In this document: positions 1-64,000 of the stretch, in pieces | Layout: the number at the start of each line of letters is the position of its first letter | Numbering within the stretch: position 1 is the stretch's first letter | NCBI GenBank assembly: GCA_010094045.1 | Contig: ML986686.1 | Span: forward strand, 111,575 to 175,574 | DNA length: 64,000 bases | Source: Lojkania enalia | Lineage: Eukaryota; Ascomycota; Dothideomycetes; Pleosporales | Direction: 5' to 3' | The notes under the pieces: model-generated | Told to the model about the DNA's origin: nothing | What the model saw: the letters and a program-made list of their open reading frames with translations, nothing else | Database searches by the model: none | Position numbers and translations under genes: made by a program

Positions 1-1265
1 TGCCGCGGCCGCTATGATGCGTTTCCAATGCTCTCAACTTGTTTTCGACCGCATTGATCCTCTCGTTCAGCCGGGTCAGGCTCCGTCGGCTCACATGCAC
101 CAGATTGTTGGTGGTAACTCCTTCAATGTTTCCATGACTCCGGTTTCCTACGACCCATCGGTTGTTTCGCAGTGCACAACCTGCGATTTTTCAGAAGGTA
201 GATATGTGCCAAACTTAGTGTACTTTACATTGACTAACTGTTTGTTAGACTTCAGCAACTACTGGACGGCGAACCTGTATTTCAAGGCTCGGAACGGATC
301 ATTTAAGCGCGTGCCCCAGATGGTGAACTTGGGATTGCAAGGGCGAGAGGGAGTTACCGTCTATTATATCCCCCCATATGATGGTAGGAGCAAAGTTACT
401 GCATTTCCTAAGGTTAGTATAATGAAGCTGAATCCACTATGTCGTTTAGACTGATCAATACATAAAAAGGGCTTCCGCATGTTGGTCGGCGATGCCGGTC
501 TCCGAACCAAACAAGGCCAGCAGAAGCAACTTTGCCACCGCTGCTTCAGCAACAAACAGCAAAATCCATTCGGCGGCGCGCCTTGCACTGGTGACGACAC
601 CTTCGATCTACCCAAGAAGATGTGCGGTGGTGGCATTCGTACCACCATTACGTTCCCGACATGCTGGGATGGCAAGAATCTTGACAGCCCTGACCACAAG
701 GCCCATGTTGCCTATCCTTGTAAGTGATACTACAACCGGCCTGTTCAAATCCACTCTGTTGACTTTAATTCCACCCGTAGCAAGCGGTTCGTTTGAGTCA
801 AGCGGCCCATGCCCTTCATCGCATCCCGTGAAACTTCCGCAGCTCATGTATGAGGTTATGTGGGATACCACTGTCTTCAATGACCAGAACATCTGGCCAA
901 CCGATGGGTCTCAACCATTTGTCTACTCTATGGGTGATGGGTAAGCGGTATTACCGGATATATATTGTAAGGATAGAGACTGATAACTAATGAATAGAAC
1001 CGGATACGGACAACACGGTGACTACGTCTTCGGTTGGAAGGAGGGTGTACTCCAGAAGGCGCTTGATGCTAGGTGCAGTGGGAACCGATGCAGCGCGCTG
1101 AAGACACAATCTTCTGCTGATGCTACCAAGTGCGCTAGGGCGCAGGCTGTGCGTGAACCTGTTGATGGATGTCAGTATACCTATTTCCCTTCATCAATTC
1201 AAATTACTAATCATTAAATAGGGCTTGATGAACTACCCGGAGGCAACATGGTTACATATGCGTAG
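1..1265 (+). CDS. DUF1996 secreted protein, 5' end outside window
   Basis: Only the 5' tip is missing: four alanine codons precede the Met-Met-Arg-Phe-Gln-Cys motif at 14, which looks like the end of a signal peptide, so the start codon lies upstream. Six exons splice cleanly: 1-197, 249-412, 470-719, 781-940, 998-1170 and 1222-1265; introns are 51-61 bp. The protein shows the DUF1996 landmarks in order: RFQCSQLV, IDPLVQPG, HMHQIVGGNSFN, CTTCDFSE, DFSNYWTANLYF, GFRMLVGD, CWDGKNLDSPDHKAHVAYP, SSGPCPSSHPVKLPQLMYEV and GDYVFGW, ending with a short LDELPGG tail. Conserved Cys residues suggest disulfides in an extracellular fold. The family is widespread in fungi and its biochemical function is unknown. 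The first Met-Met pair should not be taken as the true start. Confidence 0.93.
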
Positions 1266-1495
1266 CCGGAGACTGGTAGTATTGCTCAATGTATTTGACA
1301 TTCTAAAGTCTGCAATGACTTTTGTCGGTTTGATTCGGCATCAGTGTATCAACAGACAACCTTTACTTTAATAGTCGCTCGTTTCGTAGAACCTCAATAT
1401 ACCATATCGTTCTCAAGCTATTTACAAATTTCGCATTATCAAACTTAAAATTATCAAAGATGAATTCAGCTCGTGCAGTGGAGACTATGAAAAAT

Positions 1496-2377
1496 TTAGA
1501 CTTCAATCATGCTGCGGTCTATTCCCCGAATTGCTGGAAAATGCCATTGCCTCCTTCTAAGCACTCCACAATTCGGTATCCCACAGTGCGTCATAGTGTG
1601 TACATATCGGAGCTTCCCACCCTCAATCCTGAACTCATGACTATCCGGCCACTTACTCCCCCCAAAGTCGTTCAATACATCCACGGCCCCATACATCTCG
1701 TCAATAACATAGCGTCTATTCGTAATAGGAACTCCTGTTGGAACCCCTACAGCGCACGTCCCATTGGGTCCCGGGTCGCCGTACAGTCCTCCTTCGAGAC
1801 GTACGCATGGCTTTCCCCAAGGCACTTCTACGGTTGGATCGTTGAATAAGTCTAGATACGCGTCGGCAGCCTTTTTAATCGTTTCGCGCGTGTCGCGTTT
1901 CTCTTCAGGAATAGCGCTCCAATCTTCTTGCGTTACCCAATAACTATACCCTGTTATGTTGAAGAGCCAGTCGCCTGGCTTTGTAACAATGGAATCAACC
2001 CGGTTGATTTTGTGGTTCGCGAATTTCAGCTGTGTGCCAATGACATGCGGATTCGCAGGGTCGTTTGCAATGACTTCGGTGTAGGTCATGCAGTTAATAG
2101 TATCGTACAAGCTGCGATTATGGGTGACCTTGAGGCCTGTGTTCAAAACTCCAGTGCTGACGTCGAGCTTCCTGGAATTCTCGTAATAGCCGAGCCATGT
2201 GCTGTTGTCGAAACGAGCTTTGAATGCGGAGATTTGGCCGGACGTCTGGGCTTCGAGGTAGGAATCGACGGCTTCTACTAGTTGAGGACGTGTACAATGC
2301 GCAGTCGCAGTTGCGGCCAAAGCGACGGCCGAAATGAAGAGTCGTAGCATCCCGAGTGTGGTTTCTAGTCCGAACAT
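1496..2377 (-). CDS. Secreted DUF8021-type protein
   Basis: Single-exon reading frame of 293 codons. The second methionine, at 2350, begins a good signal peptide (MLRLFISAVALAATATA), so translation may start there rather than at 2377. The mature part has an alpha+beta, SnoaL-like look: an N-terminal helix (LVEAVDSYLEAQTSG), YYENSRKLD, a conserved Cys in NCMTYTEV, the IGTQL strand, and repeated Gly/Cys-rich turns near the C-terminus. This pattern matches the fungal DUF8021 family of secreted proteins, which has no known enzymatic role. Three or more N-glycosylation sequons (NST, NRS, NGT) agree with secretion. The 3' end is tail-to-tail with the DUF1996 gene, about 230 bp away. The family call rests on recalled motif pattern and was not checked by a search. 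Confidence 0.8.
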   Translation of the reverse strand: MFGLETTLGMLRLFISAVALAATATAHCTRPQLVEAVDSYLEAQTSGQISAFKARFDNSTWLGYYENSRKLDVSTGVLNTGLKVTHNRSLYDTINCMTYTEVIANDPANPHVIGTQLKFANHKINRVDSIVTKPGDWLFNITGYSYWVTQEDWSAIPEEKRDTRETIKKAADAYLDLFNDPTVEVPWGKPCVRLEGGLYGDPGPNGTCAVGVPTGVPITNRRYVIDEMYGAVDVLNDFGGSKWPDSHEFRIEGGKLRYVHTMTHCGIPNCGVLRRRQWHFPAIRGIDRSMIEV

Positions 2378-2552
2378 TGCGGGCCTAGATTAAGTGCTGA
2401 TCGAGTATTTATCTGATGCGAAAATTATCGATAGTTACTGGGAGTGTCTTTGAGGGAGTTTGACGTACATGTGGGGAAACATGGGTTGGAGCTGCCTGTG
2501 CAATTTCCATTGCGCCGCCATGGACATTGCAGACTTTCCAGTGGTCGATTAA

Positions 2553-2921
2553 TCAATACGCGGTTGAATCATCGCTGTACCTGCAGATCTCTAAACAGGC
2601 CCCACCATATCGCGCTATGAAAATTGATTGCTTATACTGGCAAATATAGGTTGTACCCGCCTCCACATTTTGGAGCAGGTGAAATGGTTCGTGGGTACTG
2701 AAATAAGTAATAAATCCCCTTTTGTTTTGTATGATATAGAATGCGTTTGGTCGATCTTCATTCTGCTGGTAGTATAACACAGTTACATTGACCTCATCTA
2801 CTACTAGATTTTGGTTGAAGATACTGAATTTATAAAAAGCTATCTTAGAATTGCTAGGTAATGTAAGGGGCTGCGCTCGTGCTAAGAATTCGCACGACCC
2901 TATCACTGAGGGGAAGGACAA
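2553..2921 (-). CDS. Small hypothetical protein, doubtful
   Basis: Open frame of 122 codons. No family is recognised. The product is rich in aromatic residues and beta-strand-like patches (VNVTVLYYQQ, GTTYICQYKQ) and has no signal peptide or membrane segment at its N-terminus. It lies between the DUF8021 gene and the start of the transposon-rich stretch at 2.9 kb. It could be a true small gene, a remnant of a larger decayed gene, or a chance frame. Confidence 0.25.
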   Translation of the reverse strand: MSFPSVIGSCEFLARAQPLTLPSNSKIAFYKFSIFNQNLVVDEVNVTVLYYQQNEDRPNAFYIIQNKRGFITYFSTHEPFHLLQNVEAGTTYICQYKQSIFIARYGGACLEICRYSDDSTAY

Positions 2922-3146
2922 TCTTGCTTGAGGAACATGGAGAACTTAGCCACCGTACGATAAAAGGACTAGCCTCGCTTGGGGATGAGTGATCTTAGCT
3001 ACCGTACTAAGGCAATCTCTTGTACTTAAGAGAACTCTCAAGATGCAGAGTCTTCCTACTCCTTGTTACTTTTATACTGTGTCATAGGAATAACCCCGTA
3101 ATAGGTAAGCCTAGAGTGAACTGCGTCTCGGTAGCCATATCTACTA

Positions 3147-5280
3147 CCGTGCCTTGGCAGTCAGTGCGCGCCGTCACTCAATGCGCGCCCCAACATCAAC
3201 GCGCCGCCAACAAAATGAGGCTGTAGGGCTCTATACGATAGCTAGAATCACGAGATTTTCTGGTGTTAAGGACTCTTAGGCTTGCAGATGATTTCTATCA
3301 AATCAGATTATAGATATCTAGTCGGAGTTCAGATAGTTCGGCTACTGTGTGATAATAGAGTTAATAGAGCACTTACTGGCTCCTTAACGCGCGTAGGTGC
3401 CGGCGTCGGTTTCTGTACTATATTATATATAGTAGTACGTTTTAAAGCCTTTTGTCTTTCCTTTTAAGCTATTTTGATGCGATTTTGAAACTGTTGATAG
3501 GCTCTACGAGCCTGTTAATTAGCGCGTCGCTTAGCAGCCTGATTAGCCTTCTCCTTAACGCGGGCATCCCTAGCTGCTATACGCGTAATACGATTCTTAT
3601 TAAGTAGTCGAAGTTGAAGCTGTTTTCTAGCAATCTGAGCCTCTTTTCTCTGTCTTTTCTGGAGTTCTAGTTCTTGTTTTTCAGCTTCTTATTAACTGAG
3701 AAAATTATAAGCTCTCTGTATGCGACTAGGTGACTAAAAAACTGCTCTACTATACCGCTCCTCTGGCTGGTTGACAGGTAGAGCTCTGCCTTTTGTTTAA
3801 CGCCGTTTTTTATTGATAAAAGCCTCTCGTAGACCCTAAATCTTATACTATAAGAGCTGTTTTTGCGCAAAGATTGAGTATATCGTTTAGTAGAGCTTAC
3901 GCGACTTTCTAGTAGTAATATTCTTAATAATAGAGCGGAAAAGGCTCTCTATTTTACGCAGATCTGACGCGCTGAGGACTAATATAGAGCTCTCTTGTGA
4001 GCCCTACTCTAGAGGAGTCTCTCTATTAAATCGCTAAAGGATAGGTATAGGATCTAGCGGCTAGATACTAGTATATTTAAAAGCTTTTGTAATTAATTGC
4101 GGCGTGACTAAGGTAGTCTAGAACTTCTAGAAGAGGCTAAAGAAGTCTCTTTTAGTGATAATTAATAGTCCTTAGCTCCTATAGAGATATGCGGTAAGCT
4201 TAGCTAAGTAGGCAGTACTAAGAGACTTAAATATATATATGTCTAGAGGCTGTAGTATATAAGTTAAATAAGGGGGAAATACGGCTAGGAGGATCCTGTT
4301 CTGGTTATAGTAGTTGATAAAATCTATAGAGATGTGGGATCTATGGCTATTAAGGATAAGGAGCTGGTAGGCTCGTCGGTCTACTTAAGCTTTCTTACTA
4401 GTATAGTGCTTAAACACCTCTTTAAGCTATCTAACTCCTATCTCGTTGTTTAACTATCTAGAGTTTAATAAGGTAATAAAGACTGGATGGAGCTCTCTAT
4501 TAATTTTCTTAACCCAGCTTAATTATAGGGTCCTAGTGTCGGATTGATAGATTAGTAAGGGATTAATAAAGGATCCATCAGCATATATACATGCGATTAG
4601 TAAGATCTACTTGCGTAAGCCATCCTATATAGCTTGCCGTACTTAGCGACTCTTAAAGAGAGGTCTATTAAAGATTCTTTTTAAGCGGCTGGTGATACTG
4701 AGGAGGAAGCCTTTTTCATCTATATTGTACGTATGCTGAGGCTGAATACTATACTTAGCGATCTGTATATAGAGAAGCTTAAAATAGAGCTTATATTTTG
4801 TTCTAGAATCAGCTTTGTGGCGGTTACTATCAATTCCGGCCGTCCAGCGTAAGATTAAGGAGTCCTCATTACGCCGGACAAAGCGATCAACCTAGCTTAT
4901 TAAGACATCTTTACTAGCTATTTGGGTTACAAAATTTTGAATCATCTAACACGTAAGAGGTAGGCCTCTCTTAGTTAGATGCTGTATATAGCGTACGAGC
5001 TCCTTTTTTTATTATTAGCTGAGATTTCGGCGATCCTGATAGGCGACCTAACACGCCGTAGTTGCGCGCATGTACCTTCGCGTCAATATAGAACGTATAA
5101 TACTAAACCTTTTAGCAATTTCTGTATATGTAAAATGTTCTTCTGGTTTTAGCGATTCGATAGCTGCAAGCGCAGCTTCAATTGGTTCCATATTGGTGGA
5201 GTTATGACATGTTGAAAAGTAGGCGCGTTGATGTTGGGGCGCGCATTGAGTGACGGCGCGCACTGACTGCCAAGGCACGG
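3147..5280 (-). mobile_element. pogo/Fot1-like DNA transposon, RIP-degraded
   Basis: A 2134-bp element bounded by perfect 59-bp terminal inverted repeats (3147-3205 and 5222-5280), starting CCGTGCCTTGGCAG. TA dinucleotides flank both ends (3145-3146 and 5281-5282), the target duplication of the Tc1/mariner superfamily. Reading the minus strand from about 5190, the first residues are MEPIEAALAAIESLKPEE and then YTEIAKRF with LTRRY. This is the helix-turn-helix start of fungal pogo/Fot1 transposases. The frame soon breaks, and the interior is full of stops and TA-rich from C-to-T changes at CpA. A lysine-rich fragment at 3667-3870 (minus) corresponds to the C-terminal part. The inverted repeats remain GC-rich and identical. 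The element is inactive. Confidence 0.92.
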
Positions 5281-5433
5281 TAAGCTTCATCTGGCTGCTG
5301 CGCCACAACTCTCTAGCCACATCCACTATCGATTATTGCATCAAGAAAATGACTCAATCATATATTCTACGACGAGATGCATTGTCTACCACAGAGACAC
5401 TTTGAATTGTCTATTGATACTACCTAAATTACC

Positions 5434-6357
5434 ATGGCGAGCTCTGAAACCTCTTCATTTCCTCGTCGAGTGGGCTATATTCGCATGGTCGGAACACCTG
5501 ATCGAGATGAAAAGTCCCTGTGGGAACTGATTCGCTACCACGTACGTCAACCTTCGCTCAAACAGCTTGCGACAGGCCATCAGCGCCATCTCTTCTTATT
5601 TAGCGCATTCACGGCCTTAGACCAAAACGTCCTTGGCCTACTTCTCAGTAGCATCCAAGCCCGCGAGCCATCGTTGATTGCAGAACCCATCATAGAATGG
5701 CCTGGCATGTTTCGTGCGCATCCAACAGGTACACTCAGTGGAGTATGTCGCGCCGACCTGGAACTTCGTCTCCCTTCACCTCGAGCCGAAACTAAGGCCG
5801 GTAGAAAGCTGCTTCAGCAATGCCGCCAAAATGGCATCCGTACATTGATCAGCGGGGACACCGACGAGGAATGCGATAATATCATGCTCGAGGAAAGCCA
5901 CTACCTCATCGATCTCCGCTCTCTAGGACTAGCCAGCAACTATTATTATTGGTTGGAGAAATATGCGAAGCCCGGAATCCCTCAATATAACTCGCTGTCA
6001 AGTCCTGAATTTAAAAACCCGGATTATAGTCGGTTGAGATTAGGAAAAAGGTATGCGGCTTATGGGTGGTTGAAAAGCTCAGGCTGCTCACATGGTAATG
6101 GCGAATGGCGCTGCAAAAACTGTGGAGGAAAGTGTAAGAGAGGGAAGTGCAAGGTTGACGTCTCTCCGGAACAAAAGAAGAGGATAGAAGAGAGGGAGAA
6201 AGACTGGCAGGACCGAATTAGTCTGCCGGAGCCAGGTGACAAACGGTGGAAGGACATTACGTCGGCGGACTTGTGTGAAAGGTATAGGTGCAGAGGTTTG
6301 ACAAGATCTGGAAATATGAATAGGTGGGTAAGCATAGATACATTTAGCGGGGAGTAG
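5434..6357 (+). CDS. Hypothetical protein with C-terminal Cys-rich knot
   Basis: Uninterrupted frame of 307 codons with normal fungal codon use, in contrast to the adjacent transposon. I recognise no family. The N-terminus is soluble and has no signal peptide. The middle has a possible alpha/beta part (GIRTLISGDTDEECD, HYLIDLRSLGL). Residues around 215-235 form a compact cluster, CSHGNGEWRCKNCGGKCKRG followed by KC, which could bind zinc or be a basic nucleic-acid-binding patch. It is followed by a charged helix (EQKKRIEEREKDWQDR). The gene starts about 150 bp beyond the pogo element, so its promoter region may have been altered by that insertion. A GTACGT donor-like site at about 5540 could mark an unneeded intron; the frame stays open through it. 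Confidence 0.55.
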   Translation: MASSETSSFPRRVGYIRMVGTPDRDEKSLWELIRYHVRQPSLKQLATGHQRHLFLFSAFTALDQNVLGLLLSSIQAREPSLIAEPIIEWPGMFRAHPTGTLSGVCRADLELRLPSPRAETKAGRKLLQQCRQNGIRTLISGDTDEECDNIMLEESHYLIDLRSLGLASNYYYWLEKYAKPGIPQYNSLSSPEFKNPDYSRLRLGKRYAAYGWLKSSGCSHGNGEWRCKNCGGKCKRGKCKVDVSPEQKKRIEEREKDWQDRISLPEPGDKRWKDITSADLCERYRCRGLTRSGNMNRWVSIDTFSGE

Positions 6358-6781
6358 ATAGAGAGGTTACTATTAAAAAAAATCCTGTGACTCTGAATGA
6401 TACCCAATATATCTGCGTTACGCAATGTAAGCAGGCTCCCCATTTGCTTTGGCCCAGCCTTAGCTTCCGAGGGACCCGTCCTTTCGCACGAAATTGATTT
6501 ACTTGATTGGCCGCTATTTTCACGGGTAGAGTCCATAGACAGAGAAAGAAATCTCGGGGCCGCTGCTAAGCTCAGGGGGAGCCTTGATGATTCCGCACCA
6601 TCCACCGCTCGCGACATGCACTCCGCTTGACCACGCCAGGGCTCCCGCATTCCATACCCCGCAAAATAGTTTCCACCACGGAAGCAGTTGACGACATTTT
6701 CAGCAGCACCCTACGAATGCCGGTAGATGGGTAGTGTAGTTGCTGCGAGGGCCCTGGGAAGGAAGGCTGTATGGAGCACTA
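6358..6781. other. Intergenic, nothing recognised
   Basis: No convincing gene or RNA. Short opposing frames here (6397-6630 plus; the minus frame overlapping the 307-aa gene) lack introns, family motifs or start context, and look like chance frames in GC-rich sequence. Confidence 0.4.
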
Positions 6782-8006
6782 CATCGAGGGGGGTGGTGGG
6801 TAAGTTGCTTGGGCATGTTGTGCCCAGAGTTCACCCTCAATCTCCTCGGACTCGAGAATCCTCATAAAGTAGTCCGTCTCGATGTTACGCCGGTGAGTAT
6901 TTGACTCTCCCTCCTCCCCTTTAACCTCGTCGTTGCGGATGAGATCGGGAATGGCGCGGAAATCACCATATTTCATTGCGTCTCCGAAGAGTTCGACTGT
7001 ATTTCCGGGGCCTCTTTTAGTAGGAATGTCTTCAGTCTATGGTATCAGCGACTACACATCGTCGAAGTAAAATCACTTCACGGGACTTACATAATTAAGG
7101 CGTCAATCCCTTCTTGGCCTAGCATCTTGATATTCGACATCATTTCTTCTCAGCGAATTTCAAGCCTCGACCGTGTTTCTTCGAAGAGTTGATCAACCTA
7201 ATCATTGTCAAGTCTCCTCCATTTTGCTCCATTATTGCTTTCGCATCCTCGCACATGTTTGGGTGCGCGTCACAGTTAATTCCAATGCCAATGACTTTTC
7301 TGCACTCTCCGTTCTTGCATTTATCTGCGAAATTGTTCGTACGCCTTCGAGTTTTGCCAATAATTCTTTCCCGGCCTCGGACAGCTTGACGTGTGACGAT
7401 AATGTTAACATGTCCGTTACTAAATGCTCGCTTGAGATTATATATAGCGAAATGCGCGTATTCGGTGTAAGGCTTATTGACAGAGCTGTCGTGGCAAGGC
7501 GAATATGCGACTTTTTCAAATGCTCCCGGTCCCCTAACCTGACCATCCAACCCATGGATTCACATTCGGATACTATTCGTCTTCATGCGGTCGGTATGAT
7601 GCATGACCTTATCTGCAAAACAAGGCGGTCAATGCGAAGACGCAGATTTAAACAACACCAGGAGGTCACTCCAACCACCACAACCCACTTTTTTCAAGGC
7701 TGCATGCTCATATACTTGTTTCCCAAGTATATATCCAAGGCTTAATTCATTCGAAGAACTTGAAGCCTCTTCCCTGATGTGCCTGTGTTGTGTTGGGCCC
7801 CTTATAACTGGTCGGTAACATTCGAAAGGTGCGTCTCGGGAGGGTGAAACATTCCCCAAACTCCCCCAATTCCTTGTATATTTCATCCTACGGCAATTAT
7901 TTTCGATCCACCCGTCATAAAGATAGAATGATCTCCTAGGAAAACCGACGATATTGGACTGAAATGTTTGCGGGATAGATACATTGGGATTGTTTATCCT
8001 TATCAA
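6782..8006 (-). pseudogene. Orphan minus-strand reading frames, possibly one decayed multi-exon gene
   Basis: Three consecutive minus-strand blocks read like protein. The first is 8006-7629, with a stretch ending LGYILGKQVYEHAALKK. The second is about 7530-7140, with CKNGECRKVIGIGINCD, HPNMCEDAKAIMEQNGGDL and KKHGRGLKFAEKK. The third is about 7036-6782, beginning TEDIPTKRGPGNTVELFGDA and ending in a Pro-rich tail. Splice-like sites exist between them: a TTGTTTTGCAG acceptor near 7620, a GTAAGT donor near 7091, and a CATAG acceptor near 7037. However, the only open frame upstream of the 7091 donor joins the downstream exon in the wrong phase. I therefore cannot build an intact model. It may be a pseudogene, or the exon structure may be more complex. 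No family is recognised. Confidence 0.3.
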
Positions 8007-9135
8007 GGAGGATACGTGATATTCGTATTTGTCAGAGCTGGCTGGCTCTGATGAGGATTGGAAAACTGCGTCTATTGACTAGAAATGCGAGACATGCTAC
8101 ATATATATCCCTGGACCTGCCAAGGGGCTAACTGTGAATAGCTTAGCCGTAACAGTATTTGTTTAGTTGGGCTCGTGTAAAAGCGAGCGTTCTAATTGTA
8201 AGCCCTTCTCTTCTTTGTTTGGAAGTGCGTAACTATTCCAAGGAAACCAGAGTCCTTGAAGCCGACTGCTATGCTGCGAGAAATCATGGAACGTAGACAC
8301 ATGCAAATACTACCTGGGGAGGTTTTGTGGGCTTGCAGACAGAATTAATCTTAGTTGCATATCGTGGTCTTATCAAGTTACGATATTAGTATCGCGATTA
8401 GATCCCCTTGCTAAGCTTTGAAATGTGCTTCAAGGTTCTGAATGTATGGGAAGAGGCTCTGTTTAAAATCTTGGGGTGGAAGCGAAGGAGGGTGTCCTCC
8501 CAATTGCCGCTTCCGAAAAGTTTGGACAAATGTGTTTACTCTAGGGCAACGCGCGCCGGCCCACCCCCTCACAACCCAAACAAAAGAACACTATCTTATC
8601 ATCAAAAAGAGCAAAAGAATAACCTGTCACCAACCCTACATACTGGCTGAACTCGATGGGGATGTGTAGAACCACCGGGCTTATTCTCCCCTGAGTCTTC
8701 AATTTTAAAAAGAAACACCAAAGAATTGGAGTTCTTTATTGCTTGCTGTTGGCTAGGGTCACATATGGAAGGCCCGCTCATATTTTAAATTACATGGGAA
8801 TTAAATGAAGGCTAGTAATGGGTTCGAGGGCTTTGTGAGAGGCTATACCAAGTTGAGCGTTCACGTGACATTTGCTCTTTCTTCCTTCTGCGCTTTCTGA
8901 GAGCCTTTTAGTACCTCCACTGTTACTAGAATGGAGCTAGTTCAAAGCAAAAGAAATATAAGATGGACTGTCACATTGCTACTGAATATTGAATCTAGAC
9001 TGTAATTGGTAGAGTGTTTAGATCTTGGCTCGCGTGCCGTGACGGATGATTGGGAGTGATAGATGATAGTCAGTCCCGAGATGAGACATGGACGATAAGT
9101 AGTTGAAAAGGTTCAACAGGCCGCTGGACGTTGAA
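8007..9135. other. Intergenic, nothing recognised
   Basis: Mixed-composition sequence with only short chance frames (for example 8408-8669). No RNA gene, repeat pair or inverted repeat was spotted. Confidence 0.4.
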
Positions 9136-9579
9136 CTAACATATTCTGAAGGCCGAGCTTGATCGGGCCTTGGTAAGAGGGTTGATTGCGGCTAAGATGA
9201 TCGCAGACTTTCTTGGTGAAAGCTTCCCAAGGCTTTCGCGATGGGCGACATGCGCCACATTCGGTAGAAGCTTGGAATTGCTCGGCTCGATTCGCATGCT
9301 ATAATTCAGGATTGTATGGAGGACAATTGCGTCGTTATCGAGACGTGTGTTGTAGAGTAGATGGGAAATCCACACACTGAATCCGAAGCTTCGAGTAGTG
9401 AACACGACGCGTCCAAACTCGTTATCCTCCTCGTGTCCGAAGCCGAGGGGCTCCGCACCTAAAGGTGTCATCCGCACGATCAGTCCATCAGGACATTGGC
9501 TGTTTCGATACTGAACAAAAATGGAAAATAGTAGCCAGACACTGAGCGATTTCATCACTCGTTTTATGAAACCATACAA
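9136..9579 (-). CDS. Hypothetical protein with signal-like N-terminus, doubtful
   Basis: Open frame of 147 codons. The N-terminus has a hydrophobic stretch (LSVWLLFSIFVQ) that could be a signal peptide or membrane anchor. The body (IVRMTPLGAEPLGFGHEEDN, GRVVFTTRSFGFSVWISHLL) reads like a globular protein but matches no family I know. No intron is needed. It could also be the last exon of a longer gene extending upstream on the minus strand. Confidence 0.3.
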   Translation of the reverse strand: MYGFIKRVMKSLSVWLLFSIFVQYRNSQCPDGLIVRMTPLGAEPLGFGHEEDNEFGRVVFTTRSFGFSVWISHLLYNTRLDNDAIVLHTILNYSMRIEPSNSKLLPNVAHVAHRESLGKLSPRKSAIILAAINPLTKARSSSAFRIC

Positions 9580-10481
9580 CTACTCTTACGAGGCGAGCGA
9601 GACTGAGGCGAGTGAGACTGTGGCGAGGGGCTAGGCAGTGACCTCCCTCTCATGATGGTATCGGCCACTCCGTCCATGCACCGCAATAGGGCATCGAGGC
9701 CGATTTTGTCCTATGTGTCTCAGATCGAGCGCTATATCGACAAGCCCGGCAGGTCAAGCACAATCTTCGACGGCCTACGCCACGATCTTCCAGGCGGAGT
9801 CAATCGCAAAATAATTGCGCATCAGATACCACACTTTGAGGACCTTCCCAGCGCGGGATCCACGAACCATGAGCCCTGAAAGCCGAACGTTGCTCCCTTG
9901 CACAGTTGCTTCGCTCCCATGTTGCACGCGTGGCGCAATGCTCCCGTGTACGGCGTCGGCGATGCAGGTCTCTGGCGGCAAGTGATTGGCGGACGAGGAG
10001 ATTCCAGATGGCACTCGACACTCACAAGAGGGTGAAGCATGTAGAAGACTCCTTGGCGGGGCCTTGGCGGGGCCTGGGCGCATGTTTGCCAAGAGCCCGG
10101 CGGCGCCGCGCGCGCGAGAATCAGATGGCGGAAGGGGAGCACGTTTTGTTCTCCGCGCCTCTTATTTGTCCGCCCTCGCCCTCTCCAGATGCCTCGTACA
10201 TCAGCAATTCCTCGTTGCAACGCCGTCCTGGATGTGCAGGATGCCGACATCCACCAGGCTGGCGTTCGCGTCCTGACAATCTCCTCATCCTGGTTGCCGG
10301 ATTCCGGTCGCCAAAAAAACATGTTGGCTCGCCGCAGCGATGCTGCTCTCCTTATAAAGGCCGAGCGGACGCGCATCTGTGCAGCCTCCCACCGCCAACA
10401 CCTCTCCCGCCCCGCCAGACCCCTAGCCAGCCACAACGGCAACAGCAACAACAGCATAAGCACCTGGCTGCTTCGTCCACC
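9580..10481 (+). promoter_or_regulatory. Upstream region of the phosphate symporter gene
   Basis: GC-rich upstream region of the PHO89-type gene. A TATAAA box at 10353-10358 lies 124 bp before the start codon and is followed by a CT- and CA-rich leader, as in highly expressed fungal genes. CACGTT at 10140-10145 is a variant of the CACGTG element bound by Pho4/NUC-1, the phosphate-starvation regulators of yeast and Neurospora. A single such motif may be chance. Long frames across this region on both strands are compositional shadows. Confidence 0.35.
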
Positions 10482-12360
10482 ATGGCGCCCGCTCTCCAGA
10501 AGTACGACTGGATCCTCGCCCTTACCTCCATTGCCTTCATCGTCTCGTCTACCTCCAACGGCGCCAACGATGTTGCCAACTCGTACGCCACGTCCGTCGC
10601 CGCGCGCACGCTGAAGATGTGGCAGGCCGGTATCCTCGCTTCATGCACCGAGTTTCTGGGAGCCGTCGCCCTCGGAAGCCGTGTCACTGGCACCATCAAG
10701 AGCGGCATCTTTTCGCTCGACAAATTTAAGCCCGCGCCCGCAACGCTCATGCTTGCCATGGGCTGTGCCGAGCTTGGTAGCGCCACTTTCTTGACCATTG
10801 CAACCATTTCTGGCTTCCCCGTGAGCACTACCCAGACCGTCGTCGGTGCTCTCATTGGTTCTGGCATTGCCGCCCAAGCTCCCATCAAATGGAGCTGGCA
10901 GAAGGGAAGTGTGTCGCAGATCGCAGCATCTTGGCTGATTGCGCCCTTCATCTCGGCCGGCTTTGCTGCTATCTTGTTCGGAACTGTTAAGTATGGTGTC
11001 TTGAAGCGGAGCGACCCTCTTAAGTGGGGCTTGCGAGCCATTCCTTTCTATCTGGCCTTCACCGCTGGCGTTTTGGCTTTGTTCATTATCGACGAGCTCC
11101 CCGAAGGTGAATCCCTAGAGGAGATGGGCGCTGGGAAAGCCTGTGGTATCATCCTCGGGGTCTTCGCTGGCGTTCTCCTTATTGCCTATGTCTTCTTCCT
11201 ACCTTACTTTCATCGCCGCTTGGTCCGAGGTGACAGTAGGATCAGGGTATGGCACATCCCCCTTGGTCCTCTTCTCTGGCGGGAAGACCCTCCGCTGTAT
11301 TTCCCTGCTAAGGGCGGACTTGTTGTCACCGACTACTATGCTAAGGCGGCGGCAAGCAACAATAGTTCGGACGGAGCCCTCGTAGACGAGAAGAGCAAAG
11401 GCCATTCAACCTCTGTCGACAACAAGACATCTGGCTCAGGTGACGACGAAATCACTGCGCCAGCCGACTTGGAGCGAGGAGAAGTTCAAGGAGGGCGGAA
11501 CCCGGAGACTGACCTCGTCATGCACGTCATCCCGGCGAAGCCAGAGCCCGAGGAACGATGGTTGAAGCCAGTTGAACACCTCCCGCATTACCATCCTCAG
11601 AAAATAGGCGCTTGGATCAAGTTCCTTCTCCTCCAAGGTGTAAACCGCGATGTGGTTACCCAGAAGAGTGAGTGCTCTCTGCTATTTGACATCAGCAGCC
11701 ATACTCTTTGCACGTGCTAGTACTTCGTCATGCTGTTACTAACTTTTCTAGATATGGCTGCTATTCACGCTCGTGCTGCCGTGTATGACAACAAGGTCGA
11801 ACATTTGTGGACATATGCTCAAGTCGCTTCTGCGATGATGATGTCTATTGCTCACGGCTCCAATGATGGTACGTAATCTAGGAGAATCTCTCCTCTCGGA
11901 CGCACACTAACCGTCTCTACTAGTTGCCAACGCTGTTGGACCCTGGGTCGCTACATACAACACCTTCCAAACTGGCGTAGCATCTAAAGAAGCTGATACC
12001 CCTATCTGGATTCTTGTCATCGCAGGTCTGCTCCTCGGTACTGGCTTCTGGTTTTACGGATACCACATCGTTCGTGCATTGGGCAACAAGATCACTCAGG
12101 TGAGCCCAACTCGAGGTTTCAGCATGGAGCTTGGTGCTGCCATTTGCGTGTTGTTGGCCAGTCGCTTGGGTCTACCCGTTAGCACAACGCAATGCTTGAC
12201 CGGGGCCACAATTGGCGTTGCCCTGATGAACTTTGACGTCAAGGCAGTCAACTGGAAGCAAGTCGCCTTCATCTTCTCGGGCTGGATCATCACACTCCCC
12301 AGTGCCGGCTTGATCTCAGGCCTCTTGATGGCAATGGCCTTGAACACGCCACACTTCTAA
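10482..12360 (+). CDS. PHO89: Na+/phosphate symporter, PiT family (PHO89/pho-4 type)
   Basis: Plasma-membrane sodium-dependent inorganic phosphate importer, 579 aa, complete. Exons 10482-11667, 11752-11868 and 11924-12360; introns of 84 and 55 bp. The start ATG sits in a strong context (CCACCATGG); the open frame extends further 5', but that part is low-complexity leader. Both PiT signatures are present: the N-terminal repeat with SNGANDVANSYATSVAARTL and the C-terminal repeat with HGSNDVANAVGPW. The PVSTTQ motif also appears twice (FPVSTTQTVVGA and LPVSTTQCLTGA). About ten to twelve hydrophobic helices surround a hydrophilic central loop (roughly residues 280-395, rich in Lys, Asp and Ser), as in yeast Pho89 and Neurospora PHO-4. 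Expression is probably induced by phosphate starvation, from family knowledge and the weak CACGTT upstream. Confidence 0.97.
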
Positions 12361-15011
12361 ACTTTCTACAAAATCAATTCCTGTGTATAGGTTCGGCGGA
12401 ATAGGATGTAGGTGTTGATATGGGGTCATGGAGCGGGGAAGGTTGGGTTCTGCATTCTTTTGCATGTTGTAGAACTATAGTTAATCTATCTGCATACCTG
12501 CTTTAATATACCATACTTTGTGTCTTGCATGTAGTACGACCTTGAGTATATGGAATGGTTAATTGCGAGGCTGTGGGTGTTGCATGCGGCGTTCTTTCTC
12601 CTAGGTCAAGTCCCGACTTCTTCAACGCTTTGTCTGTTGGCTGGCTTCATCTTGCGCCATTTTCTCCTTGGGTCCGCGCGTCGATGGCAACTGATATATT
12701 ATACGCTTCCCGTTGCTCTGCAAGTCTCTATTCCTCTTGTACGACCTGCCCTTTCCAGCAGCCATCCATCCTGCGTTCCTGCGCCCTAAATCCTCTGCAT
12801 CTATTGATCCTGAGTCCTCCCTAGCTCACTATACTTGTCCTGCTCGTGCGGATACGAGAATGCCAGTTCGTCTGGAGTGGGAGTCCGATAGGGATCTTGC
12901 GGGCGTTATGTAAAGTGAGTATTGGTGTGCCTTGGAACATCTACAAGCTTGTAAGCCTGGAGAGGAAGCAGTTGGGGTGGGGCTTCGGTAGGAGGGGATG
13001 ATTGTCTGTTAGGCTTGGTATGGGTAACAGGATCTGTTTCGATTTTCTCTCTTGGCTTGGAAAGGGGATGACTAAAATTCTGTATATCGTTTTGGGAGCT
13101 CCTACGAGCCTTTTGACATGGTATTATTAAGTGGTTTCCAAAATAGATGCCTCAGTAGGCGATAATGGCTGGATCAAGCCTTGCGTGCTCGGGCTCTAAG
13201 TGTAGTTGTTCAAGGGTTTCGTGGGGTCTAAATCGAATAAAACCCTTCTGTAGTGGCGTCCTTTATTGGACAGGGTTCTGTAGGTATGTTGTGCACTTGT
13301 TGCGAGATGCGTTGCAGGATGTGAACATCAATTCCTCGGTGGCCTGCTTTTACGTATATGCTTTGTGCATAGGGACTCTGGAGATCTTGATAAAATTTTA
13401 CTTGAATTGCTACAACAGCTGTCCCCTTGACCCATATTGACGCTAAGATTAAGGTGACTCTTCGTCTTCATTGGCAACTATACTTTATGTTCTTCATGAA
13501 TAACTGCGCAACCGTACCAGGGTCCTATTCACCGCATAGTGCCCCACGTGCTCAATCCAGATCCCATCCGGACAACCCCTTCTATTCCTGATAGTCCGCG
13601 GCAGTATATCCCAATAATCCCTCAGCAAAGAATCGCGCCTGCCAAAGACCACGAAAACCTTAACATCGCTCCTCGTGCTGGCCCAAGTGATCTAATCTTC
13701 TCGTCCCGAGCCCTCAATCATATATATTCGTGTAAGCTAGAAAAGTTTAGGGTAGATACGTCCCGTCGACCATCAGCCCGAGCTTCGATTTAAGGAGTGC
13801 GCATACTTGGTAAAGCATGCCCGAGGCGAACATTGAGAAGCGGCGCCTTCCGGCCTCCCCTCTTATATATTACAAAGGTAGCGAGTAACCGTGTATAGCA
13901 AATGCGTTTGTCGTGGGAGATATGTACTGTATGATAAGGGATTCCCGGAGCAGGCCGTCCAAGATTCCTTAAAATAATGCCTATAGGAGGTAAAGAAGGT
14001 AGTAGTTCAGGGAGGTGTCAGAAATCCTCTGCGGTAGGAGGCTATTCAGGAGAGTAAGGAAGATCCACAAGCCCCGTGGAAGATGCGGAAATGTGGTGGG
14101 CATATCGCAGCTGTTTTAAAGGCCGGTTAGCGGATCAACTCTCACACTCTGAAGTGAAGGTATGGTTGGACTTACCTGCCCTAACCCAATTGTGAGATAG
14201 CACGGGACATTTTGCAGCTTGCAGGACTTGAATTTGTGGTAGAGTGTATGCATACGCAACTAAAAATTAATTATTTTCGGCCGCAACGGCTTCGAGCTCA
14301 TTCCAAGCCCACCCAGTCAAATGCAAATACTTCATTCCCACTTTCAACGAGATTCGATGCAACCTACACCTCCCACGCAAATAGTCAGGGACGACCAGAA
14401 CTTGGGGTGACAGGAGCAATCTAATTTACTCCCATTCCAATACATGAAGCTCGAGAGAGGATTTCTGTGAACAAAATTAGGGTCTTCAGTCAATCCCTTG
14501 GCCTCTCACGCACAACACATGCTATGACACCATCGCAAACATTGAAGTACTCCCTTTGCACATCCTAAGTTTGTTGGGCTTCCCGTGCTACAGGATCTTC
14601 CGGAGCTGTGGAGTTCATGTCTGGTTTTCTAAACTTGAATATCCCTTTAAACTGCTTCGCCTACTCCTCTCTTGCTCTCCATTTTGAAAAGCCCTACTGA
14701 GCTAACTATTCACATCCCCCGGCGTGCATCCAAGGCACTGAATAGGGAAGCACAGAAGGAAGAGCGAAGCGATAGAATGAGGGTACAAGATATAGCGGAA
14801 ATGCAACAGATCCTAGCTAAAACAGCGTGAGAATGAAATCTAAAAGAACAAGGAGAGCCATTAAAAATACATGTAGTACATGATCCCCAGCATATGCGGA
14901 ATCCCGAACCTTCGGTATAGAAGAGAAAGGTTTTAAAATTATCGAAGCTATTTATGGTGTATAGAGTGATATCAGCTGGAAATGTTACTGTAGTCTTATG
15001 TCGAGATTTGA
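12361..15011. other. Long gene-poor stretch before the transposon nest
   Basis: The first 150 bp are the 3' untranslated region of the symporter gene. Beyond that I find only short frames (12550-12913, 13165-13440, 13539-13793, 14212-14424) with no family motif, no splice partners and ordinary composition. I see no RNA gene. The stretch is not RIP-mutated and ends at the GATTC target duplication (15012-15016) of the solo LTR that encloses the nest. Confidence 0.45.
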
Positions 15012-15826
15012 GATTCTGTCACATGTTCTACTATCCTATTATAGTTGGTCTGTTTTTCAGGCCTATAACGTGTCTGTGCGCGTAACGCCCGGATTCGCGT
15101 AATGCACGCACACACCAAAACACCCTAAGCTTTAACACGCGATAGCTCCACCAAAATGGATTTAATTCAATCTGCAATTGATAATATCGAATTGCTGGGA
15201 CTAGGAGAAGACTTCTTATATACAGAAATTGCTACTAGGTATAGTATTAATTACTCTATACTAGCCCGAAGGTATTAGAGCTTAATATACTTTAGACAGG
15301 TTAAGAATATTAACTAGTAGAAAATTAATCTATAATAAGAGCAAGAGTTTATATAATATATTAAAGGACTTATAAAGAGATATTTACCTCTTACTAGAAG
15401 GATAATATAAAATTTCGCTTCTATAGTAGCTAAAGAAGTAATTAATAAAAGCTAGATTACTTATTTTATTAACTAGTATAGTATTAATCTTATCTTATAA
15501 TAGACTATTAGTATAGATAGTAATTATTATAAAGCTAATTTAGGCGATAAATATTACCTCTATTTTTAGCTTCTATATAGTAAGATTAATTAATATTAGA
15601 TAAATTCTTATTATATTTATAATATAGATAAAAAAAGTTTAATAATTAGTATTATTAGTAGATTAAAAAGAATATTTAGCTAATAAATATAGAAGAAAAG
15701 AGAGATTAGAATATTATTCTAAGATAGTAATTATATATAAATTACGTTTTTAACTTATATTTATACTAATAGATTAACTCTACTATTAAATTTTATATAT
15801 AAAGTATTATAAAAAACTATAAATAA

Positions 15827-18800
15827 TATTAGAGTAAAAGAGGGTCTATTATTCTATATCTATATCTATCTATATTTTTAATATAAGATTAAAGAACCTA
15901 CTTTCTAATATATAGTTATAACTTCCTATAGTTTTATAAGTAGTTACTCTTACCTATATATCTATTAGACGTCTTCTTCTATAACTATAATACACCCTCT
16001 TATCTTATAGTTAATAGGCGACAAAAGGATAACTTATTTAATCTTCTTCTCTATCCTTTAAACCTTTAATTATATATTTATAAGGTAAAATTGTTATATA
16101 AACTTAATATACTTCTAGTAAGAAAGTATCTTTATTATTCTATCTGCAAGTATCTAATCTATAGGCTTCTATTATATATAAAGGTAATATTACTTAACTT
16201 TCTAGTAAACCTAATTCTAGTAAATATTAATATACTTAAGCTTAGTAGTAAGCTTATTCTACTCTTTTATAATAATTCCTACGGTCTACTAGTTATTATA
16301 CTAGATAATAGACGTCTAATTAAGCTTTAGTAATAGTCCGTTAAATAGATAATACTACTCTTCTATCTCTAATCCTACGAGAAATAGTACTAGTAACTCT
16401 ACTTTAGTAGTTAATTTCGTAATAGTATATTAAAGTATCGACTTCTAATTAATAGTTATACCAAATAGCTAAAATATATATCTTTATAAGCTTCGTCGTA
16501 TTTTAATATTGTTAGTAAATATAGTATCTAATATACTAAAGAATACTAGGTCGCGGTAATCCTATAGTATTATAAGATACTTTTAAATACTTCCTTTATT
16601 TACTACTTATACTTATAGTACTCGATATTTAATATTAATAATATAGCTTTAGACGTTATAAATAGAGCTAATATATACTTATTCTAGATTAGTTAAGTAA
16701 GAAGTATAAATTATATATATACGCGCTAATTCTAGATATATAAACTATATTAAAAAGGTTAGATAGCTAACTAATTCTTAGTATATCTTTATCTAAGTTT
16801 AGTTTAGTTCCTCTATAGACTATTTAAGGTAGTTAATAGTTATAGGTATTTTAGAATAGTATTCTATCGCAATAATATTATATTTAGTAGTAACTTTATT
16901 AATATATATATTCTATACTAAATATATTATATATATATTAGTATCTCGAATAATATATATATCTAGAAACTATTTAATCGATCTAAGGTACTTAAGGTTA
17001 TAATACTTACTAAGCTAAATCTTAAACTTCTAATATAGGTATTAATTAGTTAGATAAACAGCTATAATAATATTATTAACGTAGATAAATAGTATTAGCT
17101 ATTTATTAATATAGACGTATAGAAATCCTCTAATTAGTATTAATCTTAGTAATAGTAGTATCTCTCTTAGTTCCTTATACTATAGGAGTAGTAACTCCTT
17201 TAATCTATATAGGGCTCTTAATATCTATAATAGCTATCTATTCTTCTTAAATCTACCCAGCGTTTTAATATAGAGTTTCTAATAGATCTAAGTATTAAGA
17301 AAGGTATTTAGTATATTATACTAGAGTAGATTAAGTCTAAATTAGTTGGTAATAGTTATAATAGTTTAGAATATTTATCTAGCTAGAGTAGTAGTATATA
17401 TATCTTTATATAGCTACTATAGGTTACTTTAAACTACTAGTCGTACCTTAAAGCGATAGAAGTAACTATTCTCATCGAATTTATATATAAATACCTATAT
17501 TAAGGGTAGTACTTCTATATCTGCAGTCTCTACTATATATATTATCTTCGTAAAGGAGCTTTTACTCTAGACTTTATAATATTCCTTCTAAGCAGCCTCT
17601 TAGAACTACTTACTAAACTAGTAATAAGTAAGCTCTTAATATAATTAAGGTGCCTTTAAAAGCTAAGTTCTATATATCTTTATTATTAGCTAATACTTAA
17701 ATATAGATAAAAACGTATATAGATAATTATTAACTAATCTACTATATAATATAGTATAAGTCTACTATTATCCTAGTTCGTAGAGATTAGTATTTTAATA
17801 AGTTTGTTAAGGTCCTTTAATAATATTATTGGTACTAAAATTAAGGTCTTAATACCTTAAAGTATTATTCTAATATCGATTAGGAATATAGCTATTAAAC
17901 TAGGTAGTAGACAGCTTCTATTAATCTAACTCGCTTTAGTTTTGTCTAGATAGCCCTAAATTAGAATATTCTAGAGTTAATAGTTGCTCCTATTTATACG
18001 ATTACTCTATTTCCTTAGCATTCTTATCCCCTACCTATAACTTAGTAAGCTTAGGTATAGCTTTATATTGCTAATTCTAATAGCGTTGCCGCGATGTTAA
18101 CAGGTCTTTAATAGCTATATTATCTGATATAAACTCCTCTAGAAATGCTAGAAACTTAATAGCTTCTTTAATAACTAATTTATTAGCGTAGCCTTTAGGT
18201 CTATTATAGAATTTGCTTAGCTTAAATACTATATTATAAGTATATATAACCTTGTTCTTTGTAGGTATCTAGATCCTAAAGATGTTGGTAGAGTTATATC
18301 TAATAAGGTGTCCGATTAGAGCTCTTAATTCCAGCTTATCTATACGCTTTAGTAGTCGATTAAGTATATATACTCAACAGCTAATTAAACGTATATAATA
18401 AACCTTTAGCTTTCTCCCCTATATAATCTTATAGGGTGTTTTCTATTATAGTACCTCTATTAGTATACGATTTAGAATATACGCTACTATTTAAATAAGC
18501 TTATAGGTTAGAGACTTTAGTAATCCTACTTAAAGTCTTATTACTCTAGCTCAGACGACAAGTATAGAGCCTACCTACTCTACTAATCTATTCTACTTTT
18601 CTATATACTCGGCTCGCGGCTTATATTATATACTAAGATTATAATAGAGATCCTCTAGAACGTTTAGCAATATAATAAATCCGCGGTTCTTATCTACTCT
18701 AATAGCCGTTATATTATAGTTAAAGATACGCTGTATTTTATATATTATCTAGATTGTCTATTAACCTAAGAACATCTTTATTTAGTAAGAGAAAATTGAT

Positions 18801-21173
18801 ACTTTATACTACTTTATATACTAATTAACTATATATCTAGCCTATTAATCGCCGTTTAGACAGGCTTCTCCTTATAGTATAAGTTAGATAACGTTGATAG
18901 TAACTTAATAGAAGGGCTTTGTTGCTTAGTCCTTCTACTATCTTCGAGATATCTTCTTTATTAACTTTATCTCCGTATAGATATAATAAAAGTCTTCGGT
19001 ATTACCTTTAATAATAAGTCCGTTAATATTTATTATTAAACTATTAATTACCTTCTTACTAGGGTAAGCCTAAATCTAATAAGCTATCCTAGTATTAATA
19101 ATCTAGTCTAGTTAAGGATTCTTAGAAGGTCGATAGGTAGTACTAAAAAATAACAGTATTATAGGCTTCGGGTAATAAGAAGTATTAGCGTCTACTAGCT
19201 AGTATCTTCTATTATAGTTAAGATAAGTAAGAATTATTCCTAGATTATTTCTATATAGAAGATCTCGTCTAAAGTTAAAATATATATTAATTCTCTAGTA
19301 TTATACTAGGCCTATTAGGCTAGTAATAAATCCTTATATATAGGCGATATAGGTAAGTACTAACAGTTATATACCTATTAGTATCCTTACTATTAGCTTT
19401 ATACTTCTCTAGGCTGTAATTTAAATACGTTCTATACCTATACTAATAAAATTAGTTATAGTAGTATTGTATTCTCTTATCTATCTCTTCTAGTCTTTAG
19501 TATTAATTACGTGGGTATTAGACCTAGGATCTAGGATCTATTAATTACTAAGCTTATTAATATTATCTTCTATACTTACTACTATATATAGCTAATTATC
19601 TAGCTTTATACTATTATTAGCAACTAACTAAGTTAAGTACTTTTTAGTATCCTCGTCTAGATCGCGATATTCTCCTTCCTTATATAGAACGCGAGGTCTA
19701 TTATCGTTATATAGAGTACGAGGCTTATCTTTATCTAGAGTATAAGACTTATCTTTATCTAGAGTATAAGGCTTATCTTTATATAGAGCGTAAAGCTCTT
19801 TAATCTTATCCTAGTATATATATTACACCGTATTAGCTATAGGTTTAGTAGAAGGGGTACTATTATCTATAGTAATACTTTCTACATCTTATCGTTTCGT
19901 ACGCTAATTATTAAACGCTTTCTTAATCTTATCTTTTAAGCTTAAATCAGTAGTAAGAGTAGTATTAAACTTCCTTTAACCGGTTATATTTATATAACCC
20001 TTTAGCCTTTATAGGTAATTAATATTAATTAGCTAATAATCCACCTAAAAGTATTTTAGGCTATATAGATATTATAGCTTGTCTTTATTACTATTCTTCT
20101 TCTTCTACTACTACTACGGCTTCGTAGTATTAAGCTTAACAGCTATAGAACTAAGTTCTAACTATATTAGTCTTATACGCTTAAGATAGGTAGTAAATTT
20201 GCTAATATAGTCTTCTACTAATAGAATAGCCTTACCAGCTTCCTCTAGGTCGATTAAGGCTTATAGGCCTAATATACTATATTTAGGATCGATTATTCTA
20301 TAGGTAATAAAAAAGTCTTTCTATATCTATAAATCTATTATCTTAGGAACCTTTATAGTAATATCTATATTTATAACTTCTACCTATAATTATAACTATT
20401 CCTCTACTTTCTTACCTTATAGTAGTATCTAAAGGTTCTTATATTGTACGATAAGGTCTTACTAACGGGTAGTATTAGATAGTATAAGATACTTCTTAAA
20501 CGTTATTAGTCGATTATATAATATATCTTTAGTCTTAATTAGGTAAAGGTATTTTAAGATAATTGTTTTACTAATCTCGGAGTTAAAATTAGCAAGGGCT
20601 TTCTTCTAACGTTTAAACTTAATGTCCTATTACTTCTATTACTTATACTTCTATTAATAAAGCTTTAGTTCAGCAGCTAACAGCTGAGAAATTAAAGTCG
20701 CTCTATTATAATAGTTAGTAAGCTAAGGTTTAGGTTGTGCCGTTAACGTAGGTAGGTCTACTACTAGTATAACAGGGTTTATATACTACTAGAAGTTATT
20801 TTTCTAAGTAGTATCCTTTTAAATAAATAGCTACTTATACTAGTTATCGGCTTAATCAAAGACAACTATTACTTAAGTAACTACTAGATCTAACTCTATA
20901 GTTATTATAAGATTAGTAGCTCCGTATAGTATAATTAAATATTAATCCCAATCGTAGGTGCTAATTAGTTATAATATAAGCTATTAGTCGCAATCTAGGC
21001 TTATAACTATTAGGGTAAAAGAGGGTCTATTATTCTATATTTATATCTATCTGTATTTTTAATATAAGATTAAAGAACCTACTTTCTAATATATAGTCGT
21101 AACTTCCTATAGCTTTATAAGCAGTTACTCTTACCTATACGTCTACTAGACGTCTCCTTCTATAACTATAATA
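15827..21173 (-). mobile_element. Ty1/copia retrotransposon, RIP-degraded
   Basis: LTRs of 166 bp each (15827-15992 and 21008-21173) flanked by a perfect AATAA duplication (15822-15826 and 21174-21178). Gag-pol lies on the minus strand. A protease remnant near 19510-19560 reads ILDPRSNT (family pattern LDSGSNT). The reverse-transcriptase catalytic motif near 17072-17083 reads YVNN instead of YVDD, because RIP changed both Asp codons to Asn. Every frame is broken by many stops. The order PR, then integrase region, then RT from right to left is the copia order. A second, less mutated copy of the same family starts at 59170. Confidence 0.9.
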
Positions 21174-21336
21174 AATAAGAATAATAAGACTTATCTAATA
21201 TTTAGTATAATATACTATATATAGATTTTAGGTATTATATAAGAGAATAACTAAAGAGTAAGTTAAATATAAAATAAGTATAATAGTATAAATAAGATAA
21301 TAGGTCTAAATATAGTATAAATCTATTTAAAAGTAT

Positions 21337-24300
21337 TATTATAAGAAGCTATAAATAGAAATAATAAGGCTTATCTAATACTTAGTATAGTATACTATAT
21401 ATAGATCTTAGGTATTATATAAAAGGATAGCTAAAAAGTAAGCTAAATATAAAGTAAGTAAAAAGATAAAAGAGAAGAAGAAAGTATATATATTAAAGTA
21501 AGCGTACTATATATAAATATTAGGAGGAATATAAAGATACTATAATAGTACCCCCCTTTTTAGAAAGTAGCTACAATTAACAATTATAGCTATAATATAG
21601 AAATCTAATATAACTAGTTGTCTATTTTATATAGGGTAAAACTATTTCTAGCTAGCTAGCGTCTAGTATAATAAGTAATATACTAAATAAGCTTAATATA
21701 GTTATTATATTACTAATAGAATAAAGAACTAGCGTCTAATATAATAAGTAATATACTAAACAAGTTTAATATAGTTATTATAATATACCTTATAAGTAAG
21801 CGGCCTATATAAGCAAGCGGTCTACCCTATTACTAAAATGCGACACCTAAGCTTTCAATAATAATATAATAACGAAATAATAAGAATATAGCCTAAAACG
21901 AGAATTAAGTAAACTTAGCCCTCTCAGCTACTAAAAGAGGCTAAATAAATAGTAAAAGACGCGCTGCTTTAATATTTAACGCGATTTAAACAACCGTATA
22001 CTAATAATATACTAGAATCTACTTATAGTACAATTATAAGCCTAACTCGAAGAGACTAACGAAACCTAAAGAGGAGGTTATTATTTAATATATACTTAAC
22101 CTAGATTTGCAAGAATTTGCGCCTACTTTAGCTGCTATATAAAATATAGCTAATAGCTTACTTACTAAGTGCAGTATAGGCTAGATTAGTATATATTAGC
22201 CTAGGAACTTTGTTAGACGTACTCCTAAGCTTAAGACACGCCTAAATCGGCCTTATAATTGCTAGAGAGCTCTATACGAAGATTCTAAAATAATTAAAGA
22301 CTAGTTTAAGCTTATACGGCGTATTAAAAAGAAGTATAGTATTATAAACGAGGATATATATAACTTTAATAAATCTAGCTTTTAAATAGACGTTATTTTA
22401 TTATAACTAGTTATTATAGATATAAAGAGACGTAATTAACTAAAGGCAATTTAATTAGGTAATTGTAAATAGATTTTAGTAATTTAGGGGATTAATACTA
22501 CTAGCTAGGCGCTCCTACCCTTTATTATTATTGCTAGTTACTACTATCTCTCTACCTAGTACGAAGGTAATAATATACCTAAGAACTGGGCTATCGCAGT
22601 TAATAAGAACGGCTAGATAATAAATAAACTCAGTATTAAATAGTTAAAGTACTTTTATAGATATATAAGGGATTATATAGTAGACGCGCGTCGACTACTA
22701 ATCTTTAATAGCTATAACAGCTATAACTCGCTTAATTTCCAGAAACTCTACGAGGAATAGAGCATTATTCTACTCTATATACTAGCTTATTTATTATACC
22801 TATTACAGCTACTAAATATAGGCTAATTTTTACTATTAAAGCGTATATATAGAAATTAGATCTTAGTCTTAATATATAATTATATCAACTATATTATAAA
22901 ACTTAAGTTCTTTCCAGCCTTTAAAGCTGCTTTTAATATATTAATTATAAAGGATAATATCTATATAAGCTTTTAAGGAGCTAGTCTAGTCCTATTTAAT
23001 TTAAAAACGGTACTTTTAAAGCTTAATATAAAGCTTCGTATGCTAATACTACTAGTATAAAATAATACCCTATAGAAAGCAAAAATACTAAGTAACACGT
23101 ACGAGCTAGAAGCTTAATTAATATTAATTTATAATCGGATTTAAAGGGATATAAGTTCTTCGCTAGCTTCTATTATTAAGAAGCTAAATCAGCTTAAAAA
23201 AGGCTCTATAAAAGTAATATATCAGATCGGGTTAATATGTAATAAAATCGTTAGCCTTTAAGAAGTAAATAAAGTAGTAACAAAATGGAAACAGCGGAAA
23301 AAAAGGTAGATTTAAGTATAAGGGATCCTAACAAAAGTATAAAGAGAGATAATTATTGCTAAAAAGGATGATAAGGAGGAAACTCGGGCTATAATACGCT
23401 AATTTAGGGTGCGATTAGGTACGAGAGGATAGTATAAAGCGTGCTATAGCCGCTGCGGTAAGACTAGACATAATTCTTATATATACTAGAAGAATATAGA
23501 GGTTTCTATAGAATAATCGCGTAAGTTGTAAATTGCTATTATATTACTTAGTTGTTGAGCTATATATATATAAAGGTTGAAAAAGTTAATAGGGTAGACT
23601 GCTTACTTATATAGGCCGCTTGCTTATAAGGTACGTTATTATTAATAAAATAGAGAGTTATTTAACTTTTTAAAAAACTAGTAGAATAGAAACTAATATC
23701 TAGTATAATAAGTAATATAGTTATTATATTACTAATAGAATAGGGAGTTATTTAACTCTTTAAAGAGCTGGTAGAATAGAAACTAATATCTAGTATAATA
23801 AGTAATATATTAAATAAACTTAATATAGTTATTATATTATTAATAGAATAGGAAACTAGTATAAAAAGAAGTTAGTAGAATAAGAAGCGAAAACTATAGT
23901 AGAGAGAGGATAATAGTATATTAAAGGAGGACGATAGTATATTAAGAGAGGATAATAGCTAGTTCTAGAGCTCCTACTACTACTACTATATAAGCAGCTA
24001 AATAGCTACTAGACTAATATTCTAGCTAGATATTACTAGAAAGAAAGAAAAAATCTAAATAAGGATAATAAAGATCTTTATCTAGAGATTTATAATAGCT
24101 ATCTAGCTACTATTACTATATAACTAGACGAACTATCCTAATATTATAAGAGACTATAAATAGAAATAATAAGGCTTATCTAATACTTAGTATAATATAC
24201 TATATATAGATCTTAGGTATTATATAAGAAGATAGCTAAAGAATAAGCTAAACGCGAGATAAGTAGGAAGATAAAGGAGAAGAAGAAGGTATATACGTTA

Positions 24301-24352
24301 AAGCGAGCGTACTATATATAAGTATTAGAAGAAATATAAGGATACTATAATA
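21337..24352 (-). mobile_element. Non-autonomous LTR element, copy 1
   Basis: Inserted in the left LTR of the gypsy element with a perfect AGTAT duplication (21332-21336 and 24353-24357). Its LTRs are 211 bp each (21337-21547 and 24142-24352) and match those of copy 2. A C-run polypurine tract (plus-strand TACCCCCC) follows the left LTR. The interior contains tandem AT-rich units of about 50-60 bp built on GTCTAGTATAATAAGTAATA (21655-21780, 23640-23870) and is interrupted by a pogo-like transposon. Net length is about 1.16 kb with no coding capacity, the pattern of a TRIM/LARD-type parasite of an autonomous element. Confidence 0.86.
21783..23636 (+). mobile_element. pogo-like transposon inside non-autonomous LTR element
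   Basis: An 1854-bp element with inverted repeats of about 50 bp. Each carries two copies of a short AAGCAAGCGG-like motif. TA flanks both ends (21781-21782 and 23637-23638). The plus strand shows a pogo-type DDE transposase: RLLIFNSYNSYNSLNFQKLYE near 22690, then the degraded LLYILAYLLYLLQLLNIG block. The first catalytic Asp of LxxxDGxxSH appears as Asn, as RIP would produce. The element is inactive. Confidence 0.85.
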
Positions 24353-25092
24353 AGTATATAAGAGTATATAAAGGGTTTAAAAATATAAAAATTCTATTAA
24401 TATTTATAGGCCTTATATAAAAGAATATAGAAAAACTACTAAGCTATTTATAAAAAAGTATATAATTATATATAGATAGGAAAAGGGGTAGAACTAAAAG
24501 TAGAATAAGATAAGTAAAAAGCTTTAAGATAAAATTATATATAAAGCTTTTTATAGAACAATTTCTTTATATTATTATACTACCCCCCTCTTTATAAACT
24601 AATAGTTTCTATTTATACTAGTTTAGAAAAGAATTGGAGCTATTATAGATAGTTTCTAGTATAAAGAAATTTCTTTAAAGAGGTATTTACTAGTAAAAAC
24701 TAATATATATAATTATTTATAGAGATATATTTATATATTAATATAATATTAAGTAAGGTTTTAATAGTAAGTATAATTAACTTATATATTAGCTAGTAAC
24801 TACTATTATAATAGTTTATTAATATTACAATTTTATTATATATAATAATAAGTATTTACTAGTTTTAATATATTACTAAGTTATTATTAACTAAGCTTTC
24901 TTAACTAAATAACAACTTTTACTCTATATATATTATTATATATTCCTAGAACTATTAATTATTAAAGTATTATTAATACCTTATAGAAAAAAAATTAATT
25001 AATATACTATTTTATCTACCTTTTAAAGCCTCTTTAGAGGCCTTTTAGGTTATCTACCTTTAGGCTATATATATATTCGCTTATAAGTAGTA

Positions 25093-26941
25093 ACGTATTC
25101 TACTATCGAAGCGGCTAAACTATCGAAGCAGCTACTTTTTCTTAGTATAACAAACACTATATACGAAAAGTTAATTTACTTAATACTAATAAGAGATCCT
25201 ATATATAATATACTTTCATCTAATTTAAAATTTTCCCTACTATTCTTTTAGCACGTACGAGCGTTATATCCAGTCTTACTATAGTTACTATAGTAGTGTT
25301 AAGCTGGTTAAGCCCTTTCTTAAGTATCAGCACTATAAGTCTTCTTAAAGGGCTGAGAGCTTATAGATGCTTTAGTAGCTATATATAAAGATCCCTCGCT
25401 ATATAATACTATACTACTATACTAAATATACTTTCTTTTATACGTTTTACGCTTAGTTACTTCTTCTAATTACCTTTTAAGCTTAGAGTTATAAGCTTAA
25501 AGAAGTGTATTCTAATGTAGCATTAACTTAGCACCTTTTATAAGCTGTAAGAATCTTTCTTACACCTCTTTTAGTAATTATATAAAGGACTTTTATATAA
25601 GTATTAATTATAACCTAAATTTATATATATTACTTAGAATTTTAAACTACTAGAAGTCTTCTTATAGAAGTAGTTCTAGTAGGGTATATAGTTATATATT
25701 AAGGCGATCTAATATAACCTGCGCGTTTAGAAGAACAATTTCTATTACTTTAAAGGCCTTTTAATAGTTCTTATACGTAAATATATTAAAAAACGCGTTC
25801 TTAAAAGCTAGAAGAAAGCCTTCTTTATTAATATAATAGACGCGTTAGTATACTAAGTTTTATATATACTGCGAGTACTTCAGCTTTAATAGTAAAAAGT
25901 AAACTATATTAAGAGGCTAAAGTATATATAATAAATAAGAAGGTATATAAAGTATTAGAATCTTTTATACGAGGTAGTAATCTTTAAATTCCTAGTTAAA
26001 GTAGCTTTTATAGCCGTCTAAAATAAGTAGCCTATATAACTCTATCTAACACATCTTTATATACTTATTAAAGTACTTTAGCTACTTAAAACTAAGCGTA
26101 TTATTTATCTAGCCGTTTTTAGAGACTGAAATTTTCTAATTATATAGTATACCTACTTCTTTATACTATATAGAGATATAGACGCGTCCTTTATAAATAA
26201 TAAATAGCGGGGTTGCGTACGCAATAGTATAGATATTCTAGATAATTATAATCTACTTATAATTGTCTAGCTATATAAGAGTAGGTCTTATATAACGTTC
26301 TAAACCTGTAACAACCTTTATAGTACTAATAACATCTATCTAAAAGCCTATCTTATTAAAGTTGTAGATATTATTATTATATATGCTATATTTTATAATT
26401 ATATCCTATATAAGTTTAAACTACGCGTTAGTAACCTCTAAATTCTCTTATTTTATTCTTTAGCAATCCTTTACTTAATTAAAGGCTATTTTAAGCTTAT
26501 TTATACGCGTTATAAATCGTTTAGACTAATTCTTTTCTATAAGTATTCTACTATATACACCTAATAGTTTATCTACTATATCTACTACCTTATATAGCCG
26601 GGGCGTAAATCCTCGCGAATTAAGGTTAAGAATATATTATACGATTGTTTATTCTTCGGTTACTATAAGCTTCTAGCGATTTAGTTGTATATAAGGGCGA
26701 AACGCGATTCTATAAAGTCGAGTAGAGAGTTGTTAATATTATACGTTAAAAGCTATAGCAGCGCGTTACACGCTCTTAAACTAGCCTAATTTATACGTCT
26801 ATAAGGTAAGCTTAATTCTACCTTCTTATTAAATTAATAGAAGGTTGTATTGTAGATTTATTATAGTTTATACGTAGTGTTTATAATACTAAGAAAAAGT
26901 GGCCGCTTCGATAGTTTAGCTGTTTTGATAGTAGAATATAT
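25093..26941 (-). mobile_element. pogo-like transposon, family C copy 1
   Basis: An 1849-bp element inserted near the left (3') end of the gypsy element, with TA on both sides. Inverted repeats of about 70 bp contain a duplicated CTATCGAAGC-type motif, probably transposase-binding subrepeats. On the minus strand the DDE transposase is still readable in pieces, for example ELYRLLILDGYKSYFN near 25950-26050, which retains the second catalytic Asp (LDG). Closest relative in the window: the copy at 32352-36073, almost identical in length without its insert. Confidence 0.86.
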
Positions 26942-29900
26942 TATATAATATTTATCTTTTAGTCTTTAAAATTAAAAAAATATAAGTATTATATCTTATA
27001 AAATAAAAGGTACAACCCTATATAAATTATATCTAATACTAGTAGAGTACTTACTACTAATATATTTATAGATCCCCTCCTATTATAAAGAGGAGTTTCT
27101 AGTCCTCTAGAGCTATTTTAAACTATAAGTAGTAGCCTAATATATAGAGGATAAGAAGGATAAAAAGGTAGCTTTTAAGACTATTTTAAAGTCTACTTAT
27201 AATCTAATATTTATAGCCTAGATTATAAAGAGTTAGAAAACTAGCCTTTTTAAAGCTAATATTTAGATAGTTTTATTCTACTAGAGTACTAAGTTATTCT
27301 ATTAGATTTTAGCTCTAAAAGCTTTAGTATCTAGTTTTTAAGCTAATATTATAGTACTTTTAGGCGGTTAAGAATAAGATAGAGGAGGTTTAAAGGAAGT
27401 CTAGAAGAAAGAAAAGAAAAGGAGAGTAGAGGAGAAGAGAACTAGAAAGGTATTTAATAGCCTACTATTAGACCCTCCAAATTTTATAGAGAAGTAATTT
27501 TAGGCCTATACTTTAGTTTTTAAATCTACTATTTAACTCTTATATATTATTATCTACTAGATAATCTATATTCTCTATACTATTCTTATATATCTTAATC
27601 TATTTAGTTAAGGTTTTTAAAAGTCTTAGATAATTTAAATACTTATTATAAAAAGCTTTTAACTTATAAAGTAAACCTATAAAGTTTAAAACTTTATATT
27701 AAATTAGATTAGAATTATATTCTATCTATTTTATATAGTATTTAAGGGTTTTATAATATAACTTATTAGCTAGTATTTTCTTAACCTCCTACTCTTTTAC
27801 TCTATTAATAGTAATAGTAGGTAGTTTTAGAGCTTCTTATTTAGATAAAAAGTTCTAGGAGTTTTTATATAATAGGTTTAGTATAAAAATATTATATATA
27901 CTTAATTCTAAAAGTAGTTATAAATAGTATAAATTTCTAACCTACTCTAGTACTTTAAAAGGGCCCTTCTATTAATTAGATAACTTTCAGCTTAGTTTCT
28001 AAACCGTAAGATTCTTAGTATTTAAGTAGACTATATTACTAATCTACTAATTAATTAGTTATTAGTAATAGTTAATAATAGATTCTATATAATTCTAAGC
28101 TTTCTTAATATTAGCTTTTATAGTTTTCTAGACTATATATATATAAGTTACTAGAGCTAAAATATTTTTATAATTTAATTTATCTATTATAGTAATAGGA
28201 TTAATAGAATATTTTTAATTCTAACTTTAATAGAGTTTAAATTTATATAGAATCTAATATAAAAATATTCTAATAGTTATATAAAGTAGAGTTGCTTATA
28301 TTTAGTCGATTATAGGTAATAGAGAACTCTAATTATTCTAGTAGAAAGATATAAAAAAACGTAGTCTCTAATCGATATATTTATTTATAATTTCTATTTA
28401 TCTATTAGTTTTTTTATAATAAATAGTAGATAGTTTAATTTTTATATTTAAGATATAGTAGAATTTAGACTAGAAACTAGATATAAACTAAAGTCCTTAG
28501 TTTAAAATAATAGTTTTAGATATATAACTAAAGTAGTATACCTATTAAATAAATAATTTAGCTATTTTCTATATATTAATTATATAATAGTAGAAAATGG
28601 ATATAGCTTATTTAGATAGGCGATTAATTACTACTATAATCTAATTATATCTAGACTTATCTATAGAGAAATTCTTAAAGTTAATATATAGGTACTATAT
28701 TAGTTAATTTAATATAGAAAGTAGATAGATAAAATCTAGGGTTTAGATTTATATTAGATAAGCTTTATAGTATAGGATATAATTCCGTATATATCGTTTA
28801 TAAGTAGCTTCTATACCCTTCTAATAGTACTTCTAAAATAGTAACTAATAGGTTTTAGTAGCACTTAAGTATATAGAGGATATTTAGTTATAAGCTTCTT
28901 ATATAAGTTATATATAAAGGCCTAAATCTAATAGAATATATAAGTAATTAATATAGAGGAGTAGTCTATTCTCTATCTAATACTTGTAGAATAAAAGTAT
29001 ACATTCCTATATAAAGAAGGCTTAGTTTTTCTATAGTAATACGTTAATTAACTCTAAAGAATCTAATAATATAACCTACTTCTAGCCTTTAATAATATTT
29101 AGTATAGCTGCTTAAGTTATTATTTAAATAATATAAGACTAGACTAATTTAGTATTAATTTAGATGTAAAGTTAATATAGTTTAAATAGAACTCTTAACT
29201 AGTTATTAATTTAAGCTATTTTTAAGTTTTCTATATCTTATTTATAATAACTAAAGATATCTATTCTAGTATTATTCTTACCTAGAGTATACTTAATTCG
29301 GAACTAATACTAAACTAATTCTTTAACCTAATAAACTTAACAAGTATTAAGTACTTTTATAGTTATAAAATATTCGAGTAAGCGATAATTAGTATATACT
29401 AGAGTTCTAATAGCTACTAAAGTAAGTTCTATCCTCTATTACTTAAATATAGTAATAATTGTAAATAGTTTCTTATTATAAATCTTCTAGTTTAGTTCTA
29501 AACCGGATAGAACCTTACTATAAAATACTATAGGGTACTATTTTCCATTAGAATATTTCTATAATAGTACTCTTATAACTATTCTATTAGAAGTATTAGT
29601 TTCTATTTTTATTTCTAATATAGGGTTAAAGTAGTAGAGTATAGGTATACGTAATAGGGCTAACTTTAATTTCTTAAAGATAATATCATATTCTAAAATC
29701 TATATAAAAGAAGTTATAAAGCTTTATAGTATAATAATTAGCTTTATAATATATAAGAATTCCGGTATAAACTATTAATAGAATCTAGTAAAACTTAAGA
29801 AGAACTTTACACCTATTATAGTAGTAGGTAGCTACTAGTTATATAATACTTCTACCTTCTCTAAATTAACCTTAAAACCTTTATTTAAGAAGATATAGTT

Positions 29901-32351
29901 AAAGTATTTAGTTTAAGTAATATAGAATTTACTCTTCTTAATATTAACTTATAACTCTACTTAATATAAATAGTATATATTACCTTATCTTTAGAGTAGA
30001 TAAGGATATTATCTAGGTAAGTAATATAGAAGTTATCTAGGTAGTTAATTAGTATATTATTTATATAATACTAGTAAATTACTAAACTATTATATACTCT
30101 AAAAAGTAGAATTTTATACTTATAGGTTCTATATTAAGTCTAAAAGGTAGTATATTCTTTAAAACTAGAATCTATTCTAATCTTATTAAAAGCTATATAA
30201 ATATTAAACTTAGTAAAGATTACTATTTTAGTAGGTTTAGATAGAAGTTTATCTATATATAGTATTAGATATATATTTTTATAAGTAAGAATATTAAGTT
30301 TATAATAATCTATATAGATATATAGGTTACTATTAAGTTTATAAATGTAAAAAATTGGAGATATAAAAGAGTTCCGACTCTACTTAATATACCTATTCTA
30401 TAGATTATCTATAATATACTTTTTAGTTACCTCTAACTCTTTAATATTCTACTTATATAATAGGCTATAACTATTAGAGAGGGATTTTATAAGAATAATC
30501 TTATAATTATAAGAGCGGTATTTTAGTAATTAATAAGTTATAGTTTTACTAAATATATTCTAATACTTATAATATTCGGATAGTAATTAGAGATTTACTA
30601 GTACTTCGTTTTTAGCTTTATCTTCTAATTCTAGGACTTATTTATCTTTAATTAGCTACTTAATTTTATATAAAGATGTAGAGAAAAACTTATTCTCTTT
30701 TCTCTTTATAGTAAAGTAGAAAGTATTAGCTATAATAAGAGTAATAGTAGGAGAATAGATTTTCTTTAAATCGGATTTAGACTTTATTATATATAGGCGT
30801 ATAGAAACTCTAAGCTTATTTAGACTATAAGCTATAAGAGATTAATATAGTTTTAGTAGTCTTAATAGACTTTTAATATAATAGATAGTTAGACTATAGG
30901 ACTATTAATACTAGTTCTTTTCTTATAAAGTATTACGTTACTAGATATCTAGTTCTACCTTCTTATTATATACTAGCTAAGTTAATTATATAAAAAGAAG
31001 AGGTAAAGAATTATAAATAGTAGAATATTTAGAGGGCTATATAATCTAATTCTTATCTATATCTAGCTAGAGTTAAAAATAATATAACTATTTAATACTA
31101 ATAATATAATTCTAAGTATTTACATCTATAATAATAAATAAATAGTTTTAGATAGTTTTTCTATTAATTTATAGATATAAGTAGATATACTAATTAATTA
31201 GGGTTTAGATTCGATCTTAAAAACCTTTAATAGTAATTTTAAAGGGTAAGCGCTATATTAATATATATAGAGCTTAGGAGAGCAATTTAACTACTATAGA
31301 ATTAAGAAATAGAAAGCTTTAAATACTAATATTAATAAAAGCGTTTAGTTATATACTAATATCTTTTAAATATAAAATAGTAGAGATTTAAAAATACTTT
31401 CCTCTAAATAAATATAACAAATTAATATTTAATAAATCGTACTTATTTAAGTTTAAAATAGAGAGTTTTTCTAAATATCTCTATTTCCTACCTAAGAACT
31501 ATCTAGATAGTACTTATTTATATCTAGAAACTCTTCTTCCTTAATCTTCTCTTATTTAACTTCTATCTTCTATACTTTAAAAACTATATATTTATTTATA
31601 AAATATTCTAGTTTACTATAGTTATAATAATTATCTAGAGTTATATACCTTTTAGGTATAAAAGTCTTACTAGAGTATTAAAGAGCGATTATAGTAGAAT
31701 AAAGTATTAATACTAGAATAGATTAGAATAGTATTAGATTATAGGTTACTTTAGATAAACTCTTAGAAGTCTTCTAATACTAATCTAAATTTATTTTAGC
31801 TATAACCTATAGGCTAATAGTTTATTCTAAAAGGTTAGAAATACTTCTCCTTTCTATATTATATACTATTAAATAGGTAACTATAGTATTAAAAAAGTCT
31901 TTCTATATAAGCTTAAAGCTAAAGTTTAATATTCTTAAGTTAGAGAGAATCTTATTTTATAGGTAGAAGAATTACTTAGATTAGAATACGGATCCTCTAA
32001 TAGTTATACTAACAAAGTAAGCTTTAAAAGTTAAGAATACTTCTCCCTTATTTATTCTTAGGACTTAAAATACCTATTATACTTCTATCTCTTTATTACC
32101 TATAATAAAATATAATTATAAAAGTAAAATTATTTCTTTAATATTTTTAAACTAATACTAGTCTAATTTAGCTAGGTATTTTAGCTCTAGATACTCTTTT
32201 ATAATATTAGAGGTATATTTCTATACTAATACTATATATATATACTCTATCTAATAGTAATATATATTAATCTTAAGTTAGTCTAAAATTAAAGCTTATT
32301 ATTATTTAAATATAGGTTTACTACTATTTATAAAACTTTCGATTTTAAGTA

Positions 32352-35300
32352 ATATATTCTACTATCGAAGCGGCTAAACTATTAAAGCGGCCACTTTTTC
32401 TTAGCACAACAAATACTATATATAAAAAGTTAATTTACTTAATACTAATAAGAGATTCTATATATATTATACTTTTATCTAATTTAGAATTTTCCCTACT
32501 ATCATTTTAGCATGTATAAGCGTTATGTCCAGTCTTACTATAGTTACTATAGTAGCGTTAAGCTAGTTAAGCTCTTTTTTAAGTATTAGTACTACGAGTC
32601 TTTTTAAAGGGCTAAGAGCTTATAGATGCTTTAGCAGCTATATATAAAGATCCCTTACTATATAATACTATACTATTATACTAAATATACTTTCTTTTAC
32701 GCGTTTTACGCTTAGTTACTTCTTCTAATTACTTTTTAAGCTTAGAGTTGCGAGTTTAAAGAAGCATATTCTAATATAGTATTAACTTAACACCTTTTAT
32801 AAGCTATAAGAATCCTTCTTACACCCCTTTTAGTAATTATATAAAGGACTTTTATACAAGTATTAATTGTAACCTAAATTTATATATATTACTTAGAGTT
32901 TTAGACTATTAAAAGTCTTTTTATAGAAGTAGTTCTAGTAGGGTATATAATCGTATATTAAGGCGATCTAATATAACCTACGCGTTTAGAGGAACAATTT
33001 CTATTACTTTAAAGGCCTTTTAATAGTTCTTATACGTAAATATATTAAAAAACGCGTTTTTAAAAGCTAGAAGAAAGCCTTCTTTATTAATATAGTAGAC
33101 GTATTAGTATACTAAGTCTTATATATACTGTAAGTATTTTAGCTTTAATAGCGAGAAGTAAACTATATTAAGAAGCTAAAGTATATATAATAAATAAGAA
33201 GATATATAAAGTATTAGGATCTTTTATATAAGGTAGTAATCTTTAAATTCCTAGTTAAGGTAGCTTTTATAGCTATCTAAAATAAGTAGCTTATATAACT
33301 CTACCTAACGTATCTTTATATACTTATTAAAGTACTTTAGCTACTTAAAACTAAGCGCGTTATTTGTCCAGCCGTTTTTAAAGACTAAAATTTTCCAATT
33401 ATATAGTATACCTACTTTTTTATACTATATAAAGATATAGATACGTCTTTTATAGATAATAAATAGTAGAGTTATATATATAGTAATATAGATATTCTAG
33501 ATAACTATAACCTACTTATAATTGCCTAGCTATATAAGAGTAAGCTTTATATAATATTCTAAATCTGTAATAACCTTTATAGTACTAATAATACTTATCT
33601 AAAAGCCTATTTTATTAAAGTTGTAGATATTATTATTATATATACTATATTTCGTAATTATATTCTATACGAGCTTAAACTATATATTAATAACCTCTAG
33701 ATTCTCTTATTTTATTCTTTAACAATCCTTTACTTAATTAAAGGCTATTTTAAGCTTATTTATACGCGCTATAAATTATTTAAGCTAATTCTTTTTTATA
33801 AATATTCTACTATATATACCTAATAGTTTATCTACTATATCTACTACTTTATATAGCCGGGGTATAAATCCTCACGAATTAAAGTTAAGAATATATTATA
33901 CGATTATTTATTCTTCGGTTACTATAAGCTCTAGTAATTTAGTTATATATAACGTATAGTATAAGCGAGCTAATTACCTAAACGAGCTAATTATAATATT
34001 AAGACTCTACTAAAATCGCGATAATTATACTTTATAGTATTATACTACAACTAACAACTGCAGAATTAATTTAGAAAGAAGCTAGAATATAGCTTATACT
34101 TTAAGCTCTTTAATAAGACGCGATACTAACTATACGTTATATTACATTAATCTATAATATCTCCTAAAGTATACTTAATACACAAAGGTAAGGAACAGCT
34201 CTATAATACGATTGCCGGCCTAATTTAATAAAGCTTAGTAAGATTAAGGAGTGGGTAATTGTTTAGTATATACTAGATCTAGATATAAGAGAATTTCCGC
34301 TACGGCTTACTACTATTTAAGATATAGCTAATTTACTGCTAGCTACACGCTCTACTAGCTAGGTTAAAAAGAACTAGGTAGAGAACTTTATTAAACATAC
34401 GCCTAAGCTTAAGGTTAAATTTAATTAAAAGTACGACTATTTAAGAGCTAAATATAAGGATTCTAAGGTTATAGAAGGCTGGTTCTACCTTATATAAAAT
34501 ATAAAGGCTAAGTATAGTATTATTAATAAAGATATATATAACTTCAACAAATTAGGCTTTATAATAGGCGTAATATCGATAGAAGTAGTAGTTACTAGCT
34601 CTAAGAGATGGAATTAACTAAAGCAGCTCCAGCTAGGTAATTACGAGTAGACTATAGTTATCTAGAGTATTAACGTGATAGGATAGATAATACTACTTTT
34701 TATTATCTTTATAGGTACCTACTACCTCTCTATATAGTATAAAGAAGATAATATTCTACCAACCTGAGCTATATAGGTTACTAATAACAGCTGGACGATA
34801 AATAATATTAGTATTAAGTAGTTAAAGTACTTTAACGTATATATAAAGGATCGTACTATTAGTACGTATTAATTACTAATTCTTAATAGCTATAAGAGCT
34901 ACGACTTACTTAAATTTAGGCAGCTCTATAAGGAAAAGAATATTATTACTCTCTATATACCTCTATATTTATTATATCTATTATAGCTACTAGATATAGG
35001 TTATTTCTCACCTTTAAAGACTATATATAGGCGCTAAGTCGAGCAGCTGATATATAGTTATATTAACTATATTATAAAAATCGAGTTCTTACCCTACTTT
35101 AAAGTAGCTTTTAACGCAGCAATTACAAAGAGTAATATCCTAAATAGCTTTTAAAGCGCTAGTCTAGTTCTATTTAACCTAGATATAGTACTATTAAAGT
35201 TTAAAGTTTAACTATATATACTAATACCCTCTATAGTTAAAAATATCTCTTAAAAGTTAAAAATACTAAGTAATCCTATTAAATTTAGGTCTTAATCTGT

Positions 35301-36073
35301 GTACGTTTAATTAAGAGTTTAAAAGTATCTAGATAGCTTACCTACTTTAATAGTAGAGGCGTTTAAATAGTTTATAAAGGGTACTGCGTATATAATATAT
35401 AAAAACGTACTATTATATACTTGGGTTACTAAGCTTTAAGCAGCTAATAAAGCTGCTATATAATATCGATCGTATAAAAGAAAGCGTATATAGAAGAAAG
35501 GTAACCTAACAATTAAAGAAGGCGCTTAATTAACTGCTCTAAAAGATTTTAGCACTTATACTAATAGGAAGAAGGGTAGGAAGAAGGCGCGCGTTAATGG
35601 AGACCAGCCAACTTAAAAGCGCTGTAGGTAGTATAGCGAGGCTAAGTATAACTCGCAGACGTGTAAAAATAATGCTATAGATATAGAAGAATAGGCTACT
35701 ATATTATATAGTACGATAGAATGTAAGAAAGTATAATATTTTACGAAAAGTAGTCGCAATTTTAGTATAGTCTTAGTATTATAATCAGCTCGCTTGGGTG
35801 ATCAGCTCGCTTATACTATACGTTAAGGGTGAAACGCGATTCTATAAAGTCGAGTAGAGAGTTGTTAATATTATATATTAAAAGTTATAGCAGCGTGTTA
35901 TATACTCTTAAACTAGCTTAATTTATACGCTTATAAAGTAAGCTTAATTCTACCTTCTTATTAAATTAATAGAAGGTTGTATTGTAGATTTATTATAGTT
36001 TGTACGTAGTGTTTATAATACTAAGAAAAAGTAGCCGCTTCGATAGTTTAGCCGCTTTAATAGTAGAATATGT
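32352..36073 (-). mobile_element. pogo-like transposon, family C copy 2, interrupted
   Basis: Same family as the element at 25093. The inverted repeats match and TA lies at each end (32350-32351 and 36074-36075). Subtracting the pogo-like element nested at 33952-35823 leaves 1848 bp, one base from copy 1. The minus-strand transposase is degraded. It sits in the upstream half of the gypsy element. Confidence 0.86.
33952..35823 (+). mobile_element. pogo-like transposon, innermost layer
   Basis: An 1872-bp element with TA duplications (33950-33951 and 35824-35825). Inverted repeats of about 70 bp start ACGTATAGTATAAGCGAGCT and contain a second copy of the CGAGCT motif. The plus-strand DDE transposase is readable with many stops: DIYNFNKLGFIIGVIS near 34535, then LLILNSYKSY, then IITLYIPLYLLYLL*LLDIG, a recognisable DDE_1 (pogo/jerky) pattern. 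It interrupts family C copy 2 and is one of the two deepest insertions of the nest. Confidence 0.88.
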
Positions 36074-37349
36074 TATATATTTAGTAAAGTAGGCTTAAAG
36101 GGGCTTAAAAATAGCTAAAAAGTTTCTTACTAGAAGAGTTATAAAAGTTTTTTAACGTATTATTAGTACTAATTTAGTAGTTTATAGAGGTTAATTAGAA
36201 CTAATAGTTCTCTATTATATTAAGTATATAATCTCCTCTTATAAAATTATAATTTATTTCTTAAGGGTTAATTTACTCTAATTTCCTCTAAATTAGATAG
36301 GTTCTTTATTATAGGCCTTATAGAAAGGGGTCTACCTATTATAGGGCCCTCTATAAGAGGTAATAGTTATTTTATATGCGTAGATAGAAGTTTATTCTTA
36401 CTATAATTTACGCGTATATTAATTCTAGTATAAGAATTAGAAGGTAAATTATAGTTAGATATTAGTAGTTATTCCTAATTCTAATAGGTTATTAGTAGTC
36501 TCTAAGTTTCTACCTAGGCGTACTCTATATAGCTTTTCTAAAGGTAATCTTAATTATAGAGGATAGAAAGTTTTAAACCTAAAAATTTTAATTAATAAAA
36601 GGTTTTTAAAATCCTATTTAAATAACTAAATAATTTAATATAATAGTATATAAGTATTATAATCTAAACTAAATTAAGTATATTTTAGACTTAAATATAG
36701 TTAAATAAATAATTAATATAATATTATTAAAAAAGCTATTACTAGTAGTATTAAGTTTTTCTATATAATATAATAGTATAGATAAGATAATAGATTTAAA
36801 TATAGTATAAATCTACTTAGAGGTATATAAGAGTATATAAGAGGTTTAGGGACTTAAGAATTCTATTAATACTTATAAGCCTTATATAAAAGGATATAGA
36901 AAAACTACTAAACTATTTATAAGAGAGTATATAACTATATATAGATAGGAAAAGAAGTAGAACTAGAGGTAAAATAAGATAAGTAAAAAGCTTTAAGATA
37001 AGATTATATATAAAGCTTTTCGTAGAACAATTTCTTTGCATTATTATAGTAAGTAGAAAGATAAGAGAGAAGAAGAAGGTATATATATAGAAGTAAGCAT
37101 ACTATATATAGGTATTAGAAGGAATATAAGGATATTATAATAGTACCCCCTTTTAGAAAGTAGCTGTAATTAACGATTATAACTATAATATAGAAATCTA
37201 GTATAACTAGCTATCTATTTCGTATAGGGTAGAAGTACTATATCTATTAGGAGGAGTTATAGCTTAATCTAACTATAGTTTTTAATCTAATAATATTTAA
37301 ATCTATAATTATAGTAGAGATTATAATTATAGTAGTAATAGTAGTAGGC

Positions 37350-37880
37350 TGTTAGAAGCACGGCTCTATACTACTACGGTACTACAACTAAAAGGTACGA
37401 ATAATTAATATTGCTGATTATGGGTGTAGAATAGTATATATACCCTTATATTATCTCCCTCCTTAGCAGCGTACGCCCCGGACGCTCTAAGAGATGCGAT
37501 ATATAAAGGCAGGTACTAAGACTTCTAGCTCTACTAGATCGACCCTCTAGTTATCTCCAGCTACCTCTTAAATATGCCTGCGCGGATGCGCTCATGCGCA
37601 CGTACCTATATATATACTAGACCTTCCAGCAACTCTCAGCGCAGCGCCTAAAGAGGCCGCCTTATACTTTAGCTTTTTTACAAAAAGCTTGTTAGACTAA
37701 ACTAGCTCTCGTGCGAATCGAACTCGCGACCCTGTAGTGCCGCCCATTAACCCCGCACACCAGGTGATATTGATTATAATGTTAGAAGCACGGCTCTACA
37801 CCACTGCGCTACTGTAACTAAAAGGTACGAATGATTAATATCGCTGATTATAGGTGTAGAATAGTATATATACCCTTACA
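37350..37880 (-). mobile_element. Miniature LTR retrotransposon (TRIM) with tRNA-like boxes
   Basis: A 531-bp element with 101-bp direct terminal repeats (37350-37450 and 37780-37880), starting TGTTAG and ending CTTACA. It is flanked by a perfect TAGGC duplication (37345-37349 and 37881-37885). The 329-bp interior has no coding capacity and, unusually for this region, stays GC-rich. On the minus strand the repeat carries TAGCGCAGTGG, a match to the Pol III A-box, followed by an anticodon-loop-like CTTCTAA. The interior carries GTTCGATTC, a B-box match, about 86 nt downstream of the A-box. These could be a Pol III promoter or a captured tRNA fragment. No complete tRNA fold is seen. It is inserted in the interior of the second non-autonomous LTR element. 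Confidence 0.8.
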
Positions 37881-40723
37881 TAGGCTAATAATATAAAGAA
37901 AGAGCGTAATCTTATCTAGATATTACTAATATTTATACGCTTAGGAGAAGGAGATTTAACTAGCTAAGTATTAGTTTAAGAGAACTATTTCTAGCTAGCT
38001 AGTTAACGTCTAGTATAATAATCGATATACTAAATAAGCTTAATATAGTTATTATATTACTAACAGAATAGGGAGTTATTTAACTTTTTAAGAAGCTGGT
38101 AGAAAGAAGAGTAGAGACTATAATAGAGAGAGGAGATTTAAGATATATTAGACTATAACTAGATATCTACCTTATATAAGAGATACTTAAAACGAGTAAG
38201 GTATATAAAAAGTAACTTATTATCCTTCTAATATATTAATATAAAATATTAAACTACCTTCTATTTCTTATATAAATTATAATAGAAGCGCTGGAAGAAT
38301 AAAAAGATTATCTTAAGATTTTAAGACTAGCTATTCTTAGTAGTCTAGTAGAGGTATAATACTAATATCTACTATAGCTATTTAAGTTGGTCCTAGATAT
38401 AGTTAAATATATTAACTCTATTAAACTAGTTTAAATAGAGTTTAGTCTTAATATATAGAAGTTATATATAAAGTGTATATAGTTTACTATTAAAATATAA
38501 AAGATTTAAGAGTTAAAGATAAAAGGTAGTAGAAGACTAGAGTTAGAAGATAATAATATATACTAAATTAAGATTAGATTAGAACTATTAGATTTTAGAT
38601 TACTAATTTTAAAGCTCCTACTATAGCTACTATATAAATAGTAGGATAGCTGTTAGACTAGTATTCTAGCTAGATATTACTAGAAAGGAAGAAAAAATCT
38701 AGATAGAGAATAATAAAGATCTCTATTTAGAGATCTATAGCAGCTATCTAGCTACTATTACTATATAACTAGGCGAGCTATTCTAATATTTTAAGAGGCT
38801 ATAAGTAGAGATAATAAAACTTATCTAATACTTAGTATAGTATACTATATACAGATCTTAAGTATCGTATAAAAGGATAGCTAAAAAGTAAGCTAAATGT
38901 AAGGTAAGTAAGAAGATAAAAGAGAAGAAGAAAGTATATATATAGAAGCAAGCGCGCTATATATAGGTATTAGGGGGAATATAAGAATACTATAATATAA
39001 AGCTACTAATAAAAGTATTTAATTAGTTTAAATAGATAATATTAAAGTAGAAGAATATAATATTTTTATTACTTTATTATTTTCTAACTAAATAAATAAT
39101 AATATTAGACTTATCTAGTTTAAGTAAATATTTAATTACTATATGAAAAAGAAGATCTAATAATTATATTAACTTTTAATCTTAAATAGTTATAAATTCT
39201 ATATTACTATAAACTTTATTAACTATTATAATTAGAATAGAATTCTTTTTACTATTTTACCTCTTTATTTAACTTATATACTTTAGCTACTTAATATTAT
39301 AATATTTAAGCCTCTATTAATAGTATATTTAGTAGAACTATTAAAATATTTTTATATAAGCTAAAGTCTAATATATACTATAAAAGATAACTTCTTCCCC
39401 CTATTTTAGAAAGTATAGAAGGTTTTTTTTAAGAAGTTAACTATTCTTAGCTCTTTTAAAGTAATAGATATATTATTATCTAATTTTAATCTAATTTTAA
39501 TAAATTTATTAGATTTTAAAAATTAAAAGAAAGCTTTTTATTATTATTAAATAATTATAATTAGAGAAAGATAGGTAAGCTTATATATTCTATAGTTAAG
39601 AATTAGAGTAGTAGAAATATATAGAAGTTTTATTAATCGCTCTACTACCTATCTATTTAAAATAAGCTGCTCTATTATAATATTAATAGTCTTAGGCAGG
39701 CGCTATTAATAAAGTAGAAGTATATAAAGAAAGGTAAAACTCTAGATCTTTAATAATATAAAAAGTATTACAGTAGATTAGTCTTTTAATTACTAAGGAA
39801 GGTAAGGGAAGTATATATATATTAATTTATTAAGGAGTAGAAGAATAAATAGCAGTAGCTTTAAAAAGTAGAGATAGTAGAGCTAAAGAAGGCAGCTAAG
39901 TTATACAAGGAGAAAATCTAGTAGGAAAAGCGTGCGGCGCGAGAGGAGGCTAAGAAAGTTAAGGAGAAGGAGAGAGCTAATAAGGTAGCACAGTACGAGG
40001 CTTAGAAGGTTGCCTATAACGCAGAAAAAGCTCTATAATTATCCTAAAAGGGTTAAAAGAAAGCTTTATAGCTACCTTTGCAGAGTAGAAAGCGTTCTAA
40101 ACATATTGTTAATACTCTAAATATTAGAAAGGCCTTAAAGGGCGCATCTACTACCCTAACTAAATCAACACGCCACGGCTACAATATTAAGCTTCCGGAT
40201 AGATTTAAATAGCGCAAATTGATCGCAGCTATCAACTTACTACTCTATCAGAAATTCTCGTGATACTATTGATTGTTAGTGGTTCTATAGCCTCAATTCT
40301 AATAGAGCGTTTATGGTGTTCGGCTTGCATTACGCGAATCCGGGCGTTACGCGCACAGACACGTTATAGTCTCGCCATTGCTAGCTTCTAGCGAAGCAGG
40401 CCACTTACCCTCCTTCAATACATCAATATTTGCCTCAGCAATTGATGCTCCCTGATACGCGACAGATTCTGCGACTCTCCACTCTAGTGTACTAGTGCTC
40501 ACACTCTCCAAAGTTGTATGGCGCTTGAACAGCATGTTCAAGATGTGAGCGAGAATCCTTAGGCTAAGGGTTATAGGATTTCACGACTGGATTGAAGTTG
40601 TTGGATAGGGCAATTAAATAAATAGCGCCTTCGTAAGTTCCCCTGGTCCACACTTGTACTCTTTTACCCGGAAACTTAAACCTTGGACCCGAGTGCTAAA
40701 CCATTAATCCTACTACTAAATAA

Positions 40724-40950
40724 TGTGGTGAGAGGCGAATCTTGTCTTAGGGAGGGATATGAGGAGCTGAACTGGTTGATTGAGGATGGCCAGCAGGCCA
40801 TATTTATGTATATAAGGAAGGGTATATCAGCTGATATCCAGCGTGATTAGATATCGTGCGACGGTATCTGATACAACTTGCAACCGGATAACTTGCTCCC
40901 GTACGGTAGTATGAAATTGTACTCAGTAGACTCGCCAAATCCCTATCACA
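40724..40950 (-). mobile_element. Solo LTR, family S
   Basis: A 227-bp sequence beginning TGTGGTGAGAGG and ending CTATCACA on the plus strand, with a perfect AATAA duplication (40719-40723 and 40951-40955). Its reverse complement is homologous to the solo LTR at 55807-56010: both share the stretch around CCGCTGGCCATCTTCAATCA-like sequence, an ATAAATATGG TATA-type core, and the CACCACA end. It is not heavily RIP-mutated, as expected for a short single repeat. Confidence 0.8.
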
Positions 40951-41315
40951 AATAATAGCGCGCTCATATGGGATGAGTCTAAAAATTGAGACTCATGAAA
41001 TTCCTGAATAGCAATTCATTATCTATCATTGTGCTATAGAATTTACGCCTATAATTCAAGTAAAGTACACCAATGAAGAAGACTAAAAAAAAAAAAAAAA
41101 ATCCCCCCGCGATGAGCATCTATTGTATCTTAACATTGGAAGTGTCGAACTTAAACCATCATTCTGTCGAAGAACTAATTTGAGCTTAGTGAGCGAAAGT
41201 TTTTAGTTTTGATATAGGGTGCTCAAGCATTTCTATCTAAATTAAAGAATATCGATATGCTTGTCGTTATATAGAAGTCATAATGTGTCTTATAGGTGGT
41301 ATAGGTGACAACTTG

Positions 41316-41464
41316 TGTCGCGTATCAGGGAGCATCAATTGCTGAGGCAAATATTGATGTATTGAAGGAGGGTAAGTGGCCTGCTTCGGTAGAAGCTAGC
41401 GATGGCGAGACTATATAGGCCTAAAAACAGACCAACTATAATAGGATAGTAGAAACATGTGACA
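41316..41464 (+). mobile_element. Solo LTR, intact sister of the outermost nest layer
   Basis: A 149-bp sequence TGTCGCG...GTGACA flanked by a perfect ACTTG duplication (41311-41315 and 41465-41469). It is the same family as the split LTR at 15017-40464, in opposite orientation, and contains the uninterrupted GAGACTATAGG-like site into which the pogo-like element jumped in the other copy. It lies less than 1 kb from that copy, so the two form an inverted pair. Confidence 0.86.
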
Positions 41465-41681
41465 ACTTGAAGCCGAAGCCTAGTAATATTATCTCGCCCT
41501 CGTAATCGTCCACTTTCAAATATGAATAAAGGATGCTAGGCGATAGTAAAGAGTCCCAAAATATTCTGCTTCCAATGCATCACATTGTACAGAACTGTCA
41601 TAAGTTCCCATAATACCAAAATATCCGTTTCGAGCGGTTGCTACTCTGATCGTTATGCCACCGATTCGCTGTGGTTCCGAC

Positions 41682-42028
41682 TCAAGTACCACAAGTAAAC
41701 GGACATCCCTGTGCGTCCTCAGGGCAAATTAGGGAACGCGGCTCGCAGTATGTGTAAAATGTCCTCCCTCTATTCCATAGGTAAGTAAATGTCCTCTATA
41801 AATCAATACAGCAAAGAATAGCACTCACGCTTCATCGTCAAAGTGATAAAATATGATATTTAAATCCATATATGAAGGAGGTAGGTATGCAGAAGGCGTT
41901 GGAGTCGGAGTCGGAGTCGGCGTTGGAGTAGCATAGGGAGTTGAATAAGAAGGCCTGTGATGCCGAAAGAATGGAAAGCCGAGGGTAAGTGGGGAAAGGA
42001 GGGAAAGTAAGAGAAGCTGAAAATGCAT
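41682..42028 (-). CDS. Small secreted cysteine-containing protein
   Basis: Two-exon model: 42028-41829 and 41769-41682, joined over a 59-bp intron (GTGAGT donor, GAATAG acceptor). The product is about 95 aa. It has a clear signal peptide (MHFQLLLLSLLSPLTLG), then a Tyr/Pro/Thr-rich linker with an uninterrupted (TP) run of about 13 residues encoded by a GA(G/A)TCG-type microsatellite, then a short domain with four Cys residues (TYCEPRSLICPEDAQGCPFT with one more Cys). Small size, secretion and Cys content fit a candidate effector or cell-wall protein. It lies at the edge of the RiPP gene island, but membership is unproven. An alternative nearer acceptor would give a 33-bp intron, too short to be likely. 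Confidence 0.5.
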
Positions 42029-43035
42029 CGTCTCGTAATCTCTTGTAGATAGAAGAGAACTCTAACTTATTGATGAGTGGAAAATGCCTTTGAATTTCGA
42101 ATCTTAATACGATAGTCGCGGGATGTGTAAAATATGAGTCGGATGGACATGCAGGAGACGCTGCAAAATCGCCCAAACCTCTATTTATAATTCTAAATCC
42201 CCCTACCTTCGATCCAGACCAATCTTCGTGATTCAAGGAGTTTCAATCCATAGTACAGGATTGCAATCGCATTGTTTGCCTAGTTTCTGATATTGGGGCT
42301 ATGCATTCGGATGTGATGACCCAGAACACAGCGTGATTGGGTAACTAGGCCCAGATCCTCCAGACCGCATTACGGGGCGGGGGCTAAGGCGTAGCTTGGT
42401 GAACCTTATTGTGCCTGGAAATTAGTTTCATGGGGCGGAATTTGCCCCGAGGGAATCGTAAAAGAGATTGCATCATTAAATGAGAAACTGTGGAACCATG
42501 AAGAAATATGAAGGGAAATAATGTGCGCCAAATTTAACCAATCCCGGCTTTTCGAATCGAGAGCTGGGCTTGTAGCTGACCAGAACGAGCAACAGGAATG
42601 CTTCCAAAATACTATACGAGAGGCAGGGATCTTCAATTATCAAGCAGAAAATTCTTATCGATAATAGAAGACCGTCTCTGCATATAGTTCAAAGATGCTA
42701 TAGAATGCACGCGGCTTACATTAAGGATAAATAGCACCATCAAGATTGGAAAGACCGGAATTATTATGTCATGTCGTCATGCACGCACATAGCACAACAC
42801 TTAACTTACGACAATTAAAATTATGAGTGCAACTAAGAGGCTTGGAACAAGTCATAAATTCCATGAGAAGTCGTTCTCGACTCATCCTTCCTTTGCCCGT
42901 CTCTCACTCATGTTGCCGTAACAGTCCATTGATGATGAATGCGTATAAGATGGCATACACTAGTAATTGTTAGAAATTACAACCGAACAATATGAATATG
43001 AGACCTCGAGGCAGCAAACAAGTGCCTTTTTAGCC
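42029..43035. other. Intergenic, nothing firm
   Basis: AT-rich spacer between the small secreted protein and the GMC oxidoreductase. Minus-strand frames at 42236-41838 and 42636-42406 lack family motifs and splice partners. The last 300 bp are probably the 3' untranslated region of the oxidoreductase gene. Confidence 0.4.
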
Positions 43036-44598
43036 TCACTGTATGATGAAGCTCGCTAGTTGCTCCACCATTGCATACAAAGTAGCTTGGGGGTGTCCAC
43101 CGAGCGGGACCGGCACTACGCTCGCATCCGCAACCCGCAACCCATCCACGCCGAGTACCTTACCCTCTGCATCCACTACCTTCCCCATAGCGGCAGTACC
43201 ACCTGAGTGATGATGTTGCATCCCAGTGCGTTCAATACGCTCTCGTAAAACGTCATCGGAAACGTCAGAAGTCAATGGTGTAAGGCCGTCTAGACCTGGT
43301 CCTGAAGGAGGCGTTTCGGATTCGACGAGCTGCTTCATGCCCCCCGTATCGAGGATAGCCTTGAGAGTCTGACGAGCAGCATACATGAGGACTTGGCGAT
43401 CGGTATCTGTAGATAGATAATTCGGTCGAACTTTGGGGAGATCATTTGGAGAGGAGGAACTGATTGACACACTTCCTCGGGAGGTAGGTAGAAGAAGCAT
43501 AGTAGACGTTGCAATATGCGTCCCATCCACGGGAATTCCGGGAATACCGGGTGGCACATAGACCGTGAGCACCTCGAAAAGGTTGCGGCCCTGCAAATCA
43601 AGACTTGCTGCATCTTTACCGACCAAGTGCTGAGGCACTGTCTCGCTGGCGACCCAATCGTAGGGCATACCTTTGAAGAGAGAAGGATTAGTCCATCCAG
43701 GGCTCCCTAGGGCAAGGTTTTGGGACGGGTCGCGGAGACGGAAGGCTAGATAGACCGCAAAATGATCGAACAAATTTTCACCGACATACGGAGACGCATG
43801 CTTGAGGTCGATGCCATGATCTGATAGAACTTCTGGAGGTCCGATTCCGGATAGCATCAGTATCTGAGGAGTACGATATGCCCCGGAACACAAAATGACT
43901 TCTTTGTTCGCTTTTGCGACGCGCCCGTCAGTCAACTCTACCCCATTAGCCTTCACTCCGGTAAATGTCACTCTGTGGGCGCTTGTGTTCGTAAGCACAG
44001 TAACTCCATCGAGCGGATAGGCCGCATATGAGGGTTGGCGGAGACCATTACGCACGTTCTCCTTTAATTCGGAAAGACCAGTCATTGACCCACTCGATGT
44101 ATTTGCGGGCTTGACTCCCAGTTCGTTCCAGGCAGCTTCAACAGCATTTCGCAATGGGTATTTCCTTTCTGGATCTGAGGAGATATGTGCGGCCCCGAAA
44201 TGTCCATCCACTTTCTCAAGCCATGGCTTCATCCCTTTGTAACTCCATCTCTGATCGCCTATAATCTTTCCCCAGTCATCATAGTCTTTCGAATCGGCTG
44301 GTAGCCAACCTCCAAAATTTAGAATGCTGCCGCCCCCCAGCGTTTTACCGGCGTTTAGAGTATGCGTGCGGCCTGCGGTTTGAGTGACAGGATCGCTTTG
44401 GTATGCATAGTCCAGCTTTCCGCCCAGAAGTGAAAGGCCGGCCAAGATTGTGTCTGTTCCAGCTTCACCAGTTGGATCAGGTCCAGCTTCGAGGAGGATA
44501 ACGGATGGCTTTGAGGAGCTCTGGGCAATGCGAGAGGCCACGGCACAGCCGGTGAGCCCACCTCCAACAATGATGTAGTCTGCGCTCAGTGATGCCAT
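43036..44598 (-). CDS. GMC-family FAD oxidoreductase
   Basis: Complete intronless 520-aa enzyme of the glucose-methanol-choline family, which oxidises alcohols using FAD. The N-terminal dinucleotide fold is clear (DYIIVGGGLTGCAVASRI, then VILLEAGPD), followed by the GMC signature region TLGGGSILNFGGWLPADS and the second signature LCSGAYRTPQILMLSGIGPP. The C-terminal catalytic part has HHHSGGTAAMG and GGHPQATLYA, carrying the two active-site His positions of the family. There is no signal peptide, so it is probably cytosolic, unlike secreted aryl-alcohol oxidases. It is transcribed divergently from the methyltransferase gene, with about 280-380 bp between start codons. This placement suggests co-regulation as a tailoring enzyme of the RiPP cluster. 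The substrate is unknown. Confidence 0.93.
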   Translation of the reverse strand: MASLSADYIIVGGGLTGCAVASRIAQSSSKPSVILLEAGPDPTGEAGTDTILAGLSLLGGKLDYAYQSDPVTQTAGRTHTLNAGKTLGGGSILNFGGWLPADSKDYDDWGKIIGDQRWSYKGMKPWLEKVDGHFGAAHISSDPERKYPLRNAVEAAWNELGVKPANTSSGSMTGLSELKENVRNGLRQPSYAAYPLDGVTVLTNTSAHRVTFTGVKANGVELTDGRVAKANKEVILCSGAYRTPQILMLSGIGPPEVLSDHGIDLKHASPYVGENLFDHFAVYLAFRLRDPSQNLALGSPGWTNPSLFKGMPYDWVASETVPQHLVGKDAASLDLQGRNLFEVLTVYVPPGIPGIPVDGTHIATSTMLLLPTSRGSVSISSSSPNDLPKVRPNYLSTDTDRQVLMYAARQTLKAILDTGGMKQLVESETPPSGPGLDGLTPLTSDVSDDVLRERIERTGMQHHHSGGTAAMGKVVDAEGKVLGVDGLRVADASVVPVPLGGHPQATLYAMVEQLASFIIQ

Positions 44599-44975
44599 AT
44601 CCTGCTGGAATAATTTTAGGCTGCTGAAAATCTGAGGTTAAGCTATTTGGATGGAGTGGTTTTCTGAGGATTGGAGCTACGCCTCTTGCGTTGAGGGGGG
44701 CTGGGCAAGGTAATAATGAACGCCGCACCCGAGCCTTGGCACCTGCATATTTGGGTACGTTACACAGCAGGCGGCATCACCGTAGTTTCCGTGCGTCCTT
44801 CGGGTTATTTACCTACATGGCCTACTTGGCAACCGTTAAAGTCCGAATGTATTGAATCGATGCATATCTCTGCACGCCTTTGATTAATACTGTTATAGTC
44901 CAAGTGCCCCCGATTACGGCACCTCCTGGCCTTCTCCCCACGGTTCTGGTCATTCCCCAGTCCCTTTGTTTCACA
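44599..44975. promoter_or_regulatory. Divergent promoter, GMC oxidoreductase / methyltransferase
   Basis: The intergenic region between two divergently transcribed cluster genes, short enough to act as a shared promoter. No specific factor site is claimed. Confidence 0.5.
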
Positions 44976-46073
44976 ATGCTGATTCGCCCTGTTTTCTCTG
45001 CAGCGCCACAGCGTCGATCCTTATATGGCTGTGCTCGCAAACTGGTGCCCTTAAGAGTTAGTAGAAGGAATAGCATGACAGCCCCCAGACCCATGGCAGA
45101 TAGAAAGAATGACAGTGTATGGAAACTTCAAAATATCGAAACGGAGTATTGGCATGAATACATTGCCACTCGGCCAAAGTATGATGCCACTATTTTCGAC
45201 CCCATCTTCGATTATCACACTGCAAACGGAACCCCTTTCCACGACGTGATCGACATTGGCACCGGCGCTGGCTCGGCCCTTGGTCGATTGATCAATCGCT
45301 TCCCACACGTCACTGCGAGTGATAATGACACTCTGAGCCTCGGGTTTGCTCAAGAAAGGCATCGAGACGTGCCTGCTAACCGTCTCACTTGGACTCTATC
45401 CAAGGGTGAAGACCTCACGCAACATCATCCTCCTTCTTCCTTCGATATGGCAACATGCGCTTTGACTTTCCCTTTACTGGATACAGAGAAGGCACTCCGT
45501 TGCATGTTTACGCTTCTACGACCCGGTGGAACACTAGCAATTTGGTTCTATGGGCCACCCATTTTCACGGACCCTGCGCTTGCGGAAAAAGCGCAACCTG
45601 CATTATATGCCGCCGTGGACCATGCCTTCAAACCAGTAGTCAGTGGTGGTGACCCTCAACGCACAGCTAGCTGGAAACGTGCGGCCGACGGAATGGCAAG
45701 TTGGTTAGACTATATTCCATTCCAGAAGGATGACTGGCAGGATGTTCGCCGACACAAGTGGAACAATGCAAATGCTCGTCTAGCATTCTTTGGGCCTGCA
45801 GCTTGCGACTTCGACGTGGAGCCATTGAGCGCTGTGACCGGGCATGAAGCTGTCACAGAAGTGCAGGATCCGAGCTTTTGGAAGGTAGATTGGGATGTGG
45901 AAATGGTGAAGAGGTTTGTTATGGCCGTGTTTCCTAAACCGAAAGAAATGGTAGGTACGGATGCCGTTATGGAAGGATATTTTGAGAAGTTACGGGACAT
46001 AATGGGTGGACCAGGCAAGAAGACGACTATGTCCTGGCCTGCAGTCCTGATATTGGCGCAGAGGAGTGGTTAA
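44976..46073 (+). CDS. SAM-dependent methyltransferase (class I, trans-aconitate-type)
   Basis: Class I methyltransferase, apparently intronless. The Rossmann motif I is VIDIGTGAGSALGRL, followed by the acidic ribose-binding position in TASDNDTL, motif II around SFDMATCALTFPLLD, and LRPGGTLAIWFYG (motif III). The DSVWKLQNIETEYWHEYIATRPKY start resembles fungal trans-aconitate-like methyltransferases. The start is uncertain. ATG 44976 (A at -3) adds an Arg-rich, acid-free leader (MLIRPVFSAAPQRRS...) that could be a mitochondrial signal. ATG 45075 or 45093 starts directly before the conserved domain. The frame stays open further 5'. In the cluster it would O- or N-methylate the peptide or a carboxylate, an inference from context only. 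It converges with the SDR gene, 120 bp apart. Confidence 0.88.
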   Translation: MLIRPVFSAAPQRRSLYGCARKLVPLRVSRRNSMTAPRPMADRKNDSVWKLQNIETEYWHEYIATRPKYDATIFDPIFDYHTANGTPFHDVIDIGTGAGSALGRLINRFPHVTASDNDTLSLGFAQERHRDVPANRLTWTLSKGEDLTQHHPPSSFDMATCALTFPLLDTEKALRCMFTLLRPGGTLAIWFYGPPIFTDPALAEKAQPALYAAVDHAFKPVVSGGDPQRTASWKRAADGMASWLDYIPFQKDDWQDVRRHKWNNANARLAFFGPAACDFDVEPLSAVTGHEAVTEVQDPSFWKVDWDVEMVKRFVMAVFPKPKEMVGTDAVMEGYFEKLRDIMGGPGKKTTMSWPAVLILAQRSG

Positions 46074-46193
46074 TGGGGTAGCTCATTTCAATTATTGCCA
46101 TTTATTAGGCTTCTGAGCATTTAATCCTATATTTCCTATGTTCCTCACTATACGGAACACATTCACACAAGATTGGTCTTACGCGTTGTCTTC

Positions 46194-47110
46194 TTACCAT
46201 TCAACTTCCCTTCGAGTCTCGTCAATGGAGACAAACTTGCCTCCTACCTTTTCACGGCTGGCTCCCTCTATCTGGCTTAGAACGAAGTTGCAGGAGTCTT
46301 CCACGGGAACGAATGCTTTTTCGAACCCAAAATGCCTTGCTCCTGAGTTTCCCATGTCTGTCTGCATAAATCTAGTGCAGTTCAGTAACTGTTCACCTAA
46401 GTTAATGGAGATATACTGCTCTCTTACCCAGGGTCAATGACAAAAGCAGTCAGGCTTGGGCTCTCGCAGTGAATCTTTCGCGTCATATAATGAGCCACGA
46501 CCTTGCTAGCGCCGTAAGCAAACATTGGCCAAGGCGCCTTTTCCATGGCCCCAATGCTTGCAATGGGCGTGCCGATGACAACGAATTTCCCCGCCCCGCC
46601 ACTCTCTAGAAGACTTCGGACGGCCTGGAAGAGCCGTAGTGGTCCTATAGAGAGGTGCTTAGTCCAAGTTCTATTCGGACACGAGGTTCTACTTGCCTAG
46701 GCCATTAACGTCAACTAGTTCCTTCACTTCGTCGGGTTTCACAGTAGTCAAGTCGCCGTAAATGTTAGATGATCCGGCATTTGCTATCACAACATCTAAT
46801 TTGGTGACTCCATGGTTGGTAGAGAGGGTGCTAACTGCCTCAATTGCGTCGGTATCCGATGTGGAATCGATCTTGACAACGATAAGCTTGCTGCTCTCAC
46901 CGCACGGCAAAGTAGCGAGGGAGCGACTGTTCGAGTCATTCAGATCGCGAACGCCGGCTATGACAGTGTTCGAAGGCTGTGAAAGGAGTGCAGTAGTCAA
47001 TGCTCTACCAAGGCCTAAACTCGCAATTGATTAGATGGTTTTATAATAAACATGGATTGAATATGGGTATCCTTGCCTCTGCTCGCGCCGCTAATTAGAT
47101 AGGTTGTCAT
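46194..47110 (-). CDS. Short-chain dehydrogenase/reductase with two GC-AG introns
   Basis: Complete 248-aa SDR built from four exons: 47110-47077, 47014-46697, 46644-46428 and 46371-46194. NAD(P) binding is shown by SGASRGLG (residues 7-14) and NAG (90-92). The catalytic Tyr161-x-x-x-Lys165 is in FAYGASK, with a Ser in the preceding TPIAS strand. The sequence resembles classical ketoreductases related to the norsolorinic-acid reductase type. The first two introns (47076-47015 and 46696-46645) use GC donors (GCAAGG and GCAAGT). The third (46427-46372) is a normal GT-AG intron. Only this model keeps the SDR core intact, since reading through gives immediate stops. It is divergent from the UstYa gene at 47752 and probably reduces or oxidises a carbonyl or alcohol on the RiPP product. 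Confidence 0.9.
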
Positions 47111-47751
47111 TTTGGGTGTGTTCGATAGCTGTCTTGCACTTGAAAAGAGGGTAGTCCGTGGAGGATTCAGCTTCTCAATAATACTTGTCTAAGTAAAGCC
47201 CGAGCAAGCGATGAATAGTTCAACACTTATTGGTATAGCATCGGCTTTCAATGGCTGTATTGACCCCGTAAAGGATATTATAAGGATTTTAGCGCCGGAG
47301 GTCGCTCTTACATAGGTACCGCTCTGCATAGGTCACACAGCGCCAAGACCTGGCGCTGCGCCCCAATCTCGATTCTTCCAATTACTAATCCATTGAGTGC
47401 ATGGTTACATCGTTTGTATTATCTGCCGCGAAGCATTCTCTAAACAGTGATGCAACTCAGCGACGCAATACGAGAGGTCCGTCGGAGACTTAGGTGACGA
47501 ATATATAGACTTGACGCAGGCTAATAAACTGGTACCACGCCGTTGGGCAAGACCTTCCTCATGCGGCCACTCTTACACAGGAGTAGATCATAGATTTTAC
47601 GGATAGTTTGCCGGTAAAGAGTGCCCAGGGCAACAGATCGGCATATCTTCCGCATGTACTTGATCTCGAATACAGATCTTGAGCACACTTAGTGAGCGAG
47701 GATACTCGGAGATAGGAGCTATACTAGATTTTGTCACACCTAGAGATCGAG
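47111..47751. promoter_or_regulatory. Divergent promoter, SDR / UstYa gene A
   Basis: 640 bp between the starts of the SDR and the first UstYa gene. Probably a bidirectional promoter. No open frame or repeat of note. Confidence 0.45.
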
Positions 47752-48731
47752 ATGCAGAAGACAAGCTATACGCATCTTTCCAATACTGAAGAGGGAGAGA
47801 GTCAAGATTTCGACGATTATCCTGAGATCTCTCCTAATGATCAGGCGAGAATCAGCATTCGCCATGCTGTTATTTACCTTCTGCTTGGCCTTTCCGACAT
47901 CTTGTTCTTCAGTCTCTGGCTCATTTCGATCCGAAAAACAAACCAAGCTGCGGCAAGTTGCGCTAGACCGCAATTAATCTACTGTAAAGCACCCAAAAAC
48001 TGAGTAGTGAATATTTTTTTCCAATGAAAAGCTAATGGTTTAGCGCCTGCAACCGAAGCACTTCGCTATGAGAAGAAGCGTCTATGGCGGGACATCGACG
48101 GTCCAAATCCCTTCTCTGGGAGCCCGCGTCCAGAGCTAGATAAAGCGTGGCACGATATACTTGATCGTAAGCCCATCGCAAATGTTGTGAACGGCACAAA
48201 GAACTGAAATCCACCCAGCCATCACAATCAAGGTCACAGCAGATGAACTTTTCCAATTTGCTGAAGGAGATAGTTCTATTGCGCTGAAAGACGGTTCGGG
48301 ATATATTGCTGAAATGGGGGTATACCATGAACTCCACTGCGTTGTACGTCTGAGAATTGTCTCAAAATTGTGTCACTTTTGAGCTGATTGATCGCAAGAA
48401 ACGGATTCGTCGTTACATTCATTTGGAACATTATTATCCCAATATGACCGCTGAAGATCGAATTGTTGAAGACAAACATATAGGTACGTATTGGCTCTGG
48501 GTTTGAGTCAATGTTCGGAGGCTGATAATCAAAGATCACTGCTTGGAGTACTGGCGAGAGGCAGCAATGTGCCGTGGCGATGTTACGCTTGGTACATATT
48601 TTTGGCGAGAAGATGGTTTTCCGACCTCTCAAGTATATACAGATAACGAGTGCATTGATTGGCGTGCTTTAGATACGTGGGCACGGAAGCGAATGGTTGA
48701 CATGACGGATTACTCTATACTTGAGGGATAG
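47752..48731 (+). CDS. UstYa-family (DUF3328) oxidase A
   Basis: Complete 253-aa model in five exons: 47752-47983, 48044-48166, 48219-48343, 48399-48483 and 48535-48731. A single transmembrane helix (about residues 39-58) follows an acidic cytosolic N-terminus. The lumenal domain carries both family motifs: HELHC at 155-159, and HIDHC at 187-191 followed by LEYWREAAMC. These His residues are the proposed metal ligands of UstYa proteins, which form ether or other oxidative links in ustiloxin, asperipin and related peptides. Expected location is the membrane of the secretory pathway, with the catalytic domain facing the lumen where the precursor passes. The gene is tail-to-tail with UstYa gene B, only 60 bp apart. 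The upstream in-frame TTG at 47731 is not used; ATG 47752 is the start. Confidence 0.93.
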
Positions 48732-48791
48732 CCGACGAATATAGCACTTTTCTATGTGCAAGCTAAACTAGGCTCTGAATAGTAGACAAAT

Positions 48792-49608
48792 TCAAGTAAC
48801 TATTCCCATATCCGAAGAATTCGCCCATCGCTCTGCAAAGTCCTTAATCAATGTATAGTTCCGACAAATCTTTGTCTGGTTCCATCCGTTAGTAGTATGG
48901 GTCTCGGGATTTAGAACCTCAAGATTGGTATCCGCGGCGCACATGAGAGTTTGCCTGAGATAATCAAAGCAATGCCGAACATGAAAAGGCGCTGTGCGTG
49001 TACCTGTTTCGGCGTCAAAATCAGGTATGTCGGCCATCTCCATTGGTTGGCTGGAGAGGGCATCATAGTAAGCCACAACGATGGCATGCTTGTGGAATGT
49101 AAGCGTAGAATTGGGTATTAAGGGGTGCAGGGGCACCTACCAGACAGTGAAGTTGGTGAAATACAGCAATGTTAGATATAAAGGGTGCTAATTGGGGGTG
49201 GTGGATGAAGCCTCGTCCAACGGGGATGATAGAGCTCCAGGCCGCTTCTGATTCAGAATCTGGCTTCTGGGTGAAGGTGAAGTTGTGGTGCCAACTAGTT
49301 CGAACAGAACCTGGTGGTGCTGGCAGCTCTGTCAATGTTATTCTTCTCGAAATTCATACGTCATTACCTGGAAGACCATAGTTAACACTGCCACCCTTCT
49401 GGTGGTGTCCGAGTAGGTATCCGGCGGCTACCCCAGCAGTGATCGAGCAGGCGATCAAAGTCCAATGAATAAAGATATTCCGCTGCTTTCGTGGCGTTCT
49501 GCGTTTCTCAGTGGGCTCAGAGATGGGTAGAAGCGTCTCGTTCTCCTCGGCTTTTTGCATTTCTTTGGGCTCCATGCCTTCAGTGGGGAGTATAGGACTC
49601 AGAACCAA
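48792..49608 (-). CDS. UstYa-family (DUF3328) oxidase B
   Basis: A second, divergent UstYa-family protein, 238 aa, exons 49608-49368, 49319-49141 and 49088-48792. The Lys/Arg-rich N-terminal tail precedes a transmembrane helix (residues 45-67). Then comes WHHNFTFTQKPDSESEAAWS, HQLHC at 135-139 and HVRHC at 176-180 followed by FDYLRQTLMCAADT, the two hallmark motifs. The first intron can end at two AG sites, giving 48 bp (used here) or 39 bp; both keep the frame and differ by three residues. It shares little with protein A outside the motifs, so it is likely a different activity, comparable to the UstYa/UstYb pair. It is transcribed away from the precursor gene at 50195 and probably shares its promoter. 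An internal Met at residue 12 is an alternative start. Confidence 0.92.
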
Positions 49609-50194
49609 ATCTTGTTATCCGGGCTCACACTGCTTCCATTGGAAGTTCAAATTCGAGAGTACGGAGAAATGCAGAATTCAGTATAGCTGGTTTTCGGAAA
49701 GAATTCGTAGGATAAGCCAGTCTAGACTCTCCAGGTATCCGATGTCGCGCGAGACTGTCACTCTCTCATTCCAGGGTGCGAAGATAATTCGGGTGTGAAT
49801 ATATTGAATGGATTCAATAAATCGTATACTTTATCAAGAGAGATATGTCACTCCTGCATAACGGACATGAGATGTGTAGTCCTTGTCGGAGTTCGTCGGT
49901 GTAGCATGGCTTGTTCTGTTCTGGACCGTCATACCCGAGCAAACCATCTCATCACACTTTCTTGTCACTCGCATGGGTTTCCCGATATTAAATTGATTTT
50001 TGGCTCATATTAATGAGATGCAAGCGGCATCGCCGACTGAAGCACTACGGACTTGACTACCTTCTGAGCCAAACCTCTGGCATTCAGGCATATAGAGCAT
50101 CTGGGCCCACCCTGAGATTCCAGGAAAAAAGCTATCTCTCTTGTCTAGAATCTCCATTTGGTTACCGCAATACACGATCCTAGCTCGTCCAAAA
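49609..50194. promoter_or_regulatory. Divergent promoter, UstYa gene B / RiPP precursor
   Basis: 586 bp between the UstYa-B and precursor start codons, in divergent orientation, so the maker and its substrate are probably co-induced from here. Short frames in the region carry no motif. No specific binding site is claimed. Confidence 0.5.
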
Positions 50195-50618
50195 ATGCGT
50201 TGGATTTACGTTACCCTTTTCATGGGCGCAGCCCTCGCTCGCCCACTCAACGAAGGTATGGCATTCCACCCCACTACTCGACACAGACGACACGACCGCT
50301 GACCCTATAGTTTCCAACAAAGGACTCATGGAGATGCGCGCAGCTGATGCCGATGACCAGGTCCGCAACTCTTGGTCAGCTCGTAGTGGAGTTGTGCCCA
50401 AGGATGCAGATGATGAGGTCCGCAATTCGTGGTCAGCTCGTAGTGGGATTGTGCCTAAGGATGCGGATGATGACGTACGCAACTCTTGGTCAGCCAAGCC
50501 GAGAGATGCAGACGATCAGGTGCGCAACTCATGGTCTGCGAGGACAGCCGCTGCTGAGGCGGGAGCGGAGGCAGATGCCGATGAAATGGTTCGCAATAGC
50601 TGGTCAGCAAGGGGCTGA
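50195..50618 (+). CDS. RiPP precursor peptide with five NSWSA repeats (dikaritin-like)
   Basis: A 122-aa secreted precursor in two exons, 50195-50255 and 50311-50618, with a 55-bp intron (GTATGG...CTATAG). A signal peptide (MRWIYVTLFMGAALA) is followed by a short leader and five imperfect repeats. NSWSA is invariant at residues 40-44, 59-63, 78-82, 93-97 and 116-120. It is always preceded by Val-Arg and followed by Arg or Lys. A DAD(D/E)-x-Val-Arg spacer comes before each core, and SG(V/I)VPK, PR or an Ala/Glu-rich stretch links the units. This is the layout of UstA/PhomA-type precursors: signal, spacer, repeated cores and protease sites. There is no KR, RR or KK anywhere, so release must use single basic (VR, AR, PK, PR) sites. 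Trp is the only aromatic in the core and the likely site of UstYa-type oxidation. UstYa genes lie immediately upstream. Confidence 0.88.
50346..50615 (+). repeat. Core-peptide repeat array inside the RiPP precursor
   Basis: Five in-frame repeats of 45-69 bp. Core codons for NSWSA lie at 50367-50381, 50424-50438, 50481-50495, 50526-50540 and 50595-50609. The first two spacings are exactly 57 bp; the third is 45 bp and the fourth 69 bp. Substitutions concentrate in the linkers and at the residue before Val-Arg (Gln, Glu, Asp, Gln, Met), whereas the core protein sequence never changes, indicating purifying selection on the core. Confidence 0.85.
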
Positions 50619-51540
50619 ATAATCCCGCGCATATTCCAGCCGCAGCACGCTAGAGGGCGGCTCGGCTCGGCGCGAGTCTTTGGATAGCGCCGGAGTAGTG
50701 TAGTGCAGGGGACTGTTAGTGGCGGCGCTTACGTACCCAAATACATACACTCTTTATGTACATTTTTCTCAACACATCCAATCGCGATCAGGAAGACAAA
50801 TAATTGTGTAACAAACGTTTATTTTTTTCTTAGCAATTCATCCCAACTCGTGCATTCAGCTCACCAAACTGACCAGGTATTTCACCGGGGCCCGCTCACC
50901 ACACCCATTGCATCGCATTCAGTTAGGTCGCCCAAGCTATGCATAACTGTGTCCGTCCCAGCTAGCCGCAGGAGGCAGGTCGGGAAAATGGCTCGTGATA
51001 TGCAACTGAGCATGTCTTCGGGTCGTGTCGCAGCGCAAGTCCGAATCCTTCGGGTATATCATGGCCAATCATCCACCCGTGTGTAGGGATAATGCTTTCC
51101 CTATCTTCCCCTCACATTTTCTGGATGTAATGGCCCTTGTGCGAGTCCGGATCACGCCACGCTAGCTTCGTATTAATGTAAATGGAGCACTCGTGCGCCT
51201 TTGTAGCGATGGGAGCAATTAAACCCTTTAGGTAGGATAAAAACCGGGCGTGCGTCGGGATTGCTGACCCCAGCCAACTTGACGCAGGTATTGTCCTGAA
51301 CACCGAGGCTTTTTTTCAAATCTCCTTAGCCACCCCCGACAAAGGAATGCTGAACCCATGGTCCATGCTATTGATTCTATGGGGCCAATCGCCACACGTG
51401 TTTGATGTGTAACCCTTCATGTGGAAGGCAATCTGAAGTCCGTAGCCGCTGATGGTTGTCTCATGGTATATCAGGTCCCGAAAAGCGCCCCCAGACGGAG
51501 GACTTTACACCGCTCCATTGTTCATTCTTTGATATTCGCC
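50619..51540. other. Intergenic in the RiPP island
   Basis: Precursor 3' untranslated region followed by about 800 bp without a convincing gene. Frames at 50703-51086 (plus) and 51303-51112 (minus) have no motif. The last part is the promoter of the membrane-protein gene. Confidence 0.4.
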
Positions 51541-52945
51541 ATGGTTGCTATGAAGCAGGACTATAGCCAAGGCCTCATGATAGGCCTAGGCGTTACTTTT
51601 ATGTTGATTTCGTCTATTTTCGTCGGTCTGCGTGTGTTCGCAAAGCGATTGGGACGGCGAGGGATGGCTTGGGAAGACCATCTTTGCTTTGCCGCTTTGG
51701 TAGGTATAGCCTTGAAAACGCCGCGTCTGCGTTAGTACTGATACGAGGAAGGTGATTGCACTGGCCTGTTCCATACTCCAGGTTGTGGGTACGTCAAAAT
51801 ATAACGCCATAAGGTAAATCCTGCGCTAATGCAGCCACGTAGCCGCGATTCATGGAAGGCTGGGACAACACCAAATTGTGGACGAGAATGGAATGCCCGT
51901 CCTTGACGATCCGGAGTTCCTCGTCTATGAACGTGTTAGTTGCAAATATCTTGTGTGTAATTGTCTACCGTAGAGAGAACTCACCAACATCTAGACAAAG
52001 TTCGCCGTTAACATCCTCGCCGTTGTCGGCCTAGGCCTCATCAAAGCCTCCTTCCTCTTCTTCTACAAGAGCATTTTCAGTGTACGCTACTTTCGGTGGG
52101 CCGTGTACGCTATGTTATGCATCGTGGTCGGCTGGACCATCTCGTATGCATTCGCAAACCTCTTCACCTGTTGGCCCGTCACTGCTCTGATTGAGCCATT
52201 CTACGGAAACAAATGTATAAATGCCGTTCCAATGTGGCTTTCTGTCGTCTACACGGATATCATAGTTGACGTTGGTATATTGGTTATGCCAATCCCCATG
52301 GTTTTCAGGCTTCAACTGCCTTTAGCTCAGAAGCTAGGCGTCTTGGGGATGTTCTTCCTCGGTGCCTCGTAAGTCCATCAAAACTAGAACTATCTTTGCG
52401 ACAAGTCAGGCTTCACTAACGCCTACGCTCTAATCCAGTGTTTGTGCCATTAGTATCACACGTCTGATCGTTCTGACCAAGATCGCCGACGAGTTTATTC
52501 TCCATTACAACGATATGACTTGTGAGTTCTGTAGAAACTAATCTAGTAACTGCGCCCTGATACAGCCTTAGATTACACCTCACCTGTATTCTTCTGGACG
52601 AATATGGAGCTATCGTTAGCTGTTGTATCTGCATGTCTACCTACACTTAGGCCAATATGGACGTATTTCCGTCCATCAAAACCTTCAACAGCTCGCCTGT
52701 ATGGTAGCGCATCCTACGAGCTCAGTGGAGGTGGTAAACGGTCTGACAAGTTTCCGTCAGACCAGTACACGGAATTAGATGACATCGATGGCTCGGGAAT
52801 GGGCGTTGATACCACAATTCGTGCTGCGGAGTCGCGTGATGGAGGTAATAGGGAGATTGGACGTGATTCCACGGCTCAGGGCGCTGGAAAGGGAATAGTT
52901 GTTCATACCAGCGTTCAAACCAGCAGTACCGGGCAGCTATTGTAA
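51541..52945 (+). CDS. Seven-helix SAT4/rhodopsin-domain membrane protein
   Basis: Complete 374-aa model in six exons: 51541-51699, 51752-51788, 51843-51934, 51995-52368, 52439-52521 and 52566-52945. The start ATG is in good context (GCCATGG). Seven hydrophobic segments run from GLMIGLGVTFMLISSIFVGL to NMELSLAVVSACLPTLRP, with fungal family marks WEDHLCFAAL, LIKASFLFFYKSIF and FTCWPV. The C-terminal 100 residues are hydrophilic and Gly/Ser-rich. This is the large fungal 'rhodopsin domain' (SAT4-like) family, often present in secondary-metabolite clusters but of unknown function. It should not be read as a light-driven pump: no retinal Lys motif is evident. A role in sensing, transport or organising the pathway membrane is conceivable. 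Its position next to the precursor makes cluster membership plausible. Confidence 0.87.
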
Positions 52946-53326
52946 TGTACGGCTGACGAGTGAATAAGTTGCCGAGCTGTCTACCTGATAGACCATTGTA
53001 TGCGTAAACTTAGTACATGTAAACTAAATGTAACTGAATTGGCCCATTTTTCCTCATTCGTTTTCACGCGTCCGCAGCACAGATCGTTCTCCAGTCTTGC
53101 CGCCAATTAAGCCGCTTATTGGTGGCGTATCGGACTTGGTCCTTGCATGTTGTCACTTTCCAAAGTCAGGGCCACGTGCGCGGCGGACCTTATGCAATGC
53201 AGCCAAGCCAGCTGCCATGCGGCGAAGGTTCCCATCTGGCATGGATATGCGTCGTATAAAGTAGCTATGAGATCCCGAGCCGCTCCTATCTATCGTAGCT
53301 CTCGTCCTTCGCTCGCAATCTTCATC

Positions 53327-54871
53327 ATGAGGATTTTGCGCTGGTTTCTAGCCCTCACTCTCGCGGGCATCTTAAAGGCTGAAGATTTTACGTCTCAGCA
53401 GGTAGCATCAAAGGTGCAAAGCGATCTGACTCCAAAGTTATCCAAGGGATCTTTTATTACATTTAAGGAGCCTCCACGATGGAGTACCTTCAAAGCTCCA
53501 GATCCTGCCATTGTCGTTAATGTTAAAAGCGAATTTGATGTTGCGGCTACGGTACGTACTAAACTAAGCACCGTCAATCGAAATAAGGCCACGAGCTAAC
53601 ATAATTAAAAAGATTATGTTCTGCAACTTAATGAAAATTCCATTTCTCGCTCAAAATGGGGGAAATGGATGGGCAACGACATTTACAATGAACAATAACG
53701 GCGTCTTGATTAATCTTGCTGGACTTAACCAGGTAACGTTTAGCGCGGACAAAAAGCAGGCCACTATAGGAGCCGGAGCTCTAATTAATACGACTATACA
53801 TGCGGCGAATAATGCGGGGGCCCTAGTTGCGACGGGGAACTGTAACTGCGTTGGAACGCTTGGAGCTTATCTTGGCGGTGGTTACGGAAATTTGATGGGC
53901 CTCTTCGGTTTCGGCGTTGACAACATTATTTCTATGCGCGTTGCTACTGCCGATGGCAAACTCCAGACTGTTTCAGCTTCTTCAAACCCCGAATTGTTCT
54001 GGGCGATGCGAGGCGCGGGACCAAACTTCGGCATCGTGACTTCAGCAGTTGTCAAATCCAAACCAGCTACGCCAAACGAGCGATCAGCATGGACAGGCGC
54101 CCTCATATTTACGCCGGATAAATTGGAGCAGGTCGTCCAGGCTATCCAGGATCTTGATCTTAAACCCGAGATGAACGTCTTTCTGTACTTCATCTCTTCT
54201 GGTCCGCCCTCTAATGATCCAGTGGTACTTACTACTCCATTTCTTTACATGGGCGATGCGACTTCCGGAAGGGCTGCCTTCGCAAGCCTGTACGAAATTG
54301 GACCTATCGTTGATACAACTGCTGTCCTACCATACGACCAATGGAATACAGGCGGAGATGGGTTTTGCACACGTGGTCCACGAAAGCCATCTTTCGGCGT
54401 GGGAATTCAAAATATGATACCAGGAGACTGGCGTAAAGTTTGGGATCTATACACTGCATTTCAGAAGAAGCCAGGTGCCGAGGGAAGCGTTGTTCTTCTT
54501 GAAGCTTATTCTCTTACAAAAGCACGATCAATTTCAGATTCATCCGCTTCTTTCCCCCATCGCGGTGTAAATTTCAACGCCGTTGCGATCGCTTGGTATG
54601 AAGATCCTGCATATGACGGCGAGGCTCTGGCTTTTGGTAGTGCTGCAAGGGACATTTGGAGGAATAGTGACGGCTTGGCGGAAAACAGAACGTAAGTCGC
54701 ATATGACGAGAACTTTTCTTGTAATTTCTAACTTAGTGAAGGTATATCAACTTCGCGAATGGGGATGAAGACCTCTTGGTCGTGTATGGAAGTAGTCTTG
54801 CTCGATTGCGTACTATCAAAAAGCGGGTAGACCCTGGAAATAAATTTAATCAATGGTTCAATATTGTGTAA
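53327..54871 (+). CDS. Secreted BBE-type FAD-linked oxidase
   Basis: Complete 477-aa enzyme in three exons: 53327-53551, 53613-54691 and 54742-54871. A signal peptide (MRILRWFLALTLAGILKA) leads into a PCMH-type FAD domain and a C-terminal berberine-bridge-enzyme domain (ending with YINFANGDED and VDPGNKFNQWFN). In bicovalent family members, FAD is held by His in a GGHGW-like motif and by Cys in GxCxxVG. Here the His position is Asn93 (NGGNGW) while the Cys (Cys152 in GNCNCVG) is kept. The flavin is therefore likely attached only through Cys. Such enzymes perform two-electron oxidations in natural-product pathways. Secretion fits action on the exported peptide. The frame upstream of 53327 is open but lacks a signal peptide. 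Confidence 0.9.
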
Positions 54872-54973
54872 GACGGGAACGTCTCAAGGAGATAATACTT
54901 AATACAAATGATTATGGAAATACGAAAATTAGTCGGGACTAGGACCTATATAGTATATAGTGAAGTAGTTGTG

Positions 54974-55640
54974 ACGTGTTCCACCAGTCAGCTGCGAACA
55001 CCAGTCAGCTGCGAACCCCACCAAAATCACAACGCGCCTTATTAGATTGGTCAACAACGCCACAATAGAATAAATTCAAACTAGGTATATAGCTCCTCTA
55101 CCGAGGAGGGCATTGTCACCTATCATGGCCTCGTACATGACAATTTGAACAGGTTTGTGGTGCGCGCTGGCGTACCTGAGTAGCCTTCCTCTAAGCCTCC
55201 TCCTGCTCAGCTTGTTCAGCGATTTAAATTAGACACCGACCCTCCTCACCACCTAGAACATCCCCATTAGCTATATACCTCCTAGGCTGCTGTTTCTTCT
55301 GAAATTTTACGGTGGTTGGCCTCGTGTAACCTCTGATTTTCAGTAGCTAGCATTATAGCTGAGTTTATAGCTAGCGGGCAGCCCTTGATAAGTTATAGAA
55401 TTGTCGGTTTATAATTTTTAAAGAGATTTAAGCTTATTAAGCTAGCTATTTCTTAGTTAGAAAGTAGGAAGAATTTAAATGATAAGGCGTTATATAGGTA
55501 GGAAGCTTAAAGAGCTAAAAATGGGGGTATAGGATGATTTTCTATAAGAGAGAAAAGGGAGACAAATTCTTAGAGAGTAATTCTTAGGGCTTAGGAAAGT
55601 ATATATCTATATATCTATATAACCTATAGATTAATTAAAC
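54974..55640 (-). mobile_element. Remnant of a pogo-like transposon
   Basis: The left end shows an inverted-repeat-like sequence starting ACGTGTTCCACC with the 16-bp motif CACCAGTCAGCTGCGA repeated twice in tandem (54990-55025), like the subrepeats of other pogo ends here. Reading the minus strand near 55380-55300 gives NSAIMLATENQRLHEANH and KISEETAA, typical of the C-terminal coiled part of fungal pogo transposases. No opposite terminal repeat is found, so the element is incomplete. The part beyond 55340 is RIP-mutated. Confidence 0.55.
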
Positions 55641-55749
55641 TAGAGCCGAGCGTATCTTATAAAAGATCTAAGGTTCTAAGCTTAGAGGGTAATTCTAAAG
55701 GACCTATTATAATCTATCTATATAGTAGAGCTATTAATATATATATATA

Positions 55750-56370
55750 TAAGTTAAAACCTAGTTTCTTTTTAAAAGAGTAACTTCTTTTTACTATTCT
55801 AGAAGATGTTATGGGGATTTTCGGCTAGTCTGCCGAGCTGTATCAGATATCGACGTACGATATCACGGTCGATATTACGCCAGATATCACGCTGGATATC
55901 AGCTAATATACCCCTTTTTCATGTACATAAATATGGCCCGCTGGCCATCTTCAATCAACCAGTTCAGCTCCTCATCTCCCTCCCTGAGATAAGATTCGCC
56001 TCTCACCACAGAAGATATAGAAGACCTCTTTTAAAGAATTAATAATCCTTAACTCTTTAAAAGTAATAGATATATTATCTTCTAATTATAATTCTAATTT
56101 TAATAGATTTACTAAATTTTAAAAATTAAGAAAGAGCTTCTTATTATTATTTAGTAATTGTAATTAAAGAAAAGTAGGTAGGTTTATATATTTTATAGCA
56201 AAGGATTAGAGTAGTAAGAATATATAGAAGTTTTACTAATCGCTCTACTATCTATTTAAAATAAGCTACTCTACTATAATATTATCAGGCCTAAACAGGC
56301 GTTATCCATAAAGAAGAAGTATAAGAAAAGGGTAAAGCTCTAGATCTTCAACGGTATAAGAAGTATTATA
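55750..56370 (+). mobile_element. Fragment of the pogo-like element at 15068, split by a solo LTR
   Basis: 56016-56370 is clearly homologous to 39400-39780, the 3' part of the nest-hosting pogo-like element (shared AAAGTAATAGATATATTA, ATCGCTCTACTA and the Lys-coding stretch). 55750-55801 matches the sequence just before it. A solo LTR with GAAGA duplications sits between the two parts. Both the fragment and its relative are RIP-mutated but differ at many sites. No terminal inverted repeats are present. Confidence 0.7.
55807..56010 (+). mobile_element. Solo LTR, family S
   Basis: A 204-bp sequence from TGTTATGGGG to CTCACCACA with a perfect GAAGA duplication (55802-55806 and 56011-56015). It is homologous to the solo LTR at 40724-40950 in the opposite orientation. 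A local duplication of a GATATCACG-like motif is found near its start. Little RIP damage is seen, although the surrounding pogo fragment is heavily mutated, so the LTR probably arrived later or was too short to be targeted. Confidence 0.82.
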
Positions 56371-58077
56371 GCTAGTTCGCCATTTCTTTTAATAAGAAAT
56401 AAGGCCTCGGTCAGGAGCCTGGGCCATTGTATAATATGACGGCCGTGTAAAACCCAACTAAACTTGTCAAAAGTCAATCTATCAGTCCGGAGAGCAGGAA
56501 ATAGGACTAGTGTTTTCGAATACACCGGCCTAATTGGGCCGACTACTAACGTATGTAGAAGAGGTTTAAGCTGGACTGACTTGACCGCTATTTTTGAGAT
56601 CTTCGAATCGGCTGAGTGCCTTAGCTATAATTAAGCTAGAATAATTGTTGCTCGATTTTTGATAGCTTATCTACTGTATGTTAGTAGCAAAGCTGGGATT
56701 TAACCGACGTCTAATACTTTTATACTTCTAGGTCTCCAAGAGCTCCCGAGGGTAGCAAGCAAGCATCTCGGGGCTTTGTTCACAGCCTTAGAAAGTGCCT
56801 AAAGAAGGTGCTTGCAGTCTTAGTGGGGTATTATAGCGGCGTTTTAGATGCGTAAGTCGTCTAACTTTGAGTCATACTGTGCATAGGCCAATTTGACTTT
56901 TATCGCTAGTGATCCTCCGGCGCACACGAGTACTCGTACGCAATGGCAGCAAACCGATGTTTCTGCTCCTCCTAGTTATGTAACCATTAAAAGTGACTAG
57001 GAACTCTCAATTCGCGCCATAATTGCCATGTCTGCTCGTACCTTCAAGCGGCTTTGTATCTAGTTGGAACATACGGAGGGAATTTATATACGCGGTAATT
57101 GTCGTAGAGTACATGTTGGACGACCCGCCTTGTGGACAAATATTCTAGGTTCTCGTTAAGGCCTCTGGGGATTGCGACGCTGAATAGCTTGTTCGGCGTG
57201 AACCCCCATTAAGCGGGCTACAGAGCTTACTAGCCCTTTCTAAGACTGTAAAGTACGAGTTCCACGGAGTTTTAACGGGCTTTGGTTGCTTTCTCAACCT
57301 GGGATCTTTATATAGACAGCAGGCTTCTGCCTCTGCCAAGCAGACGAGTGACCGAGTCTCAAGTCTCATTTAAGGCAATTCAATTCAGTTCGTATTTCAA
57401 CTCGACGGATGAGCATATCTGAAGAGTAAATATGTTAGCGAGGCTTTTTTTTCTTTTTTTTTCATTCGTTTGTTCGGATTGTATTTTCGTGACCCTCCGC
57501 AGCCCCGCTCAGGGGGTTCATCAATCCGGGAAAATAACCCGTCGCCTTTGCACCAATCGGGACCGCTATCGCTGGTTCTCAAGATATCGCTTCCTTTTCT
57601 CCTTCACCGCAATAGAAAACTTATTTTCCTATACGGGGGGTTATTGTCACTTCCGGCCATAATTTCTTCCAGTACAATATGTAGGGGCAATCATAGCAGA
57701 CGTAGTAACTAGTATAGGTGCGCGTAGATAATATCATATACCGCAGAAGTGCTCTGTTTCTCAGCAAAGGCATTTATCCCACACATAGAAATTGAGTCTA
57801 AACCTGATCTTTGAGAGCGGGTACAAAATTTCAAGAATGACAATACTCAACCGCCGGGGCTCTTTAATTAAGAATGAATCCACTAATCAATCCTTTCTGG
57901 TTCTTGAACTACCAGCGCGTTATGCGCAACCGCAATAATATGCTGATTCCTCGTTTAGATTTTCCGAGGCAACACTATGCTGCTACTTCCATATGTTAGG
58001 CGGTATAAAGTCAATGCTACTCCGAGGATATTCAATACCCCTTTCCAAGTAAGTCTCATTTATACTTGTCCTCTAAA
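56371..58077. other. Gene-poor stretch upstream of the GH43 pseudogene
   Basis: Mixed composition. The frames at 57145-57369, 57397-57582 and 57432-57712 overlap each other on both strands and carry no motif, so I treat them as chance. The last few hundred bases are presumably the old GH43 promoter. Confidence 0.4.
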
Positions 58078-59169
58078 ATGTATATCTTGAGTGCCTTGTC
58101 CCTTCTAGTAGTTGCCGCAATAGTTACTTTCGGTACTTCCGCCACACAATTGCAAAGCGTCCACCCTGTGCGCAGAGCTACCACGTTTCAGAACCCTATT
58201 CTATGGGAGGATTATCCAGACCTTGACGTTTTTCGTGTGGGCGATGTCTTCTACTACTCATCTTCTACATTTGCCTTCTCACCAGGCGCCCCGGTACTGA
58301 AATCCTATGATCTTGTCAATTGGGTGCCTGTATCGCACAGCGTTCCAGGCCTAAATTTCGGCGGTAAATACAACCTCAACAGTGCCACGGACAGAGCATA
58401 CGTCAAAGGAATATGGGCGAGTACTTTACGACACCGACAATCGAACGACATGTTCTACTGGGTCGGCTGCGTCGAATCAAGCAAATCATACGTCTGGACG
58501 TCAGCCAACAGTGGCGCCAATAAGAATAACGGCGAGGTTTTTAACTGGAATTGGACCGCTCATGCACTATCAACAAGTGCTATTACGATAGTGGCCTGCT
58601 CATTGACGACGATGATACCATGTATGTGGCATATGGCAATACAAATATCCAAGTCGCGCAATTAAGCCAGGACGGCACAAGCGAGGTCAGGTCTCAATCG
58701 GTCTACAGGGGATCGAGTACAATCGAGGGCAGCAGACTGTATAAGATTAATGATGCCTACTATATTTTCGTTACGCGGCCCGCGAATGCGGAGTATGTGC
58801 TCAAATCTAAGAGTATCTGGGGTCCGTACGAGATGAGAATACTTGTTGATAGCATACCTGGACCACTACCCAACGCAGGATACAGCCACCAGGGTGGAGT
58901 CGTCAGCACAAAGGATGGAAAGTGGTATTATATAGCATTCATGGACTCTTATCCAGGCGGACGAATACCAGTCGCTGCCCCTCTAACTTGGACATTGGAT
59001 GGCTGGCCACAGCTCGTCAAGGATGGCAATGCTTGGGGAAAGACATATCCCATGCCGGTTCAAATGGACAAGACTGTACCTGCTCCAACACGCAATGATA
59101 GTTTTGTGGGGTCGGAGTTGAGCCATGAGTGGGAGTGGAACCACAACCCAGATAACGCCAGATGGAAAC
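58078..59169 (+). pseudogene. Glycoside hydrolase family 43, frameshifted and truncated
   Basis: A secreted GH43 (beta-xylosidase/arabinanase-type, five-bladed propeller). ATG 58078 starts a signal peptide (MYILSALSLLVVAAIVTFG), then FQNPILWEDYPDLDVF with the catalytic-base Asp region, DDDDTMYVAYG, and SSTIEGSRLYK with the likely acid Glu. The frame shifts by one base near 58561-58567: the first frame ends with NWNWTAH, and the second resumes with CTINKCYYDSGLLIDDDD. One missing base there would restore continuity. The gene then ends abruptly at 59169 in the start of the C-terminal domain (LSHEWEWNHNPDNARWK), exactly where a copia LTR begins. The few codons beyond are LTR sequence. With two lesions the gene is probably dead; the frameshift alone could be a sequencing error. 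Confidence 0.87.
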
Positions 59170-62100
59170 TGTCACGGTTATGGAAGGAGACGTCTGGTAG
59201 ACGTGCAGGTGAGAGCGACTGCTTGTAAAGCTATGGGAAGTTAGGACTGCACATTAAAAGGCAGGTTCTTTGAACTTGCATCAACACACACATATACACG
59301 GATATAGACACAGAATAATAGACCCTCTTTTACCCTTATAGTTATAAGCCCGGATTGCGACTAATAGCTTATATTATAACTAATTAGTATTTACGATTGG
59401 GATTAACGTTTAATTATACTATACGGAGCCGCTGACCTTACAATAACTATAGAGTTAGATCTAGCAGTTATCTAAGTAACAGTCGTCCTCGATTAAGTTA
59501 ATAACTAGTATAAGTAGCTATTTATTTAAAAGGATACTACTTAGAAAAACAACCTCTAGTAGTATATAAACCCTGCTATACCGGCAGCAGACCTACCTAC
59601 GTTAACAGTACAACCTAAACCTTAGCTTACCAACTATTATAATAGAGCGACTTCGATTTCTCAGCTGTTAGCTGCCGAACTAAAGCTTTATTAATAGGAG
59701 TATAAATAATAAAAGCGACGGGATATTAAGTTCGAATATTAGAAGAAAGTTCTTACTAACTTTAACTCCGAGATTAGTAAAATAATTACCTTAAAGTACC
59801 TTTACCTAATTAAAACTAAGAATATACTATATAATTAATTAATAACGTTTAAGAAGCACCTTATACCGTCTAATACTACCTGTTAGCAAGATCTTATTAT
59901 ACGATATAAGAACTTTTAGATACCGCTATAAGGTAAAAAGGTAGAGGAATAGTTATAATTATAGGTAGAAGTTATAAATATATATATTACTGTAAAGGTT
60001 TCTAAGATAATAGGTTTATAGGTATAGAAAAACTTCCTTATCGCCTGTAAAATAATCGATCCTAAATATAGTATATTAGGCCTATAAGCCTTAATTAACC
60101 TAAAGGAAGCTAGTAAGGCTATTCTATTAGTAGAAAACTACGTTAGTAAATTTACTATCTATCTTAAGTATATAAAACTAATATAGTTAGGACTTAGCTC
60201 TATAGCTGCAGAGCTTAATACTACGAAACTATAGTAGTAGTAGAAGAAAAAGAATAGTAATAAAGATAAGCTATAATATCTATATAGCCTAAAATACTTT
60301 TAGATAGATTATTAGCTGATTAATATTAATTACCTATAAAGACTAAAGGGTTATATAAATGCAACCAGTTAAAGGAAGCTTAATACTGCTCTTACTACTA
60401 ATTTAAGCTTAAAAGATAAGATTAAGAAAGCGCTTAATAATTAGTATACAAAACGATAAGATGTAGAAAGTATTACTATAGATAATAGTACCCCTCCTAC
60501 TAAGCTTATAGCTAATATAGTATAATATATGTACTAGGATAAGATTAAAGAGCTTTATACTCTATATAAAGATAAGCCTTATACTCTAGACGAAGATAAG
60601 CCTCACGCTCTAAATAAAGATAAGCCTCGCGTTCTATATAATGATAATAAACCTTACGTTCTATATAAGGAAGGAGAACGTCGCGATCTAGATAAGAATG
60701 CTAAGAAGTACTTAGTTTAGTTAGTTACTAATAATAGTATAAAGCTAGACGATCGACTATATATAGTAGTAAGTATAGAAGATAATATCAACAAGCTTAA
60801 TAATTAATAGATACTAGATCCTAGGTCTAATACCTATATAATTAATACTAAAGACTAGAAGGGATAGATAAGAGAATATAATACTACTATAACTAATTTT
60901 ATTAGTATAGATATAGAATATATTTAGATTACAGCCTAGGAAAGTATAAAACTAATAGCGAGAATACTAATAGATATATAACTATTAGTACTTACCTATA
61001 TTACCTATATATAAGGATTTATTACTAGCTTAATAGGCCTAGTATAATACTAGAGAATTAATATATACTTTAACTTTAGATAAGATCTTCTATATAGAAA
61101 TAATCTAGGAATAATTCTTACTTATCTTAACTATAATAGAGGATACTAGCTAGTAGATGCTAATACCTCTTATTGCCCGAAGCTTATAACGCTATTATCT
61201 TTTAGCTCTATCTATCGACCTTCTAAAGATCCTTAACTAGACTAGATTATTAATACTAGGATAGCTTATTAAATCTAGGCTTACCCTAGTAAGAAGGTAA
61301 TTAATAGTCTAATAATAAATATTAATAGACTTATTATTAAAGGTAATACTAAGAACTTTTATTATATCTATACGGAGATAAAGTTAATAAAGAAGATATC
61401 TTAAAGATAGTAGAAGGACTAAATAATAAAGCCCTTCTATTAAATTACTATTAACGTTATCCAACTTATATTATAAGGAGAAGCCTGTCTAACGGCAATT
61501 AATAGGCTAGATATATAGTTAATTAGTATATAAAATAGTATAAAGTATTAACTTTCTCTTACTAAACGAAGATATTCCTAAATTAATAGATAATCTAGAT
61601 AATATATAAGATATAGTATATTTTCAACTATAATATAATAGCTATTAGAGTAGATAAGGACTACGGATTTAGTATATTACTAAACGTTCTAGAAGATCTC
61701 TACTATAACCTTAGTATATAATATAAGCCGTAAGCTAAGTATATAGAAGAGTAGAATAGATTAGTAGAACGGGTAGTATTACGGACATCCTTATAGGAGC
61801 CCCCGTACTAGACCTAATTAAGATTTAGGACTCTATATAGCTAGAAGAATAAGGCTAATATAAGGTATATAATATACTTAGTAGCTTAGTTAACTAAGTA
61901 ACTAAGTATGCTTAGTAGCTTAGTTAATTAAGTAACTAAGTAAGAAGAATAATAAGGGAACTAAATTGTATTTAATAACCTTATAACTCTAATCTTTATA
62001 GCTCTTTATAGTTAACTTAAATATCCTTCGCATACTCTACTTATATACTTCTATTATAAGTCTATAAGAATAATACACCTTATAGCACGTGATTACTCTT

Positions 62101-64000
62101 AGTTATTATCCCTACCCTATACCTAGCTAATTAGAGGCTGTTATACTTTAACTACCCTCGTAAGACTAGAAGAAGTAAGACTAGTTAGACTACCCTAGTT
62201 ATAAGGAAAGAGATACCTTCGGTAAGTAACGTAGGAAACTCACGCAAGTAGAATGTCGGGATTAGCTAGTAAAGCTACCTCTTTAGAGGTAGGTATAATA
62301 ACTATATTTATAAGAATATAGAACAAATTAGTATAATAATAGGAATAATTAGTTCTAGTAGATAAATAGATAAGAAGCCTAAAAGAGACTTAGGACAGCC
62401 TTCTCGAAAGTCTTAAAGAAATATAAGAAATAGTTAATAGTAAATAAGGAATAGGGCTTATAGAAATTATCTAAAAACTTAAATAAGTTAAAAGAGTACT
62501 ACTAATAATATATTACTAATAATAAATTAAACTAGTACTACTCGATAAATTTAACAGAACTAGGTTTAAGCTTAAAAGATTCCTAGTAGTAGTAAAAATC
62601 TATATTAACGCTAACCTCGATATTATTTAATATAAGAATAAGAAAGTACTATTTATAAGAGTATACTTAATAGGTAAACTACTTAACTAGTTCTAGTCCT
62701 TTCTAATAGATTTTAAGAACTATACGGAGGAATACTAGAAGAGTAAAACTAAGGTAATATTTATAAGCCTAGTATACTTCTAATAGAAACTCGAATTAGC
62801 GTTTAGAGATATCGACGAAGTATAAGTAGTAGAAGATAGACTCTACAACCTAGTTTAACTAGGATCTATTACCTTATATATATCAAGCTTTTAATAACTC
62901 TTAAATAAAGTTGTCTAGAATAACTATAATATAATAGTAAAGTTCCGCAGAAGATTAAAAATAGAGATAAGAAGAGTAATAATATATATAGAGTAACTAT
63001 AGAACCTAGTATTATACTTTTAACTAGTAAAAAGAATCGATAATAAACTATACTAGTTTAAAAATAAGGAAAGGTAAGCGTACTACTAAAGGGTACGCTT
63101 TATAGTAAGAGCTGCCAACGCAGGCGGATCTATAGATCTAAGCGCTACTAGGGAAAAGAAGTCTAAACTACAGGCGACTTAAGAAAAGAAGATTTAGAAA
63201 AAAGATATTAAGTATTATAATTGTTAAAAACTAGAATATATAGTAAAGGAATATCGAAGTAAAAAGAAAGAAAAGAAAAACTAGCCTATAGAAGACAAAC
63301 CGCAAGAAGCAGGTAAAGAAAAACTAGCTACAACTATAGAATATAGAACCTTATATTAGTCCTTCTATAACGAAGACGAGTATTAAATATACTAACAACT
63401 TAAAGAAGCTATAGGATATTAGCCTTAAAAGAAAATATAACTTATAGTAACGCAGGAATATATAAAAAGATAGCTAGAAGAAATTTAGGAAATATTAGAT
63501 AAGGATAAAGAAATAAATACCCTTGTTATAAATAGAAGAAGCTACTATTAGAGTACTAATACTTAAACTAGCACCTAGAGTATATTCTATATACCGATAA
63601 GGAATAATTAAGTATAAATAGGAAATGCCGGCTCTTATAGCTACTCTATAAAAGGAACTACCTATAAGGTTCTATAACAAAAATAGACTAGGATAGGATA
63701 TTATTAATGTTTATAAGGAATGGTAAAATACCTATCCTAGAGAAGTCCGCTTCTTATACTTCCAAAAATGGATAGAAACGACGAAAGTAGTAGAAGAATA
63801 TCTTAATATAATAGATTGGGATAAGGCTGTATATATAGTACGGAAAGTAGTAGCCTTCTTACAAAACGAAGTGCTAGTAAAATACTAGATACTAAAGGTA
63901 TCATGATATAAATAAGAATAGGACTACTAGATTAGAGAAGATAATAACCCTCGTATAAACTAATACCACCTAGTATATTTTAAGATAGTATAGATATCGT
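59170..64000 (+). mobile_element. Ty1/copia retrotransposon inserted in GH43, runs off window
   Basis: The 5' LTR 59170-59340 starts TGTCACGGTTATGG and is the same family as the LTRs of the copia at 15827-21173, but nearly free of RIP. The 5-bp target on the left is GAAAC (59165-59169); the right copy is outside the window. After the LTR, gag-pol lies on the plus strand: a gag start region near 59650, a protease remnant ILDPRSNTYIINTKD near 60826, and an integrase-like remnant (RVDKDYGF) near 61650. The body is full of RIP stops. Around 61777 it is interrupted by a second LTR element, so its reverse transcriptase is not seen here. Confidence 0.87.
61777..64000 (+). mobile_element. Second gypsy-like retrotransposon nested in the copia, partial
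   Basis: The copia integrase homology stops at about 61776, and a new LTR-like sequence starts TATTACGGACATCC (TG to TA by RIP). It contains a tandem repeat of about 34 bp built on CTTAGTAGCTTAGTTAA-type sequence (61865-61950). A gag region follows, with a decayed zinc knuckle at 63210-63260 (KYYNC*KLEYIVKEYRS). That pattern fits CCHC with Cys and His turned to Tyr. The exact LTR end and the right end are not visible. Assignment to gypsy rests on the gag pattern only. Confidence 0.6.

Follow-up and report, generated by a model that had tools for sequence, protein, structure and literature searches.

Gene content of the locus

The window, a 64,000-nucleotide stretch of DNA from Lojkania enalia (Pleosporales), contains an island of normal GC content with eight predicted genes, bounded on either side by AT-rich blocks. 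The first-pass annotation had proposed this gene set, and the gene models and Pfam domains bear it out at the following coordinates:

43036-44598, minus strand: GMC oxidoreductase; single exon, 520 aa (gene model and Pfam)
44976-46073, plus strand: SAM-dependent methyltransferase; single exon, at most 365 aa, start possibly further in (gene model and Pfam)
46194-47110, minus strand: short-chain dehydrogenase/reductase (SDR); 4 exons, 248 aa (gene model and Pfam)
47752-48731, plus strand: UstYa-A; 5 exons (47752-47983, 48044-48166, 48219-48343, 48399-48483, 48535-48731), 253 aa, HELHC and HIDHC motifs
48792-49575, minus strand: UstYa-B; 3 exons (49575-49368, 49319-49141, 49088-48792), 227 aa, HQLHC and HVRHC motifs; divergent from the precursor gene
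50195-50618, plus strand: precursor; 2 exons (50195-50255, 50311-50618), 122 aa, signal-peptide-like start, five DAD[D/E]xVRNSWSA units
51541-52945, plus strand: SAT4-type membrane protein (Fung_rhodopsin domain); 6 exons, 374 aa (gene model and Pfam)
53327-54871, plus strand: BBE/VAO-type FAD oxidase (FAD_binding_4/BBE); 3 exons, 477 aa, signal-peptide-like start

Three divergent pairs are present: GMC/methyltransferase, SDR/UstYa-A, and UstYa-B/precursor, with gaps of 377, 641, and 619 bp in the gene models. The divergence described earlier thus stands. The shared promoters claimed for these pairs are a matter of geometry, as no 8- or 9-mer is common to at least four of the five promoter regions compared. 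Three 7-mers do occur in four of the five regions (0.42 expected from mononucleotide shuffles), which we judge uninformative.

A search for tyrosinase (PF00264) gave no match on the window's contig and 25 listed matches elsewhere in the genome, confirming its reported absence from view. The similar statement for peptidases and transporters holds for the eight Pfam-scanned cluster genes, none of which encodes either; outside them, one GH43 piece was also scanned. The contig ends where the window ends, so a missing part of the cluster may lie elsewhere.

The precursor and its repeats

The precursor carries five identical RNSWSA hexapeptides, each encoded by different codons. Among its five 12-codon repeat units, pS is 0.69 and pN is 0.10. 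Identity of RNSWSA in all five units despite many synonymous differences indicates that the repeat is not a product of chance. The signal peptide call is based on visual inspection and on similarity among the homologues. Pfam assigned the precursor to no family at E ≤ 0.01.

The DNA pattern of the repeat has four exact matches in the 58.1-Mb assembly, all within the precursor gene, and the reversed-pattern control has none. The fifth unit begins with DADE and so falls outside the exact pattern. A protein search for further precursor copies in the genome recovered both exons of the gene itself. The remaining hits, from the antisense strand of the gene and a weak C6 match (E 1.47), were set aside.

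A single R or K stands behind each of the five units, all of which read R-NSWSA-R/K. The Lojkania precursor contains no dibasic site, and the KR-type punctuation noted earlier for known dikaritin precursors is therefore not borne out here.

A precursor family spanning five classes of fungi

Homologues of the precursor were found by single-sequence search (14 at E ≤ 1) and by profile (37 at E ≤ 10, 34 of them at E ≤ 1e-3). No precursor entry from Lojkania enalia is among the matches listed in the homologue search. The 37 homologues span Dothideo-, Sordario-, Leotio-, Eurotio-, and Lecanoromycetes. No relative was found among IMG/VR contigs with the precursor profile, or among GTDB genomes with the UstYa pair.

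The family unit is D-A-D-[DE]-x-V-[R/H/K]-N-S-W-S-[A/E/Q]. Across the 38 precursors (the 37 homologues and the window's own), 88 of the 93 units chosen solely by their upstream acidic motif continue into NSWS[A/E/Q]. In 90 full units there is no Tyr and only four Phe; the window's five units have neither. Behind these 90 units stand a single R/K (55), a dibasic pair (20), a stop codon (14), or another residue (1). At its predicted C-terminus, the unit is followed by KR, by R/K alone, or by a stop codon. By site type, 22 of the 38 precursors are monobasic, 11 are dibasic, and 5 are unclassed by our rule; none is mixed. K or R immediately precedes DADD in only 11 of the 90 units.

These units bear on the size of the product. 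The first-pass annotation took it to be the pentapeptide NSWSA, with the precursor cut at Arg on both sides. This agrees with the R-NSWSA-R/K reading of all five Lojkania units, and in the ustiloxin and phomopsin repeats, too, the core comes directly after two acidic residues (EDYXI motif, PMC6339444). However, across the family the residue ahead of NSWSA is R in 60, H in 21, and K in 11 of 92 units. The occurrence of His rules out R|NSWSA|R as a family rule, and a residue that is always basic looks like part of the recognized or released unit. Furthermore, the upstream DADD-x-V is about as conserved as NSWSA. We thus regard the pentapeptide as an unlikely product; what is released is likely either the whole 12-mer or a shorter stretch of it with NSWSA at its end.

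The core had also been proposed as new and as marking an undescribed family. It is indeed unlike the named cores, and no description of the unit motif strings was found in the open literature searched; an earlier listing of KR-type members, for instance in supplementary tables, is possible. The peptide is not private to this fungus, given its presence in five classes.

The UstYa proteins

Both UstYa proteins match PF11807 (UstYa-A, E 2.1e-47; UstYa-B, E 1.5e-22). The Pfam scan and the UstYa protein search were run on first gene models (244 and 230 aa, respectively), which were later revised from orthologues. The revised UstYa-A is letter for letter NCBI CC78DRAFT_501936, and CC78DRAFT_30361 is a shortened form of UstYa-B. 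Each protein has the two HxxHC motifs of dikaritin UstYa proteins, at positions 155/187 in UstYa-A and 124/165 in UstYa-B.

The N-terminal part of the predicted UstYa-A structure (pLDDT 81.5) forms a long helix, and each HxxHC sits on a helix of its own. The copper enzyme CctR is reported to have a similar arrangement (PMC12435403). CctR, the cyclochlorotine hydroxylase, shares the double HxxHC and a membrane helix followed by a helical lumen domain, but acts on a non-ribosomal peptide. Foldseek with the UstYa-A model gave no solved structure at E ≤ 0.001. A UstYa-B prediction, made on a Periconia orthologue, was too poor for use (pLDDT 58.0).

The UstYa search gave 346 matches. Of the 120 listed, 76 score closer to A and 44 to B, the smallest margin being 104 bits. 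In a quick-method, midpoint-rooted tree built from 52 A-type proteins out of the 76, the Lojkania protein and two further Dothideomycetes cluster together (support 95) and fall within a 15-row set that also has 12 Sordariomycetes (support 99). A separate 14-row clade has no protein from a precursor-matched contig. Classes are partly mixed in this tree (12 changes vs a minimum of 4).

Conserved linkage of the precursor with the UstYa pair

At least 13 of the 37 homologous precursors share a same-size contig with an A- or B-type UstYa among the 120 listed of 346 matches (4 with both types, 4 with A alone, and 5 with B alone), equal contig size serving as a stand-in for viewing the contigs themselves. 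For one of these 13 (A. caelatus, size 276908), the matching UstYa clusters bear the name of A. pseudocaelatus. Same-size contigs with one A and one B UstYa number at least 15 among the same 120, including the window's own. Each of the five classes has at least one precursor with a UstYa-A or UstYa-B orthologue on a same-size contig. In Penicillium chermesinum, the precursor, B, and A carry the consecutive locus tags 926, 927, and 928; consecutive tags also occur in Nemania, Xylaria grammica, Hymenoscyphus albidus, Squamulea, and Icmadophila. The other 24 precursors have no same-size contig among the 120 UstYa matches listed, and in Hypoxylon argillaceum the longest contigs differ for the precursor and the A/B pair. 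Given the same-size contigs in at least 13 of 37 cases, the precursor, UstYa-A, and UstYa-B are, as judged from sequence, the conserved core of the locus.

This linkage weighs against a reading in which the repeat protein yields a linear signalling or mating-type peptide and the UstYa genes serve another substrate. Such a peptide would suit the alpha-factor-like layout of the precursor (a signal-peptide-like start, acidic XA-rich spacers, and repeats with Trp), and a core constant over five classes resembles a signal or fixed target more than a fast-changing toxin. Yet the association of the precursor with UstYa genes persists from class to class. Two UstYa genes adjoin the precursor, which sets it apart from the alpha-pheromone class (Pfam being the only profile set run), and the pheromone cores quoted in PMC6339444 differ from the NSWSA unit. 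We consider a linear signal improbable.

Candidate accessory genes

By position, the methyltransferase, SDR, GMC, SAT4, and BBE genes are candidates that may belong to the same pathway. A three-gene pathway of precursor, UstYa-A, and UstYa-B, with these five as unrelated neighbors in the island, is a serious alternative that we place somewhat short of an even chance. Conservation together is shown just for those three genes, and no 8-mer is common to four of the five promoters. The nearest solved relative of the methyltransferase is trans-aconitate methyltransferase (E 8e-7), and those of the GMC protein are choline, alcohol, glucose, and formate oxidases/dehydrogenases. Against this alternative are the close packing and divergent pairs of a single normal-GC island between AT-rich blocks. 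The BBE oxidase, with its signal-peptide-like start and EncM as its nearest solved relative, would also fit peptide tailoring.

Comparison with known systems

The locus shares with ustiloxin and phomopsin a signal peptide (putative here), repeated short units (five in this precursor), several UstYa/DUF3328 proteins, and a nearby methyltransferase, here known from its Pfam domain and putative in role. It differs in having Trp in place of Tyr, which occurs in 0 of 90 family units; in lacking a tyrosinase match on the contig and dibasic precursor sites; and in its GMC, BBE, and SDR neighbors. Dikaritin traits absent here are dibasic-separated repeats, a tyrosinase in the cluster, a transporter or peptidase among the eight genes, and, as read from the unit sequences only, a core Tyr (or Phe) for cross-linking. 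Asperipin-2a and the epichloecyclins likewise combine a repeat precursor with UstYa-type enzyme(s), but their products carry Tyr cross-links and their unit sequence is different.

Victorin is chlorinated and has the core GLKLAF, as the first-pass annotation gave it; it is set apart from the Lojkania locus by this description. As in our proposal, a residue other than Tyr starts its cross-link (Phe-Leu, PMC9233826). In the papers surveyed, a tyrosinase requirement is named just for ustiloxins and phomopsins. The five-gene dikaritin definition of Ding et al. included a tyrosinase that was later dropped, according to PMC12048977.

KEPs are also secreted repeat precursors, and 11 of the 37 relatives have dibasic sites behind the unit. 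The KEP filter of PMC7329392 calls for at least three repeats between KR, KK, RK, or RR. The Lojkania precursor, with no dibasic sites, is left out by it.

Proposed mechanism

The repeat precursor and two UstYa genes support the original view of a dikaritin-like, UstYa-associated repeat-precursor RiPP locus. We consider it probable that the 12-residue Trp unit, or a C-terminal piece of it, is released and then oxidized or cross-linked at Trp by the two UstYa enzymes.

The precursor would pass into the ER and Golgi. Cleavage at the basic residue that follows NSWSA, and a second cut at DADD or upstream of it, would free its repeats. In one group of relatives the cleavage sites would be dibasic Kex2 sites; in Lojkania and many others a single R/K would serve, cut by a Kex2-like or yapsin-type protease. 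The reported over-representation of acidic residues at P1', P2', and P4' of cleaved Kex2 sites (PMC2515848) is consistent with cleavage directly ahead of DADD. Carboxy- and aminopeptidases would next trim the unit. UstYa-A and UstYa-B, membrane-bound and lumen-facing, would oxidize it via a two-copper site. Trp is the predicted site, the counterpart of Tyr or Phe in known dikaritins, because it is the only near-invariant aromatic residue of the unit. Counting against Trp, the KEP survey reports that it is not enriched with DUF3328 neighbors (20.5% vs 24.5% without); Tyr is (65.6% vs 38.2%; PMC7329392). In the least certain step, the BBE oxidase, GMC oxidoreductase, SDR, and methyltransferase may further tailor the product in Lojkania.

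Implications

We present a locus that is likely the source of a widely shared modified peptide, for which no description was found in the open literature searched. Core sequences of fungal repeat-precursor peptides have been reported as highly diverse (PMC7329392). This unit is the opposite, near letter-for-letter constant from lichens to moulds, which makes a shared chemistry testable. With a defined substrate peptide and a defined pair of enzymes, the locus also offers a way to ask whether UstYa copper enzymes can modify Trp. Survey rules that rely on dibasic Kex2 sites would leave some members of UstYa peptide families undetected, this precursor included, since monobasic release would cause such precursors to be passed over.

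The broadest reading, to which we give close to an even chance, is a pan-Pezizomycotina RiPP with a near-fixed 12-residue unit, a dedicated two-copper UstYa pair acting on Trp, and monobasic, non-classical release in Lojkania, Xylariales, and others. If this is true, the constancy of the unit points to one conserved target or signal rather than to a lineage-specific toxin.

Results

The window spans C109:111575-175574 in an assembly of 58.1 Mb from Lojkania enalia, a fungus of the Pleosporales (Dothideomycetes). All eight genes of the first-pass annotation are present in exon models built from the DNA, with both UstYa-family (DUF3328) models corrected against orthologues. NCBI holds Lojkania enalia entries for two of the window's proteins; the corrected UstYa-A model exactly matches one of them, and the precursor gene has no Lojkania entry among the database matches of a one-sequence search. 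Window positions are:

47752-48731 (+), UstYa-A
48792-49575 (-), UstYa-B
50195-50618 (+), precursor, a predicted secreted repeat protein
47015-47076 and 46645-46696 (-), two of three modelled introns of the SDR gene, with GC-AG rather than GT-AG borders
58080-59225 (+), short GH43-type gene that looks broken, split over two reading frames with PF04616 in the second piece
16000-40000 and 60000-64000, AT-rich blocks with high TpA/ApT, as is typical of RIP-mutated repeats

GC is 0.43-0.51 across the island that holds the locus. AT-rich blocks border it on both sides, with 2-kb means of 0.20-0.29 between 16 and 40 kb and of 0.27-0.28 beyond 60 kb up to the window end, which is the contig end at 175,574. 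Pfam searches identify UstYa domains in two proteins, a methyltransferase, GMC N and C domains, adh_short, Fung_rhodopsin, and FAD_binding_4 with BBE. At E ≤ 0.01, no Pfam family matches the precursor.

Encoded by two exons, the 122-aa precursor opens with what by inspection looks like a signal peptide and carries five 12-residue units in which RNSWSA is invariant (5/5). The codons vary (Asn AAC/AAT; first Ser TCT/TCG/TCA/AGC; Ala GCT/GCC/GCG/GCA), and pS is 0.69 versus a pN of 0.10 across the 12-codon unit. This constancy despite codon differences points to selection on the repeat peptide. Outside the gene, the repeat DNA pattern is absent from the whole 58.1-Mb assembly, and a reversed-pattern control gave 0. 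KR-type punctuation was not borne out: a scan of the L. enalia precursor found no KR, RR, KK, or RK.

A single-sequence protein search with the precursor gave 14 matches (E ≤ 1). A profile search with a limit of E ≤ 10 gave 37; of these, 34 reach E ≤ 1e-3, and P0035, P0036, and P0037 are the weak ones. Family counts use all 37 homologues plus the L. enalia precursor as row 38.

Named precursor hosts, by class where lineage was looked up
Dothideomycetes: Bimuria, Massariosphaeria
Sordariomycetes: Xylaria
Leotiomycetes: Hymenoscyphus
Eurotiomycetes: Penicillium
Lecanoromycetes: Icmadophila
Further hosts: Nemania, Hypoxylon, Truncatella, Aspergillus, Stictis, Squamulea, Kalmusia

Among 93 units chosen solely by the upstream acidic motif, 88 carry NSWSA (71), NSWSE (15), or NSWSQ (2), the homologues having been retrieved with the family's own sequence words and conservation being measured only within reach of such a search. 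The other five are SSWSA, NSSSA, KSWSA, and Kalmusia NTWHE and NVWAE. Strict 12-residue units (n = 90) contain Tyr in none and Phe in four. P0036, from Kalmusia sp. IMI 367209, is a weak relative (E 0.67) whose diverged units DADDLVANTWHE and DADELVPNVWAE retain Asn-x-Trp; this species also has a UstYa-A orthologue, on a contig of another length.

The residue following the unit (n = 90) is a single R/K in 55 cases, a dibasic pair in 20, a stop codon in 14 (some perhaps only marking where an incomplete gene model ends), and a different residue in 1. By precursor (n = 38), 22 are single-basic, including L. enalia, 11 dibasic, and none mixed; five are unclassed by the cleavage rule (P0027 and P0034 to P0037; in P0034, KR follows a KSWSA unit). 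In Penicillium chermesinum, a unit is flanked as KR-ADADDMVRNSWSE-KR and the final unit terminates at the stop codon, so the predicted C-terminus is the residue after SWS. We are less sure of the N-terminal boundary, provisionally placed before DADD: K/R lies immediately upstream in 11 of 90 units and within five residues in 68. A cut there would suit what passages of PMC2515848 describe for cleaved Kex2 sites, where P1' and P2' (and P4' less strongly) are enriched in acidic and small residues. The first-pass annotation had NSWSA freed by a cut after the preceding Arg. That site is R in 60, H in 21, and K in 11 of 92 units chosen by the letters SWS, and the 21 His argue against it.

We searched for UstYa proteins at E ≤ 1e-5 using the first UstYa models and analyzed the best 120 of 346 matches. 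These sort cleanly, 76 nearer UstYa-A (44-100% identity) and 44 nearer UstYa-B (43-95%), with a smallest margin of 104 bits. Among these 120, 15 contig sizes (L. enalia's included) have one A and one B, and none has two alike. With equal contig size as a stand-in for physical linkage rather than a direct view of contigs, 13 of 37 precursors share their longest-contig size with a listed A or B (13/27 for contigs ≥10 kb), with at least one match in each of five classes. Four match both (Xylaria grammica, X. longipes, P. chermesinum, and A. caelatus, the last by a size whose UstYa clusters are named A. pseudocaelatus), four A alone, and five B alone. No size-matched contig occurs among the 120 for Truncatella, both Hypoxylon species, Kalmusia, Stictis, the metagenome records, or four of five Aspergillus species (tubingensis, sergii, bertholletiae, and luchuensis). 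In Stictis urceolatum, part of UstYa-A and a precursor with four units are fused in the annotated protein P0015, which is likely a merged model of two adjoining genes; thus, UstYa-A and the precursor are probably neighbors there too.

The first UstYa-A model shares 45-67% identity with eight A-type proteins on precursor-matched contigs; UstYa-A shares 23-40%, over parts, with seven of eight own-genome UstYa loci compared. There are many further predicted UstYa loci in L. enalia (25 exon matches among those listed, on 15 contigs, 3 within the window).

Discussion

In the PDB, the GMC protein most resembles oxidases or dehydrogenases acting on choline, alcohol, glucose, and formate. For the BBE protein, the nearest relative is EncM (E 2.5e-28); GGN in the former aligns with GGH in EncM, whose His is the flavin-linking residue. 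The methyltransferase is nearest a trans-aconitate methyltransferase among solved structures (E 8e-7). These homologies prove no pathway role.

UstYa-A and UstYa-B would oxidize the repeat unit. This proposal draws on the dikaritin route, in which precursors are Golgi-targeted, Kex2-cut, and cyclized by UstYa-type proteins (passages of PMC9233826), and on CctR, a DUF3328 protein demonstrated to be a two-copper enzyme associated with the membrane, its HxxHC motifs lying on adjacent helices in a predicted model (PMC12435403). Both L. enalia proteins have two HxxHC motifs. The single-chain, metal-free AlphaFold2 model of UstYa-A (mean pLDDT 81.5) has a helix (28-67) followed by a domain, with motif 155-159 in helix 152-167 and motif 187-191 in helix 178-202. 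Trp is the predicted site because it is the only near-invariant aromatic residue of the unit; the product could be a cross-link, hydroxylation, or desaturation. Counting against Trp, a survey of Kex2-processed repeat proteins (KEPs) reports, in the text searched, that Tyr, not Trp, is enriched in precursors with DUF3328 neighbors (PMC7329392). Trp would thus be an unusual substrate.

RNSWSE, RNSWSA, HNSWSA, KNSWSA, DADDLVR, and DADDMVR are absent from the open literature searched, and the conserved core list in the portion of PMC6339444 covered does not include the unit. The KEP rule, as worded in the searched text of PMC7329392, takes at least three repeats lying between dibasic sites and leaves out the L. 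enalia precursor; dibasic family members might be in the supplementary table, beyond that text. A lichen survey reports UstY genes and, in the passages covered, no repeated precursors in its two clans; its main text contains no NSW string (PMC12048977).

We conclude that this UstYa-type RiPP locus is real, under selection, and widely conserved. The earlier label of a dikaritin-like cluster holds under the newer definition, in which DUF3328 is the class-defining enzyme, but the locus lacks features of the older, narrower one: dibasic sites, a Tyr core, a tyrosinase on the contig, and, among the eight genes, a peptidase or transporter. Hence we retain "dikaritin-like." Yapsin, termed monobasic-specific in the title of a work cited in passages of PMC2515848, may act on the monobasic precursors. 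The split between monobasic and dibasic precursors, without mixed ones, offers a natural test of the cutting protease.
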